64,000 nt of DNA, taken from the NCBI GenBank assembly GCA_027317945.1, contig DAHVQB010000003.1:62001-126000 (forward strand). Reading direction: 5' to 3'. Below, one piece after another: positions 1 to 64,000 of the stretch (the first letter of the stretch is position 1; each line of letters begins with the position of its first letter). Source of the stretch: Microcaldota archaeon. Lineage in GTDB: Archaea > Micrarchaeota > Micrarchaeia > Micrarchaeales > Micrarchaeaceae. The notes under the pieces are model-generated. The model was not told where the DNA came from and ran no database searches. It saw only the letters and a program-made list of their open reading frames with translations. The translations under genes were made by a program, and so were the position numbers.

Positions 1-82
1 GCACCATTAAAGCGCCGCATATGCGCCAATGAATTACCCCTTTGTAGAATCAATGATATATATTTATAGCTTGAAGCAGTTA

Positions 83-150
83 AACCTCTGTGATGAGCGA
101 GATGATCGCTGAGCCTCACGGCTATGACGACAAGTAGGCGGGCTGATTGT
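83..150 (+). ncRNA. candidate C/D box sRNA (2'-O-methylation guide)
   Basis: C box GTGATGA (90-96), 12 nt, D' box CTGA (109-112), 11 nt, C' box ATGACGA (124-130), 12 nt, D box CTGA (143-146); AT-rich TATA-like stretch at about 55-68; no ORF overlaps. Confidence 0.7.
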
Positions 151-273
151 TTATCTTGAGGGCGTTGACTGCATGCGCCACGCGCCCATGCCGGGAGCCA
201 CGGATGTCCCGCATATTGGTCAACAAGATAAAAAAAGCGCGACGAAATATGAGCGACCTGCAACAGTGGTATT

Positions 274-942
274 ATGTACAGTCCGACGACTAGGAAGTTC
301 CTATCCATAAGCAACGTAAGCATGCTTGGCATATGCGAGACCAAGGCGCTGGACTCGATGCTTGGCAAGAGGCGCGTTACGCTGGCCATGAAAGCCGGCA
401 CGGCGGGACACGAGAGGCTTGAGGAAGCGCGGCCCAAGATGAGCAAGGAGGAGGTAGTGAAAAGGATAAGCGGCGGATTGAGCGTTGAGGTCAGAGAGCT
501 CTCCATATTCGATGAAAAGCTGAAGATAGTAGGGAGGATAGACCAGCTCAACGTAACCGGAACGATGGAGAACGGCAAGAACACCGGCATAATAATTGAT
601 GACAAGTATCCGAGCACGCCGCCTGGCAATTATGGGATAACTTTATACCAGAAATTGCAGCTATCGTCTTATGCGGTCGGGCTTTCGGATTCAGAGCTGT
701 ATGGCAGGATATGCAGCGTGGTCGGGGCGAGGATAACTTACAGGGACAGGGATACCGACGCGATCATAAAAGAGCTCGACATGGACAGGCAGAGGCTGGA
801 AACGTGCAAGGTAAATGTCCCTATTGCAGTGCAGGACGCGTGGGGAGTGTACCGCGGCGGCCAGGCACCCATACACAGGAGGTTCGACGTGGAACGGGGC
901 GAATGGGTCCGATGCTACTGCGAGGCCAAAAGCGAGACATAA
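274..942 (+). CDS. PD-(D/E)XK nuclease, Cas4/RecB-like
   Basis: Motif series GTAGHE, GRID, IIDDKYP, QLSSYA plus N-terminal Cys and C-terminal RCYC typical of Cas4-like Fe-S nucleases. Confidence 0.6.
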   Translation: MYSPTTRKFLSISNVSMLGICETKALDSMLGKRRVTLAMKAGTAGHERLEEARPKMSKEEVVKRISGGLSVEVRELSIFDEKLKIVGRIDQLNVTGTMENGKNTGIIIDDKYPSTPPGNYGITLYQKLQLSSYAVGLSDSELYGRICSVVGARITYRDRDTDAIIKELDMDRQRLETCKVNVPIAVQDAWGVYRGGQAPIHRRFDVERGEWVRCYCEAKSET

Positions 943-1038
943 ATCAATATTAATCTATATTGCTATAGGGATTGGGCATGTGTCGCGCACAAGCATTTTA
1001 CCGCGTTGTTTGATGCATGCCACTCATGGTGCTAAAAA

Positions 1039-3729
1039 ATGTTGAGCAAGGACGAGCTTAGAGGGGAATTCGCAAAAAAACCGGAGCGCTTCTACGCGAC
1101 AAAGACATTCGAAGACGAGGGGTTCATAAGAAAGAAATGCACGGAGTGCGGCAAGAACTTCTGGACAGTCGACAGCCAGAGGACCTTGTGCGGGGATTCA
1201 TCCCATGAAGCCTATTCATTCATAAAGGACAAGCCGCGCGAGATAGGCTATGAGGAATTCTGGTACAAGTTCGCTGACTTTTTCGAGAAGAACGGCCATA
1301 CCGCCATAGACAAGTATCCTGTGGTCAGCAGATGGCGCCAGGACCTCTACTTTACAATAGCGAGCATCCAGGACTTCCAGAGGATAGAGAACGGCAAGAT
1401 GAGCTTCGAGTATAGCGCCAATCCGCTCGTAGTGCCGCAGATATGCGTGAGGTTCCCAGACATACCGAACGTGGGCGTCACGGGAAGGCACTATACCGCT
1501 TTCATGATGGCAGGCCAGCACGCCTTCAACTACCCTGATGAGGGCTACTGGCGCGACCGTACGATAGAGCTAAACTACAAGTATCTGACGACTGTGTTGG
1601 GGGTAGACAAGGAGAGCCTAACTTATGTAGAGGATGTATGGGCCATGGGGGACTTCTCTGAATTCGGCCCGTCACTCGAGTTTTTCTCCAAGGGCCTGGA
1701 GCTGGGCAACAACGTCTTCACGGAGTTCGAGTCAATCAACGGGAACGTGCAGGAGCTTAAGAGCAAGGTAGTCGATGTTGGCTGGGGATTGGACGCGAGG
1801 GAGATATGGTATTACGCAGGCACCCAGACCGCATATGATGCCGCATTCAAGAACGAGATGGAGTACATAAACGGGCACAGCCCAGTGAAGCCCGACAGGC
1901 AGCTTTACGCCAAGATAGCCGGAGTTGCAGGCAAGGTGGATTTCGCCGACGTGGCGCACGGCTCGGAGACCGAGAAGAAGCTCATACGCAGCGCGGGCGT
2001 TAGCGAGGCCGAATATTACGATATAATAAAGCCCATGCAGGCGGCGTACGCCATAGCAGACCATTCAAGGTGCCTGCTTTTCACCATAAGCGACGGGGCG
2101 CTGCCAAGCAACATAGGCGGAGGGTACAACCTAAGGATACTCCTGCGCAGGATGCTGGACTTCATGGCGCGCTACCACATCGACATAGACATAATAAAGC
2201 TCATGGAGATAGAGGCGCGCGACGTCAGCCGCCTGTACAAGGGGCTCGATGAAAACCTCGACGAGATATCTAACGTGATAGACATAGAGAGGAGGAGGTA
2301 TGAGGCGACCAGGGCAAGCGCAGTGAAGACCGTGACAACGCTGATGGACAAGGGCGAGAACCTGACGGTGGAGCGCATGAGGACGCTTTATGAGAGCAAC
2401 GGCGTGACGCCAGAGCTGGTGTCGACGATTGCCGCCTCTAAGGGCATGAAGATAGAGCTGTCCGAGGAGGCTTATGGCAAGATAATAAAGGGAGATTTCG
2501 TAGAGGGCAAGGAGCGCAAGAAGGAGGCAAAGGTTGACATGGACGTCTCGGGCTTGCCGAAGACCATGAAGCTGTTTTATACATCAAAGACCGAGGACAT
2601 TGAGGCTGATGCAAGCGTGCTTAGGATCAGGGGCAACATGGCGGTGCTGGACCGCACGCCGTTCTATGCGGAGAGCGGTGGACAGGAAGCGGACCACGGA
2701 TCCATTGGCAACGCCAAGGTCACGGATGTGCAGAGCGTCAACGGGGTCATAGTGCACATGCTGGACGGCAAGCTGGATTTCGGCGAAGGCGCCAAGGTCC
2801 ACTGCTCGGTGGACCAGGAGCGAAGGATAAGGCTCATGGCGCACCATACTGCAACACATCTGATGAGCGCGGCGGCCAGAAAAGTGCTTGGGCCGCATGC
2901 ATGGCAGGAGGGCGCCAGGAAGAGCGCGGACAAGGCGCATATAGACATAGCGCACTATGAGAGGCTTAGCGAAGCGCAGGTGCAGAAGCTTGAGGACACT
3001 GCCAACAGCTACGTTGTGCATGGGATGAAAGTCAAGATCGAATACCTGCCGAGGAGCGAGGCCGAATCCAAGTTCAGCTTCTCGATATACCAGGGCCACG
3101 GCGTGCCATCAAGCGAGCTCAGGATGGTCGAGATTTATGACCTGGACGGCAAACTGCTCGATGCGGAGGCCTGCGGCGGACTGCACCTCGAGGGCCGCGA
3201 GTCCATGATAGGATTGATAAAGATCATCGCATCATCGCGCATACACGATGGCATAAACAGGCTCGAATACGTCGCGGGACCGGCTGCGGTCGATTACATG
3301 AAGAGGCTGGACGGCAGCATACGCTCGCTCGCGAGCGTGGCAGGAGTGGACCAGGACAAGCTGGCACAGAGCATAACATCGCAGATAAAGGAGCTCAAGG
3401 ACTACAAGAAGGAGCACGAGAGGCTTGCGAAAAAGCTTGCAGACTTCATATCCGAAGGGCTCCTTGACAAGGGAGACAGGATAACCGAAAATCTCGACTA
3501 CGACAGGCGCATGCTCAGGGAGATAGCAACCAAGGTGGCGGACTCGAGGAAGGGCGTTGTGGTCATGCTGTACAACGGCTCGGGGTATGTGGTGTGCGTT
3601 TCAAGCGATGATAAGACAGGCGCGCTGGATTTCATAAAAGGCAACGCAAAGAACGTTTTCGGGGACGCCCAGTTCATGGGCGGCGGATCCGCACGCATAG
3701 CGGAAGGCCGTATCTCTCCCGGCGAATGA
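1039..3729 (+). CDS. alaS: alanyl-tRNA synthetase (archaeal type)
   Basis: 896 aa; N-terminal archaeal CTECGKNFWT zinc motif, HHTATHLM editing motif, CGGLHL. Confidence 0.95.
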   Translation: MLSKDELRGEFAKKPERFYATKTFEDEGFIRKKCTECGKNFWTVDSQRTLCGDSSHEAYSFIKDKPREIGYEEFWYKFADFFEKNGHTAIDKYPVVSRWRQDLYFTIASIQDFQRIENGKMSFEYSANPLVVPQICVRFPDIPNVGVTGRHYTAFMMAGQHAFNYPDEGYWRDRTIELNYKYLTTVLGVDKESLTYVEDVWAMGDFSEFGPSLEFFSKGLELGNNVFTEFESINGNVQELKSKVVDVGWGLDAREIWYYAGTQTAYDAAFKNEMEYINGHSPVKPDRQLYAKIAGVAGKVDFADVAHGSETEKKLIRSAGVSEAEYYDIIKPMQAAYAIADHSRCLLFTISDGALPSNIGGGYNLRILLRRMLDFMARYHIDIDIIKLMEIEARDVSRLYKGLDENLDEISNVIDIERRRYEATRASAVKTVTTLMDKGENLTVERMRTLYESNGVTPELVSTIAASKGMKIELSEEAYGKIIKGDFVEGKERKKEAKVDMDVSGLPKTMKLFYTSKTEDIEADASVLRIRGNMAVLDRTPFYAESGGQEADHGSIGNAKVTDVQSVNGVIVHMLDGKLDFGEGAKVHCSVDQERRIRLMAHHTATHLMSAAARKVLGPHAWQEGARKSADKAHIDIAHYERLSEAQVQKLEDTANSYVVHGMKVKIEYLPRSEAESKFSFSIYQGHGVPSSELRMVEIYDLDGKLLDAEACGGLHLEGRESMIGLIKIIASSRIHDGINRLEYVAGPAAVDYMKRLDGSIRSLASVAGVDQDKLAQSITSQIKELKDYKKEHERLAKKLADFISEGLLDKGDRITENLDYDRRMLREIATKVADSRKGVVVMLYNGSGYVVCVSSDDKTGALDFIKGNAKNVFGDAQFMGGGSARIAEGRISPGE

Positions 3730-3747
3730 TATGGTTTGGTAGTTTAA

Positions 3748-4266
3748 GTGGACGCGCTCTCTCTCTTATATTCCATTATTATATACCCGATAATCTACAT
3801 CTTCCCTGCTTATGCCGCGAACGGTGCGCCGGTGCTATTTGGAGGTGGCAGGCCCCTTGACTGTGGCAGGCGCTTCATGGGAAAGCGGATATTCGGAGAC
3901 CATAAAACGATAAGGGGGCTTGCGGCAGGATTGGTAGCCGGCTCCCTGGTGGGCGCCATAGAGTACCCGTTCTTCCCTTACATGCCGTACATAGCAATAG
4001 GAATGGCGGTAGGCGCCATGGTGGGCGATCTTTTGGGCAGTTTCATGAAGAGGAGGTTCGATGTAAAATCCGGCGCAAGCTTGCCGATGATCGACCAGTA
4101 TGGATTCTTCGCATTTGCGCTGCTGTTTGCTTACTCGATTGACGCGGGGCAGCTGCTTGCGGTCGGTGCGGCCGGACTCATTTTCATAACTGTGCTAACC
4201 GGCATACTGCACCTGCTTACCAACATGGGTGCCCATAAGCTGAAACTTAAGAGCGTCCCGTGGTAA
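3748..4266 (+). CDS. carS: CDP-archaeol synthase (CarS/DUF46 family)
   Basis: 172 aa multi-TM protein with KRIFGDHKTIRG and GDLLGSFMKRR motifs; GTG start. Confidence 0.85.
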   Translation: MDALSLLYSIIIYPIIYIFPAYAANGAPVLFGGGRPLDCGRRFMGKRIFGDHKTIRGLAAGLVAGSLVGAIEYPFFPYMPYIAIGMAVGAMVGDLLGSFMKRRFDVKSGASLPMIDQYGFFAFALLFAYSIDAGQLLAVGAAGLIFITVLTGILHLLTNMGAHKLKLKSVPW

Positions 4267-4357
4267 ATGCCGCTTTGGGATGCAGTTTCCGCGTGCGGAT
4301 TTGAACCGCCCATAGAAGCATTAAAAATTCTATCACACAATAATAGATTGTCTTGAA

Positions 4358-4834
4358 ATGAAACTTTTCCCTACCAATGCAGGAATAAGTCTGCTGAGAG
4401 GCACGATAATGCTTGTGAAGGAGAACGGGGGCTCCATGGACGTGTCCGAACTCGCCGATGAATCGGAGCAAAACGTAGACAGCCTTCTGCCCCTAATAGA
4501 GGCCTGCAGGATGCTGAACCTTGTGGCCGTAGAGGACGGCGAGATAAAGCTGACCAAGGAAGGGGACAGGATGGACATGTCGAACTTCACGGATATACTG
4601 GCCAAGAGATTGGCAATGGTCGAGCCATTCAAGTCATCAATCGCAATACTTTCCGCGCGCGGAGACGAGATATCTACCGAGGACTTGGCCAGGGCGCTGA
4701 TGGAGAAAGGCATAATGCTGCACGGAGACTTCAGGATGGGCAGCGTGCTGCTGAAGTCGATGATGCTAAAATGGGCTGTAAGGACAGGCATAGCATCATA
4801 TGACGAAGTATCGGATTCATGGAAGCTGAAATAG
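4358..4834 (+). CDS. AAA-associated/ABC-transporter-associated winged-helix protein (NitT/TauT-linked)
   Basis: 158 aa helical/wHTH-like protein convergent with the ABC cassette; resembles AAA_assoc_C-type domains. Confidence 0.5.
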   Translation: MKLFPTNAGISLLRGTIMLVKENGGSMDVSELADESEQNVDSLLPLIEACRMLNLVAVEDGEIKLTKEGDRMDMSNFTDILAKRLAMVEPFKSSIAILSARGDEISTEDLARALMEKGIMLHGDFRMGSVLLKSMMLKWAVRTGIASYDEVSDSWKLK

Positions 4835-4841
4835 CGCGGCC

Positions 4842-5615
4842 TCAATCGGTGAGCAGCCCATAGACTTCGTCCGTAAGGTCGACGAACTTGCGTGACCTCT
4901 TGTTCCTGGGATAAGGCAGATCCACCTTTATTATCTCCTTTATCCTTGAAGGCCTATCCGAAAGCACTATTATGCTGTCTGACAGCTCTACCGCCTCCTC
5001 CACATTGTGCGTTACGAGGATCACGGAGCTCACGGATATATTCTTGTTCTTCAGCATGTACACGATGTCTGCCCTGAGCGAGCCTGCCGTAAGCGCATCT
5101 AGGGCGCTGAATGGCTCATCCATAAGAAGCACCTTGGGCTCCGAGGCTATCGCCCTGGCTATGCCGACTCTTTGCCGCATACCGCCGCTCAGGGAATTCG
5201 GATATGAATGCTCGAATCCCGAGAGTCCGAACTTTTCCAGCAGTGCATTAGCGGTCTGTTCCTGCTTCTCTTCATCCAGGTCCGAAAACGAGAGGCCCAG
5301 CTTTACGTTCTCCACGTTCGTAAGCCAGGGAAGCAGGGCGACGTCCTGGAATACGAATGATATGCCTTCCGTCGGGCCCTTGATCTCATTGCCGTAGTAG
5401 CGCACCTTTCCGCTCCTGGCGGCAACAAGTCCTGCCATTATCCTTAGCAGTGTGCTCTTGCCGCAGCCGCTGGGACCTATGATCGAGACGAACTCCCCCT
5501 CCTTCGCGGAGAAAGAAACCCCGCCTATTATCATGCTTTCATACTCGCCGCGGCTGGCGTTGGTGAACGCAAAGCTAACGTTCTGCAGCTCCATCACGGT
5601 CTGTTGCCCCTTCAT
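4842..5615 (-). CDS. ABC transporter ATP-binding protein (nitrate/sulfonate/taurine family)
   Basis: Walker A GPSGCGKST, LSGGMRQR signature, Walker B VLLMDEPFSALD. Confidence 0.9.
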   Translation of the reverse strand: MKGQQTVMELQNVSFAFTNASRGEYESMIIGGVSFSAKEGEFVSIIGPSGCGKSTLLRIMAGLVAARSGKVRYYGNEIKGPTEGISFVFQDVALLPWLTNVENVKLGLSFSDLDEEKQEQTANALLEKFGLSGFEHSYPNSLSGGMRQRVGIARAIASEPKVLLMDEPFSALDALTAGSLRADIVYMLKNKNISVSSVILVTHNVEEAVELSDSIIVLSDRPSRIKEIIKVDLPYPRNKRSRKFVDLTDEVYGLLTD

Positions 5616-5618
5616 CGT

Positions 5619-7289
5619 CTAACCGTATATTTTTGCCAGGTTCCTGTACAACCTTTTCCAAAGGAAGGTATTTATGATTAATATCATCACAGTCAGGTTT
5701 ATCAGTGCAAGTATCATCAGGGGGAAGTTGCCTGTGTTCAATGCATTATCCAGGAACAGCCCTATGCCAGTATGCACGGAACTCAGCACCATTGTGCTTG
5801 CGCCGCTGCTGCTTATCCCGGACGTGGTGAAGTATTCGGCCACTATGCTGGCGTTCCATTCTGCGGCTATTGCGGTTATGCTTCCGGTGACCAGGCCCGG
5901 AACGATCGCGCCTAGGTAGACGTTCTTCCATGCCTTAAGCCCCTTGATCCCGAACAGCTTCTTGACCTCGAATATCTCGGGACGCAAGGTCCTGGTGCTG
6001 GCGATGACGCTGAATATTATGTACCATATCCCGCTAAGGAAAAACACTATAAACGCGATAAGTTCGCTATGTGCGGGCACGCTGCTCAGCCCGGCCACTA
6101 TGACAGGCAGCAGTATGGTAGCGGGTATCGAGGCGAAGATCTGGAATGCGAGCAGGTATGCGCGGGCGTGCGGCGTCTTGAAGACAAGGTACACCGATAC
6201 GGGTATCGCTATGGCCACCATGACCGCGAACGCGACCCATACGCGCACGAACGATGCGCCCAGATTAAGGAGCGTTGTGTACTCGTTGGACGGCAGGCTC
6301 GGATTCAGCAACCCGGAGAAGTAAAGGAGCAGGAGTATTGCAACAACCCCTATCACAACCCCATATATCGTGGATGCTCTGCCTGAAGTTGGCGCAAGAG
6401 CCTGCTCCGCTTTCGTGTGCATGCGATAACGCTTCTGCCTTTTGACGCGACGCGGTTTTTCACCTGCTGCGCCAAGCGCAAGCTTGCCCAATGCATTCTT
6501 TACCTTGGCGCCGCCGTCGGAAAGCGCCTTGATGAGGCTCGTGCTTGAGAGGGCATGCGGGGGCCTGCCGCCATGGGCGCCTGACGCGCTGTACCGCATG
6601 AAGTACTTCTCCATGGGGCTGAATACCAAGAACCTTGTGGCGATCACGAACGCTATGAAGACTGCTATCCCTATCCCGTAATCGATGAAGTTGCCTGATG
6701 CAGCCAGGTGCGTAAGCATGACACCTATACCGTAGCTAGCCGAATATCTGGCCGTGCCTGTCGAGAATATCTCGCTTGTGACAAGATAGAAAAGGCCGAT
6801 GGACCATGAGAGCACGGACTGCTCCACGACCCTGGGCATGGCAGCCGGTATGAATATCTTCCTTAACTGGTCGATTATGCCCATGTCGTACAGCCTAGCC
6901 AGCTCTATGAACTCGTTAGGAAGCGACTTTATCGCTTCATATACGGCGAACGCTATGTTCCATGTCATGCTGGTGAATATCAGGAACACGATCGCGGCGT
7001 TTATGCCTATGAAGCCCGGCAATATCAATACGAAAAACGCTATCGCGAGCGGGAAGAACGTTAGTATTGGCAGCGTCTGGAAGACGTCCAATATCGGCAG
7101 TATTATGCGCTCCGCGGTCTTTCTCCTCGCGGCGTATATGCCTATGGCCAAGCTGAATATTACAGACAGGAATAGGGCTATGAACATCCTGAGCCAGGAC
7201 GCCCCCGTATTAAGGACCAGACTTGCTATGAGCGCCATCAGCCCCGTCATATACGTAAATGGGCATTGGGTTAATATATTACTTTCCAA
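5619..7289 (-). CDS. ABC transporter permease, two fused permease domains
   Basis: 556 aa; two BPD-type permease halves joined by a basic linker; adjacent to the ATPase gene. Confidence 0.85.
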   Translation of the reverse strand: MESNILTQCPFTYMTGLMALIASLVLNTGASWLRMFIALFLSVIFSLAIGIYAARRKTAERIILPILDVFQTLPILTFFPLAIAFFVLILPGFIGINAAIVFLIFTSMTWNIAFAVYEAIKSLPNEFIELARLYDMGIIDQLRKIFIPAAMPRVVEQSVLSWSIGLFYLVTSEIFSTGTARYSASYGIGVMLTHLAASGNFIDYGIGIAVFIAFVIATRFLVFSPMEKYFMRYSASGAHGGRPPHALSSTSLIKALSDGGAKVKNALGKLALGAAGEKPRRVKRQKRYRMHTKAEQALAPTSGRASTIYGVVIGVVAILLLLYFSGLLNPSLPSNEYTTLLNLGASFVRVWVAFAVMVAIAIPVSVYLVFKTPHARAYLLAFQIFASIPATILLPVIVAGLSSVPAHSELIAFIVFFLSGIWYIIFSVIASTRTLRPEIFEVKKLFGIKGLKAWKNVYLGAIVPGLVTGSITAIAAEWNASIVAEYFTTSGISSSGASTMVLSSVHTGIGLFLDNALNTGNFPLMILALINLTVMILIINTFLWKRLYRNLAKIYG

Positions 7290-7440
7290 CTTTGTTTCGT
7301 GCTGTTTCGCATTCCGTGCCGCAACGTAAGCGCAGCCGCATTCCGGCCCCTATTGTACAATGACAAATATGCCTGTCAAACTGCACATATTATATATCTT
7401 ACAAGATGTGTATAATATAGAGAGAAATGCGGTGGTCGGC

Positions 7441-9552
7441 ATGTTGGTGCCCATCATACTGAGCTTAGGCGCATTGGATGCGCTCGTGCCAGTCGTAATA
7501 ATCGTTATACTGATAGCCGCAGCCGCTGGGCTGTCGAGAGGCACTGACCTCTTCGCTCTGTTCGGCGTGGGTGCTCTTATAGGCATGGCAGGCGGATTTG
7601 GAGGGGGCAGGGGCGGTGCCGCAGCAAACAGGCTTAGGTACAACAACCAGCAGAGGAGAGTTTACAACAATGCGCTAGTCTCAGGCGCAAGAGTAGGCGC
7701 AATAGCCGGCGGCAAGATGGCGATAGGGGGCAGCGCCGCCAGCATGAACTATTCGATTGCCGGTCGCAATATAAAGCTGTTGGGATCGATACCAGGCGCA
7801 GGAAGCAAGTTCATGAGGACCATGCCGGGCAGCAAGAATCTGCTAAGGTTCGCCGCGGATAAGGACAAACAGAATGCGCTGAACATGTTTATAAATGCGA
7901 AGAATGCAGGCAGGGTGAACTTAGCAACCGGTTATGGGATGGCGACTGCCGGACTCACTAAGAGGGCCGCGGCGCGCAACATCAGGGGCAAGAAAAGTCA
8001 AATCCCAAGAGGATTCAAAGGCGACGCAGTATTTGCCAAGCAGTGGGACAAGGAACGCATGACATTCGATGAAACGCTCAAGGCAAAGGGAATAGCGCCG
8101 CTCGGGATAGGGCTGCGCAGGCCTTCGAGTTGGTTCCACCCAAGCAAAGCGATAGCAAAGGCGAATAAAGAGGACATGAAGGCGGTAAGGGAGCACACGC
8201 TACAACAAGCGTACAGGGTCCGTGCTAAGGACTCGAGCGGCAATGACATAAGGGGGGACCTGAGCAAGCTTGGAAAGCAGATAGAAGCCTTCAGATCCGG
8301 CGGCCAGAAGAGGATACAGAACGAGGCTATGGCGGCAGCCGAAGGCAAGAACATCGTAGAGCTCGGCAACCTTATACTCAGCCTGAAGGCGTACCAGATG
8401 AACAAGCTAACTGATTCGTATAACAAGGTACGGGCCAATGAGGCGAAGCTGAGTGAGCTGGAGAGCAAGCTGTACGACCAGTCGAAGAGCCTGAGCAAGG
8501 CCCAGGAGACGAGGCTGAATAACCAGATTACAAGTGTAAGGGAGGAGATAGCGAAAATAGAAAAGAACGCAAACCTGACGATAAAGCAGTCCAATTTCGC
8601 GATACTCAACACGCAGGACATGATGGACCAGAAGGCTATGCGGTACCAGGCAACCAGCAACCTCAGCAACTCTATAAAGAACGCGAGCATGCTGTTCGCC
8701 ATGAGGACCGAGATAGCCGAGCCGGGCAAGGTATTGGGCGCAGGCCTAGGCCTCCTCGCGTCAAACATAGCGAGCAATATAAACAACCCGCAGGCCATGA
8801 TAAAGTCCAGCAACGAGATACTCAGGGGGACCGCAGAAACATTCATAGACACTACGAAGGCCGTAGGCGAGAACTTGAAGAATTACGCTTTCAATGGGCA
8901 GATGAGAGATGATATGGGAAGCGTGGCGGGCAAGCTTCTAAGCGCAGAAAACATCGGTGCGGAGCTTAGGATGGAATGGCATAAGGCAAGCGAGATTAGG
9001 GCGCAGACCGCATTCAACAAGGCAAACCCGTACGATGCGCAGGCGCAGAAGCTTGCGGCCCAAAGCTACGACAACATAAGGGTGGAGTTCCTCGACTACT
9101 GCAACAAGGGCGGCGATCCTAAGCAGTTCAGGAACATACAGGATGAACACGGGCATTATAAGTTCAGGGAGCAGTACGATATGATGGTCCAGGAGGCCAA
9201 CTTCTTCAACAGCCAGCATCCTGACAAATCGCTGGCAGACAGGGTCGAGGCTGCGCGCAAGCTTAGCGAAAAGGCAGGCAATGAGGTACAGCCAAAGATG
9301 ACTACTGGTGAGCAACTAGAGCGCATAGGGAGGGAAGTATCCGAGGAATTCCTTTCACGTTACCGCGGCACGGATGCGCAAGGCGGCAATGGAGATGAAA
9401 GCGCAAAGAGGGAAGCCGCGGATAGGATAAGGAAGGTCATAGAGGAGCGCCAGAGGCAGGCAGAGGAACAGCGAGCCGCACAGGACAGGCAGCGGGCCTT
9501 CAGGAATCAGGTAGAAAATGCGGGCAAGAGAAAGCCGCCGTTCGGGCAGTAA
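7441..9552 (+). CDS. hypothetical protein: N-terminal TM segments, Gly-rich loop, long helical/coiled region
   Basis: Long ORF (track start 7360); internal ATG at 7441 follows a TATA-like stretch; no family recognised. Confidence 0.6.
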   Translation: MLVPIILSLGALDALVPVVIIVILIAAAAGLSRGTDLFALFGVGALIGMAGGFGGGRGGAAANRLRYNNQQRRVYNNALVSGARVGAIAGGKMAIGGSAASMNYSIAGRNIKLLGSIPGAGSKFMRTMPGSKNLLRFAADKDKQNALNMFINAKNAGRVNLATGYGMATAGLTKRAAARNIRGKKSQIPRGFKGDAVFAKQWDKERMTFDETLKAKGIAPLGIGLRRPSSWFHPSKAIAKANKEDMKAVREHTLQQAYRVRAKDSSGNDIRGDLSKLGKQIEAFRSGGQKRIQNEAMAAAEGKNIVELGNLILSLKAYQMNKLTDSYNKVRANEAKLSELESKLYDQSKSLSKAQETRLNNQITSVREEIAKIEKNANLTIKQSNFAILNTQDMMDQKAMRYQATSNLSNSIKNASMLFAMRTEIAEPGKVLGAGLGLLASNIASNINNPQAMIKSSNEILRGTAETFIDTTKAVGENLKNYAFNGQMRDDMGSVAGKLLSAENIGAELRMEWHKASEIRAQTAFNKANPYDAQAQKLAAQSYDNIRVEFLDYCNKGGDPKQFRNIQDEHGHYKFREQYDMMVQEANFFNSQHPDKSLADRVEAARKLSEKAGNEVQPKMTTGEQLERIGREVSEEFLSRYRGTDAQGGNGDESAKREAADRIRKVIEERQRQAEEQRAAQDRQRAFRNQVENAGKRKPPFGQ

Positions 9553-10290
9553 CTAGTCCGTCTTCTTAGAGATTTCCTTTATCAGCTTCTTTCCTATTTC
9601 CAATCCTGCAGTAACTTCCGGCATCATTATCCTGTACGCTCCGGCCTTTATTATCTTGGTCATGTTGTCATCGTTGGCCAGCCGCGATATCACCTTTACC
9701 TCTGGATTGACGGCTTTTGCGGTTATGGCGATCAGTGCATTCTCGGTGTCGTCAGCACTGCAGGCTATCACGAAGGCTGCGGTCTTTATGTTGGCAGCCT
9801 CGAATATCTCTTCGTCCCTAGGGTTTCCGACAACGACCAACTTGTTCTCCATGTAAAGCCTGCGCGCCACGTTGTCGTGTTCGGTTATCGCGACCACATT
9901 CACACCATCGGAACCCAGCTCGTCCATTAGGGCACCGGCGAGGTGGCCGAACGGCACGACGACTATGTGCCTCTTCAGCTTCCGTATTTTGGACAGCACT
10001 ATCATGCTCCTGACATTTATGCTCCTTATGAAGCTGAAGAACCACCCTGCGACAAGAACAGTAAGAAGAGCGAATACTATGCCGTCCACCAGGCTGGCCG
10101 CCAGCACGAATGGGTTGGTCTGGCTTTTGAACGGAAGCAGTACGCTGGCGTAGAATATGTTAAGCGAGGAAAGCACGTTCCATATTATGGCATTTTCCAG
10201 GCCGACTCCAGAATATACGGTGAGCAGTGTTGAAATCGCGAAAAGCGATGCCGTGATGTACATTATAGTATACCATGTTCGCTTCATCAT
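9553..10290 (-). CDS. TM-anchored TrkA-N (RCK/KTN) domain protein
   Basis: Two to three TM helices followed by a Rossmann-like RCK N domain. Confidence 0.8.
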   Translation of the reverse strand: MMKRTWYTIMYITASLFAISTLLTVYSGVGLENAIIWNVLSSLNIFYASVLLPFKSQTNPFVLAASLVDGIVFALLTVLVAGWFFSFIRSINVRSMIVLSKIRKLKRHIVVVPFGHLAGALMDELGSDGVNVVAITEHDNVARRLYMENKLVVVGNPRDEEIFEAANIKTAAFVIACSADDTENALIAITAKAVNPEVKVISRLANDDNMTKIIKAGAYRIMMPEVTAGLEIGKKLIKEISKKTD

Positions 10291-11093
10291 TTGTTCTCAC
10301 CCATTTTGGACAGCAACGAAGAACCGATGTCAAGTCCCGCCAGGGCCTCCGGTATCACGCACAAACCCGCTCCGGCCCTATGCATCTTGGATACTACGCC
10401 CTCGCCCCTTGAACGCGCTATTATGTTTATGCCCTTGTTCAGGTACCTCGTGGTTATGATGCCTAGCAGGTTGGCGAAATCATCCTTGGAAGCAAAGACT
10501 ATGGCCCTCGCACCGTTTATCGATGCTGCCATAAGGGTTGCATCGTCGGTAAAATCGCCGTTTACCACAATGTGCCCGAGGTCTCCAAGTGTGTCCGCCT
10601 TCAGCTGGTCCTTCTCTATTATTATGAACTTTATCCCTTTCGCAGTAAGCTCGGAGCACAGCTTCTCAGCAAGAGTCGAGTAGCCGCATATTATGACATG
10701 GCCCTTTTTAAGCCGCATCCTTGTAAGTATCATCCTTCCCCTTAGATCCACCTTTGTTATGAAATCTATGAACGCGGCGATGACGAAACCTATTATGGCC
10801 ATCCTGGTTATGCCGTCCAGAATCGATATCGTTATTATTACATTAGAGTCGAAAACGGCTTTTGTCACATTCATCTGGGTCGTCAGGGTCGTTATCTGAT
10901 TGAGATCCACGCTGGACGAATCCAGAAGTGTTGAAAGCGTGTAGTACCCGGCGAGGTAAGAATTATGCGATATGTATATTATCGAGTATATTGACAGCGC
11001 AGCGAAGAATATGGTGGCCGCCATTAGCCAGAGGAGTACATTTCCCGTTATTACCTCATCATTCGGCTTTGAATCCGAGACCAACGTTACCAC
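10287..11093 (-). CDS. TM-anchored TrkA-N (RCK/KTN) domain protein
   Basis: N-terminal TM helices then GHVIICGYSTLAEKLCSEL Rossmann motif. Confidence 0.8.
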   Translation of the reverse strand: MVTLVSDSKPNDEVITGNVLLWLMAATIFFAALSIYSIIYISHNSYLAGYYTLSTLLDSSSVDLNQITTLTTQMNVTKAVFDSNVIITISILDGITRMAIIGFVIAAFIDFITKVDLRGRMILTRMRLKKGHVIICGYSTLAEKLCSELTAKGIKFIIIEKDQLKADTLGDLGHIVVNGDFTDDATLMAASINGARAIVFASKDDFANLLGIITTRYLNKGINIIARSRGEGVVSKMHRAGAGLCVIPEALAGLDIGSSLLSKMGENK

Positions 11094-11518
11094 TACGACT
11101 TTAATATTTCATCGGCTATCTCTTTGCTTGCCGATTTCTGCGGCATGACTATGTAGTCGGCACCTGCCTCCACGAGCTTTTGCCTTACAGAATCGTCATT
11201 AGCCCTAGTTGCTATGAATATGTCCCTGTTCAAATCCTTTGCAGTAAGGACGGCGAACAGGTTCTTCGCGTCGTTGTCCATCACTATTGCTATGGCCTTT
11301 GCGGCTTTTATGCCAGCGTCCTTCAGCACTTTTTCCTTTGTCGCGTCTCCGGTTATGGCATCGTATCCGCGCTGCCTCACATTCTCGGACTTCTGCCTAT
11401 CAATCTCTATGACTATGAAGGGCACCTTCTCTTCGACCAGCATGTCGACCACCCTCTGGCCCACTATACCATATCCGCACACTATCACATGGTCGCTCAG
11501 CGTGGATTTGACAGCCAT
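11093..11518 (-). CDS. soluble TrkA-N (RCK/KTN) domain protein
   Basis: HVIVCGYGIVGQRVVDML Rossmann motif; likely start MAVKST; third tandem RCK gene. Confidence 0.8.
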   Translation of the reverse strand: MAVKSTLSDHVIVCGYGIVGQRVVDMLVEEKVPFIVIEIDRQKSENVRQRGYDAITGDATKEKVLKDAGIKAAKAIAIVMDNDAKNLFAVLTAKDLNRDIFIATRANDDSVRQKLVEAGADYIVMPQKSASKEIADEILKS

Positions 11519-11641
11519 AAACAAACACTTTTCATGAACCATACTATTATTGCGGTTGCGTTAAAAATGCCAACGCATACAATGCGCGAATTGCTGCAAC
11601 GCTAAGGGCTATGTGAAAATCACGTATACGCGGACTCGGCC

Positions 11642-12514
11642 TTACCAGAGCAGCTTCCACGGGCCCTTCTCGGTCTCACTCGTGATGGTTGTTATCTTGT
11701 CCGTGACTATCGTCTTCTCCGGCTCCACCCTGAGCAGATCAAGCCTTGCCTCTTTGGTCTTGAGCCTGTCGGCGAAATAGTCCCTGAGTTGCTTGTAAGT
11801 CATGCTCTCGAGACGCTTCCTCTCGCTCTTGTCTACCATAGCATCCACGTCGTTGGCCTTGTTTTCGTCTATGGCGTGCATCTTTATTGGCCCTCCGACC
11901 ACTATCGCCTTCTTGCCGTATATTTCAACCTGGTACTTCATGTACTTAGATTCGAGCATGAAAGCTATCGCCATTGCATCAGCCAATGACCTCGTGTTGT
12001 CATCCGGGCAGTATTTCGCTATCAGGCCGTCCAGATATACCGGCACCGTGCCGTCCGTGCCCTTTGCGGTACTTTTGTTGACGTCCTTTAGCTTGGTCAC
12101 GGCCCTTGCCGCGACTATTCCTGGGGGCGCGATGTCAGCACTCATCGTATGCACTTTGCCATCGTCTCCCCTGAAAGCTATGAGCAATACGGCCGGGCCA
12201 TAGCCGTCCATTCCGCTTATGGCCCTGCTTACCGCCGCCTCGACCTGCTTGTTTCCGGCCTGGGTCTGCTTCTTGAGCGAGTCTTCCGAATTGGCCACTG
12301 TGCGCGCAGCGACCGTATCGACCGCGGCGTCACCCGCCATTGCGGCTATGACCTCTTCGTCATTTGACATTTTTATCTTGTTTGCAGTGTCATCGTACCT
12401 TATATCCACTTTGGTATTTACACCATCAGGTGAATATGTCCTTATCATCGTTGTCCTGCTATCAGCAACTACTAAGACGCCGCCTTTGTAAAAAATCAGA
12501 GCTATAACTGTCAT
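11642..12514 (-). CDS. proteasome-beta-like Ntn-hydrolase candidate
   Basis: N-terminus MTVIALIFYKGGVLVVADSRTT...ANKIKMS...IAAMAGDAAVD matches the layout T1, D17, R19, K33 and Gly-rich segment of proteasome subunits. Confidence 0.6.
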   Translation of the reverse strand: MTVIALIFYKGGVLVVADSRTTMIRTYSPDGVNTKVDIRYDDTANKIKMSNDEEVIAAMAGDAAVDTVAARTVANSEDSLKKQTQAGNKQVEAAVSRAISGMDGYGPAVLLIAFRGDDGKVHTMSADIAPPGIVAARAVTKLKDVNKSTAKGTDGTVPVYLDGLIAKYCPDDNTRSLADAMAIAFMLESKYMKYQVEIYGKKAIVVGGPIKMHAIDENKANDVDAMVDKSERKRLESMTYKQLRDYFADRLKTKEARLDLLRVEPEKTIVTDKITTITSETEKGPWKLLW

Positions 12515-12548
12515 GGCGAATCAACCCTCGTTATATTAGAGTGTTCGT

Positions 12549-12575
12549 TAAGGTATTTAAATACCTTATATAAGG
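12549..12575. promoter_or_regulatory. 20-bp perfect palindrome overlapping a TATA-like palindrome upstream of the Ntn-hydrolase gene
   Basis: TAAGGTATTTAAATACCTTA (12549-12568) and CCTTATATAAGG (12564-12575), 35 bp upstream of the start on the minus strand. Confidence 0.6.
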
Positions 12576-12744
12576 AAACGTGAGGTGGTCAAACATCAGA
12601 CAGCCTCGAAGATTGTTGTTAGGCCAACTGACAATTAATTTTTGATAATATTGAATTATTGGCCGCTAGATTGTGGTGTTGCCGAGTCCCGCTGCATGCC
12701 AGGCTCGAACGTTCGCAGTCCGCACTGGAATCTAAAATCGCAAA

Positions 12745-12817
12745 TAGCTCCATCCAGATTCGAACTGGAGTTTACGGCTCCAGAGGCCGCCGTCCTTGAC
12801 CACTAGACGATGGAGCT
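12745..12817 (-). tRNA. tRNA-Gln (CTG)
   Basis: Cloverleaf: acceptor AGCTCCA/TGGAGCT, anticodon stem GCGGC/GCCGT with loop CTCTGGA, T arm TCCAG-TTCGAAT-CTGGA. Confidence 0.93.
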
Positions 12818-12945
12818 ACGCTGATTAATTCATCCTCAAAATCTTTAAAGACTCTCATCATTATTGATGGATACGGGGAATGGGGAAGCATACATGGATA
12901 CTAGGCAATGTTTTTATAAGTATAAAACAGATTCAACTAGTTTCC

Positions 12946-13689
12946 ATGCCTTACAGAGAGAACACGCATGCGCGGCAGGAGCTGCACGACATAGTGGTAG
13001 CAGATGTAGCTCTGATGTTTGCATTCTCACTCGTATTGTCAGGTGGGGTTTTCATGCTCTTCTCTTCCCCACGCTCTTTCTTCACCCTTTTGCTGCTGTA
13101 CCTGCCGATATCGGCGGTCGCAGTAAGTCTGTCATTCGTACTGCATGAGCTCATGCACAAGTTCGTGGCACAGTATTACGGGGCGATAGCAGGTTTCAGG
13201 ACGTCATATAACGGGCTCGTCATAACACTGTTGACAGGGGCTTTCGGGTTCCTTTTTGGCGTGCCGGGCGCCACCATGATATACGCAAGCAGCTTCTCAA
13301 GGAAGGAGAACGGCCTCGTTTCCCTTGCCGGACCATTGACCAACGTGGCCATCTTCGCGGTATTCGTAGCAGTGTTTTATGCGATAAACCATGGCGCGGT
13401 TTCCATAGCAAGCCAGATAATCAGCCCGACCAGTTACGTGAACCTGCTCATCGCTTATACCGTATTCATAAGCCTTTGGCTTGCCTTCTTCAACATGCTT
13501 CCGATACCGCCGCTCGATGGCAGCAAAGTGATGGCATGGAACATGATGGCGTACATAGCCATGATAGCCATGGTCATAGGGCTACTGTTCTTCACTGGCA
13601 TAATACCTGAGATCATACCGCTTACCGCACTGATATTCGTGCTTTTCATAGCCGTTTTCTTCTCCTTCTCATACCGCAGTTTCCTATAG
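12946..13689 (+). CDS. M50 family (site-2-protease-like) membrane metalloprotease
   Basis: HELMH zinc motif in a TM helix, NMLPIPPLDGSKV second motif; likely start at internal ATG. Confidence 0.85.
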   Translation: MPYRENTHARQELHDIVVADVALMFAFSLVLSGGVFMLFSSPRSFFTLLLLYLPISAVAVSLSFVLHELMHKFVAQYYGAIAGFRTSYNGLVITLLTGAFGFLFGVPGATMIYASSFSRKENGLVSLAGPLTNVAIFAVFVAVFYAINHGAVSIASQIISPTSYVNLLIAYTVFISLWLAFFNMLPIPPLDGSKVMAWNMMAYIAMIAMVIGLLFFTGIIPEIIPLTALIFVLFIAVFFSFSYRSFL

Positions 13690-13842
13690 CGCATCAGGAG
13701 GGGCGCTGGTGGCCCAGCAATCGTCGGAGAGGCTACAATAAGTATTTATGTGTTTATTGTGAAGTATAAATCGTTGCTGACGGTAATCGAGGGCAGCCGC
13801 GCATCAGTGCCAGTCGGTAATTTCCGGTATTACGTGTGATGG

Positions 13843-16011
13843 ATGATGGCAGAAAACAAGGGCGAAGCGGTTACAACGATCGACTCCCTTATGGGCATCA
13901 TAAAGCTTAACGGCAAGTCTGAACTAATCTCACTGTCAACGTCGCTAAAGGCGGACCCCGGCGTGGTGGAGAAGTGGGCCAAGATACTTGAAGACAACGG
14001 GCTTGTGAAGATAACGTATTTGACGGGCAGAATGTACATCGAGCCTGTCAGCGTAGCCGTAGATCCTACCGCGATGATTACAAACAAGGTGGCGGTGGCA
14101 TCGGCGCACATAGGGCACGAGCTTGAAGCCCAGAGGGCGGAACTCGAGCGGTTTTCCAAGATGCTGGACAAGGTAGGCACCACTGCGGCCAACATGCAGA
14201 GCATGCTAGTGAAGAGCATGCCGCCCATGATCAGGGAAAACACTAATGAGATAAACAAGACTTATGATTTGATACAGGAACAGAAGGTCAAGGCCGAGGT
14301 CATAAGGAAGACAGCCACGGCAGAATTCAATACGCTCAACTCCAAGTTCAACGAGATGATGCAGCGGATGGAGTATCTCGCGTCCCCCAAGCTGGGCGAG
14401 AACGTGGACCAGAACATGGCAAAGCTGCGCGAATCGATGAAGCACGTGGACGAGTTCAGGAACACGATAGACGCGATAAACAAGAACAAGGAGTATGCGT
14501 TCCAGGAGATGAAGAAGAGCCTGGACCAGCAGCTGAGCGACCTCAACTCGAGGATGGGCAAGACCAACAGCGAGATAGGCGAACGCATAAAGGCCTATTC
14601 TATGGAGATGAAATCCAGCATAAGCGACGTATCGGCGTACGCGTCGACGGCGAAGGGCAGCATGAATGAGCTTGAGAAGCTCAAGAAGGAGCAGGACGAC
14701 ATAAAGAGGATGCTTGTCGAGGCGAAGAATAACCTGAGCAGGGAGTACGGCAGGGCCACTGACGGCATAATCAAGGCTGAGCAGAGACTGAAGAACGAGT
14801 CCTCGCTTGTTGCCAGCGGCATGGACAGGTTGAGGGAGAAGATAGCCCAGCCGGCAAAGCTGCAGGAATCCATAGACAATACCAGGGAAGAGCTATCGAA
14901 GGCCAAGGAAGAGATAGCCAAGTTCGCAGATGATATTTCGCGCCAGAAGTCCCAGCTTGACACGCTGAGCGCCTCGCTGGAAAGGATAGCCTCGCAGACC
15001 ACCGCTGTGGAGAGCCTGCTCAAGAACGAGATGCCCGCCGAGATGAGCCAGAGGATAGCTTCGGTAAACGCGGCATACAAGACGCTGGAGGAGAACAAGG
15101 CAAAAGCGGAGCAGATACGCAGCAACCTGAGCAAGCAGTTCGACGAATCGAGCAAGAAGCTAGATGAGATAGTGGCTAAGGTGGACGCGTTCTCGTCGGA
15201 CAAGGCCAGGGCTGATGCGTACGAGAAGCTTTCTAAGGTGAAGGACATGTCCAAGCGCATAGACGAGCTGAAAGTGGCGCTCGATTCGATAAGCAAAGAC
15301 AAGGACTCCTCGCTGGGGCAGATAAAGAGCAATTTCAATTCACAAATCAAGGAGCTTAACCTGCAGATAGAGCAGGCGCGCAAGCAGATAGATCCGCAGG
15401 TAAAGAGCTACGCCGAGCAGATGAAGGCTAGCCTGCAGGGGCTCTCAAAGAATGCCGCATCCGCCAGCGCCAGCATGAAGAAACTGGAATCATTCAAGAA
15501 GGAGCAGGAGGGCGCGGTGCGCATGATCCAGGACATGAAAAGCAAGTTCGACGACAGGTATAAGGGCGTGCTGGACGAGATGGCCAAGAGCGAGCAGATA
15601 ATAGAGAAGAACTCCGCCGACATATACAAAGTGCTTGACGACATCAAATCCAAGATGGGAGAGCCGATCAGGATACAGGACTCAATAAAGGCGGCGCAGG
15701 CGCAGCTAGCGGAGACCAGAACCACGCTGAACAACGTCAAGAACGAGGTAGCGCAGATGATACAGCAGCTGGCTGCGCTCAAAAAGTCGACCAACCTCTC
15801 TATGGGCAAGCAGCTGGAGATATTGAACGACATACTTGGGAAGACCGCCACGACAGGCCTTGAGATAACAAATATTAAGGAGAAGGTCGCGGATGCAGGC
15901 ACAAGCATAGACAACATCACCGGAAACACCAAAGCAGACAAGGACGATGGTAGGAAGAAGCACGACAGCGACGACGGAAACGGAGCCAGCGTGAAGCATA
16001 AGGCGGTATGA
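13843..16011 (+). CDS. winged-helix N-terminus plus long coiled-coil protein, pilus operon
   Basis: 722 aa; N-terminal wHTH-like segment, then heptad-rich region with an internal duplication; ATGA overlap with the next gene. Confidence 0.75.
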   Translation: MMAENKGEAVTTIDSLMGIIKLNGKSELISLSTSLKADPGVVEKWAKILEDNGLVKITYLTGRMYIEPVSVAVDPTAMITNKVAVASAHIGHELEAQRAELERFSKMLDKVGTTAANMQSMLVKSMPPMIRENTNEINKTYDLIQEQKVKAEVIRKTATAEFNTLNSKFNEMMQRMEYLASPKLGENVDQNMAKLRESMKHVDEFRNTIDAINKNKEYAFQEMKKSLDQQLSDLNSRMGKTNSEIGERIKAYSMEMKSSISDVSAYASTAKGSMNELEKLKKEQDDIKRMLVEAKNNLSREYGRATDGIIKAEQRLKNESSLVASGMDRLREKIAQPAKLQESIDNTREELSKAKEEIAKFADDISRQKSQLDTLSASLERIASQTTAVESLLKNEMPAEMSQRIASVNAAYKTLEENKAKAEQIRSNLSKQFDESSKKLDEIVAKVDAFSSDKARADAYEKLSKVKDMSKRIDELKVALDSISKDKDSSLGQIKSNFNSQIKELNLQIEQARKQIDPQVKSYAEQMKASLQGLSKNAASASASMKKLESFKKEQEGAVRMIQDMKSKFDDRYKGVLDEMAKSEQIIEKNSADIYKVLDDIKSKMGEPIRIQDSIKAAQAQLAETRTTLNNVKNEVAQMIQQLAALKKSTNLSMGKQLEILNDILGKTATTGLEITNIKEKVADAGTSIDNITGNTKADKDDGRKKHDSDDGNGASVKHKAV

Positions 16012-17516
16012 TGGGAGATGAGACGATAGAGGAAAAGGTATTGGCAGAATATGCGCTGGACGTCCACGGCATGAAGGTCCAGATAAAGATAACGCAGACA
16101 GAGGACTTCGTTCCTTTCTATTCTGTCACATTTCCCGGCATAGGCATGGCCACAAAGCTGCTGCTAAGCTCCCTTCGGTCAGAGCTGACATCCATGGTGC
16201 CATTGGAAGCAGGGCTGATAGGTAGGCAGGATTACGTAGAGAAAGTGAATGAAAGATACAAGGAAGCCAGCATGCTGCTCATAGACAAGTATCTGCCGGG
16301 CACGAACCCGCAGACCAAGGAAACGCTCACCGCTTACATAACCAACATGATGCTGCTTCTGGGGGACATAGAGGCCCCGCTTGCGGACGATAACCTTGAA
16401 GAGATAGCGATAAACGGCTCCAGGAGCCCCGCATGGGTGTTCCACAAGCAGTTCGGCTGGTGCAAGACGAACGTGAAGGCGGAGAACGACGAGACCATAT
16501 ACGAGCAGTCGGCTTTCATAGGCAGGAGGGTAGGGAGGCAGATAAGCAACCTTACGCCACTTATGGACGCAGAGCTCCCCGATGGTTCCAGGGTAAACGC
16601 GACCCTGTTCCCCATATCCCAGGTCGGCAACACCATAACGATAAGGAAGTTCTCGAAGAATCCGTGGACCATGCCAATGATGATTGCGAACGGGACGATA
16701 AACGCCGAGCTGGGCGGGCTCATATGGCTGTGCATACAGAGCGAGATAAGCCTGCTCATGGCCGGCGGCACTGCAAGCGGAAAGACCAGTTTCCTGAACG
16801 CCGCGGGAATTTTCTTCCAGGCAAACAGGAGGATAATAACAGTTGAAGAAACGAAGGAGCTTGCGCTTCCTGGATTCCTGCAATGGATACCAATGATAAC
16901 GAGGCAGCCCAATCCAGAAGGCAAGGGAGGCGTGTCGCTTTATGACCTTATGATAAACGCGTTGAGGCAGAGGCCGGACATAATGCTCATAGGAGAGGTC
17001 AGGACGGGAAAGGACGCCGAGACGCTTTTCGAAGCCATACACACCGGCCACGCCGTATACGGGACGATACACGCGGACAACGCGCAGGACACCATAATAA
17101 GGATGACAAACCCGCCGATATCTGTGCCGAAGATAATGATGAACGGCATAGGCGGCATAATAGTTAACTTCAGGCACAGGCTACGCAGCATAAGGAGGGT
17201 GCTCGAGGTGGCAGAGGTCGTAAGGACGGGAGACGCAAACGTCTTGTACAAGTGGAACAGCAGGGATGACACATTCTCCAAAATATCAGAGCTCACGAAC
17301 CTCGTGGATACAATTTCGCTTTACACTGGCATGACAAGGAAGGAGATAGACGGCGACATAACGGAAAAGGCTAGAGTGCTCAACTGGATGGCCAATAACA
17401 AGGTCTTTGATGTTGATGACGCAGGACTTACGGTGGCCAACTATTACAGGAACAAGGGCAGGATAGTAAAACTTGTAGATGACAATGTAGAGTTCACCAA
17501 GGATCTTTTGAAGTGA
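16008..17516 (+). CDS. type II/IV secretion system ATPase (TadA/GspE-like)
   Basis: MAGGTASGKTSFLNA Walker A, GEVRTGKDAETLFEAIHTGHAVYGTIHADNA. Confidence 0.95.
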   Translation: MMGDETIEEKVLAEYALDVHGMKVQIKITQTEDFVPFYSVTFPGIGMATKLLLSSLRSELTSMVPLEAGLIGRQDYVEKVNERYKEASMLLIDKYLPGTNPQTKETLTAYITNMMLLLGDIEAPLADDNLEEIAINGSRSPAWVFHKQFGWCKTNVKAENDETIYEQSAFIGRRVGRQISNLTPLMDAELPDGSRVNATLFPISQVGNTITIRKFSKNPWTMPMMIANGTINAELGGLIWLCIQSEISLLMAGGTASGKTSFLNAAGIFFQANRRIITVEETKELALPGFLQWIPMITRQPNPEGKGGVSLYDLMINALRQRPDIMLIGEVRTGKDAETLFEAIHTGHAVYGTIHADNAQDTIIRMTNPPISVPKIMMNGIGGIIVNFRHRLRSIRRVLEVAEVVRTGDANVLYKWNSRDDTFSKISELTNLVDTISLYTGMTRKEIDGDITEKARVLNWMANNKVFDVDDAGLTVANYYRNKGRIVKLVDDNVEFTKDLLK

Positions 17517-17520
17517 ACGA

Positions 17521-18231
17521 ATGGATGACCAAATACCCGCACAAAGCGCTGCGCCGTCAAATGGAGTGTACGCACGCTTGATAGGCAGGATACAGGAAAT
17601 CGAGAAGACCGCGACTAGGCCAGAGAACGCTTACGTCAACATAACGTCCGTATTTTCAACTGCGCAGAAGGAAAAGCCGAGAACGTTTTCTGAATTGCTC
17701 AAGGCAATAGACGGGATTGAGGCGAAAAAAACCGCCGCTAAGGAGGTAACGAAGGACAAAGGGCCTGTCACGCCGGTTCCGGTCAGCGCCAGGGTACAGC
17801 CATCCGAAGAGAAACTGCCCAAGAAGGAAAGCGCCGGGATAGCGGAGTACCCAGGACTGGAAGCCGCAATGTCAAAACAGGAGAACACTGACGAGAGCAA
17901 GGGACTATCGAGGCTTTCGAGGATAAGATCCATGGGCCAGCCGAAGATGCACATAGACACCGAAAAGCTGGTGCTGCCCGGCCTGCAGATGCAGGACCAG
18001 GTCACGGAACTGGACAACATAATAGCCGGGCTGAAGCAGGGCGCTTTCGATAAGGATCACATCCAGATAGTCATACAGGAGATATATGGGCTTAAGCAGG
18101 TGGCCGACGAGCAGAAGAAGGAACAGAAAAAACAGGCCAAGAAGTTGACAGCCTCGGACCAGACATTATGGAACATGCGCGACAAGAAGATAGCAGAGGC
18201 AATAATACAGCTGCAAAAAGGCGGTAAATGA
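17521..18231 (+). CDS. hypothetical pilus-operon protein
   Basis: 236 aa ORF between the ATPase and GspF-like genes, overlapping the next start. Confidence 0.6.
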   Translation: MDDQIPAQSAAPSNGVYARLIGRIQEIEKTATRPENAYVNITSVFSTAQKEKPRTFSELLKAIDGIEAKKTAAKEVTKDKGPVTPVPVSARVQPSEEKLPKKESAGIAEYPGLEAAMSKQENTDESKGLSRLSRIRSMGQPKMHIDTEKLVLPGLQMQDQVTELDNIIAGLKQGAFDKDHIQIVIQEIYGLKQVADEQKKEQKKQAKKLTASDQTLWNMRDKKIAEAIIQLQKGGK

Positions 18232-19250
18232 TGCTTTTCAAAAAGGACAAGAAAGGTATGGGCGACCCCAGGAAGCAGGCAGCGCACGAGCAGAAGAAGG
18301 ATCCGGCGCAGAAAGAACAGAAGCAGCCCATATTCAATATACTTTCTAATGTAAAGATCGGCACCCAAGCGGCAGGCACCAAGAAGGCGCGGTCGCAGAG
18401 ATCCGAAGGTAAGCCCACGAGATGGCGCTTGTATGTGCAGGGCCTTGGAGCCAAGCGCAAGGGATTGGAGCAGGCGCTCAGGATAGGCGGATTCAAGGAG
18501 AGCCTGTACGAGTTCGTGCAGCGCATGCTCATAACTGCGCTCATGGTGGCAGGGCTGGTGGTCGTACTGCTGTTCATAGTGCTTACCAAGTCCGGCCTGA
18601 CATTGACCGAGAGCCTCTTGTTCTCGCTGGTGATAGGGCTGGCTGTGTTCCAGGCATTCATCAATAGCCTGCTGAGTTTCCCCATACAGAAATCCAAGAG
18701 CTCGGGCAAATTGGTGGAGCGCGACATAATATTCGCAGCCAGGGACCTGATAATATCGCTAAGGTCCGGCATGCCGCTATTCAACGCGATGATTTCTGTG
18801 AGCACCGGCTATGGCCAGGCCAGCAAGCAGTTCTCCAAGATAATAGAGAGGGTGCAGCTAGGCACCCCGTTGGAGCTGGCTATAGACCAGCAGATAGAAG
18901 AAAGCAGCAGCCAGTCATTCAGGAGGATAATGCTGCAGGCGTCGGTCAGCATAAAGGCCGGGGCGGACGTGATATCCGCGCTGCAGGCCATAATAGACCA
19001 GCTGTCCCAGGAGCGCGTCATAGCGCTGAGGAGATATGGGCAGAGGCTTAACGCTCTCGCGATGTTCTACATGCTGTTCGGTGTCATAATACCGAGCATG
19101 TTCATAGCCGTGGCCATAATACTGACCACCTTCATATCTATAATAACGATCAACGTCACGGTGCTGATATTCGTGGTGATAGGCATAGCTTTCGTGCAGT
19201 TCATATTCCTGCAGATGATAAGGAGCTCGAGGCCTTCGTTCTCGATGTGA
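18228..19250 (+). CDS. type II secretion F-like (TadB/TadC) membrane protein
   Basis: RDLIISLRSGMPLFNAM motif plus TM helices. Confidence 0.85.
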   Translation: MMLFKKDKKGMGDPRKQAAHEQKKDPAQKEQKQPIFNILSNVKIGTQAAGTKKARSQRSEGKPTRWRLYVQGLGAKRKGLEQALRIGGFKESLYEFVQRMLITALMVAGLVVVLLFIVLTKSGLTLTESLLFSLVIGLAVFQAFINSLLSFPIQKSKSSGKLVERDIIFAARDLIISLRSGMPLFNAMISVSTGYGQASKQFSKIIERVQLGTPLELAIDQQIEESSSQSFRRIMLQASVSIKAGADVISALQAIIDQLSQERVIALRRYGQRLNALAMFYMLFGVIIPSMFIAVAIILTTFISIITINVTVLIFVVIGIAFVQFIFLQMIRSSRPSFSM

Positions 19251-19256
19251 TTTCAT

Positions 19257-20249
19257 ATGGCAACCGAAATAAGATTCGACCTATTCTTGCCCAGGAACTT
19301 AGTAAGGGCGATATCAGGAGAGCTCGATCTTTCCGGCATAAAAATGTCAGTCAACAAGCTCATCAGGTACATAGTCTTGGGCTCGGCCGCGATCTTCCTT
19401 CTTATGTTAGCCGCCTTCACGTATTTCGGCCTTGCGTTGTTCGGCATATTCTTGGGGCTGATATGCTCCGCAATATATGTCGTTGTCATATACGCCATAC
19501 TCGAATACCAGATAGACGAGAGGAAGACAAAGATGGAGCAGATGCTGCCCGACTATTTCCAGATAGCATCAGCCAACCTGAGGAGCGGGATAGCGCTGGA
19601 GAGGGCCATGCTTCTTGCGGCCAGGCCGGAGTTCGGCTTCTTCTCGGAAGACCTTAAGGAGATGAGCAGGCAGGTGTTCAGCGGCGCCACGTTCGAGACC
19701 GCGTTGAAGAGCCTTGCATCGAAATACCGCTCGTATCAGCTCAGCCACGCAGTCAGGATGATGCTGGAAGCAGTCAGGTATGGAGGCGCGATGGCGGACC
19801 TTTTGGAGCAGCTGGCGCGCGAAATGAGGAACCAGCAGCTCGTCCAGAAGGAGGTTTCCGGCCAGTTATTCATGTACAGCATATTCATAGTGTTCGCAGG
19901 ACTCATAGCGGCTCCTGCGCTGTACGGCCTTACCAGCCAGATGATAATCATAACGGACAAGATATGGGGCGGGATTTTGCAGGTCAACCCAGGTGGCCTG
20001 CCCACGACAGGCGTCTCCTTCCTTAGGCCGAGCCCGCCGCAGATCAGCCCGGCCAACTACACAGACTTTTCCATAGCTGCCATAGTCATAATAACTGCGT
20101 TCGCGAGCATCATAGTGTCCGCGATAAATTCGGGTTCTTCGGTAAAGGGGATAAGGTACGTGCCGCTGTTCATAATAGTGGGGCTGGTGATCTTCGTCAT
20201 AGTGCAGAGCGTAGTGGGAGGATTCTTATCTACGATAAGCGGCACTTGA
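19257..20249 (+). CDS. type II secretion F-like membrane protein, second subunit
   Basis: LPDYFQIASANLRSGIALERAM motif plus C-terminal TM helices. Confidence 0.88.
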   Translation: MATEIRFDLFLPRNLVRAISGELDLSGIKMSVNKLIRYIVLGSAAIFLLMLAAFTYFGLALFGIFLGLICSAIYVVVIYAILEYQIDERKTKMEQMLPDYFQIASANLRSGIALERAMLLAARPEFGFFSEDLKEMSRQVFSGATFETALKSLASKYRSYQLSHAVRMMLEAVRYGGAMADLLEQLAREMRNQQLVQKEVSGQLFMYSIFIVFAGLIAAPALYGLTSQMIIITDKIWGGILQVNPGGLPTTGVSFLRPSPPQISPANYTDFSIAAIVIITAFASIIVSAINSGSSVKGIRYVPLFIIVGLVIFVIVQSVVGGFLSTISGT

Positions 20250-20283
20250 GTATGACAAGACTGCGCGCAGTAGGATTCCCGTT

Positions 20284-21057
20284 TCAGCCTATTATCCTGC
20301 GCACTTCGGCCATCTGGCGCTCTTCCGGGTCCGAAAGGGAGATCGGAGTTATTGATGTGGCGCGCTCGATATAGACGGCATAGCAGTCGCTGCCTTTCTT
20401 AAGCTTTTTCTTCCTAGAGCTCCAGAGCCAGTAATAAAGGTCGTGGCGCGGGTCGTTTTTCTGGACCACGAACTTGCTGAACAGCGAATCCTCTATTGTG
20501 CACACTTCTATCTTGGTCTTGCTGTTCACCGTGTCGGGTATATTCACGTTTAGCATGTCTATGCCCTTGGGGAAGCCGTTCCTCTTTATTGCAGTGAGTA
20601 TCTTTACTATCTGGGCCTTCGTATTCGCGAATATCTTGTTTATGTCGTCCTGCTCTGCCAATTCCAAGGAAAAGGCTATCCCGTTTATGTGGCATACGGC
20701 GCCGAACTTGACGGCGGATACAGTGCCGGAAGATTCGATACCGTCCATTCCGGCATTAGTCCCCTTGTTTACACCTGAAAGGATGAGATCTATCTTCTTG
20801 CCGCGAAACAGTTTGTAATGCGCCATGTATACGCAGTCAGCAGGCGTGCCGGACACGGCGTAGCCCTCTATCCCTGGCAGCACCACCCTGTCCGCCCTGA
20901 TGGGCTTGTGGAAAGTGAGGCTCATACCGCTTGCGCTACGGGGCCCTGTCGGCGCGACCACGTTCACCGCACCCTTTCCGTATACTTCTACTGCTGCATC
21001 GTATAGCACCCTGATGCCCTTGCTGTAAATTCCGTCATCATTTGTTATTAGTATCAT
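20284..21057 (-). CDS. surE: 5'/3'-nucleotidase SurE
   Basis: MILITNDDGIYSKGIRVL, APTGPRSASG, SGVNKGTNAG. Confidence 0.95.
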   Translation of the reverse strand: MILITNDDGIYSKGIRVLYDAAVEVYGKGAVNVVAPTGPRSASGMSLTFHKPIRADRVVLPGIEGYAVSGTPADCVYMAHYKLFRGKKIDLILSGVNKGTNAGMDGIESSGTVSAVKFGAVCHINGIAFSLELAEQDDINKIFANTKAQIVKILTAIKRNGFPKGIDMLNVNIPDTVNSKTKIEVCTIEDSLFSKFVVQKNDPRHDLYYWLWSSRKKKLKKGSDCYAVYIERATSITPISLSDPEERQMAEVRRIIG

Positions 21058-21160
21058 CATATCACACAAACTATTTGACATGCGTTAAATTATGATTTGC
21101 TCATCAACAGATTTTAATTGTATGCCCATGAAGCATAGATTCCCGGAAACCCAAGGACAG

Positions 21161-23818
21161 CTATGGATGCGAGAAAGATCCTGCACACGATTGCGAAAGC
21201 AAGTCGGCTTCGGGACAGGCTGTGCCTACGATAGACGCGCCGCTCACGTTGCCATACCAGAGATATCCTGTATCCCCGTTGACCATGTCTGGTGTCGCGT
21301 TCATCAGTCCGTTCAGTCCCTGACCCAGCGGCCAGTTTGCTATCAGTGAACCTGAAAGCCCGGGTATGGTGCCGTTAACATAAAGCTGCCGCACCTGAGG
21401 AAGCGTAAGGACGGAGTTGTATATCTGATAACCAAACATGCGGCCGTTGTACCAATTGCCCGTACCGCACTTATCAGAATCCGCCCTCCCCAACGCATAA
21501 ACCGGATTCGCGCTTGATTGTATTGTGCCGCTTCCTGTCCCTGCCAAATCCCCGTTCAGATATACACTGTACGACATGACGGCGCCTGCGGATATCGTTC
21601 CGGTGACAGCTATGTTGGTCCATTGATCGATTGGCACTTGGCCCATGGATGTGCACGTTCCCGCTATCATTTCAAGATTGCCCCCTACAAGCTCCATTAT
21701 GGCTTCATGGACGCCGGTGTTTATCTGCTGGGTATAGCCTTGATCCAGTATTATGCCGTTGCCTGACTGCGGATACACCCATAATGAGATTGAGAAGGTG
21801 CCGCTAGGACCCAGATATGAGAAGCCGTTATTGGGATACATATATAATCCACTGCCAATATTGTAGTTGCCATTGCCATTGAACTGCAGCACGTTCGGCA
21901 GTTCCGCCGCCCCTAGCCCCAGAATGCTGCCCTCGTTCACGGGCGAATATGCGGATGGCGCGATCGTAGCATTCCCAAGGTAAAGGTGCTGCAGTGTTAG
22001 GTTGCTGCATTGCTGCATGTTTGCGCAATTTGCCACACCCTGTGCCTCGAAAGTATCTGCTATAGGTATGGTTTCGCCAGCTGCCATGTCACCTATGTAA
22101 CCTGGTGGGCTGGAGTAGATGACGTTGGCTGCTGTTGCCATGTCTCCCAAACCGCTGTAGTCGTTGGAGTTTCCATCCAGGGGCCACCAGCCGAACAGGC
22201 CGGCATTGCTTACAGGGATTAGGCCCATGCCGTATGAGTATAGATTATGCACCTGCAGCGGGGACAACGTAGTGTTGTAAAGCTGCACCTCGGCTATCGT
22301 CCCATTTATCCTTCCGTCGGTGTCAAGAGGTCCGCCGAAAACTATGTTAGCCGAAGTGGACGGGACATTCCCCGTCATCGGGATGGAACAGTAAGCCGAA
22401 CCATCGACGTAGTCGCTTATCGTGTTGCCGTTGTATGTGAATCCCACCATGTACCAAGTATCCTCAAGCAGCCGGAACGGCGGGGCAGTGCATATGCCGT
22501 TCGATGTGCCGACATACCCGACGAATTGCAGCTGCTGCGAACCGCTTGTGCCAATCCCCATGCCATAAGAGCCTGACTTCTGCATTATGCCTGATGATGT
22601 GGAATTCAGGTAGACCCACGCAAACGCGCTCATTGAATTGCCGGTTGGATTTAGGACATTAGCGTTAGGCACGCTCAGGTAGCTGTCGTTAGGGAATGCT
22701 GCGGATTCTCTGCCCATGCCAGAAAGGGAGAATAGGCCTGCTGGCGATTTTTGCGATAGCGATCCTTCTGCGCTGTCAATATAGGAAGGCACCGCAGTGG
22801 ACGCCACGTATTCGCCCTTTTGTATCCCATAGAGTTTCACGGCAGATATGTTTAGCAGCTCCAGGGCAGGGCCATCCAAAAGGAATGAACTGCCAGTTGA
22901 CAGATAGTTGAATATGCCTGACGAACTGCCATATACTAGGTATGGCTTAAGCGCGTTAGGAGTAGTGACATTTGGATTTATCGTTATCAGGCCGCCCATG
23001 TTGCATACGCTTTGGTTTATGTCCATGCTGTTGGCAGCAGCGAGTATGAAGTTTGAGTTTCTGAATGTTGATGGTATGCTGGAGCACGTTGGTGCGCTTC
23101 CCGATGCATTGACTACGAGAGAGCCGTAAACGAACATGAAAGGCGCCTCGCTGCCAGACTGCGCTTTAACGCCTCCCACCATGCTGGCCGAGATTGATTT
23201 GGTAAAATGCATTGGTGACATTGCTCCCTGCTCGGCAGCCGCCAGGCTGAATGTGCCATTGAGTTGAATACCTGCAGTAACATTGACAGGATAATATAAT
23301 GTGCCAGTGCTAGTGTTTACCACGTCCAATGCGGTGTATGTGGCATTGATGCTGTATGGCGTTGACTGGAATACGTTTATGCTATAGTTCTGCACAGACA
23401 GCGTTATGCCCTGCTGAAGCGCCAGGGCTTGTATCGCAGCGGTATAATTTGACATTGTTACCGTCATTCCTGGTACTTTCACCCCGAATGCCGTGCCGTT
23501 GTACATCATGGTACGGAAGGTCGATGCAGTGTCGCTTATGAAGTTGCCATGCCTGAGCGCGGGCGTGCCTTCATATGCAATTATTGATTGCAAAGCGTCG
23601 GAAAGGCTTTCCTGGACGAAATTGTGCGCGCTTGAAGTCGCTGCCGTGGTTACTGACTGCACACCTTTGCTTAGGGCGGCGTCCGATGCTAGGGTGTTGG
23701 CGTTTATGTTAAGCACAACGAATGTTATCAGTATCCCTAGCATGAGTATGAAAAGCAATATCGTAAGAAGCGTCAGTAGTATGCCTTTGCTATTTTTGCC
23801 CATTTTATTCACCGCCAA
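21161..23818 (-). CDS. LamG-domain surface protein with pilin-like N-terminal helix
   Basis: Single N-terminal hydrophobic helix, Asn/Ser/Thr-rich ectodomain, LamG-like modules, GWWPLDGNSNDYSG motif. Confidence 0.85.
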   Translation of the reverse strand: MAVNKMGKNSKGILLTLLTILLFILMLGILITFVVLNINANTLASDAALSKGVQSVTTAATSSAHNFVQESLSDALQSIIAYEGTPALRHGNFISDTASTFRTMMYNGTAFGVKVPGMTVTMSNYTAAIQALALQQGITLSVQNYSINVFQSTPYSINATYTALDVVNTSTGTLYYPVNVTAGIQLNGTFSLAAAEQGAMSPMHFTKSISASMVGGVKAQSGSEAPFMFVYGSLVVNASGSAPTCSSIPSTFRNSNFILAAANSMDINQSVCNMGGLITINPNVTTPNALKPYLVYGSSSGIFNYLSTGSSFLLDGPALELLNISAVKLYGIQKGEYVASTAVPSYIDSAEGSLSQKSPAGLFSLSGMGRESAAFPNDSYLSVPNANVLNPTGNSMSAFAWVYLNSTSSGIMQKSGSYGMGIGTSGSQQLQFVGYVGTSNGICTAPPFRLLEDTWYMVGFTYNGNTISDYVDGSAYCSIPMTGNVPSTSANIVFGGPLDTDGRINGTIAEVQLYNTTLSPLQVHNLYSYGMGLIPVSNAGLFGWWPLDGNSNDYSGLGDMATAANVIYSSPPGYIGDMAAGETIPIADTFEAQGVANCANMQQCSNLTLQHLYLGNATIAPSAYSPVNEGSILGLGAAELPNVLQFNGNGNYNIGSGLYMYPNNGFSYLGPSGTFSISLWVYPQSGNGIILDQGYTQQINTGVHEAIMELVGGNLEMIAGTCTSMGQVPIDQWTNIAVTGTISAGAVMSYSVYLNGDLAGTGSGTIQSSANPVYALGRADSDKCGTGNWYNGRMFGYQIYNSVLTLPQVRQLYVNGTIPGLSGSLIANWPLGQGLNGLMNATPDMVNGDTGYLWYGNVSGASIVGTACPEADLLSQSCAGSFSHP

Positions 23819-26064
23819 ACCGCTATGCTCACATTATACTTGGAAAACACGCCATTGGTGCTTATGTAAAGCGGAATCGATGCCTTGCTGACTTGGAATG
23901 CATTGGAAAGGCTAGACGGAGTGTAGCTCGTGCCATCGAATGTCGTGTTGAATGCAAAACCGTCTGCGGCATTCCCGCTATAGTCATTGGCGTCCCCGTC
24001 GAGAGGCCACCAGCCGGAGATCGAGCGCCCGGGCATTGGTGCTCCGGCCGCGCCTTCTTGGTAGAGCTGCTGTATCTCCGTCTCATTCAAGGCACCCGAA
24101 TAAATCTGTACACCGGATATGGAGCCATTGAAATCGCTAGATGCTCCGGAGCATGAGCCTTTAACGTTCATGCACCCGATAAGCATCGGCATTGATGTGC
24201 TGCTTAGCGTGCCGGACACAGGGGTATTGCCCACAAGGTTGCCATCTATGAAAACGGATATGGAACTGCCATTGAATACCGCGGCCTCGAAGTGCCATGC
24301 TCCGGAAGAAATCGCGTAGTTCGGGGTGTAGTTCTTCTGCGTCCCGCTTATGTTCAGCGAGATCCAGGGTTTGGCCGAGGACGATGATGAGGCATTGATG
24401 CCCAGTGCATACTCGCCGTACTTGCCGGCTATGAAGCCGCTGGTGCCGGACACTGGTTTGAATGTGTTGGCGTAGAACCATCCTGCCATAGTTATGTTAG
24501 CCCCTTTCACGCTTATATCTGTGGAGTTAGGCACGTAAACCATGCTGTTTTGCGAGTCGAAGTTGGCCATATCTAGAGATGGCGCATAGCGCCCGTCTAT
24601 CAGCATACCATCGTTGTATGATGAAGCGGCCGAATGCATGATTACGTCAGCAGGGCCGCCATATCCGTTAAGGTACATGTTCGCTATCGCGTCCAGGGCG
24701 CTCTGGCCGGACTGGACTTTAGGCTCGCCTAAGGCATAGAGCGTATGTCCGGAAGTCACGTATAGGTTGCCGTATGCCAACGCAGCTTCGGATGAGACGG
24801 CGTACGACTTGGCTGGAATCAGACTGATCGACCACTTCATTGCACCATCACTGCTGGAATACGCTTGGATATATGGCCCATCTGGCAGGTATACCACCCT
24901 GGAATACTGTGATATCGATGGGGTGCCGTTATAACTGCCGTCCAAAGTGTTGGCAACGGCAACGTAGGATATGCCGTTTGATGGCGTAGCTTTCAGTATA
25001 TAAAGCGCATTTGAAGTGTGCGCGTACGCATATGGGTTGCTTCCCCCTAGTACGCCTATTCCGCCCTCTTCGGCGCCCCCAAGTACATTGACTGGGTAGA
25101 GCGTGCTGCCGTTAGGATGCAGTATTGTGAATGAGGTCCCGTTAGCGAAAGCTATGTACCTCCAGAAGCTGGCGGGATAGCTGGTAGCTTTGGAACCTAT
25201 CGTCCTTGTCCAAAGCGTGACCAATGAGGAACCGGAAAGCCGGAATGCGGTGACATTGTTCATCCCGCTTGGTGCTGGAGTCGTTGTGATTAATTCACCG
25301 CCTATGTAAAGCGGCGCGCTGGCGTTTATGGCTTGGTTGGGCAATGACTGGTAGGTGACTAACGCGCCAGTTTGCGGATCGATGATATATAATCTGTTAG
25401 CTGCCCCGTCAGCTGCCCCGAAGCCTATGTAGCCATCTGCCAGCGATAGCTGGCTATTCACTCTGTTGCCCACGCCAGCCGACCATGTCCATGTCTTGCC
25501 TGCGGACAACGCGCTGGCATTTGTGCTTATTTCATCGACATAACCGCTCGAATTCGCGTATATTATGGAACTGCCGTACATGAGAGGCGCATACGCCAAT
25601 GAAGATCCCGTGGAAACGTTTATCACCACTGCGCCCGTCGTTGCATTCAGAGCGTAAAGCCTGCTCCCTGACCCGAAAGCGACCAGGCCGCCGTATGCGA
25701 CTGGAGATGTGTCGATGCCGTTCGATATGAACGTGAACAATGTCTCTGGCGCCATTGGGCCATAGCTGGTGCTGGAGTTAAGCCCTTGGTTGCCCCCGTA
25801 CTGCGGCCAGGTGGCCTGGAGGGACTGGCCCTGCAGCTGTGCATAAAGCGGGTATGCCGTAGCCATATCCGCCCCATTTAGATTTGAAAGTTCGTTGAGC
25901 AATGAAGTGGATTTTGATGGCTGAAGCTGGAAGCTTACGGGCTGCGCGTAGTGCACGTAAAGCAGGAGCGACACGGCCGCGCTGGCCACTATCAGCGCGA
26001 ATATGGCATCCAGGCTGAAGAGGAAGCCCTTGAATCTGAGTTTTCGAGTGTTCAAATCAACCAA
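23809..26064 (-). CDS. PQQ-like beta-propeller plus LamG surface protein
   Basis: Repeats such as LYALNATTGAVVINVSTG and LYIIDPQTGALVTY; C-terminal LamG with GWWPLDGDANDYSG. Confidence 0.85.
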   Translation of the reverse strand: MVDLNTRKLRFKGFLFSLDAIFALIVASAAVSLLLYVHYAQPVSFQLQPSKSTSLLNELSNLNGADMATAYPLYAQLQGQSLQATWPQYGGNQGLNSSTSYGPMAPETLFTFISNGIDTSPVAYGGLVAFGSGSRLYALNATTGAVVINVSTGSSLAYAPLMYGSSIIYANSSGYVDEISTNASALSAGKTWTWSAGVGNRVNSQLSLADGYIGFGAADGAANRLYIIDPQTGALVTYQSLPNQAINASAPLYIGGELITTTPAPSGMNNVTAFRLSGSSLVTLWTRTIGSKATSYPASFWRYIAFANGTSFTILHPNGSTLYPVNVLGGAEEGGIGVLGGSNPYAYAHTSNALYILKATPSNGISYVAVANTLDGSYNGTPSISQYSRVVYLPDGPYIQAYSSSDGAMKWSISLIPAKSYAVSSEAALAYGNLYVTSGHTLYALGEPKVQSGQSALDAIANMYLNGYGGPADVIMHSAASSYNDGMLIDGRYAPSLDMANFDSQNSMVYVPNSTDISVKGANITMAGWFYANTFKPVSGTSGFIAGKYGEYALGINASSSSSAKPWISLNISGTQKNYTPNYAISSGAWHFEAAVFNGSSISVFIDGNLVGNTPVSGTLSSTSMPMLIGCMNVKGSCSGASSDFNGSISGVQIYSGALNETEIQQLYQEGAAGAPMPGRSISGWWPLDGDANDYSGNAADGFAFNTTFDGTSYTPSSLSNAFQVSKASIPLYISTNGVFSKYNVSIAVWR

Positions 26065-26608
26065 CCGCTATGGGATTGCTGCTCCAAAGAATAGTCTTCA
26101 CTATGACAGGAATGCCGCTTATGCTGGAACCTGACGTAACCACATAGGTGTTGAGCGCCCCGTTCGCAGACGGATTTTTCCCTATAGTGATATTGTAGGA
26201 GTCACCGGTTATCGTTATGTAATAATTGTAACCTACACCGAGCGTCTGCTTGGTGGCCGAATAATTCTGCGCGGCCATCGCCATAAAAGTGTACAGCTTG
26301 TCGGGCGATATTGAGGCTCCGCCCTGCGATGAGCCCAGCCCTACGCTTATAGAGGGCCAACTGGATGTGCCATTAACCGATATTATGGACTGCCAGTTCG
26401 CAGGATATCCCGTAGATAGCAGGCTGCTCGAGAGTGACTGCACCTGCTGGCCCATCTGCGCACCGGAACCTACGTAAGCAATGGAAAGTTGATTGCTTAT
26501 GTTGAACCAAGTGAATGTAAGCACAGTGACTGCGACTCCGAATATGACCATTGCGAATATTATGTCGAAGCTCCAGAACTGTGCATTGAAATTTGTTTGT
26601 GCTCGCAT
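26057..26608 (-). CDS. pilin-like/small surface protein
   Basis: N-terminal FWSFDIIFAMVIFGVAVTVLTFTWF helix in the LamG operon; likely start MRAQTNF. Confidence 0.7.
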   Translation of the reverse strand: MRAQTNFNAQFWSFDIIFAMVIFGVAVTVLTFTWFNISNQLSIAYVGSGAQMGQQVQSLSSSLLSTGYPANWQSIISVNGTSSWPSISVGLGSSQGGASISPDKLYTFMAMAAQNYSATKQTLGVGYNYYITITGDSYNITIGKNPSANGALNTYVVTSGSSISGIPVIVKTILWSSNPIAVG

Positions 26609-26612
26609 TTTG

Positions 26613-29258
26613 TCAACCTGATGATACGTTAATCTTTGCAAAAAGCGGCAGCCCTTGCAAGTAAAGCTGCTGCGCCGCTGCCCGTGATAGCGTAGTATTG
26701 TAAACTAGCACATCTGCTATCTGGCCCGTAAACGTGTTTGCGCCGAATACCAGATTGCTCACGGATTTTATGTTGCCGCTTAGCGTGCCGTTGCCCATAT
26801 CCACACCATTCAAGTATACGATATACGCGGTGTTGGATCCGGAATCCTTTGCAGTGACGGTAACTTGATTCCATGAATTCATACTCACCTTGCTTTGTAT
26901 CGCGACCCCTTGGCCGTTGCCGGGATACACGTACACCTGGTTGGCAGAATTGAAGCCTATTCCCCATATGGCAGGAGTGTTGCTGTACAGCGGAAATTCA
27001 TAGCTGTTCGTGGAGTTTTCAGGATAGAACCAAAGCCCCATGCTCAACGCGTTTGATGCGGGATAGCCGCTCAGGGTGTTTGCAGTGCCAAGTCCGTCGA
27101 ATGCAGGGAGGTAGCGCATGCTGGACCCCTGGCCATTCACATATCTGAATTGCCTGAATGATATGCCATTCGCAGTGCTGGATAACGCGCTTGCAGGGCC
27201 ATAGTCTGCAGTGGCGTTGTCAAGAGGCCACCAGCCGAACAGGCCTTCGTTGGGCAATGGAACCTCGGCCATCCCTGACTTGTACATGCCGCTTATCTGT
27301 TGAGAAGTCAGGGCACCAGAGTACAGTTGCACATTGGAAACGATGCCGTTGAATGCATTGAATGGTCCGTAAGCGCCGCCAATGTTAAACGCGTTTGTAC
27401 TTATGGATGATATCCCTGTATCGATACCAGTCGATACCAAGCTGCCATTGAGATAAAGGGCCATTGTATCGTTGTTTCCATTCCATACGCCGGTCACCAA
27501 GTATATTGTGTTTGCAGAAAGTACGCCGCCGCTTAGGTTCTTCCCGTTTACTGCGAATATCGCGTTCCCGGTTATGGCATTTACAGCTATTGCTGCGTTT
27601 GAGGAGCTTTGCCCGGACACTTCTGCAATATTCTGCGAGTACGTGCCTGTGCCGGTACTGTTTATCCATGCGGATATCGTAATGTTTTGTGAGTCCATCC
27701 TTGAAAGAGTGCCGCTTATTGCGCTGCTCTTGCCGTTGAAAAGCGCGGGCTCGAATGCAGTGGCATTGGCCGCGATTGGCGCCCATGAAGCAGATGGAAA
27801 AACCGCATCTTTATACTGGCCGCTGAGGTCGTATATCGTATTGCCATAGCCTGCGTCCATTGGCCACCACCCGATTAGGTTGCCGACCACGGATAGATTG
27901 TAGTCGTAAGCGTCCACGGTTATATTGCCGGTGCCTACAAAGTTGCCTTCTATGAACCCGTTTACGCGGCCCGAGGCGTTTGTGAACCCGGAGAACGACC
28001 TGCTCTGCGATGACTGGATTGACGCTATGCCGTTGCTTGCGACGAATCCCACAAGGTCACCGCCTGAGTTCAGGCCGTTTTCGGCCGCTATTGCAACTGG
28101 CACCTGAATCAGATTGGTGAAGTTAACGTTGAACGGCGCCATATGATTGCCATGCCCTGAATAATCCTGCATGTTCGCATTGAGCGGCCACCACGCGACA
28201 AGAGTGTTTGTGTTTAATGGCAGCGCGCCCACCCCTGATGAGTAAAGCGATGAAACATCGCCTGCCGATAAGGTAGAATTGTAAAGCTGCACGTTGGCTA
28301 TCGAGCCGTTGAACCAGGCGCCCCCGACCCCGCCGGATATTCCAGTCGCATTGGTTGACCCGAGCGTTAGCGGATTTGTGTCGGACGACACACTCAGAGA
28401 GTTGGTCGACGTTGACACGCTATTGCCATCTATGTAAAGCGTTATGGTATTGCCGCTTGTGGAGTATGAAGCAGTTATATATGACCAGACACCGGTCTTG
28501 AGCGCCGCTTCAGGGGTATAAGCCGAACCCACTATCCCTGCCACTATGGAATTGCTGCCTATAAGATCTATGTATGGCTGGCCCATTCCCTTGCCTATCA
28601 GATCCCTGAAATTGCCGCTCTGGGACTTTGACGGGAAAACCCACATTCCTATGGTGGAGGCCTGCTTGAGATTCAGAGAGTTGGGCGCGTAGCCGTAGCT
28701 GTTCTGCCCGTTGAAGCTTGCAGCGCCCAAATCCGCAAGCGAACCAGTGGACATATATGATGACAGATTCAATGTTGACACTGGCAGCTCGTCTATGAAT
28801 ATCGCGCCCTTGGAATTATACAGGCTTACGAATCCGGATGCAGTGGGCAGCGAATAGACGCTTATGCCAGAGCCGCTCATGCTGGAGTTCAGAGTGCCGT
28901 TTATGTTTAGGTTCCTGCCTGTGCTATACGCGTATGCATTTATGATTTGATGGCCTATTGCGACATCGGCCATGACCACCCCGGTGGTTGAGAGCGATAT
29001 ATTGTACTGCAGGACCTGCGATGACGGGGGCAGGCGTATGGATGCGTAGTATCCGTTTCCGGCTGCAACTGCCTGGTCTATGTAACCAGCCACATTCTGG
29101 GCTATCAGCTCCAATGAGCCGTATTCCTGCTGGGATATGCTCGAGGCCCTCTGGCTCACTACGAGGCCGAATATCACAAGGAACACGACCAGGACAAGGG
29201 AATACACTATGATGAACTCCAGTGCTATCTGGGCCTTGGCAGGGCGGAGGCTAAACAT
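26613..29258 (-). CDS. class III signal peptide (pilin-like) adhesin with three LamG modules
   Basis: KAQIALEFIIVYSLVLVVFLVIFGLVV, then three LamG modules separated by WWPL(D/N) motifs. Confidence 0.88.
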   Translation of the reverse strand: MFSLRPAKAQIALEFIIVYSLVLVVFLVIFGLVVSQRASSISQQEYGSLELIAQNVAGYIDQAVAAGNGYYASIRLPPSSQVLQYNISLSTTGVVMADVAIGHQIINAYAYSTGRNLNINGTLNSSMSGSGISVYSLPTASGFVSLYNSKGAIFIDELPVSTLNLSSYMSTGSLADLGAASFNGQNSYGYAPNSLNLKQASTIGMWVFPSKSQSGNFRDLIGKGMGQPYIDLIGSNSIVAGIVGSAYTPEAALKTGVWSYITASYSTSGNTITLYIDGNSVSTSTNSLSVSSDTNPLTLGSTNATGISGGVGGAWFNGSIANVQLYNSTLSAGDVSSLYSSGVGALPLNTNTLVAWWPLNANMQDYSGHGNHMAPFNVNFTNLIQVPVAIAAENGLNSGGDLVGFVASNGIASIQSSQSRSFSGFTNASGRVNGFIEGNFVGTGNITVDAYDYNLSVVGNLIGWWPMDAGYGNTIYDLSGQYKDAVFPSASWAPIAANATAFEPALFNGKSSAISGTLSRMDSQNITISAWINSTGTGTYSQNIAEVSGQSSSNAAIAVNAITGNAIFAVNGKNLSGGVLSANTIYLVTGVWNGNNDTMALYLNGSLVSTGIDTGISSISTNAFNIGGAYGPFNAFNGIVSNVQLYSGALTSQQISGMYKSGMAEVPLPNEGLFGWWPLDNATADYGPASALSSTANGISFRQFRYVNGQGSSMRYLPAFDGLGTANTLSGYPASNALSMGLWFYPENSTNSYEFPLYSNTPAIWGIGFNSANQVYVYPGNGQGVAIQSKVSMNSWNQVTVTAKDSGSNTAYIVYLNGVDMGNGTLSGNIKSVSNLVFGANTFTGQIADVLVYNTTLSRAAAQQLYLQGLPLFAKINVSSG

Positions 29259-29416
29259 ATTGAGAATAATTACATTAAGGATTTAAATTTTTATACTTAC
29301 CAAGCCAGAAAGCCAAGGCAGTGGAAAACAGGGCGGGCGCGTGTGCGTATATAGTAACATATTATATACTAGGCTGGAGAAGGGTATTATTGGAGATTCT
29401 GGAAAAAGTGACATTC

Positions 29417-30325
29417 ATGACAATCTGCATGATAGCACAGGCGGTTGACAGCAATGGCGAACCCGTACTGCTGATAAGGGCGGACAAGAGGGAAACCGCT
29501 CGGGCGATGCAGGCCAGGTACGGGAAGAAGCCGAAGATGATAGACATATTCTATGATGACGTGGACAAGACCGCCATATTATCGGACAGCATAGGACTGG
29601 CCGCAGCCGGCAGCGTAGAGGCTACGGATTACATTAGGGACAGAGTACTCAAGCCGCTCGTGCCTGCGCTATCGAAGGACGGCCTGACACCCAAGCTGAA
29701 GAGCAAGATGGTGAACGCGCTTATTGCCGCAGGCAACGTGATAGGAGCCGACAAGGAAGGCATGGCGCGCGTGGCGGACATGGTCATAGGCATACGGAAG
29801 CAGGATGGCAGCATAGAGGCTCTGCGCCTCATGGTCATGACGAAGGGGCAGAATGCGGACATGATGTACAAGAGCGATATCGAGGTAAAGCTGTACAAGC
29901 TTAACAGGCCGATTGCGGTGGGGCTTGACTTTGAGGAGCCGAATCTCGTGCTAAACAACGTTCGCGAGAGCTGGATGGGGCACGGAACGAAATCGCACAG
30001 CGTAGCCGCAGTGGGCGCAATGATGGAGGAGGTCATGAAGTACGAGCTCAAGCACAACCGCTACAGGAAGTATATAGACGACGGCGCCACCTACCTTGTC
30101 GTGTCAAAGGACGGCGTAAGGAAGCTTAATGAGGATGACAGGAAAGTTTTCGAATCGCTGGATTCCGCCATAAGAAGCAGCAGGCTCGCACCGCGCGAGG
30201 TTGTCAATGCGTATGAGAGGGCCGGCGAGCTCAATAACGCTTATATAGCCACGAGCATGCTGCGCGGCGATGACCCAGACGCCCAGAAAAAGAGGGAGCC
30301 GAAGGGTAAATCAACGCAAGCCTAG
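29417..30325 (+). CDS. conserved hypothetical protein
   Basis: Good ORF with coding-like composition; internal ATG MTICMIAQAV probably the true start. Confidence 0.6.
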   Translation: MTICMIAQAVDSNGEPVLLIRADKRETARAMQARYGKKPKMIDIFYDDVDKTAILSDSIGLAAAGSVEATDYIRDRVLKPLVPALSKDGLTPKLKSKMVNALIAAGNVIGADKEGMARVADMVIGIRKQDGSIEALRLMVMTKGQNADMMYKSDIEVKLYKLNRPIAVGLDFEEPNLVLNNVRESWMGHGTKSHSVAAVGAMMEEVMKYELKHNRYRKYIDDGATYLVVSKDGVRKLNEDDRKVFESLDSAIRSSRLAPREVVNAYERAGELNNAYIATSMLRGDDPDAQKKREPKGKSTQA

Positions 30326-30357
30326 GCGTTAAATATCTTAAAGCACAATCTAATGCC

Positions 30358-32493
30358 ATGGAGGTATCATCGCTGAAAGGCAGGCTGCCGAACGAGATAA
30401 TAGAGTCCCTGCGTGAGCGCGGCATAGAGAAGCTTACCCCGCCGCAGGAGCTATCCATAAAGGCCGGCCTGCTCGACATGAAGAGCATAGTGGTGGCATC
30501 CCCCACTGCCAGCGGGAAGACCCTTGTCGCAGAGATAGGGTGCGCAAACTCCATAATAGCCAAATCCAAGAAAGCGGTATACATAGCGCCAATGCGCGCT
30601 CTTGTAAAGGAGAAGTACGATGAATTCAGGCGCGCATATCCGTACATAAGGACCGTTATGTCGATAGGCGATCTTGACGCGAATGACAACTGGCTTTCGA
30701 GTTACCAGATGATATTCGTATCCACGGAGAAGTTCGACAGCCTCATAAGGCACGGGATAGACTGGCTGCCATCCGTAGGCTGCATAGTATTCGACGAGGT
30801 CCACATGATGGACGACACCTCAAGAGGCCCTACTCTGGAGCTGCTCATAACAAAGCTTGCGACAATATCGGGTGCGCAGATGGTTGCGCTAAGCGCCACG
30901 ATAGGCAATGCCAAGGACATAGCAAAATGGCTGAAGGCGGAACTCGTGCGCAGCGAATACAGGCCGGTGGAGCTTAAGAAAGGCATAGTCAATGACGGGC
31001 GAGCATATTACGAATCCAACTCTTTCAGGGGGGTCGATGAGGAGGAGCTGAAAGGTGACAGCGAATTGCCAGAGGTCAGGGTGGTGCAGGACACCCTGCT
31101 CCAGTCCAAGCAGGCGCTCATATTTTATTCCACGAAAAGGAACACGGAGGCGGGCGCGACGCGGCTGGCGCCCCATGTCGATGCCATATTGTCGCATGAG
31201 GAGAAGGCAGAACTTGAGAATCTGGCAGACAAGGTCCTGACGGTGCTGGAGAGGCCTACGGAGCAATGCAAGAAGCTTTCCAATCTGGTAAGGAGGGGCG
31301 TGGCGTTCCACCACTCGGGGCTGCTAAATGTGCAGCGCAACTACATTGAGGAGGCTTTCAAGGCCAACAAGCTGAAGGTCATATGTTCCACCACCACGCT
31401 AGGCTATGGTGTGAACCTGCCTGCGCATACGGTACTCGTAAGGGACATAAGCAGGTTTGATGACGGTTCCAACGAGATGCTTGGGATAAACGAGGTGCTG
31501 CAGCTGTTCGGAAGGGCAGGCCGGCCGCGCTATGACAAGGAGGGGAGGGCACTGATAATAGCGAACTCTAAGGAGCGCATGCAGAGGCTCTACGAGAGCT
31601 ACATAAATGCTGACCCGGAACCGATACAGTCGAAGCTGGGCATCGTGCCAGTGCTCAGGAGCCACATACTCGCTTTCATAGCGGAGGACTTCCTCAATGA
31701 CAAGAAGGCGATAAACGGATTCATGAACAAGAGCTTCTACAGCTTCCAGTACGGGAATGCAAGGCACGTGAGGCAGCTGGTGGACGAGGTGCTGGAAGAT
31801 TTGGAAAAATGGGGGTTCGTCGGGACGATGAACATCGGCCCGTTCAACAAGCAATACAGAGCTACAAGGATAGGGAAGCGCGTGAGCGAGCTCTACATAG
31901 ACCCGCTCTCCGCCAAATGGCTGATAGACTCGCTGCCCAAGGCCGGCGACACGCTGGGCATACTTTACATGATATCGAACACCATGGAGATGCGCCCGTA
32001 TGTGAAGGCGACCGGAGAAGCGGAAGATGAATTCGCGGCCTATATGCATTTCAACAAGGACAAGGTCATAGGGAATGCCTACGAAACGATGGACTATTAT
32101 TACGATCCAGTAAGGGCCTTCAGCACCGCGCTCATGCTTAGGGAATGGATGGACGAGGTGCAGGAACCATCCATAATAAAGAAGTATTCGACGACTCCGG
32201 GGCTGCTTTACGGCAAGCTCCTTAACGCAGACTGGATAATGTACGCCTCCATAGAGCTGGCCAAGCTTATGAAGCTTTCGCAGCACGAGCTGATAAACTC
32301 AAGGGTAAGGCTGCGCTACGGCATAAAGGAGGAGCTGCTCGACTTGGTAAGGCTGGAGCAGATAGGAAGGGTAAGGGCGCGCATGCTGTACGTCAATGGG
32401 ATAAGGAGCGTGGCGGACATAAGGGCGCGGCCCCAGGCCGTTGAGAGGATACTTGGAAAGGACATAGCAGCGAGGATAACGGCACAGCTATGA
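30358..32493 (+). CDS. Hel308/Ski2-like DNA helicase
   Basis: ASPTASGKT, DEVHMMDD, SATIGN, TTLGYGVNLPAHTV, C-terminal HhH-like ILG segment. Confidence 0.92.
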   Translation: MEVSSLKGRLPNEIIESLRERGIEKLTPPQELSIKAGLLDMKSIVVASPTASGKTLVAEIGCANSIIAKSKKAVYIAPMRALVKEKYDEFRRAYPYIRTVMSIGDLDANDNWLSSYQMIFVSTEKFDSLIRHGIDWLPSVGCIVFDEVHMMDDTSRGPTLELLITKLATISGAQMVALSATIGNAKDIAKWLKAELVRSEYRPVELKKGIVNDGRAYYESNSFRGVDEEELKGDSELPEVRVVQDTLLQSKQALIFYSTKRNTEAGATRLAPHVDAILSHEEKAELENLADKVLTVLERPTEQCKKLSNLVRRGVAFHHSGLLNVQRNYIEEAFKANKLKVICSTTTLGYGVNLPAHTVLVRDISRFDDGSNEMLGINEVLQLFGRAGRPRYDKEGRALIIANSKERMQRLYESYINADPEPIQSKLGIVPVLRSHILAFIAEDFLNDKKAINGFMNKSFYSFQYGNARHVRQLVDEVLEDLEKWGFVGTMNIGPFNKQYRATRIGKRVSELYIDPLSAKWLIDSLPKAGDTLGILYMISNTMEMRPYVKATGEAEDEFAAYMHFNKDKVIGNAYETMDYYYDPVRAFSTALMLREWMDEVQEPSIIKKYSTTPGLLYGKLLNADWIMYASIELAKLMKLSQHELINSRVRLRYGIKEELLDLVRLEQIGRVRARMLYVNGIRSVADIRARPQAVERILGKDIAARITAQL

Positions 32494-32510
32494 TACATTA
32501 TGGTGTTGGT

Positions 32511-33044
32511 ATGAAAATCGCGATAGGGACTACAAGCGCAATAAAGATCAAGGCAGTAAAGGAAGTGATACCAATAGTATGGGCGGACGCTGAATTCTTC
32601 CCCGTGGAAGTCAGCTCAGGAGTAGGGCCGCAGCCGATGACAGACGAGGATGGGATGAGGGGCGCAACGAACAGGGCAAGGAATGCCATGCGGGCCGTAC
32701 AAGAAGCCAAGTATGGTATAGGGCTTGAGGGAGCAGTGCAGGAAAACTCCAACGGCATGTTCATCAGCGGCTGGGTCGTCATATTGGACAGGGATGGCAA
32801 TATGGGCATAGGATCCAGCGGCAGGGCGATGCTGCCTGTGCAGGTGGCCAAGAAGCTCAGAGATGGTGGCGAACTGGGCCCCATTATCAGGAACATGGCC
32901 AAGGATAATGAGGACAGGATAAGGAAGGAGCTGGGCACCATAGGAGTGCTTACCGATGGTCTTACGGACAGGACGGAAGAATTCCGGGAAGCGATAAAGC
33001 TTGCGCTGGCCAGATTCATATCGCCAAAAATGTACATCGAATGA
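32511..33044 (+). CDS. inosine/xanthosine triphosphatase (YjjX/DUF84 family)
   Basis: IAIGTTSAIKIKAV, GVGPQPMTDEDGMRGATNRA, GIGLEGAV. Confidence 0.9.
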   Translation: MKIAIGTTSAIKIKAVKEVIPIVWADAEFFPVEVSSGVGPQPMTDEDGMRGATNRARNAMRAVQEAKYGIGLEGAVQENSNGMFISGWVVILDRDGNMGIGSSGRAMLPVQVAKKLRDGGELGPIIRNMAKDNEDRIRKELGTIGVLTDGLTDRTEEFREAIKLALARFISPKMYIE

Positions 33045-33108
33045 GTTTGGCGGAGGCGCGTGACCCCGCGTTGCTCATCACTAATTTGTTATGTGCATGA
33101 GGCAGCCA

Positions 33109-34320
33109 TCAGAACATGCAGTGCTTTCCTGCTATTATGTCATTGGTCAGGAACCTTATGTTGTCAAGCATCTCATCCGCAATCGCGTATATCTTGCCTT
33201 TTATCGGATCTAGCTGCTCGTTATTATCCATTATAACGTTTATGCTTAGGTTCTTTGGATCGGCTATGCTCCTCCCTATCTGTGAAACTATCGATACGTT
33301 GCACTCCTTTATCTTCGGGTACAGCTTGACCACGTCATGCGCTATCTCCTCTGCAAGTACGTTGTATATCTTGCCAACGTGGTTTATCGGGTTCTTCCCT
33401 GCCGCAGCCTCCAGTGACATATGCCTGAAAGGCGTTATCAGCCCGTTTATCCTGTTGCCACGGCCGACCTCGCCGTCGTCTCCAGCTTCGCAGCTGAGAC
33501 CGGACTTTGTCAGGTACACCTCCATGCGCTCCCTCGAGTCTCCAGTATCTACCATGACCTCGACTTCCTTGTTAGTGAACTTCTTTGCGAAGCGCTTCAC
33601 GTCATTTTCTACGGTCTCCTTCGTATGCATGTATTCTTCTATGTTGTTCAGGTATTTGGCCACGAACGCTATGGCTATCGTAAGCGTTATCTTATCCCTC
33701 TCCTTCACGCCCATTACTTTTATGTCTTCCCCAACGGAAGGCATCTTCGACTTGTACTCCTTGCCGTTAAGGTAGTGTTCCGTTTCTAGCGCAAGATTCT
33801 CCGTCTCGCTGAAAGGCGCGAAGCCTATACCGAAAGATGTGTCATTCGCAAGTGGCGCGTCGCTGTTCCTGTTGAATATCTGCGTCAGATCGGCCGAGCC
33901 CTTGAGTATTTTGGATGATATTATGGTCTCCTTTTCGAGGTCCAAGAACCTTGTATTCTCGGCAAGATAATCGCGGGCCGCCTTTATCACTATCTTGTCG
34001 ACAGGTATCTGCTTGCCTTCGTATTCTGCAGTCGCCCTGCCGGCTATTATTATCTCTATGGGCCTAGTTATGACGCCTTTGCCGAAAGTCACTTCGGATG
34101 CGCCGCCGACTATTAGCCCCTTGTCCACATTGTGGTGCAGCACCAAGCCCATCTCGTCCAGGTAATACTTGCTGAGCTCGACACTTGCCTTCTCGCATAT
34201 CCCGTCTATCAGGGAATCCGGATGCCCCATGCCCTTTCTCTCAACATACTCTATGGCCTGCTCATTTACCGGTATGCCATTTATCTGCTCAACGCATATG
34301 CTCCTACCAGCTTTCGTCAT
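33109..34320 (-). CDS. archaeal S-adenosylmethionine synthetase
   Basis: VERKGMGHPDSLIDGICE, HHNVDKGLIVGG, GRGNRINGLITPFRHMSLEAAAGKNPINHVGKIYN. Confidence 0.95.
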   Translation of the reverse strand: MTKAGRSICVEQINGIPVNEQAIEYVERKGMGHPDSLIDGICEKASVELSKYYLDEMGLVLHHNVDKGLIVGGASEVTFGKGVITRPIEIIIAGRATAEYEGKQIPVDKIVIKAARDYLAENTRFLDLEKETIISSKILKGSADLTQIFNRNSDAPLANDTSFGIGFAPFSETENLALETEHYLNGKEYKSKMPSVGEDIKVMGVKERDKITLTIAIAFVAKYLNNIEEYMHTKETVENDVKRFAKKFTNKEVEVMVDTGDSRERMEVYLTKSGLSCEAGDDGEVGRGNRINGLITPFRHMSLEAAAGKNPINHVGKIYNVLAEEIAHDVVKLYPKIKECNVSIVSQIGRSIADPKNLSINVIMDNNEQLDPIKGKIYAIADEMLDNIRFLTNDIIAGKHCMF

Positions 34321-34473
34321 CTAAACCACGACCTATTAATAGAAGAATGTAAGACACCAATGCAATGTAAATCCGAGTACTGATATTCGAATAGGGATTT
34401 GCTCACAAAGACTAAATACCATTAACATGAAATTCAGACGCCGGCTTACAAGAACGGGCGGGTGCGTTTGCGC

Positions 34474-36228
34474 TCATTTTAGCCTTGCATTGGCCTTTAT
34501 GAGCTTTATCTTCTCAAGCAGCTCCTTCTCCTCGTCGCCCACGAGATTTGAGAACTCGCCCTTGAGCATCTTCTCATCGCTGTCCGAGAGGCGGGTATAC
34601 AGCACTTGGCCGTCGCGAATCTGCCTGCCGAATGTGGGCTCGTCCATAGATATTGCGACGCTGTCCCCTTTCTTCGCCATGTCCAGCGGCGCCTTGTCGT
34701 TCTGTATGCCTTTTATGCGGCCTATCACAGTTCCTGTTTCGCTCATCATAAGGTAGCCCGGCTTTATCCTGCCCTGCAGCACATCGATGCCGAATATTGC
34801 AGGATGGGACGCCCTGAAGCATGTATTGGGCACTATTTCTATCGCCCCGGGAAACATTATCGAGCTTTCCACCCTCTTCTTTATGTCGTGCTGCTTCCTG
34901 TCAACGAACTTCTTGTAATCGTCTATCAGCGTGTATATTATCTTGTCCTCTATTATGGTAACGTTGCTGGCCTGGGATGCTTCCAGCGCATCCTGATCCA
35001 TCCCGACGTTGAACGCGAGGATGGCAGCCATTGCAGGGTCTGAAGCGCTCGCCGTGAATACGTCTATGACATCGCGCTTTGTCACCTTACCTATGGCCTT
35101 CCTGGATATCTTGAATCCATCGCTCTTAAGCAGCTTCGATATCGCCTCTATGCTGCCTATCGAATCCGCCTTTAAGACAACGCCGGAACCATCGCCCTTG
35201 AATACGTCTTCCAGTTCCTGCTCGATCTGGCTGTCGTAATTCGGATCGCTTGTCTGTATGACAAGGGATCCTGGCATCGCGTCATCAAGGCCCGTGCCGC
35301 TTATCTTTACCCCGCATGCGGCGCTGACTTCATCAACGTACAGGAAGTTGCTGGTTGCCTCCCTTATCTCGTGCAGCGGCTTAGGCTTTAGAAGGGCCTT
35401 TATCTTGGCAGTTGCTATGCCGTTCTGGGTAGCGAACGCTATGTTGTCGTTGACATGGAGCGTGCCATCGTAGAGTATCACGTCTATCGTGGTGCCCAGC
35501 CCGGTCACCTCGTGCTTCTCCAATATGCTGCCGCGGCCGGGCCCCTTCACCTCTATATTAAGCTCCATCTCAAGGAATTTCTGCGCCAGGCCCGTCACCA
35601 TCATGAGCAGCTCTGCTATGCCCTCGCCGGTCTTGGCGCTTATCGGCACTATTGCCAGCTCCCTCTGGAAATTCGTTATCCTGTCGAACCGGTCGCTGGA
35701 GAAGCCCAGCTCCCCGAGCCTGCCTGCGATGGCATATACCTTGTTGTCAAGCTCCGTAGCCACATATTGGGGCTGCTGCTTCAGGGCCTCCATGACGCTG
35801 CCCAACTTGGTGTTATGCCAACCGGTTATCATGTCTATCTTGTTCGCCGCTATCACGAAAGGCGTCTTGTACTCCTTGAGTATATTTATGGCCTCTATCG
35901 TCTGCGGTTCGAAGCCCTGCGATACGTCTACCACAACTATGGCTATGTCCGCCACGCTGCCGCCTCTGCGCCTGAGGTTGGTGAACGCTTCATGGCCAGG
36001 AGTGTCTATGAAGAGAAGCCCCGGTATGGTCAGCTTTGACGATGATCCCCTTATTGCGGTGCCGCATATCTTGTTTATTGCATCTATCGGCACCTCGCTT
36101 GCTGCTATGTGCTGGGTTATCTTGCCGGCCTCCTTTGAGGCTATCGCAGTGTTCCTTATCTTGTCAAGCAATGTGGTCTTGCCATGATCTACGTGACCCA
36201 TCACCACTATTATAGGCTGCCTTATCAT
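34474..36228 (-). CDS. infB: translation initiation factor aIF5B
   Basis: VMGHVDHGKTTLLDKIR, DTPGHEAF, NKID; archaeal/eukaryal IF5B length and C-terminus. Confidence 0.95.
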   Translation of the reverse strand: MIRQPIIVVMGHVDHGKTTLLDKIRNTAIASKEAGKITQHIAASEVPIDAINKICGTAIRGSSSKLTIPGLLFIDTPGHEAFTNLRRRGGSVADIAIVVVDVSQGFEPQTIEAINILKEYKTPFVIAANKIDMITGWHNTKLGSVMEALKQQPQYVATELDNKVYAIAGRLGELGFSSDRFDRITNFQRELAIVPISAKTGEGIAELLMMVTGLAQKFLEMELNIEVKGPGRGSILEKHEVTGLGTTIDVILYDGTLHVNDNIAFATQNGIATAKIKALLKPKPLHEIREATSNFLYVDEVSAACGVKISGTGLDDAMPGSLVIQTSDPNYDSQIEQELEDVFKGDGSGVVLKADSIGSIEAISKLLKSDGFKISRKAIGKVTKRDVIDVFTASASDPAMAAILAFNVGMDQDALEASQASNVTIIEDKIIYTLIDDYKKFVDRKQHDIKKRVESSIMFPGAIEIVPNTCFRASHPAIFGIDVLQGRIKPGYLMMSETGTVIGRIKGIQNDKAPLDMAKKGDSVAISMDEPTFGRQIRDGQVLYTRLSDSDEKMLKGEFSNLVGDEEKELLEKIKLIKANARLK

Positions 36229-36263
36229 GCAAACACCACAATGCCTGTCGCGCTTAATGCGAC

Positions 36264-37043
36264 TTATTTCTTTGCCGCTTTACCGGTTGATGCCTTTGCC
36301 GTAACGTCGGCTTGCTTGAACTTCCCATAGATTAGCACCTGCCCTATCATCATAGCGTAATTGAAGAACCCAACTATGAGCTGAAGAATCGCTGACACTA
36401 CCAGAAGCAGCAGGCCGCCGATAAAGGCAGTTAATAGGGTCGGTATCATTGATATAAGCGCTATCGCAGACGTTGCTATGAAGATTATAAGCAGAACTAA
36501 AAAGACAGGGAATGCGTTGCCTCTGGTCTTGCTCCAGCTGCCCTTCAATGCATCGATAGGGCCTTTCCCGCCTACAACCGTTTCCGGCATAGAGAGCGAT
36601 AACCTTGTATACAGGTATATGCCCGGTATTATGAAGCAAACCATGCCTATGATAACGATTATGCTGAACAGTATAAAAGTCGCGGCAAGGTATAGTAACC
36701 TGTGGTATGCCGTCCTTGCGGCATTGGTGATACTGCCTTTCGCACCGGCATACACTGCGCTTATTATGGCCCCATACATGAAAACAGAGACAAAATAGCC
36801 TATTATGAGGATGGCTATGCTCAGGATTAGCATGTTGGCATTGAAACTGAGCGGTGATAGACCCGATCCTGAGCCGTAAAGCATGAAGCTGCTGACAGCG
36901 GTTATGCCCAAGAGAAGAATTGATGACAGTATTAACGAAATGCCAGAGCCTATGATTGCGAATAAAGCCGCAGATTTGTTGTTGAACAATGTAGCAAAAC
37001 TGTCAACCACTGTCTTTGATACATCAAGTCCCATCAAAATCAC
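36264..37043 (-). CDS. hypothetical multi-TM membrane protein
   Basis: 259 aa, several TM helices. Confidence 0.65.
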   Translation of the reverse strand: MILMGLDVSKTVVDSFATLFNNKSAALFAIIGSGISLILSSILLLGITAVSSFMLYGSGSGLSPLSFNANMLILSIAILIIGYFVSVFMYGAIISAVYAGAKGSITNAARTAYHRLLYLAATFILFSIIVIIGMVCFIIPGIYLYTRLSLSMPETVVGGKGPIDALKGSWSKTRGNAFPVFLVLLIIFIATSAIALISMIPTLLTAFIGGLLLLVVSAILQLIVGFFNYAMMIGQVLIYGKFKQADVTAKASTGKAAKK

Positions 37044-37064
37044 CTAAAACGAAAACATCTGCGA

Positions 37065-37643
37065 TCATGCGCCGAACAGCGCAGTCTCATCAGCCCTCTT
37101 GTAGCCGAATATCTCGGAGTCCTTGAACCACAACTTTATCTCCTTCTCCGCTATCTCCTTGCTCTCCGAGACGTGGACGACGTTCCTTACGGGCCTCTTG
37201 AAAGCATCGGCAAGCTCGTAGCTGTCGCTGGAGAACCCGCCCCTTATTGTAGAAGGATCCGCTTTCTTTGGTTCGGTGGGCCCGGCTATCTTCCTTGCCA
37301 CCTCGGTAGTGGAGTAGCCTTCAAGCACCATGGCTACTATCGGCGACCTAGTCAGCTCCTTTATCAGCAGGTTCCTTACCCTCTTGCCTATGTCCAGCTC
37401 CGTCTCGGGTGAATCTATCCCCTTTTCCTTCATGGACTTCTTCGCCTTGGTCCCTACGCTGACCAGCCACCCCTCATCGTAAACATAATGTTTGCCTACA
37501 GTGTCCTCGTCCGCCTTGATCAATTTCATGCCTACCACCTTCAGCCCGGCTTCCTCGAACTTTGTTATTACGTTTCCTATTACGGCTCTCTCTACCCCAT
37601 CAGGTTTTATCAGGACTAAGGTCCTCTCCTTTTCTATTGCCAT
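37065..37643 (-). CDS. ndk: nucleoside diphosphate kinase
   Basis: ERTLVLIKPDGVERAVIG, RNVVHVSES active-site His. Confidence 0.92.
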   Translation of the reverse strand: MAIEKERTLVLIKPDGVERAVIGNVITKFEEAGLKVVGMKLIKADEDTVGKHYVYDEGWLVSVGTKAKKSMKEKGIDSPETELDIGKRVRNLLIKELTRSPIVAMVLEGYSTTEVARKIAGPTEPKKADPSTIRGGFSSDSYELADAFKRPVRNVVHVSESKEIAEKEIKLWFKDSEIFGYKRADETALFGA

Positions 37644-37695
37644 GCATATCACACTTTGATCGCAAAACAGCAAAGCGCGCATCGGCGCCTATTTT

Positions 37696-37998
37696 TCATT
37701 CCCTGTACTTGAGCTCGTCGCTCATCATTTCCGGGCTCCACATCGGCTCCCACACGAGATTTACCTCCACCTTGCCAACCTCGTTTATGGCTTCAAGCCT
37801 CAGCTGGGCGTCGGCAAGGATCACGCTGGTGACCGGGCACATTGGCGAAGTCATTGTAAGCGTGACCTTGACATCATTGCCGTTGCTTATGTTTATGCCG
37901 TATATGAGGCCCAGATCCACTATGCTTGCGTTCAGCTCCGGATCGGTGCAGCCATTCAGAGCCTCTATCACGTCACTGCTTTTTAGCATTGAACACAC
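37696..37998 (-). CDS. MIP18/DUF59 (iron-sulfur assembly-like) protein
   Basis: DPELNASIVDLGLIYGI, TLTMTSPMCPVTSVI. Confidence 0.9.
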   Translation of the reverse strand: MCSMLKSSDVIEALNGCTDPELNASIVDLGLIYGINISNGNDVKVTLTMTSPMCPVTSVILADAQLRLEAINEVGKVEVNLVWEPMWSPEMMSDELKYRE

Positions 37999-38080
37999 TT
38001 TCGCAGATTTATTATGCGCTCTATATATTAAACATTATGTGGAACGGCCGGCTTCATCCCATAAATAGGTTTGTTTCTCT

Positions 38081-38110
38081 AGCGTCGGTTACGAATTATG
38101 GGATGAAGCC
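38081..38110 (+). repeat. direct repeat copy 1: agcgtcggttacgaattatgggatgaagcc
   Basis: Identical 30-mer at 39109-39138. Confidence 0.95.
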
Positions 38111-38788
38111 TAAAAGTCCGATACATTTTTATGATTTGCATCAGTTAAACTAACCGTAGACTTACTTCGGCGGCAGTGGATTGGCAGTAGTAAAAGCCTG
38201 CTGCACGCTGCCGTCAGAAGAATTCGTATGTGAAAATGTATGCTTACTGCAGGATCAGACCCTCAACGAAGTTGAGGGAATTCTTAAGGTATTAACCATT
38301 CGCATTTATTTATAGAGTACGCGTCCATGATGCAAAGTATAAATAAAGGATGCCAAGCGAATATTTATTTGAGGATTATTAGACGGCCATGGGCGTTAAT
38401 ACGGTGATAAAATAAGAAGCAGAACAGCCACGAATTACAAGAAGTTCATAACAGCTGCGCTGTATTCCCTAGAAACGCCGTTCGGGGTCTTTGCCGGATA
38501 TGAGTTCGGCACGCAAAACTTATCGCTAGGTATACTATTGACCGCCATCATGATGCTTATGGAAACCTTAGCCGTAGTAACGTGGATGGAGGCGCAGACG
38601 GTCGAGATACATAGGCACAGAAGGAGGGCGAAGTAGTTTGGGATGGAGGAGCACAGTGTGTTATAAGTAGTTTTTCCCTTGCAATCAATGCAAGTTGCAT
38701 CAGGTTCAAAAATCCTGGAAAATTCTGCAAACCATACGAATTTTAAACCTGCGGACGTATTTTTGATTCAGCCGCAACATTCCTCTGT

Positions 38789-38962
38789 TCAAGGTGCTGC
38801 GACTGGGAAGCTTGTTGACCCCGGGAGTTCCTGGAGGCAGCCCTTCCCAATCTCAGCGACCATAAGGTCGTATGTCAAATCTAAGGCCGCCATCAATAAG
38901 AACAGGGTGAACACTATCTTATTATCGTAGATAGGTCGTCTGCCTCGTTTATTCGGTCCCAT
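38789..38962 (-). CDS. mini-ORF, 57 aa, single hydrophobic segment
   Basis: MGPNKRGRRPIYDNKIVFTLFLLMAALDLTYDLMVAEIGKGCLQELPGSTSFPVAAP; below the ORF-track cutoff. Confidence 0.3.
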   Translation of the reverse strand: MGPNKRGRRPIYDNKIVFTLFLLMAALDLTYDLMVAEIGKGCLQELPGSTSFPVAAP

Positions 38963-39075
38963 GGTGAAGGAAGTCTACGTACAAACTTTTTCGCCTCTTT
39001 TACTGTCAATTTTGCAAGGTTTCTATCAACGCTGGTTACCACCTTTGGGTTTGCCCTCCTTTTGGGCTTTCCCAT
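38914..39075 (-). CDS. mini-ORF, 53 aa, basic
   Basis: MGKPKRRANPKVVTSVDRNLAKLTVKEAKKFVRRLPSPWDRINEADDLSTIIR; overlaps the other mini-ORF. Confidence 0.35.
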   Translation of the reverse strand: MGKPKRRANPKVVTSVDRNLAKLTVKEAKKFVRRLPSPWDRINEADDLSTIIR

Positions 39076-39108
39076 ACCAAAAGTATCAGATGGAAAGGAT
39101 AAGACTCC

Positions 39109-39138
39109 AGCGTCGGTTACGAATTATGGGATGAAGCC
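39109..39138 (+). repeat. direct repeat copy 2
   Basis: Identical 30-mer at 38081-38110. Confidence 0.95.
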
Positions 39139-39199
39139 AGTTCGCAGGTAAGTTATTTAAAGCTTCAACTGTAAAGGGATTCTGTATAGTGGCGGGTTG

Positions 39200-39940
39200 A
39201 TGAGGCAGCGCATCAATACTGGGATAAGCATCCTAGACAAGATGATCAACGGCGGCATACCTGAGGGTAATCAGGTTGCATTGGCCGGCACTGCCGGTTC
39301 AGGCAAGACGCTCACTGCATTCGAATTCTTGTACAATAACGCTAAGGAGGGGAAGAAAGGCTTATTTTTCTCGCTGGAGGAGGCGCCGGAACAGATAATA
39401 GAAAACGCCAAGGACGCATTCACGGACTTTAAGGACATAGACAAGCAGATAGCCAACGGAAACCTGAAGATCGAAGGCGCGGACATAAAGGAAACGATAC
39501 GCGGCGCAGGGAACGGCGACGAGTCGCAGATGAACTACCTGTTCGGTTCTGTTGTCAACCAGATAGCCAGCTCAATAAAATCAACGCAGGCAACCAGGGT
39601 CGTAATAGATTCGCTTACCACTTTCAAGCTGCTGATACGGGATCCGCTAGCTTACAGGATGCTTTCGCTCAACCTCGTTGACGTGCTGAAAAACCTGAAT
39701 GTGACGTCCATGCTCACGCTCGAGATACAGACTGGCAGTAGGGAGAGGCTCAAGTACCAGCCTGAATTCTTCATATACGACGGGATAATAGTGCTATACG
39801 CAATACCCGAAGAGCGTAGCAGGATACAGAGCCTGGAGGTGCTGAAGATGCGCGGCACCAAGCACAGCTTCAAGACGGTGCCCTATGTAGTGACTAGCAG
39901 CGGAATCAACCCGATAATATCGGTAGAAAACGTGCTTTGA
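39200..39940 (+). CDS. KaiC-like RecA-superfamily ATPase
   Basis: TGISILDKMINGGIPEGNQVALAGTAGSGKTLTAFEFL. Confidence 0.88.
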   Translation: MRQRINTGISILDKMINGGIPEGNQVALAGTAGSGKTLTAFEFLYNNAKEGKKGLFFSLEEAPEQIIENAKDAFTDFKDIDKQIANGNLKIEGADIKETIRGAGNGDESQMNYLFGSVVNQIASSIKSTQATRVVIDSLTTFKLLIRDPLAYRMLSLNLVDVLKNLNVTSMLTLEIQTGSRERLKYQPEFFIYDGIIVLYAIPEERSRIQSLEVLKMRGTKHSFKTVPYVVTSSGINPIISVENVL

Positions 39941-39958
39941 TCTTTTATTGGTGTTAGA

Positions 39959-40675
39959 ATGACTACAGAGCAGCGGTTTTTCCTAGAGCGTGTTGTCACA
40001 GGAGTTAACGGTCTTGACGATCTGTTGTACGGTGGCTTGCCTGGAAAGAACCAGGTCCTGCTTGCCGGAAGCACAGGCACCGGTAAGACGTTGCTGTGCT
40101 TCGAGATACTTTATAGGAACGCCGAGGTCGACATACCGAGCACGTTCATAACGTTCGAGGAGACTGTGGAGTCTGTCATATCCAACGCAAAGAACGCATT
40201 CCTGTACTTTGAGGATATCGACGAGCTCGTTACTTCGAGGAAGCTTAACATAATGGCGGTGCCCATAGTCACAAGCCTGAAGAGCAGGGAGGCCTTCGAG
40301 GCAGTCCTTGCAGACCTTAACAAGGAGATAGAGTCAAACAAATCCAAAATTGTTGTGATAGACTCGCTCACATCACTCAGGACGCTTTGCGATGACGACA
40401 GGGCTTTCACTCGATCGATTAACCTAATGATAGCGAATTTCAGGCAGCTCGGCGTAACTACAGTAGTCACGATGGAAACTACGGAGGTCAACAAATCTGT
40501 GGTAGGCGGACTTTACGGAACTTTCATGTTTGATGGGCTGATAGGGCTGTCCACTACAAGCGTAGAGGGAAGCATCCAGTACATGATAAGGATAGTGAAG
40601 ATGAGGAAGACGAACCACAGGAACAACCCCGCCCCGTACGAGATAACGGCGAACGGGGTAAACATATTCAAGTAA
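39959..40675 (+). CDS. KaiC-like RecA-superfamily ATPase, paralog
   Basis: TGVNGLDDLLYGGLPGKNQVLLAGSTGTGKTLLCFEIL; same architecture as the preceding gene. Confidence 0.88.
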   Translation: MTTEQRFFLERVVTGVNGLDDLLYGGLPGKNQVLLAGSTGTGKTLLCFEILYRNAEVDIPSTFITFEETVESVISNAKNAFLYFEDIDELVTSRKLNIMAVPIVTSLKSREAFEAVLADLNKEIESNKSKIVVIDSLTSLRTLCDDDRAFTRSINLMIANFRQLGVTTVVTMETTEVNKSVVGGLYGTFMFDGLIGLSTTSVEGSIQYMIRIVKMRKTNHRNNPAPYEITANGVNIFK

Positions 40676-40686
40676 GCCAGGTCTGC

Positions 40687-41625
40687 CTATTTCTGCTGGC
40701 TTACTTGCCGGTTTACCAAGCTTAGCGTATACTTTATCGTGCCCATGTTTGGATGAACGGAGAGCGCCCTTAGCATCCTAAGCATAGAGCCCTCATCTGC
40801 CCTTTTGCCCGCGGCCAGCAGGGTGAAGGCGGAGGCTATGCAGATAAGGTAGTTCTTGCCCATTTGCTCCTTCACAAACGGCATCAATGAATTATCTAGA
40901 TTTATGCCGGCACCGGAAAGCAATTTTAGGAATTTGTCTTTATCTATTATGTCAGAGCCGGCGAACATCAGCACGACGGACGCAAAGAAATGCGCTAGTA
41001 TGCTGCGCTCGTTTTGATCCGACTTTGGTATAGTGCATAAGTATGATTTCAGAGAGTAGTCAAGCTCTACCTGCACCATCTCTGAAAGTTTGTAGGCAAG
41101 GTCCAGCATAAGCGCAATTTGGTCACTGACTGCATCTTGATTGGACAGGACATTTGGGTCTTGGCCACCTGCCTTTTTGTATATGTCTATTGCCTCTGCA
41201 GAGACTGCAGAATTCGGAGAGATGCCTATTGACATCTCCAACCTGGTCATGCTATCAGGTATCGAATCTACCCCAGAAGAGTCAAGAAAGGCAGAAAGCG
41301 CTATCCTGATGAAGTGGGACCCGAAATGAAATGCTCCTATTGTATCAGCTATCTCGGCAGAGAAAGCAACCCCTAGCGCCTCTACCACCTTCTGCATCTC
41401 TATCCTGTTGAACGGCTTGCCAGAAAAGTCCAGCAGCAGCAATGAGGTAAGATATGGTAATGCACCATTGTCAGCCGAATTTCTGAAAGACTCGCTTGAG
41501 AACGCTTGGGTTAGCGCTATCTCAAGGCATTTTGATATGCTGCTGCTTATTGCCTTTATGATCTTTGATCCAGATACATACGCAGCCAGCTGTTCAGGCG
41601 GTATGACCGGCAACGTGTCTGCCAT
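40687..41625 (-). CDS. hypothetical protein
   Basis: 312 aa ORF convergent with the KaiC-like pair. Confidence 0.6.
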   Translation of the reverse strand: MADTLPVIPPEQLAAYVSGSKIIKAISSSISKCLEIALTQAFSSESFRNSADNGALPYLTSLLLLDFSGKPFNRIEMQKVVEALGVAFSAEIADTIGAFHFGSHFIRIALSAFLDSSGVDSIPDSMTRLEMSIGISPNSAVSAEAIDIYKKAGGQDPNVLSNQDAVSDQIALMLDLAYKLSEMVQVELDYSLKSYLCTIPKSDQNERSILAHFFASVVLMFAGSDIIDKDKFLKLLSGAGINLDNSLMPFVKEQMGKNYLICIASAFTLLAAGKRADEGSMLRMLRALSVHPNMGTIKYTLSLVNRQVSQQK

Positions 41626-41702
41626 TTGAACCGTTTATACTTTCTGTGCCAACCTATTAAATTAGTGCATATATACAGATTTTGCATGCATTGGCATTGT
41701 AG

Positions 41703-43526
41703 TTAATGCGGCGTATAATTCAGCAGCTCGTACAAAGAGAAGTTGGATCCCATATCCCCGTATTCAGTGGCCAACGTTCTTACCTTGTATTGAGACAGCA
41801 AGGAATTGCATGCGGTATTGTTGAATGGCATGCCGCAGAACCAGCTGTAATCAAGCACGAAGCAGCTATGGTTGCCCATGCTTATTCCAGATGCATTGTA
41901 TTCGGATACGTATGCAGCGCTCCTGTTCAACCCGTACCATAGGTATGGAGATGGAGAGAATACCAAGCAGCCGGCCGGAACTAAGTTGTAGTTGTCGTTG
42001 ATAAACGTCAGGGACCTATTAGCGTATGACATTGCATATGGGCCATTTTGAGCGCTTGCAGTACCTATTACGGGAAAATCAGGATGAGCATAGTTGGGGC
42101 TGGAGATATACGGGATTGATTGGATGAATGGCAAGACAAAGAATAGCGCGATTAATGAGAAGCACAGTGCATAAACTGTGATTCTTCTTGCATCAGCAGT
42201 GCGCGCTTTATGCAGATTCCTGACTGACAGCGACGCGACGCCGTAAACCCCGAAGGCCGCCAATATCGAAAGCGAAGGGAACAGTATCAGGAGGAACCTT
42301 ACCGAGGTGCCGGAAAGCGCAGAGCCGGAAAAGTACATCCCGTAGAATATGAAGTAGGATACGAATATCGATGAAAGCAATAGCAATGCAGGACGGCTGC
42401 GCTCCCCTCTTCGATCGAAAAATAAGAACGCCGCACCTGCCATCGCAAGTATTGTTATCTCAGGCAGGAATATTGCAGGATATGCATTTATGCCGCCCAT
42501 TAGAAATAACAGATTTTGAATGGCGACTGTTGGCAGGTATGAAATTGACAGTATTGGTAAGCCGCTTTTCAGGAACAATTGTGTATTTATGAGCAACTGC
42601 GGCCCGGCGAGGTTTATGAAAATTAGCTCAGGTGCCAGCAGAATCAATAGTACGATAGCGGTGGACTGTGCATATTCCGTCAGCACGGCCTTCTTAATCT
42701 GCCCGACCCTTTCAATGAATGTGCGCTTCATATCATTGCCGCCGAATGTCAGAAATGCCAGAAGCAATATCGGAATCAGTATTAAGGCTTCCAGCCTCAG
42801 ATACGCAGTTAGCACCATGCTGAACAGAGCCATCCATAAGGTACGCTTGGTGCGTGTCTTGATGAATATTATGGATAGCAATACCGTTATAATGGAGAAC
42901 AACATGAACGGCGTGTTTGGATTCGCTAACGTGCCAGACCATATGAAAACCTCTGGTATGGTGGCAAATATGGCTGCGGAAATTATCGGTATCTCCTTCC
43001 TATTCGTGATGATGCTGGAGAGTAGGAATACCGCAACGATTGACATTGCACTGATGGATATCTCAAGGCCGTGTGCCGTAATTTGACCTGCGCCAAAAAG
43101 CGCGAATGGGATTGCAATGAGGAATGGCCATCCTGATGGGTCAAAACCGGTATAATTGACATAACAACTTTTGAGGTATGAAGTTCCGTATAAGCATGGC
43201 AAGGCGTTGCCATGGTTAAGTATGTTCAATGCTACGCTCTGGTATATCTGTTCATCGAAAAATATCAGCTCCGTGCTCCTCAAAAAGAATGTAGATATTA
43301 TAATGAAATATATTACTATCAGCAACAAGCCGAAAATAGAATAACGGTTTATGTTCGGCTTTAATGCTACGATCACATCCTTCCTGCCAAGTATTAGAAG
43401 CGCGACCAAGCCTGCCAGTGCAACCGAACAAACCAACGTTATGGCGTATCCTATGTAAAGGCTTACGAATATCAGGTAAATAAGAAAAATGCAGAACAGC
43501 AATATGCTCTTGGAGTATATTTTCAT
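41703..43526 (-). CDS. multi-TM glycosyltransferase (GT39/ArnT-like)
   Basis: 607 aa, many TM helices, FFDEQIYQSVALNIL motif near the N-terminus. Confidence 0.75.
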   Translation of the reverse strand: MKIYSKSILLFCIFLIYLIFVSLYIGYAITLVCSVALAGLVALLILGRKDVIVALKPNINRYSIFGLLLIVIYFIIISTFFLRSTELIFFDEQIYQSVALNILNHGNALPCLYGTSYLKSCYVNYTGFDPSGWPFLIAIPFALFGAGQITAHGLEISISAMSIVAVFLLSSIITNRKEIPIISAAIFATIPEVFIWSGTLANPNTPFMLFSIITVLLSIIFIKTRTKRTLWMALFSMVLTAYLRLEALILIPILLLAFLTFGGNDMKRTFIERVGQIKKAVLTEYAQSTAIVLLILLAPELIFINLAGPQLLINTQLFLKSGLPILSISYLPTVAIQNLLFLMGGINAYPAIFLPEITILAMAGAAFLFFDRRGERSRPALLLLSSIFVSYFIFYGMYFSGSALSGTSVRFLLILFPSLSILAAFGVYGVASLSVRNLHKARTADARRITVYALCFSLIALFFVLPFIQSIPYISSPNYAHPDFPVIGTASAQNGPYAMSYANRSLTFINDNYNLVPAGCLVFSPSPYLWYGLNRSAAYVSEYNASGISMGNHSCFVLDYSWFCGMPFNNTACNSLLSQYKVRTLATEYGDMGSNFSLYELLNYTPH

Positions 43527-43585
43527 GGAATCCTTCGTCCTTATAAAGCAGTAGAAGAGCTTATTGCATCGATGCCAGATTCAAA

Positions 43586-43620
43586 TGGGCCTGAAGAGAA
43601 TCGAACTTCCGGCCTTCACG
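43586..43620 (-). pseudogene. displaced, degenerate tRNA-Val 3' half (att-like)
   Basis: 29/35 identities with the 3' half of tRNA-Val at 47315-47349, same orientation. Confidence 0.7.
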
Positions 43621-43791
43621 AGAATTTGACAAAATTCGACGCGTATTTTTACTGCCCATAGCAACCCCGATTAAGCATTTGCTTGCAAACGAACCCCGAT
43701 TATTCACAGTTATTTTGCAACCCCGAATTTAAATAGGCAACGGGTGCGGTTTTCGTGAATTTGAATCCCTTATATGGGTCCTCGGAAAGTG

Positions 43792-43860
43792 TGCTCTGAT
43801 CGGGATTTGAACCCGAGTTCCGGCCTTGAGAGGGCCGTGTCCTTGACCGTGCTAGCTCTC
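43792..43860 (-). pseudogene. tRNA-Glu(CTC)-like gene with non-matching 5' portion
   Basis: Good T arm TCGGG-TTCAAAT-CCCGA and anticodon arm CGGCC-CTCTCAA-GGCCG; 3' acceptor TCAGAGC-A lacks a correct partner next to the D arm. Confidence 0.6.
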
Positions 43861-43940
43861 ACGGATGTCACTGCTAATCCGAACCCAAGCTAATAACAAT
43901 TCTTATAACCTTTAAGCCTAATACAATTAAGGCTGGGCTC

Positions 43941-44321
43941 ATGAAAGTAGCGCATCTGCTCATTTATAGTGCAGTCATTTTGGTTATAATAGCAGTCATT
44001 GTTCTTGCGGAGATTGGCAACTATTCTGCTCCAATTTTCACGTTAAAACATAGCGCGAGTGGTCAAATAACCGCATCATTCATTAAGAATGAATCTTGGC
44101 GAATAGGAAGTTGTTCTCGTTGCAACTTTGCACCAGTTACGGCCTATAATTTTAGCGGTATGTACTTCACGTATTCAAATGGAACAATGATAATTTTCAA
44201 TAATGTTTCTAGCTGCTATCCAATTGATTATGTTGGTGATTTACTGTCACCACTTGATGGGTGTTTCAATCCTCCGAAAGGCAATTATACTATTTATGGG
44301 CACTTAAATAAAACGCAGTAA
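43941..44321 (+). CDS. small membrane-anchored/secreted protein
   Basis: N-terminal TM helix, NxS/T-rich, paired cysteines. Confidence 0.55.
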   Translation: MKVAHLLIYSAVILVIIAVIVLAEIGNYSAPIFTLKHSASGQITASFIKNESWRIGSCSRCNFAPVTAYNFSGMYFTYSNGTMIIFNNVSSCYPIDYVGDLLSPLDGCFNPPKGNYTIYGHLNKTQ

Positions 44322-45197
44322 TCAAAAGCCTTTAGAAAATTGACTTTTCAGTTCGTGCAGTTTTGAACGATCAAAAGCGAATTCTATATTCTTGAATAAG
44401 TCTTCGTTGTCTTTTGCTATGTAGCGCATTGTTGTTGCTGGATTAGAGTGTCGGGCGAATCTGGCGGATAAAACGACGTTGCCATTAGTTGACTTTGCGA
44501 AGTGCGTTATCGCGTAATGACGCAAAGAGTGAGTCGTTAATCTATGGAGCGGCCTCGACTTGTGCGTTGAATACGCCTCTTCCGAAGTCTCATAAATCTG
44601 GTTCAGGTCAACCTTCTGGACGACTTCCCGGAAGACGTTTCTTGCATGGTTAACATTTATGTAAGGCAGCTCGGTGTGACCGTAGTCATTTTCTTTATAG
44701 AAAATGTAGCCATGTGCTGCCTTAATCTCTTTCGCATGCTTGTTAATGAATTCTATAGTTGCTTTGAATAAGTCCAAAGGTATTATTAGCAAATCCATGC
44801 AGTCAGACTTCTCACTCTTCAAAATGAGTTCCCGCTTGTCGAAGTCAATGTTACTTATGTGCAACTTGCAGACTTCGCCGACACGGAGGCCGAGATAAGC
44901 TTGATACCTGAACAGAAGACCGAATTTCTCGCTATGTATATTTCTCAGGAAATGCTGTAGCTCGATTTCGGTGAAGCCCTTATTGATTGAGCCGTATCGA
45001 GGCTCTTTCCGTCTTTTGAAGCGCCTTTCATGTGCTTTTGTAACGATGGTTCTTAGCTGCTCTAGCTTGTTCTTTGATATGGCGTTGCTTACGTGTTCTA
45101 CTTGTTCCAGAAAGCACTGGAAATCCGACCCCGAACCCTGTTTTTCGGACCCTGCTGCTCTACGCCGGAACGCTGTGGAAACGAACCATGAACCCAC
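44322..45197 (-). CDS. tyrosine recombinase/integrase
   Basis: GLRVGEVCKL, THSLRHYAITHFAK, ARHSNPATTMRY; start uncertain (ORF open to 45473, GTG at 45197). Confidence 0.88.
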   Translation of the reverse strand: MGSWFVSTAFRRRAAGSEKQGSGSDFQCFLEQVEHVSNAISKNKLEQLRTIVTKAHERRFKRRKEPRYGSINKGFTEIELQHFLRNIHSEKFGLLFRYQAYLGLRVGEVCKLHISNIDFDKRELILKSEKSDCMDLLIIPLDLFKATIEFINKHAKEIKAAHGYIFYKENDYGHTELPYINVNHARNVFREVVQKVDLNQIYETSEEAYSTHKSRPLHRLTTHSLRHYAITHFAKSTNGNVVLSARFARHSNPATTMRYIAKDNEDLFKNIEFAFDRSKLHELKSQFSKGF

Positions 45198-45265
45198 GTT
45201 TTCGCGCGTTCCTTTCTTGCGTCTCAATCCCGGATTCGAACCCGTGATTTCCAATGCTAGAAATG

Positions 45266-45282
45266 AGTGGGCCCGAGGAGAA
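45266..45282 (+). repeat. 17-bp att-like copy of the tRNA-Val 3' end: agtgggcccgaggagaa
   Basis: Identical to 47313-47329, which contains the last 15 nt of tRNA-Val. Confidence 0.8.
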
Positions 45283-45534
45283 CCCCCCACAGCTACGATT
45301 AAGAAAGCTAAGCCTAATAACCCCACCCCCAAAGACCCCAAGACCAAAGATTCCAAGAACCCAAGAGCTATACGCCCCCGAGCTAGCCGAGATACAAGGA
45401 GAGCCCCGAGCCCTAGCAAGGAGGCGCCTAGGGGCGCCGACGTTGGGGGGTTCAAGGCCAGAGAGGCAATCAAACTGTCGTCTAAGGTTCAAATCCTGCT
45501 TGCGGATTATCGAACCCCTTGCGTGGTGTGCACT

Positions 45535-46428
45535 ATGAGGAGCATAGACACCCACCTGGAGATAGAGATTCCAACGGAGTTCGCTTACAATCCAATCCCA
45601 GAGCGCAGGCTAGAATCAGAGAAGATAGAGGACTATGTAAAGGCCAAGTTGCCTGATATGGGCAAGGGGCGCATAGAGGAGCTAAGGACGCAAATCAAGG
45701 ACTATTACCTGGGGCGATTCCGCAGACCCAAGACGGCCAAGTACGGCTCGTTATCGAAGGCCTTTTCGGAGCAGCAGCTCACCATGTTCCTGCACCAGGT
45801 ATCAAACCCCAAACACGCCCTCCTTTTCAAGATGCAGGCGGGGCTTGGGCTTCGCATAGGCGAGGCAGTGAAGGTCAATATACGGGATATAAATTTAGAG
45901 TCTAGAGAAATCAAAATCCATACGGAGAAGGCGAGGCAGTTGGACAGCCTCATAATAGCGATTCCTCTTTTTAGGGAACTCCTTGAGTTCATAAAGGCCA
46001 ACTCCGCGCAGATAGAGCAGAACGATGGCTACATATTCTTCAGGGAGGCTAAGTTCAGCCCCAGAAAAGAGCCCTATCTTGAGGTCAATTATATAAGGCG
46101 CATGTTCAGGGAGTATGCGGAGCAGGCAGGGCTGGACGAGGTCTATGATGTGAGCGAGGAGCGCGATGGGAGAGCCCCCCACAAGCTCCATCTATTGACT
46201 ACGCACAGCCTCCGCCACTACGCAATCACAAAATTCGCAAGGAGCACCAATGGCAACGTGGTGCTCACCAGCAGGTTCGCCAGGCACAGGGACATGAGCA
46301 CCACGTCTAGGTACATCAGCACCGATAAGCGTGAGCTGTATGAAGTAATTGATGCGATTTCTATAAGCGAAGCGACTTTGTTAAAAAGAAAACTCTCTAT
46401 GTCGTCCTCTGAAAGTGGTATAAAATGA
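45535..46428 (+). CDS. tyrosine recombinase/integrase
   Basis: GLRIGEAVKV, THSLRHYAITKFAR, ARHRDMSTTSRY; ATG at 45535 in the longer ORF 44971-46428. Confidence 0.9.
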   Translation: MRSIDTHLEIEIPTEFAYNPIPERRLESEKIEDYVKAKLPDMGKGRIEELRTQIKDYYLGRFRRPKTAKYGSLSKAFSEQQLTMFLHQVSNPKHALLFKMQAGLGLRIGEAVKVNIRDINLESREIKIHTEKARQLDSLIIAIPLFRELLEFIKANSAQIEQNDGYIFFREAKFSPRKEPYLEVNYIRRMFREYAEQAGLDEVYDVSEERDGRAPHKLHLLTTHSLRHYAITKFARSTNGNVVLTSRFARHRDMSTTSRYISTDKRELYEVIDAISISEATLLKRKLSMSSSESGIK

Positions 46429-46640
46429 ACAAACTTCTACGTATAAAAATCATGGCCACTATACTAATGCTTTTTGTTTGGGCAATATTAGAAATAGTTG
46501 CATTTGTTACATCTTATTCTCTGTTCGGCACTATTCCTTATTCCTTTGTGTTTATTTCAGTCTGTGGCATAACAATATGCCTGTTGGAGATTTTTGGTAA
46601 AAGGAAATCAATCCAGCGCCGCCCTAAGCGCCTTTCTTAA
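46425..46640 (+). CDS. small two-TM membrane protein
   Basis: 71 aa, two hydrophobic helices, overlaps the integrase stop. Confidence 0.45.
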   Translation: MNKLLRIKIMATILMLFVWAILEIVAFVTSYSLFGTIPYSFVFISVCGITICLLEIFGKRKSIQRRPKRLS

Positions 46641-47165
46641 GACGGTAACAAAAATATAAATGTACACCATTGCAATTAATCCTACAGCAGCATCTAAAAG
46701 ATTTGTTGTCGCAAATTTTGCATCCACCACTGATAGACCTATGGTATCCAAAGTCCCAGTATAATCTGTTGCCATTGCATTAAATATTGTAGACGCCGAA
46801 TAGAATAGCTGTATCATTATAAAAAGTAGAACGCCAACGTAAATTATAGCCTCCATAATCAAAATTTTTTTACTCTGATGGGTGTCTTTAATCAACTCCT
46901 TTATTGTTTCTACAGCCAATAAACCGAAAAATGCCATTAAAATTCCATCATAAGTTAAGAGCGATTGCAAGAATGTACTATACGCCTGAGGATTTTGTGT
47001 GGCCAAATTCAGAAGATTTGAATTTATTGTATTGTTCGTATACGATACCAAGGCCATATTAAGACTTGTGAAGCTAAAATAAAAACAAACTATTAAGAAT
47101 AGCGCCAAGGCAATCAAAACTGCAACGAATACAAAATCCGATATACGACTTGAGCGATTAACCAT
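46608..47165 (-). CDS. hypothetical four-TM membrane protein
   Basis: 185 aa, four hydrophobic helices. Confidence 0.6.
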   Translation of the reverse strand: MVNRSSRISDFVFVAVLIALALFLIVCFYFSFTSLNMALVSYTNNTINSNLLNLATQNPQAYSTFLQSLLTYDGILMAFFGLLAVETIKELIKDTHQSKKILIMEAIIYVGVLLFIMIQLFYSASTIFNAMATDYTGTLDTIGLSVVDAKFATTNLLDAAVGLIAMVYIYIFVTVLRKALRAALD

Positions 47166-47314
47166 TTTGATTCACTAGTTAAACTTGAAATCCGAACCCC
47201 TGCCCTTTAAATACCTATCAACCCAACAAACTTTAACGCGGTGTATCAATGGCTGCCAAAAAAGCTGCTATTCCTGTGATTCCGAACCCCGCACCTACCG
47301 ACGACAAATATCAG

Positions 47315-47386
47315 TGGGCCCGAGGAGAATCGAACTCCTTGTCTTCACGTTGTCAACGTGACGTCTTACCAATCGACTACGAGCCC
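47315..47386 (-). tRNA. tRNA-Val (GAC)
   Basis: Acceptor GGGCTCG/CGGGCCC, anticodon arm TCACG-TTGACAA-CGTGA, T arm GGAG-TTCGATT-CTCC. Confidence 0.93.
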
Positions 47387-47387
47387 A

Positions 47388-48278
47388 TCATAAAAGTATC
47401 TTCAAGCCATCCTTTGCTACTTCAGAATTATTAAATATTGCCTTCGCTTCCGAAGCCAGTTTTCTGCCGTCTTTGTACCTCGCGCTCACATGGAACAGTA
47501 TCAGCCTCTTCACCGAGGCCTTTTTTGCAATTGTAGCGGCTTCTGCGGCCGTAGAATGCATCCTCTCCTTTGCAAGAGTTTCCAGATCCGACGCGTAGGT
47601 CGCCTCATGTATGAGAATGTCGTTGCCCCTTGCCTTCACTGCCGTTGAGCTTGTCGGACGCGTGTCGGCCACATATGCAAATGCCAGGCCCTTCTCCTTT
47701 GTTGTCACATCGGAAGCCTTCACCAGCTTTTTGCCGACTTTCATGCTTCCTTTCTTTAACAGCTCGCTGAACATCCTGCCTTCAAGTCCCGCAGAAATGG
47801 CCTTTTCCTTGATGAAATGCGTCTTGTCGTTTTCCTTGAATGCGTATCCGAACGACGGCACCGAGTGGTTAAGCTTGAACGCGCTTATCTTGAAACCCTT
47901 CCCATCGTATATTGAACCAGCATTGACGGCCTTTACGTTCACCCCGTAGCCCATGGACGCCTTGTCGAATCCTATCAGCGCTTTTATGGCCCCTTCACAT
48001 CCCTTTGGAACGAATATGTCGATAGGCGTCGTCCTCCTGTTGAGCGCCATTGTCCTCAATAAGCCAGGTATGCCTATCACATGGTCGCCGTGTATATGGG
48101 ATATGAAAATCGCCCTTAGGGCAGCGTGGTTGACGCCGTACATGAGCATCTGTCGCTGGCTGCCTTCGCCGCAGTCGAAAAGGTAGACCCCGCCATCATA
48201 TTCCAGCGCCACGCTGGGCATGCCTCTCCTCTTGGTGGGTGCAGAGCCCGAAGTGCCCAGGAATGTTAGTTTCAGCAT
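47388..48278 (-). CDS. rnz: ribonuclease Z
   Basis: LTFLGTSGSAPTKRRGMPS, FISHIHGDHVIGIPGL. Confidence 0.95.
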   Translation of the reverse strand: MLKLTFLGTSGSAPTKRRGMPSVALEYDGGVYLFDCGEGSQRQMLMYGVNHAALRAIFISHIHGDHVIGIPGLLRTMALNRRTTPIDIFVPKGCEGAIKALIGFDKASMGYGVNVKAVNAGSIYDGKGFKISAFKLNHSVPSFGYAFKENDKTHFIKEKAISAGLEGRMFSELLKKGSMKVGKKLVKASDVTTKEKGLAFAYVADTRPTSSTAVKARGNDILIHEATYASDLETLAKERMHSTAAEAATIAKKASVKRLILFHVSARYKDGRKLASEAKAIFNNSEVAKDGLKILL

Positions 48279-48285
48279 AAAAACA

Positions 48286-49410
48286 TCAGATGTCGATTGT
48301 TATGCTCTTCTCTTTCAAATCGATATTTGTTATCTTGACGTTTGGGAAAAGCGTTTGCATCTCTTCCGCTGTGATTCGCTTGTTCTGCCTTGCCGCAGTT
48401 ATGATTGCGTTTATTGCGGTCAGGTTATTAAATATACTTTCGCCCGAAGCCTTTGCGGCGCTTATCTCCTCGGCAACCTGCACAATCAGATCCTCCTGTT
48501 TCTTTATGCTTGCCTTGAGCTGCTCTATGGCCTCGTTTTTCTTAGGCGCTGCATCCACCCTGTTTTCGTTGTAGAAGAAGTCCAGCGCCTCGGACACGCT
48601 CCCGAAACTCATTTTCTCCAGTCCGCCATATTTCTTAAGGTCGCATATCGCGTAATCCAGCGCCTTGCCGGACTCGAGGAACACGGTCGGCGAAGGCTTC
48701 ATCGTATAGCCCAGCATCTCGGAGATGCGTTTTGCTATTCCGGCGATCATGATGTCATCAAGCTCCCCCACGCTAGACCTCAAGCTGACACCGGCTTCAT
48801 TGAACGCCTCTTCTACGTATACGCCGCCGAAATTCAGAGCTTTTGCAATGGATGACACTGCATTCTGGCTACCTGTTGATGGCGCCAGAATCCCCCTTAT
48901 GGCCTTTTCGGCTGACTCGGCCTTGACTAGGTCGCCCATCTTTGTCTGGTTGCTTTTGGGCGGCTCGTATACGGCCCCGGCCCTGACGCTCCTGTCCCTG
49001 TAATCATGCGTCCTGTAAGCCAACAGTATCTTCATGCCGGAATTGGCTATGACAAGGTTGCCCTTGCCGAACATCTCCAGTATTATGTGGGTTTCCCTGT
49101 CCGCCGTGCCAGCGCTTATGTCTATTATCCTGTCGTAGTTCAGCTGCGATACGCCATTGAGCGCAAGTCCGTCGGTCTTTGACCTGACGGCCAATGAGAA
49201 GTTCGTAGGCTCCTCCGGGGTCTCTATGTAAATGCTCCTATTCAGTGTGTGGGAGAGTATGCAATTAAGGTTTATCTTCTCTCCTGACTTGCTCAGCCTT
49301 ATCCTGAACTGGCCGTCCCTGAGTTCATAGAACTTGTCGATGTGCCATCCGGCCAGCAGGTTAAGTTCGTTTACAAGTGCGGCTATATCGAGCGTTGATA
49401 TTTCGCGCAT
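48286..49410 (-). CDS. RqcH/NFACT-family protein, short form
   Basis: NFACT-N-like start MREISTLDIAALVNELNLLAGWHIDKFYE; ends after SITIDI without the NFACT-R half. Confidence 0.75.
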   Translation of the reverse strand: MREISTLDIAALVNELNLLAGWHIDKFYELRDGQFRIRLSKSGEKINLNCILSHTLNRSIYIETPEEPTNFSLAVRSKTDGLALNGVSQLNYDRIIDISAGTADRETHIILEMFGKGNLVIANSGMKILLAYRTHDYRDRSVRAGAVYEPPKSNQTKMGDLVKAESAEKAIRGILAPSTGSQNAVSSIAKALNFGGVYVEEAFNEAGVSLRSSVGELDDIMIAGIAKRISEMLGYTMKPSPTVFLESGKALDYAICDLKKYGGLEKMSFGSVSEALDFFYNENRVDAAPKKNEAIEQLKASIKKQEDLIVQVAEEISAAKASGESIFNNLTAINAIITAARQNKRITAEEMQTLFPNVKITNIDLKEKSITIDI

Positions 49411-49414
49411 GGCA

Positions 49415-50218
49415 TCATTGCTTGCGCATCTTCTTGAGCCCCTCCTCCTTGGCAACGCGCGCGAAAAGCCTCGCCTTCTTGACAGCGTTCTGCGCGTTCT
49501 CGAATGCCGTGCCTATCTGGACTATGTCTGCGCCGCTCGAGTACGCATCCGCCAGCTCCTTTTCTGAGACCACTCCGCCAGCCACTATGTATGGGACTGA
49601 TATTGCGCTCTTGACGGCCCTTATCATCTCCTTTGGTATGGGGCCAGCATGCTGCGCCCTTGGATTTGAGCCTGCATCTGTTAGTATGATCCTGTTGCCC
49701 AAGTACTCTCCAGCCAGGGCAAGCGCGGCTGCGATCTTCGGCTTCTCCCTCGGGACGAAATTGACGTCGCCCACCCATCCGACGGTTCCGCCGGGATACA
49801 CGACTATGTAGCCGACGGGCAGCGGCTCTATCCTCATGCCGCGTATTATCGGCGCCGAAAGCATCTGTGCCTGGGTTATCCAGTACGGGTTCCTTGCGTT
49901 GAGCAGGGACATGAAGTATATCGCGTCAGCATGCTTGGTTATTGTGGCTATATTCCCTGGGAATACTATCAGCGGCACATCTATCGATTCCTTTATCTCC
50001 CTTGCAGTGTCCTCTAGGAGCTCCCCCTGCGCGCCGGTGCTGCCGCCAAGCAGTACCGCGTCAGCGCCGCCTGTGCACACCGCCTTTGCGGTCTTAACGA
50101 CTTCATCGTTGCTACGGTAGTCCACCGGGTCTATCACAGAAAAGAACATTGCACCTTTCGTGCCAAGTAGCTCGTTTATGTACAGTTCGATCTTGCCCAT
50201 CTTCATTAAATCATCCAT
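49415..50218 (-). CDS. geranylgeranylglyceryl phosphate synthase
   Basis: FFSVIDP, GADAVLLGGSTG, GYIVVYPGGTVGWVGD, DAGSNPRA, VAGGVVSEKE. Confidence 0.93.
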   Translation of the reverse strand: MDDLMKMGKIELYINELLGTKGAMFFSVIDPVDYRSNDEVVKTAKAVCTGGADAVLLGGSTGAQGELLEDTAREIKESIDVPLIVFPGNIATITKHADAIYFMSLLNARNPYWITQAQMLSAPIIRGMRIEPLPVGYIVVYPGGTVGWVGDVNFVPREKPKIAAALALAGEYLGNRIILTDAGSNPRAQHAGPIPKEMIRAVKSAISVPYIVAGGVVSEKELADAYSSGADIVQIGTAFENAQNAVKKARLFARVAKEEGLKKMRKQ

Positions 50219-50234
50219 GTCTAAAAAGCCAAAT

Positions 50235-51278
50235 TCAATTTATGCTTTTATTCGCAACTATAAATTCCTTTAGCATGGCGGCCCCTTCAACATCCACGCG
50301 CATCTTTGGAGTGAATCCTGTCTCCCTGCCTATCAATGAGGAATCCACCACCCTGTCGCTCGCCAGGAAATCCAGCTCGTCCTTGTTCACCCCGGTGATG
50401 AAACCAAGGGCTCCGGCTACAACTGGATTTACGCTCTTCTCCGGCGGCTTGACGCCTATCTGCCTGGCCGCCATCTCAAACAGTTCCTGTTCCGTGTGGG
50501 GAATGCCGTCCGTTATATTGTATATCTTGTTGCTGGAGTTGCCGCTCTCGGCTGCTGCAATCTGGGCATCCACAACGTCATCGACGTGCACCAGGGTCAG
50601 GTGGTTTGTCGGCCTTCCGACATAGCGCATCTTACCGTCCCTTATCATGCCGAATACCTTGAAGAACGAGCGTTCGTACCCCGGCCCGTACATAGTGCCC
50701 AGCCTAAGTATTGTATACGAAAACCTGCTGGACTTCGTGGAATAGGACTTGACCACGCCTTCGGCCATCAGCTTGCTCTTTGAGTATTCGCTCTTCGGCC
50801 CGGTCTTTGAACCCTCAGTTATCGTTTCGCCCGGCCTCCTGTAGCCGTAGACAGTCACGCTGCTCGTATACATGAAACGCACGGCTGCGGTGGCGCCATT
50901 GGGCGTGCCAAGGAGCGCCTTTATCAGGTTTTCAGTGCCGCGCACATTCACATTTATGAATTGGGCGCCGGTAAACTTGTGGTTGAACGTGGCCCCTGCG
51001 GTGTGGAAGACGAGTGTGGCGCCATCGCATGCCTCCATCAACGCACTTTGATCGCCATTGGTCGGCATGGTAATATCCGCCTCGTACGTTGATACATCAT
51101 TTGGCAGTCCGTCAACAGCTCCGCCGGATCCGTGGCTCGGATTGATTATCGCCCGCACTGCGTAACCATGTTGTATGAGCTTCTGGCACAACCGCATGCC
51201 CAAGCCGCTTGTAGCTCCGGTTACGAGCGCGGTAACAGGCCCGTCAGGCATTCTGATCACGCTTGTGCTCCCCGTCAA
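50235..51278 (-). CDS. NAD-dependent epimerase/dehydratase (extended SDR)
   Basis: LVTGATSGLGMRL, YSKSKLMAE, YTILRLGTMYGPG. Confidence 0.9.
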   Translation of the reverse strand: MTGSTSVIRMPDGPVTALVTGATSGLGMRLCQKLIQHGYAVRAIINPSHGSGGAVDGLPNDVSTYEADITMPTNGDQSALMEACDGATLVFHTAGATFNHKFTGAQFINVNVRGTENLIKALLGTPNGATAAVRFMYTSSVTVYGYRRPGETITEGSKTGPKSEYSKSKLMAEGVVKSYSTKSSRFSYTILRLGTMYGPGYERSFFKVFGMIRDGKMRYVGRPTNHLTLVHVDDVVDAQIAAAESGNSSNKIYNITDGIPHTEQELFEMAARQIGVKPPEKSVNPVVAGALGFITGVNKDELDFLASDRVVDSSLIGRETGFTPKMRVDVEGAAMLKEFIVANKSIN

Positions 51279-52101
51279 GCACGGCCCTTGCTATGTCCCT
51301 GATGTGGCCCTCGGTCAGCTTGTCTATCGCGTATGGGATCCAGTCGCTGCCGTAAGGCACGTACACACCCATGTTGAACTTCATCTTGGAAAGCCTGCTC
51401 ATCCTCTTTTTGCTGTAGCCGAGCGGCACCTCGAACGCCAGGTCCTTCTTGTAGCCCTTCTCCTTGTCAGCCAGCCTCTGTATTAGCTTCGCGTCGGCCT
51501 CTAGTATCGTTATGCCAGTCTTACGTCCCAAAAACTTTATGCTCGACAGGTAGGATTTTATTATCTCGTCGCCGCTCCTGCTCTTGCCCTCCCTGGTATA
51601 CGATGTCAGCCTTATGTTCTTTATCCCGCTCAATGGGCCCTTCTCTATCTTATGGCCCACCACCGGAATCTCAAGGCCCAAAGTTCCCGCAAAGCAGTTC
51701 TGCCTCTTCATTAGATCGATTGCGGACCTTATCGGTATCGGCTCCTCGCATTCCACCCAGACCTTCACGCCGCTCTTGCTGGCCAATCCGGCTATCTGGC
51801 CCAAGCCGCTCTCGCATCCAGTCTTGTCGGATGCGTAGCCTAGCTGCGACAACCGCAGCGACACGTCGGCATTCAGGTGCAGCCGCGATATCTGCCTTAT
51901 GAACTCCATGTATGTGTTTATGTTGTAGTGTATCTTGTTAGGATTGACGGCGTTCTCGCTGAGGAATGTGACTGTGGCATGAAGCTTGCGCTCATTCAGC
52001 AGCTTCACCCCTTTGAGGGCGGACCTTGTGGTCGTGCCGGCTATATGCTTCTTCACCAGCCTGAACACAAGCCTCCTTACTATGTTTGATTGATCGGCCA
52101 T
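51244..52101 (-). CDS. proline dehydrogenase family protein
   Basis: ATVTFLSENAV and C-terminal VYVPYGSDWIPYAIDKL typical of PRODH. Confidence 0.75.
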   Translation of the reverse strand: MADQSNIVRRLVFRLVKKHIAGTTTRSALKGVKLLNERKLHATVTFLSENAVNPNKIHYNINTYMEFIRQISRLHLNADVSLRLSQLGYASDKTGCESGLGQIAGLASKSGVKVWVECEEPIPIRSAIDLMKRQNCFAGTLGLEIPVVGHKIEKGPLSGIKNIRLTSYTREGKSRSGDEIIKSYLSSIKFLGRKTGITILEADAKLIQRLADKEKGYKKDLAFEVPLGYSKKRMSRLSKMKFNMGVYVPYGSDWIPYAIDKLTEGHIRDIARAVLDGEHKRDQNA

Positions 52102-52255
52102 ATAATCGCCCAACTATGGCATTCAGACCTAAGGCATCGCACGCCGGTTGCACGTGCACGCCGGCGCGATGATTGTTGCCTTCCACCTAGACAAGTAAAA
52201 TGATTACGATAGCTTATTTTAAATCCTTTTATACGGTCAGAGTTACCTTTGGTAG

Positions 52256-52271
52256 ATGGCTCTAGAGCCAT
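52256..52271. promoter_or_regulatory. 16-bp perfect palindrome ATGGCTCTAGAGCCAT in the ridA/PRODH divergent region
   Basis: Self-complementary; flanked by TTTGGT/ACCAAA arms. Confidence 0.45.
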
Positions 52272-52339
52272 ATAATGGCGCTAACCAAAAGTATAATAAG
52301 TTTAATTTAGTATAATAGCAAAAAATCAAAGTGAGCCAC

Positions 52340-52720
52340 ATGAACAACGACAGGATCGTAGCTAACGAAGCACCAAAACCAGTAGGACCTTACTCATTGG
52401 GCATACAGGCCGGGAAACTGATTTTCTGCTCCGGGGAGATAGGCACGGATCCTAAGACCGGCAAGCTCGTGCACAGCGTTGCAGAGCAGACCGAGAGGGC
52501 CCTCCAGAACGTAGAGATCACACTTAAGTCCATAGGCCTTAGCCTGAACAGCATAGTGAAAACCACGATCTACCTTATTGACGTCAAGGATTTTGAGCAA
52601 GTAAACGAGGTTTATGCGAAACATTTCTCGCCTCCGTACCCTGCGCGCAGCACCGTAGTAGTGGCTGCCATACCAAAAGGTGCGAGAGTAGAGATAGACG
52701 CGATAGCGCTAATAGACTGA
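52340..52720 (+). CDS. ridA: RidA/YjgF family enamine/imine deaminase
   Basis: PKPVGPYSLGIQAGKLIFCSGEIGTDPKTGKLV, FSPPYPARSTVVVAAIPKGARVEIDAIA. Confidence 0.93.
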   Translation: MNNDRIVANEAPKPVGPYSLGIQAGKLIFCSGEIGTDPKTGKLVHSVAEQTERALQNVEITLKSIGLSLNSIVKTTIYLIDVKDFEQVNEVYAKHFSPPYPARSTVVVAAIPKGARVEIDAIALID

Positions 52721-52731
52721 ATAGCAGGATT

Positions 52732-54081
52732 TCATCTGTTTCCTCTATACCTGTTGCGGCCGTACCTGCTGCCGCCATGGCCATGATACCCGTTGCTATC
52801 ATGCCTGTTGCCGTCATGCCTGCTGTTATCATTTCTGCTGTTATTATTTCTGTCGTTATCATATCTATGTCCGGAATGGGGCCTGAATCTTCCCCTGCCC
52901 CCCTCGTTATAGCCATAACTGTGCCTGTGCGTATCGGGCATCTGGAAATTGTTATACTTGTCAACGTCAAGCCTGAGCTCTGACATCTTTATGTTGGCAT
53001 CGTATTCTATGTCGCCAAGAAGCCTCCTCTCATCAAGGCCGAATATCGTGAATGCCTTGCCCTCCTTGCCCATTCTGGCAGACCTGCCCACCCTGTGCAC
53101 GTAGTCGTGCGCGGTTTCCGGAGCGTCGAAGTTTATTATGTCGGTCACGTTGGCTATGTCGAGGCCCCTTGCGGCTATGTTGGTCGCTACCATGAACTGT
53201 GCGCCCTTCCTGAAAGTCTCGAGCGAGTATTCCCTCTTGGCCTGTGTCATGCCGCCATGAAGCAGCATCACGTCAAGCCCCTGCTTCCTGAGCACATCGC
53301 ATATTATCTCGGACTCGTATTGCGTGCGCGAGAATATTATGCATTTCTTTGGCGAGTATTGGCCTATGTAAGCCAGTAGCGCGGCGAATTTCATCCTGCC
53401 CTTGGCGAATGTGTACCCGTGGGATATTGTATTGACAACCAGCTCTTCCTCGGCGCCAACCAATATCGTGGCGTAATCCGGTTCCATATGCCGCTTTGCT
53501 ATTGTTATTATCTGGTGCGGCATCGTAGCCGAGAACAGCAGCATCTGCTTCTTCATCGGCGTCTTGGTAAGTATGTAATCTATGTCATCTATGAAGCCCA
53601 TGTCAAGCATCCTGTCGGCCTCATCAAGTACAACGAACTTAACGTTGTCCAGCCTGAGGACTCCGCGGTCTATAAGGTCGATTATCCTGCCTGGTGTACC
53701 GACAACAACGTTCACTCCCCTCTGGAGGTTGCTTATCTGTACATTGATGGATGCGCCGCCATAGACCGTAGTTGTGCGCACATGAAGGTGCCTGCCTATC
53801 TGATCCGAGAACTGCGCAACCTGCAGCGCAAGTTCCCTTGTAGGTACTATCACTATTGCGCTAACCATATTCGAGTGCGGCATGGACTGCATTATCGGAA
53901 GTATGAAGGCCGCGGTCTTGCCCGTGCCCGTCTTCGCCCTGACTATCGCGTCCTTGCCAGACAGCACAGTGGGGATTGCCCGTTCCTGCACCTCTGTCGC
54001 TTCTGTGAAACCAACCCTGTGTATCGCTTCTACTAGCTCCGGCTTTAATTGCATTTCTGAGAATTTCTTCAAATCCGACAC
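52732..54081 (-). CDS. DEAD-box RNA helicase with Arg/Asn/His-rich tail
   Basis: AKTGTGKTAAF, PTRELALQ, DEAD, SATMP, HRVGRSARMG. Confidence 0.95.
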   Translation of the reverse strand: MSDLKKFSEMQLKPELVEAIHRVGFTEATEVQERAIPTVLSGKDAIVRAKTGTGKTAAFILPIMQSMPHSNMVSAIVIVPTRELALQVAQFSDQIGRHLHVRTTTVYGGASINVQISNLQRGVNVVVGTPGRIIDLIDRGVLRLDNVKFVVLDEADRMLDMGFIDDIDYILTKTPMKKQMLLFSATMPHQIITIAKRHMEPDYATILVGAEEELVVNTISHGYTFAKGRMKFAALLAYIGQYSPKKCIIFSRTQYESEIICDVLRKQGLDVMLLHGGMTQAKREYSLETFRKGAQFMVATNIAARGLDIANVTDIINFDAPETAHDYVHRVGRSARMGKEGKAFTIFGLDERRLLGDIEYDANIKMSELRLDVDKYNNFQMPDTHRHSYGYNEGGRGRFRPHSGHRYDNDRNNNSRNDNSRHDGNRHDSNGYHGHGGSRYGRNRYRGNR

Positions 54082-54197
54082 CGTTTATTTATGTATATAT
54101 AACAAGAGAAAGAGAGAACCCAATTCTATTGTCTTGACAATATTATCAAAGGTTAGGTATATAAGACATTATGTGACTGCCGTTCGGACAGCTGGCT

Positions 54198-55541
54198 TTA
54201 GGCCGTGGTCACTTTGACCCCTGTCACCAGTACGCTCGGGGTGACGAAGTAACCGTCGGAATCCCATGACGCCGTCTGTATGGTATCGTTGGCAGAGCGC
54301 ACTGTGCTCTTCAGCATCCTGAACACATTCTCGCTTATCCTTATGCCGGTGGCTGACCCCACGTCAACCTGCCTGATGGCGAACTTGGGCCTGCCTTTCT
54401 CTATGTAGACCGCTATGTCCCGCGGCACAGTTGAGAAATCCCCGGATCTGTAATTGCTAAACCTTGTGTACCACGTGTTGGTCACAAGTATGCCTTTGTC
54501 TATGCCGCTTATCAGCCTGTCTATCGACTTCGATGTGTTCTTGTGTTCCAGAACCAATGCGTTAGGGCTGGGCATCACCAAGCCCGCATTGCCGGTGCTC
54601 TTTGTCTTGTACTTCGCTGCAGTGGAATTGTTGTGCAGGTATGTCAGCAGCCTCCCGTCCCCTATCAGCTGCGTCTTCCTTGTCGGGCAGCCCTCCGCAT
54701 CGAATCTCGATGCGCTTATTATCTTGCTGCTTGCGCCGTCGTCGTATATTTCCAGCTTTTTGTCCGCTATGGTCTTGCCCAGCTTGCCCATCAGGAAACC
54801 GCCGGTCTCGACGTTCCCCACGCAGGCCATCTCGTTCACCATTGAGAATAGCAGGCCTGCAGGCTGCTGCATGTATATTATGTCGTAGGTTCCGCTTGTT
54901 ACCTTGCCATTCGAATCCGCCATGCTTGCCAGTTCTGCGGTCGTGCGACCCAAGGCGGCGGGTCCGAGGTCCTTCAGTCGCTTTGATGCAGCTATCTTCT
55001 GCGCGGATAACCCATTCACGAAAGCCCTTATTGATAACCTGGCGTGCGCGGAATCCTCGGCCTGATGCACGCCCTTGCTTGTTGCAATGGTCTCGCTGGA
55101 CCTTGAAAGTATTAGAGTGCCTGCAACATTGTCTGCACCATTAGCCGCTGCCTCGTTTATCGCAGCCTGTGCTATGTCTGAAATGGTATCGTTGTCATAA
55201 TCCCTTATCCTGCTATCGCATGCCTCCTGCTTCCTGTACTTGAATGGGCCTGACGCTATGCCGTAATAGTCGTCTTTCGGCTCCAGATGCGCGAGGTTCC
55301 TCTTTGCATTCCTTATGGCCGCAGCCACGTTCGGGCCGGAGAGCGTATCTATGTTGGTGGAGAATACCCTCTTGCCCTGCGAGACGAACAGGGATCCGCC
55401 GCGCTCGTCCTTTGTCACTATGGAATCTACTTTAGAATTCGCTATCTTGAGGTAGCTTATGCGGTACGAGAATACGCTGGCTACCGCTTCGTCGCACCCT
55501 TTGAGCATGGCCTGCTTCACTATATACATTGCATAATCCAC
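54198..55541 (-). CDS. TldE/PmbA-like modulator of DNA gyrase family protein
   Basis: Paired with TldD; SPNALVLEHKNTSKSIDRLISGIDKGILVTNTWYTRF. Confidence 0.88.
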   Translation of the reverse strand: MDYAMYIVKQAMLKGCDEAVASVFSYRISYLKIANSKVDSIVTKDERGGSLFVSQGKRVFSTNIDTLSGPNVAAAIRNAKRNLAHLEPKDDYYGIASGPFKYRKQEACDSRIRDYDNDTISDIAQAAINEAAANGADNVAGTLILSRSSETIATSKGVHQAEDSAHARLSIRAFVNGLSAQKIAASKRLKDLGPAALGRTTAELASMADSNGKVTSGTYDIIYMQQPAGLLFSMVNEMACVGNVETGGFLMGKLGKTIADKKLEIYDDGASSKIISASRFDAEGCPTRKTQLIGDGRLLTYLHNNSTAAKYKTKSTGNAGLVMPSPNALVLEHKNTSKSIDRLISGIDKGILVTNTWYTRFSNYRSGDFSTVPRDIAVYIEKGRPKFAIRQVDVGSATGIRISENVFRMLKSTVRSANDTIQTASWDSDGYFVTPSVLVTGVKVTTA

Positions 55542-55545
55542 AAAA

Positions 55546-56946
55546 TCACTTACCGAATGACAGCAGAGCGGATGCTCCGCCCATTGTGACAGGTACGCCC
55601 TGCATCGGCTCGCCCTTTCCGCAATTCCCTAGGGACAGCTCAAAGTCCCTTCCGACAAGCTTGACCGCGTGCCAGAAGTCTATCGTCTTTGACTCCAATT
55701 GGTAATTCTTGATGGGCTTGCCCATCCTATGATTCTTTATCAGGTAAGCCTCGCTCCCCTGATACCGCGAGAAGCTCCTCGTATCATCTATGTTCCATTC
55801 CATGAATGACTTTATGTAGGCCCCGCTTCCCGCCTCGCTTATCAGTTCCTCTAAGCTTGCCGTTCCGGGCTTAAGGTAGCTGTTCGCCATCCTGACTAGC
55901 GGCTCGTTTGAGTAGTAGTCCGACCTTGCCGCCGCATTGCTCTTCATGCCAAGGAAATGCGCGTATGACCTGTTCATAAGCAGCTCGTTCTGTATGCCAT
56001 CCTTTACCAATATCCTTGGCCTTGTCTTTACTCCCTCATCGTCATAGAGATAGAAACCGTTGGAGTTAGGTATAGTTGGATCGTCGATTATTGTAACTGC
56101 AGGGCTGCCTATCTCAAGCCCCATGTTGTCTTTTGTCAGGTAGCTAGTTCCGGCCTGAGCGGCTTCCCTGAGGAAAACCCTGTCGGCCTCGCCGGGATGG
56201 CCTACGCTCTCGTGGACTGCTATCCCTGTTATCTCCGGTGCAATCACCACGTTACTTACGTTTTTTAGCTCGTATGCGCTTAGCCTGACGCCCTTCTCTA
56301 TCACGTTAAGAAGTGCCTTTGCCTCCCCGAGTATCTTGCCCTCTACTATTTTCGGATCTATTAGTTCGTAGCCTCCGACTCCGCCGAACTGGAGAAACCT
56401 CTGCCTTGTTTCCTTGCCATTCTCCACTATTATACTTGCGAAGGATTGCGCGCTTGGCATGGTGGATTCTATCCGACTGCCATCAGTGTTGACGAAGAAT
56501 GTGTCGGATTTGCCCACCCCTGCGTAAACGCTCCTGAACTTTATGTATTTGACCTTGGACAGAACCTTGTCCATTGACATAAGGTCTTTTAGGATATCAG
56601 AATCTGCCAGCTTCCTCCGCTCGCCTACCCTGCATTTTGCATTGACAGCCCTCTCGCCCGATAGCACAGTGTCAGCGCCATCGAACCTTTTGCACATCGA
56701 TATCATGTGCGCTATGGCCGCCTTCTCGAACCTGTTTGTAGAGAATACGTAGAGCCTCTTCTCTTTCACAAACCGTACCCTTATGCCCTCCTTATCATAA
56801 TAGTTGCTGCCGTTAAGCTTGCCCTGCTCCAGCGCGTAAGAGCGGCCCCTGCTCCTCTCCACAAATGCATCCGCATAGTCGGCACCGGCCCTTTCTGCAA
56901 AAGAAACCGCATACTCGGCTATGCTTTCCCTTTCCTCGCTGGACAT
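55546..56946 (-). CDS. tldD: TldD family metalloprotease
   Basis: HESVGHPGEAD motif. Confidence 0.92.
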   Translation of the reverse strand: MSSEERESIAEYAVSFAERAGADYADAFVERSRGRSYALEQGKLNGSNYYDKEGIRVRFVKEKRLYVFSTNRFEKAAIAHMISMCKRFDGADTVLSGERAVNAKCRVGERRKLADSDILKDLMSMDKVLSKVKYIKFRSVYAGVGKSDTFFVNTDGSRIESTMPSAQSFASIIVENGKETRQRFLQFGGVGGYELIDPKIVEGKILGEAKALLNVIEKGVRLSAYELKNVSNVVIAPEITGIAVHESVGHPGEADRVFLREAAQAGTSYLTKDNMGLEIGSPAVTIIDDPTIPNSNGFYLYDDEGVKTRPRILVKDGIQNELLMNRSYAHFLGMKSNAAARSDYYSNEPLVRMANSYLKPGTASLEELISEAGSGAYIKSFMEWNIDDTRSFSRYQGSEAYLIKNHRMGKPIKNYQLESKTIDFWHAVKLVGRDFELSLGNCGKGEPMQGVPVTMGGASALLSFGK

Positions 56947-57042
56947 GCGTATCCAATTATTCTATCCGCGAAAAGCTAATATGCATATCGCAGATCATGT
57001 TGATTGCGCCAACGCGGGTTGCAGGCACGCGGCGGCGTAGGA

Positions 57043-57576
57043 TCAGCGCAACCCGTATTTCTCTTTTATCTTCCGCACCTTGGGCGCTATTATGAAAGCG
57101 CAATAACCGGCGTTAGGGTTCTTTTTGAAGTACCTCTGATGATAGTCCTCCGCAGGATAGAAGTCATCCAGCTTCCTTACTTCTGTGACTATGCGCTTGC
57201 TGAAAGCGCCTGCTGCGCCTTTAATGAATGAGTCTATCTCCTGCTTCTGCTCATCCGAACCGTATAGTATTATGGACCTATACTGGGTGCCGACGTCCGC
57301 ACCCTGCTTGTTGAGCGATGTCGGGTCGTGCATGCTGAAGAACACGTCCAGCAATTTTTTTAAATCTATTTTATTTGGATCATATTCTATCTTGAGCACC
57401 TCTGCATGCCCCGTATTGCCGGTGCATACGTCCTCATACGTTGGGTCTTTTGTATCGCCTCCAGCATAGCCAGGAGTCGCCTTTTTTACGCCCTTGAACA
57501 GCGAAAATACTGCTTCCGTGCACCAGAAACAGCCGCCGCCGAAGGCTATAGTCTTGGCATCATTTCCCATTTTCAT
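57043..57576 (-). CDS. msrA: peptide-methionine (S)-S-oxide reductase
   Basis: GGGCFWCTEAVF, PGYAGG, Y-HQRYF-KNP. Confidence 0.95.
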   Translation of the reverse strand: MKMGNDAKTIAFGGGCFWCTEAVFSLFKGVKKATPGYAGGDTKDPTYEDVCTGNTGHAEVLKIEYDPNKIDLKKLLDVFFSMHDPTSLNKQGADVGTQYRSIILYGSDEQKQEIDSFIKGAAGAFSKRIVTEVRKLDDFYPAEDYHQRYFKKNPNAGYCAFIIAPKVRKIKEKYGLR

Positions 57577-57940
57577 CAACGTTTTCAGGTATAAACTTGA
57601 GAGATAGTGAGTTAACGCAATGCCTCGTGTTCTTTTTGGTAAAGCCTTCCCCCAGGAAGACATGCCCGAGATGGCCGCCGCACCTGGCGCATTCTATCTC
57701 GATCCTGGCGCCATCCGGATCAGGCACTCGCTTGACTGCGCCTTTTATCTCATCATCGAAGCTTGGCCAACCGCATTCGGCATCGAATTTGTCGTCCGAC
57801 TTGTATAGCGGGGCTTCGCACCGCCTGCAGACGTATATGCCAGGCTTGAAATTCTTTTCATACTCGCCGCTGAACGGGGCTTCAGTTCCTTTGTAGACTA
57901 TCACCCTCTCCTCTTCCGGGGTGAGCTTGTTGAGTTTCAT
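57560..57940 (-). CDS. msrB: peptide-methionine (R)-S-oxide reductase
   Basis: VCRRCEAPLY, CGWPSF, GHLGHVF, RHCVNSLSLKF. Confidence 0.95.
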   Translation of the reverse strand: MKLNKLTPEEERVIVYKGTEAPFSGEYEKNFKPGIYVCRRCEAPLYKSDDKFDAECGWPSFDDEIKGAVKRVPDPDGARIEIECARCGGHLGHVFLGEGFTKKNTRHCVNSLSLKFIPENVDENGK

Positions 57941-58083
57941 TCGTACCGATAACCATTATCGCTGAACTCGGCTTAATAACTATCTATCCGTTTTCTCTGC
58001 GTTCCGCTTACTTGTATAAATAAACAATGCAAGTACCTTTATATCAGACTGCCGCGTTGGCGCGGCGAAGGCTTGATGATTCC

Positions 58084-59127
58084 ATGGATTTAGAAACTGG
58101 ATTGGGCAGGTATCTGATCAGGATCGATCCCGCACTCTTAAACCTGAAAGCAAAAATAAAAGGCGCAAAATTGAGGAGGCTTGGTATGGGCGAGAGCAAT
58201 TTGAATTACTTAGCCATCTTAAATGGCAAAAGGTTCGTAGTCAGAATAAACATGGACAAGAATACACCGAATAAATCAAGGGATGAGTTTAACGCCCTGA
58301 AAGCCATCGAAAACCTGAAGATAGCGCCTAGGGCCTTCTTGCTTGACGACTCCAAGGAGGCGGTCGATGTGCCGTTCATCGTTTTGGAGTACATGCCTGG
58401 CGTGCAGCTCGACAAGCACCAAAAGATATTGGATTCTAAAACCGTTAGGAATCTGGCGAGAACGGTGGCGAGATTACATTCTCTCCCTACTACGGATTTG
58501 AAACTGAAGATGGATACGCCAACGTATGGATCATTGCTAAAGCGCATAGGAAAAAATATCGAATATATAAAAAATAAACGGGCAGGATATTTTGGCCCAA
58601 AAGACGAATTCCGCGGATTGATTGATTTCTCCTTCAAAAAAGTCGAGAAGGCACTTGAAAGCCATAAACCCCGAAACGAATGCTGCATTGTGCACGGGGA
58701 TGTGTGCGAGCAAAATATATTGGTAAACAATTATGTCCCCATACTTATCGACTGGGAAAGCGTCGGATTTGGCGACCCGGCGGTTGAGATAGCCAGGATG
58801 TTCGAAGCTTTTGGCAGGATCAAATTTTCAGAAGAACAGAAACGCATGTTTCTCAATGCATATCTGAAATTGCGGCCGGATCGGACACTGAGGGATAGGA
58901 TACGGATATTTACCCCGCTTATCAAGTATGAGCAGTTCACTTGGGCGGTCATGCATGTGTTCGAGATAAAAGAAAATGGTATGCACGAGCTATTTGTGAA
59001 GGGCAAGGATATACGCGAGGACCTGAAATTCGCTGAAGAAACTTTCAATGGCTGCAGGGAGATAGGCATTTTTGACAAGGGCCTTGAATGGTCTGCCAGA
59101 ATGGTATTTCCTGAAAAATATCTATGA
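58084..59127 (+). CDS. aminoglycoside phosphotransferase (APH)-like kinase
   Basis: CCIVHGDVCEQNILV and LIDWESVGFGDPAVEIARM. Confidence 0.85.
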   Translation: MDLETGLGRYLIRIDPALLNLKAKIKGAKLRRLGMGESNLNYLAILNGKRFVVRINMDKNTPNKSRDEFNALKAIENLKIAPRAFLLDDSKEAVDVPFIVLEYMPGVQLDKHQKILDSKTVRNLARTVARLHSLPTTDLKLKMDTPTYGSLLKRIGKNIEYIKNKRAGYFGPKDEFRGLIDFSFKKVEKALESHKPRNECCIVHGDVCEQNILVNNYVPILIDWESVGFGDPAVEIARMFEAFGRIKFSEEQKRMFLNAYLKLRPDRTLRDRIRIFTPLIKYEQFTWAVMHVFEIKENGMHELFVKGKDIREDLKFAEETFNGCREIGIFDKGLEWSARMVFPEKYL

Positions 59128-59171
59128 GCCGTTTTTGGGCAAGGCCATGGCAAAACGGCATTAGTAGGAGA

Positions 59172-59256
59172 AGCCCTAAGAGGGAATCGAACCCCCAACC
59201 TCTTGTTTTCTTTGCGATGATACAAGACAAGCGCTCTACCATTGAGCTACTAGGGC
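59172..59256 (-). tRNA. tRNA-Thr (TGT) with a roughly 13-nt anticodon-loop intron
   Basis: Acceptor GCCCTAG/TTAGGGC, D arm GCTC/GAGC, anticodon stem CTTGT/ACAAG enclosing a 20-nt loop, T arm GGGGG-TTCGATT-CCCTC. Confidence 0.88.
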
Positions 59257-59282
59257 AGGCAGTAATTGAATTTGCTTTTGCT

Positions 59283-60887
59283 TTAATTAATAAAAGGCTT
59301 ATGCAAAATGCCGATAAAAAACTGGGCGTAATCAAGGATGACATTGGACAGACGCCCAATTCTGCCGAAGCGGGTAGACACCTGCCTTATGAACTCTATG
59401 TTGCGCGTCTCGACCGCCCCCAGCAGCACAACCAGTGGCGGGTATAAAAGCAGCGTTATTATGAAGTTTATCAGGAGCGCAAAATAACCATGGAACCCCG
59501 AAAATTCGGTGAAGCTTAGCATCACCAGCGTAATCATTACTGCAGCCGCGACTATGCGTATCAGCGGTCCGAAACTTATGCTTATAGAGAAGCTGCGCTC
59601 AAGCGCCATTGTGTATATTACATCTAATGTAAGGGGCGCTGCGATGAAAAGTGCTATGAGCACGCCATCAGCGCGCAGAACAGGTGTGAGGACCAGCAGT
59701 AGGGCCAACTCTATTATCACTACGGTTATCTGGTACCTCATGAACCTCCTTGCCCCGCCATAACCTATCAGCAGAGTGCCTGCATAGCTGCCGATTATCC
59801 CGAGCATGGTGCCTATCGATATTACCGCAAGGTAGAAAGGCGCGCTTGTGTACCTGCCGGATGCTATGAGCGATATCAGCTGCGCAGAGTTGGACACGAC
59901 ATACGCCAAAACCGGAGCAAGAAGCAGAAGCGAATAGTATACGCTGCTGTTGTATATCTGTTGCATCCGCAATGCGAGCTTCCTCCTGCTTAACGCGGAT
60001 GTGAAAGTGGGCAACAATATGAATGTACTGGACGTCAACAGGAGCGCAAACGTGCTGCCGACCTTGAATGCAGCGCCGTAGTTGCCAACAACCGACGGGC
60101 TGGCGAATATGCCCAGCACAACTATTGCGAAATTGGTAACCCCTACGACGCCCAGGTTGGATATCAGTATTGGTATGGAAAAACTGGTGAGCCTCTTCAC
60201 ATGCTCCATGGAAGGCCAGGAGAATCTGTACGAGATGCTCTTGGCCAGCAACGCTATGCCAAGGATATCGGCAGCTACGAGCCCTATGCAGAACCCTGCC
60301 ATGGCGCCGACAACTCCGTAACCCAGGTATACGAGCAGGCCGACGGCGATGAGCTGAAAAACCGCGTATGCTATGTTTATGAGGCCGGAATACCTTATCC
60401 TGTTTATGCCCACGAGCGCCGCGGAGGTGGAGTTGAAGAAGACGTTGGCGAATACGAGCACGCCCGCAAGCTGGAGTGGCACCATTAGGGCAGGATTCGC
60501 GTATATTTGATTGGCTATGTATCCGCTCAGCACGAACGTTGCCGCTGCAAGTATTAGGGCTATGCTGCATGAGACGGCATACACGCTGCTTATGTACTTG
60601 CCATGAAGCTCAAGACTCTTCACTTCGGGCAGCATCTTCCTTAGCGTTGTGCCAAGCCCGAAGTTGCCCGCCATGCCAAGCACTGTTGAGAATGCTATGG
60701 CTATGGAAAGCAGGCCGAAGCCGACTGGATTAAGCAGCCTTGTGGCTATTACTAGTATTATCAGGCTTATGGCAGAGCTCAGGATTTCGGCCGTTACGAA
60801 TATTGCGCCGCTGCGTGCAGTGCTGACCCCGAATTCCTTCAGACTCCTGCTGCTTTTGCCCTGAAGCCGGGCGGGCTTTGACGGCAT
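59283..60887 (-). CDS. polysaccharide biosynthesis flippase (MATE/MVF superfamily)
   Basis: 534 aa, about 14 TM helices, flippase-like N-terminus. Confidence 0.85.
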   Translation of the reverse strand: MPSKPARLQGKSSRSLKEFGVSTARSGAIFVTAEILSSAISLIILVIATRLLNPVGFGLLSIAIAFSTVLGMAGNFGLGTTLRKMLPEVKSLELHGKYISSVYAVSCSIALILAAATFVLSGYIANQIYANPALMVPLQLAGVLVFANVFFNSTSAALVGINRIRYSGLINIAYAVFQLIAVGLLVYLGYGVVGAMAGFCIGLVAADILGIALLAKSISYRFSWPSMEHVKRLTSFSIPILISNLGVVGVTNFAIVVLGIFASPSVVGNYGAAFKVGSTFALLLTSSTFILLPTFTSALSRRKLALRMQQIYNSSVYYSLLLLAPVLAYVVSNSAQLISLIASGRYTSAPFYLAVISIGTMLGIIGSYAGTLLIGYGGARRFMRYQITVVIIELALLLVLTPVLRADGVLIALFIAAPLTLDVIYTMALERSFSISISFGPLIRIVAAAVMITLVMLSFTEFSGFHGYFALLINFIITLLLYPPLVVLLGAVETRNIEFIRQVSTRFGRIGRLSNVILDYAQFFIGILHKPFIN

Positions 60888-60959
60888 TGGCGCACTTGGT
60901 TCCTCACCGTAAACCGAGCACGATATGGAAATTCAAAGCTTTTATGCGTTGTGCAGAAT

Positions 60960-61226
60960 CTATTGCTTCTGCGGCTCGGGGTACTCGTTCTCCAGCAGGG
61001 TGCCGCTCGGCTTAGAGTCATACGCGTACAACACCCCGGGCTTTTCGCCCTGGATGAGGCGGTGACTCTCATCGCAGAAGGGCTTCTTCTTTGACAGGCC
61101 GCAGCCGCAGAGCTTTACCTGCATGTCAAGTATCTTGGGGTCCTGCGTCAGTTTTTCCAGCTCCGGAGCCAACTCCCTCAGCTTCATCTTGTAGGAATGC
61201 ATCTTCTCGTGCAGTATGAGTCTCAT
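60960..61226 (-). CDS. CDGSH-type iron-sulfur protein
   Basis: CGCGLSKKKPFCDESH motif. Confidence 0.85.
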   Translation of the reverse strand: MRLILHEKMHSYKMKLRELAPELEKLTQDPKILDMQVKLCGCGLSKKKPFCDESHRLIQGEKPGVLYAYDSKPSGTLLENEYPEPQKQ

Positions 61227-61422
61227 GTCAAACACGCGAATTAGTATCTGCAATCCATTATTTAAAGCGTTTATACTTGGGCCATTTGCGCAGCGCAGGC
61301 ATGCGCGTGCAACCACATGATAATCTAGGTAATATTTAATAATCTAATCCCACTAATCCTATCGTCTAAGGGGTACCATCTGGCGATCTCTTAATTTTAC
61401 GAATTTACTGCGCGGTGTGTTT

Positions 61423-61575
61423 GTGGGGAAGTTTCCAATAGCAGATGCTGCATTGTCAAAGATATGGATTTGCAAGAAGTGCAAGGCGAGGAACCATGCC
61501 GGAGTCAAGATGTGCAGGAAGTGCCACTCCAAGTACCTCAGGCCGAAGAGGAAGGAAATCAAGACCAAGAAGTAG
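61423..61575 (+). CDS. 50S ribosomal protein L40e
   Basis: MGKFPIADAALSKIWICKKCKARNHAGVKMCRKCHSKYLRPKRKEIKTKK (50 aa, GTG start); absent from the ORF track. Confidence 0.9.
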   Translation: MGKFPIADAALSKIWICKKCKARNHAGVKMCRKCHSKYLRPKRKEIKTKK

Positions 61576-61609
61576 GCCGCAGTTATGATTGATTAGAACG
61601 GTTGGTTAA

Positions 61610-61831
61610 ATGGCGGATTTGACACCTATAGAGCAAATGATCGTAAAGTCCATGCAGGAGTTGGGCGCAACGAAGGACTCGGTAATAAAGACAGCGGACG
61701 ACATAGCAAAGAAGTGCAACAGACCGAAAGGCCTGATTACGAATTCGCTTGTAGCCCTTGCCCAGAAAGGAGTCATAAAGAGGGTCGCAAGGGAGAAGGC
61801 CGCCGGATACTACCTGCTACAAAGCTCGTGA
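61610..61831 (+). CDS. winged-helix DNA-binding protein
   Basis: 73 aa with TADDIAKKCNRPKGLITNSLVALAQKGVIKRVA helix-turn-helix. Confidence 0.75.
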   Translation: MADLTPIEQMIVKSMQELGATKDSVIKTADDIAKKCNRPKGLITNSLVALAQKGVIKRVAREKAAGYYLLQSS

Positions 61832-62289
61832 TTTGCCTGGACGAACCGAACGAATTCATAGACTTCATGGCCAAGTACAAGGACTGGATATCGATAAAGA
61901 AGCTCGGCATACGAGACTACACAAAGCCTGAGGACATAGTTTACCACCTGGCTGGCATAAGGGGCACGCTTGATGGCAAGATGTACAAGCTGATAGGCAT
62001 AGACACCGCGGCTTTGGATGCTGCCGCTGACAAATTATCAAAGGGCCTCAGGAAGGGCTATTCCTCGCTCAGCTCCGCAATCAGTGGGCTGGGATCTGCC
62101 GAAGCCAAGAATGCCGTCGAAGGCTCGTGCGCGTCCAACAATGCGCTGCGGCCGCTAGCCGAAACGTACCTGCTTGCCAAGGTCATAACCAACCTGGGCT
62201 ATGACATATGCATAAACCAGCTGCAACTTTCCAAGATATTCCCGGATTTGAAGCCGCCGAAAGCACCTGGCAGGAAACCGAAGAAGTGA
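61828..62289 (+). CDS. DUF2666-like archaeal protein
   Basis: FMAKYKDWISIKKLGIRDY; GTG start overlapping the upstream stop. Confidence 0.6.
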   Translation: MICLDEPNEFIDFMAKYKDWISIKKLGIRDYTKPEDIVYHLAGIRGTLDGKMYKLIGIDTAALDAAADKLSKGLRKGYSSLSSAISGLGSAEAKNAVEGSCASNNALRPLAETYLLAKVITNLGYDICINQLQLSKIFPDLKPPKAPGRKPKK

Positions 62290-62334
62290 GGCCACTTTTT
62301 ATTCGAGCGAGGGATTCAGCAAGATGCAATACGC

Positions 62335-62655
62335 TTATTTTAGCAGTGGAATCAGGAGGTCAGTGTTATCATCAGGGGCAGACTTAAACCTCCTCTGCAT
62401 GCCGCACTTGAGGCATTTGTAATATATAGTATAACTGCCGCCCTTGTAGACTGAATGCATGGGCTTCATCAGGCCATGGCATTGCTCGCTCCTGTCTCCG
62501 GGCATCACGTCCACATGCCGGCCGAACAAACATTTGGGGCAGTGATCCGTGTAGCCGTTTCCCGTTGCATTGAGGCCGCAGTTCAGGCAGATGAAATCTT
62601 CGATGGTCCTCCTGAAGCGCTTGCCCTTATTAGTCCCATTTTCCATTTGAATCAT
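62335..62655 (-). CDS. RNHCP-domain zinc-binding protein
   Basis: FICLNCG, TDHCPKCLFGRHVDVMPGDRSEQCHGLM, YYKCLKCG. Confidence 0.85.
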   Translation of the reverse strand: MIQMENGTNKGKRFRRTIEDFICLNCGLNATGNGYTDHCPKCLFGRHVDVMPGDRSEQCHGLMKPMHSVYKGGSYTIYYKCLKCGMQRRFKSAPDDNTDLLIPLLK

Positions 62656-62737
62656 GCGTCAATCGATCTCAATCTGCAACAGGCATAAATACGTTATTAT
62701 AGAATAAGTATCTAACTATTTTATCGTGGTACGTTTT

Positions 62738-64000
62738 ATGAGCGCAGACGATGGCCAGGGATTCCCACCCACTATTGGCATGCCTGACGTGCAAAATACT
62801 GACATGCCGCCCGAGCATACTACCATAGGATTGAGCCCGGAACAGATGGCAAGCATACCGAAGAAAAACGAAGAAGCAGCACAGCAAGACCAGCAGAACA
62901 GGAATAGGAAAAGGAAGAGCACTGCAGGCGCTCTGGGAAGCGTGGTACTTTTTCTCATAATAGCAGGAGCCGTGGCCTATCTGATAGCTCCATCATATTT
63001 TATACAGAATACATCAACTTCGACAGTGACAGCTACCACCACAATACCGCAGGTCAGGACCGAGGGCTGCGGCACTGTGACATCGCCGGGACCGTACCAC
63101 ATAATCAACAGCGTCAAGTACAAGAATGAGACGGGTGCATGCTTGGTGATTAACGCCAGCGATGTGAAAGTGACTTGCGAATCTAACGTGGCGCTCGTAG
63201 GTTCGGGGCCGTTCGGCGACCAATCCCCCTTTAGCTACGGCATAGAGGTGAAGGGCGCAGACAACGTCTCTATAGTAGGGTGCAGCATAAACAATTTCTC
63301 ATACGGCATAATGGCGATAAGCGCCGACAACCTCACCATACAGGGAAACAACGTATCTAGCAACTACGTATCCGACATTTACCTTAACGCCTCCCCCAAC
63401 AGCAGGATAACCCATAACTACATATCCAGGGCGGAGAGCAAGGAAGGTGCAATATACATATCGCCGGGATCCACAGGAACAAACGTTACCAACAACACAG
63501 TTCAATTCAATACCTTCATGGGCATAATAGTGAACTCGACCAGCAACATCTTCACCAATAACAGGGTCAACGGCACCCCCATATCATTCTATTGCGGCCT
63601 TAACAGCAGCTTCCCGACCAGAAGTTATGCTTCTGGGAACGTATGCTACAATAATACGGGCTGCGGATTCTTAGCCTGCCTTGGGAACAACATACCTGCC
63701 AACATATCGAAGATAGTATTAGGCAGCTCGATAAGCAGTTGCGGCGCGATAAACTCTCCGGGAACGTACACGTTAGCGGGCAACATAGACATGAGGCAAT
63801 TCGTTAACGTTGGCAGCCTGAGCGGACCGCAGGCGGACACCCCATGCATAAGGATCGACTCGAATAACGTTAGGCTCAACTGTGACAATTTCACCATATC
63901 ACATGCAACGATAGGCCTGCAGTTCCAACAGGGGACGGGCCTTACGCTCAATGGATGCAACTTCGTTAACTCGTCCGTAGGACTGTACCTGAGCGAGATT
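62738..64000 (+). CDS. TM-anchored right-handed beta-helix (NosD/PbH1-like) surface protein, partial
   Basis: Open from ATG 62738 to the window edge (421 codons, no stop); TM helix, then NNxS/N-rich parallel beta-helix repeats; absent from the ORF track. Confidence 0.85.
   Translation, partial: MSADDGQGFPPTIGMPDVQNTDMPPEHTTIGLSPEQMASIPKKNEEAAQQDQQNRNRKRKSTAGALGSVVLFLIIAGAVAYLIAPSYFIQNTSTSTVTATTTIPQVRTEGCGTVTSPGPYHIINSVKYKNETGACLVINASDVKVTCESNVALVGSGPFGDQSPFSYGIEVKGADNVSIVGCSINNFSYGIMAISADNLTIQGNNVSSNYVSDIYLNASPNSRITHNYISRAESKEGAIYISPGSTGTNVTNNTVQFNTFMGIIVNSTSNIFTNNRVNGTPISFYCGLNSSFPTRSYASGNVCYNNTGCGFLACLGNNIPANISKIVLGSSISSCGAINSPGTYTLAGNIDMRQFVNVGSLSGPQADTPCIRIDSNNVRLNCDNFTISHATIGLQFQQGTGLTLNGCNFVNSSVGLYLSEI

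Follow-up and report, generated by a model that had tools for sequence, protein, structure and literature searches.

An intact tRNA-Val(GAC) gene and a displaced copy of its 3′ end enclose two integrase genes in a contig of a Microcaldota archaeon (Micrarchaeota), which raises the question of what was integrated at this locus, how often, and what became of the integrase genes. We analysed a stretch of 64 kb (hereafter, the window) of contig C4 from the 678 kb draft genome G000, which is 72% complete, and all comparisons with other genomes were based on draft MAGs. A preliminary description of the window had interpreted the island as one element, perhaps decaying, brought into the tRNA gene by a tyrosine recombinase. 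Integration into tRNA-Val stood up to comparison with related genomes, but we found two elements in place of one. The island very probably consists of two nested elements, each inserted site-specifically at the 3′ end of the tRNA gene, and each with its attachment site (attP) inside the 5′ end of its integrase gene, which would be parted on integration (Table 1).

Table 1. Features of the tRNA-Val island, in coordinates of the window.
Feature	Position	Strand	Remarks
Displaced tRNA-Val 3′ end, attR of element 1	43586-43620	-	29/35 identity
int1(N): ATG + 13 codons (MGSKNTRRILSNS), into displaced core	43586-43659	-	
Palindrome-like TTTGCAAGCAAA, between TATA-like box and int1(N) ATG	43678-43689	.	
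TATA-like box upstream of int1(N), putative promoter	43727-43735	-	read directly; kept in G002, L132, L149
5′-truncated tRNA-Glu(CTC) fragment, inside element 1	43792-43856	-	
orf126, element 1 cargo, one N-terminal hydrophobic segment	43941-44321	+	no known family
int1(C): frame from core to stop, without ATG before catalytic domain	44322-45265	-	
T-arm-like repeat CGGGTTCGAATCCGGG, upstream of int1	45229-45244	-	
Second 17-nt core copy: far end of element 2, former tRNA-side end of element 1	45266-45282	-	
int2(C): basic Pro-rich linker + catalytic domain	45283-46428	+	internal ATG at 45535
24-mer like tRNA-Phe 3′ end, T-arm-like	45485-45508	+	common to C7 and C6 of the same genome
orf71, element 2 cargo, two hydrophobic segments	46425-46640	+	no convincing family
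orf185, element 2 cargo, hydrophobic segments	46608-47165	-	no known family
T-arm-like repeat, family D2	47184-47199 (also 43871-43886, 45117-45132, 47274-47289)	-	
TATA-like box TTTAAATA upstream of int2(N), putative promoter	47206-47213	+	read directly
int2(N): ATG (47249) + 21 codons (MAAKKAAIPVIPNPAPTDDKY), into tRNA in antisense	47249-47312	+	similar peptides in L179, L180, L182
17-nt core of element 2, tRNA side (attL side)	47313-47329	-	
tRNA-Val(GAC), intact target gene	47314/47315-47386	-	ARAGORN and Rfam

Two Nested Elements at tRNA-Val

ARAGORN and Rfam agree on an intact tRNA-Val(GAC) gene on the minus strand, as had been described; it is adjoined by an RNase Z gene, and this gene order is kept in relatives. 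At 43586-43620 lies the degenerate 3′ copy of the tRNA that was also seen in the preliminary description. It gives the strongest non-self diagonal of the window, and among the tRNAs of the genome it is matched best by tRNA-Val (score 20, as compared with 15 for the next). At the same locus of G002, a genome of the same genus, the orthologous displaced copy is an exact 34-nt repeat of its tRNA-Val, and the copy in the window is therefore not a chance T-arm similarity. The copies are some 3.7 kb apart, with two integrase genes and small membrane ORFs between them, likewise as first given. Empty tRNA-Val sites, which it had been suggested to look for in relatives, were found in G004, G001, G007 and G012, where the RNase Z/tRNA-Val neighbourhood has neither an integrase nor a second tRNA 3′ copy; these sites are unoccupied, and their far flanks differ from those of the window. 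Together with the intact tRNA gene and the direct repeat of its 3′ end around the integrase genes, they mark a tRNA-targeted integrated element and support the proposed tyrosine-recombinase integration.

The other diagonal of note in the window is an exact 16-nt copy at 45267-45282, which extends to 17 nt with one extra base (45266). This copy had been overlooked, as had the tRNA-Glu(CTC) fragment, the T-arm-like repeats and the splitting of the integrase genes. On one side of it lies element 1, with int1, orf126 and the attR, and on the other element 2 (45266-47312, ~2.05 kb), with int2, orf71 and orf185. In G002, element 2 is absent from the locus and both ends of element 1 are present. The sequence directly adjoining the tRNA in G002 has its match in the window only from position 45282 down (71% over 107 bp), and the 2.03 kb that intervene in the window are flanked by the exact 17-nt repeat. 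This direct junction in G002, taken together with the repeat-flanked 2.03 kb, shows element 2 to be an insertion between tRNA-Val and element 1. In the proposed course of events, the integrase of element 1 would first have recombined its own attP with the tRNA, which was thereby rebuilt with its displaced 3′ end left at 43586; element 2 would then have used the same tRNA and landed between tRNA-Val and int1, the int1 gene then running with the tRNA and the int2 gene against it. Both elements may be mobile.

The type of element 2, with its shared GC-rich end and tRNA repeats of 15-17 nt, also occurs in two tRNA-Pro genes (C7 of the same genome and C7 of G004), where both copies are followed by another integrase or integrase piece in opposite orientation. 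Other species have it in tRNA-Val and tRNA-Ser genes, and no second integrase was seen at those loci.

Just beyond the attR of element 1 lies a PMT_2-like glycosyltransferase gene (41703-43526). Genomes of the same genus have only distant relatives of it (25-27%), the best match (46%) being in another genus of the family, and it may therefore be an earlier acquisition at tRNA-Val.

Integrase Genes Apparently Parted at the Attachment Site

In both elements, attP would lie within the 5′ end of the integrase gene, and integration would separate int(N), comprising the promoter, the start codon and 13-21 codons, from int(C), which encodes the catalytic part. As read from the sequence, the frame of int1 is open through the 45266 core, and MGSKNTRRILSNS enters the displaced core in the matching frame; the counterpart of this peptide in G002 is MASKNTRRILSNS, and the nearest relatives of int1 have the int(N) peptides MARKDTRRTLS and MTRNIHRILANS. 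The start piece of int2, MAAKKAAIPVIPNPAPTDDKYQWARGE, adjoins the tRNA and is encoded on the strand opposite to it, and the int2 frame continues from the 45266 core as WARGEPPTATIKK. In both catalytic domains, R, K, HxxR, H and Y are kept, as expected of the active site. Both int1 and int2 have the att site inside the gene, a frame open through it, and parted int(N) and int(C), in the manner of suicidal integrases. Since attP is inside the 5′ end of the gene, integration would tend to silence the integrase, and excision would rejoin the gene. An in-frame ATG inside int2(C), at 45535 and also in L178, L179 and L180, suggests that the antisense type may not be fully silenced by integration.

Distribution among Micrarchaeota

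In a sample of 196 genomes from the phylum, 79 had integrases of this family, the largest number of matches in a single genome being 11, and 75 of 100 distinct Micrarchaeota integrases were located directly behind a co-oriented tRNA. When short end stretches of elements from across the phylum were rejoined in silico, an ATG-started integrase frame resulted at 21 of 24 co-oriented loci, as compared with 2/24 and 3/24 in the two wrong frames, these 24 loci being related to one another and not independent. Antisense loci rejoined with an ATG in five of eight cases, the exceptions being L111, L178 and L181. Recurring int(N) peptides were MELENDDK, MARNIGVKQLG and M[AT]R[KN]xxRRxL.

The target tRNA follows the integrase tree (35 changes versus 68.5 in shuffles). 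Two changes on the tree are needed for the antisense-type integrases, to whose clade element 2 of the window belongs; the sister clade, mostly at tRNA-Pro(CGG) and also at Arg(CCT), has an unsplit gene beside the tRNA. A broken integrase behind tRNA-Gly(GCC) has the same stops in G000 (L113:6063-6866) and G003 (L133:9564-10367), and was therefore inherited and not newly inserted.

Alternative Explanations

The island could also be a single old element in decay, with a duplicated integrase gene and an incidental copy at 45266, as the paralogy of int1 and int2 (about 39-44% identical) and the degenerate attR at 43586 would allow. However, the 45266 copy is exact, G002 joins the two sides of this copy directly to tRNA-Val, and the same element type and end recur in two tRNA-Pro genes and in other species. 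In addition, int1 and int2 fall into distant clades, and L178-L180 resemble element 2 alone in tRNA-Val, making a single element very improbable and already disfavoured. The decay suggested earlier is only partly right, since the catalytic residues are kept in both integrases and the repeats of element 2 are exact. A point against our own reading is the attR of element 1, which simple decay does not explain, as G000 and G002 differ at 7 of 35 positions in its core and at 9 of 148 in the left arm (p = 0.016), the other end being 71% alike. For pT26-2, an exchange of int(N), core and int(C) has been described (PMC8371274), and a swapped left end of element 1 would fit an exchange of this type. 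A different objection concerns the integrase genes, which might be of the classical pNOB8 kind, i.e., complete genes read from internal starts beside the tRNA, with coincidental ATG frames at the far ends. The ATG of int2 at 45535 with a full catalytic domain behind it leaves room for this, as does the unsplit gene of the tRNA-Pro(CGG) sister clade, which starts ~260 nt behind the tRNA. Nevertheless, neither int1 nor int2 is a complete integrase gene beside a rebuilt tRNA, since the catalytic domain of int1 is not preceded by an ATG and int2 is situated at the far end. The excess of rejoined frames over the wrong frames and the recurrence of N-terminal peptides argue further against coincidence, so that we regard the pNOB8 kind as unlikely and prefer two nested elements with self-splitting integrase genes.

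The tRNA-Glu(CTC) fragment in element 1, which is common to G002, might come from a split tRNA gene, of which it would be the 3′ half, as both its anticodon arm and its T arm are preserved and the 72% complete assembly yielded no intact Glu(CTC) gene. Yet intact Glu(CTC) genes are present elsewhere in G001-G004 of the same genus, and neither the window nor the loci examined yielded a 5′ half. Truncated copies recur near integrases; in one of them, in G003 (L133:5880-5948), a tRNA-Glu(CTC) body joined to the 3′ end of a tRNA-Gly follows an ATG int(N). We give hardly any credence to a split gene, which was rejected because of the intact genes in same-genus genomes and because the truncated copies track integrases; the most plausible reading of the fragment is a remnant of a third attachment site. 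The Glu/Gly chimera of G003, which bounds a tRNA-Gly(GCC) element on its far side, is a sign of a past target switch.

Relation to Known Integrases

The integrases match PF00589 (Pfam), and XerA is their best relative by sequence among solved structures and families. The best structural match of the int2 model was also XerA (5hxy); this AF2 model is fair (pLDDT 74, with a poor N-terminus) and served for the fold match only. With 69 and 42 bits, the two integrases missed the cut-off of the XerA family NF040815 (220 bits). While alike in sequence and fold, the type in the window differs from archaeal XerA in being multi-copy, located at tRNA genes, and probably mobile. The nearest named holders of the integrases in the window are Candidatus Micrarchaeota MAGs.

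Suicidal integrases are treated in a 2021 review as a system of hyperthermophilic archaea, and are held to have arisen once, among enzymes with PF16795 (Phage_integr_3), the domain of the known SSV-type integrases of SSV1, pTN3 and pT26-2 (PMC8371274). We found PF16795 in none of 16 integrases and none of 60 relatives, with controls including Sulfolobus acidocaldarius giving a signal, and membership was rejected. No similarity to SSV1 Int was found, in a weak test with this one sequence. As in the SSV type, attP lies inside the integrase gene (PMC8371274), int(N) and int(C) come apart when the element enters the 3′ part of a tRNA gene, and the translated tRNA core is part of the protein, with the frame kept across targets. 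The Micrarchaeota type differs in its int(N), which has 8-21 codons before the core as compared with 63 in SSV1 (att at 1735-1778 of ORF 961-1968), in having one clade with the core in antisense, and in element sizes of about 2-14 kb. This shortness suggests that start signals, and not folded domains, are removed. With the pNOB8 type, the Micrarchaeota integrases have in common the PF00589 enzymes and, in the tRNA-Pro(CGG)/Arg(CCT) sister clade, the unsplit gene by the tRNA, but the integrase genes of the window are incomplete beside the tRNA.

XerA-like PF00589 enzymes and the absence of PF16795 point to an independent origin of self-splitting, on the basis of family assignment and not of a tree with PF16795 enzymes. 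We consider it rather likely that self-splitting arose a second time in these Micrarchaeota enzymes, with both sense and antisense cores, that the switch-off works via removal of promoter and start codon and not by cutting the protein, and that T-arm-like repeats aid moves among tRNA genes. PMC8371274 records self-splitting by an integrase's own insertion for one enzyme family only, which is unrelated and belongs to other archaea, and we found the present elements undescribed in the open-licence PMC literature on Micrarchaeota, DPANN, ARMAN or suicidal integrases. A second, unrelated origin in DPANN, if true, would mean that the arrangement has been repeatedly favoured. With small elements (~2 kb upwards) and 24 end pairs, the question of why an element disables its own integrase becomes testable.

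By the method used, no relative and no viral contig was found in IMG/VR, and phage and plasmid records gave only weak matches (22-29%), to bacterial recombinases; a virus origin is not supported by these records.

T-Arm-Like Repeats

Between tRNA and integrase, the motif GTTCRR occurs 88 times in 72 loci, as compared with 16 ± 4 times in dinucleotide shuffles. The first copy lies 47-49 nt from the T loop of the tRNA itself in 42 of 56 loci, and a second follows 42-44 nt beyond the first in 17 of 28. A single frame of the integrase gene holds 71 of the 88 copies, where DNA and protein constraint are inseparable. The Phe-like 24-mer of element 2 (45485) is kept in C7 in another reading frame, which favours a DNA site. 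These data suggest that the T-arm-like repeats are probably further binding sites of the integrase. T-arm mimicry as the whole story was dropped when it emerged that the integrase frames continue through the core.

The Phe-like 24-mer of the element 2 end is also located directly behind tRNA-Thr GGT at L173:2054-2077 (G000:C6); no integrase was found on this contig, and the 24-mer is perhaps a solo end. At position 1501 of L026, L027 and L030 (G000:C6:56427, C14:7176 and C6:20477, respectively), the tRNA match stops in the T loop. These breaks are probably introns, inside the T-arm apparently used by the integrases. Randau and Soll, as cited in PMC3293823, put forward the hypothesis that tRNA introns shield tRNA genes from integration; the T-arm sites offer a way to test such shielding, for which these three loci are relevant.

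Cargo Genes

No convincing family was found for orf71, orf126 and orf185, and no convincing relative in the loci examined. Two tRNA-Pro(TGG) elements, L125:1542-10600 (G002) and L130:1639-9655 (G001), are sister elements with near-identical ends and different cargo, comprising DpnI-like and methylase genes in one, and AbiU-like, DpnII-like and methylase genes in the other. Since the family thus carries restriction-modification and Abi-like genes, it bears on gene gain by ultra-small archaea with reduced genomes. A tRNA-Leu(TAG) element (L112:2372-4116, G000:C3) carries genes for a pyridine nucleotide-disulphide oxidoreductase and an ArsR-type regulator, perhaps for metal resistance.
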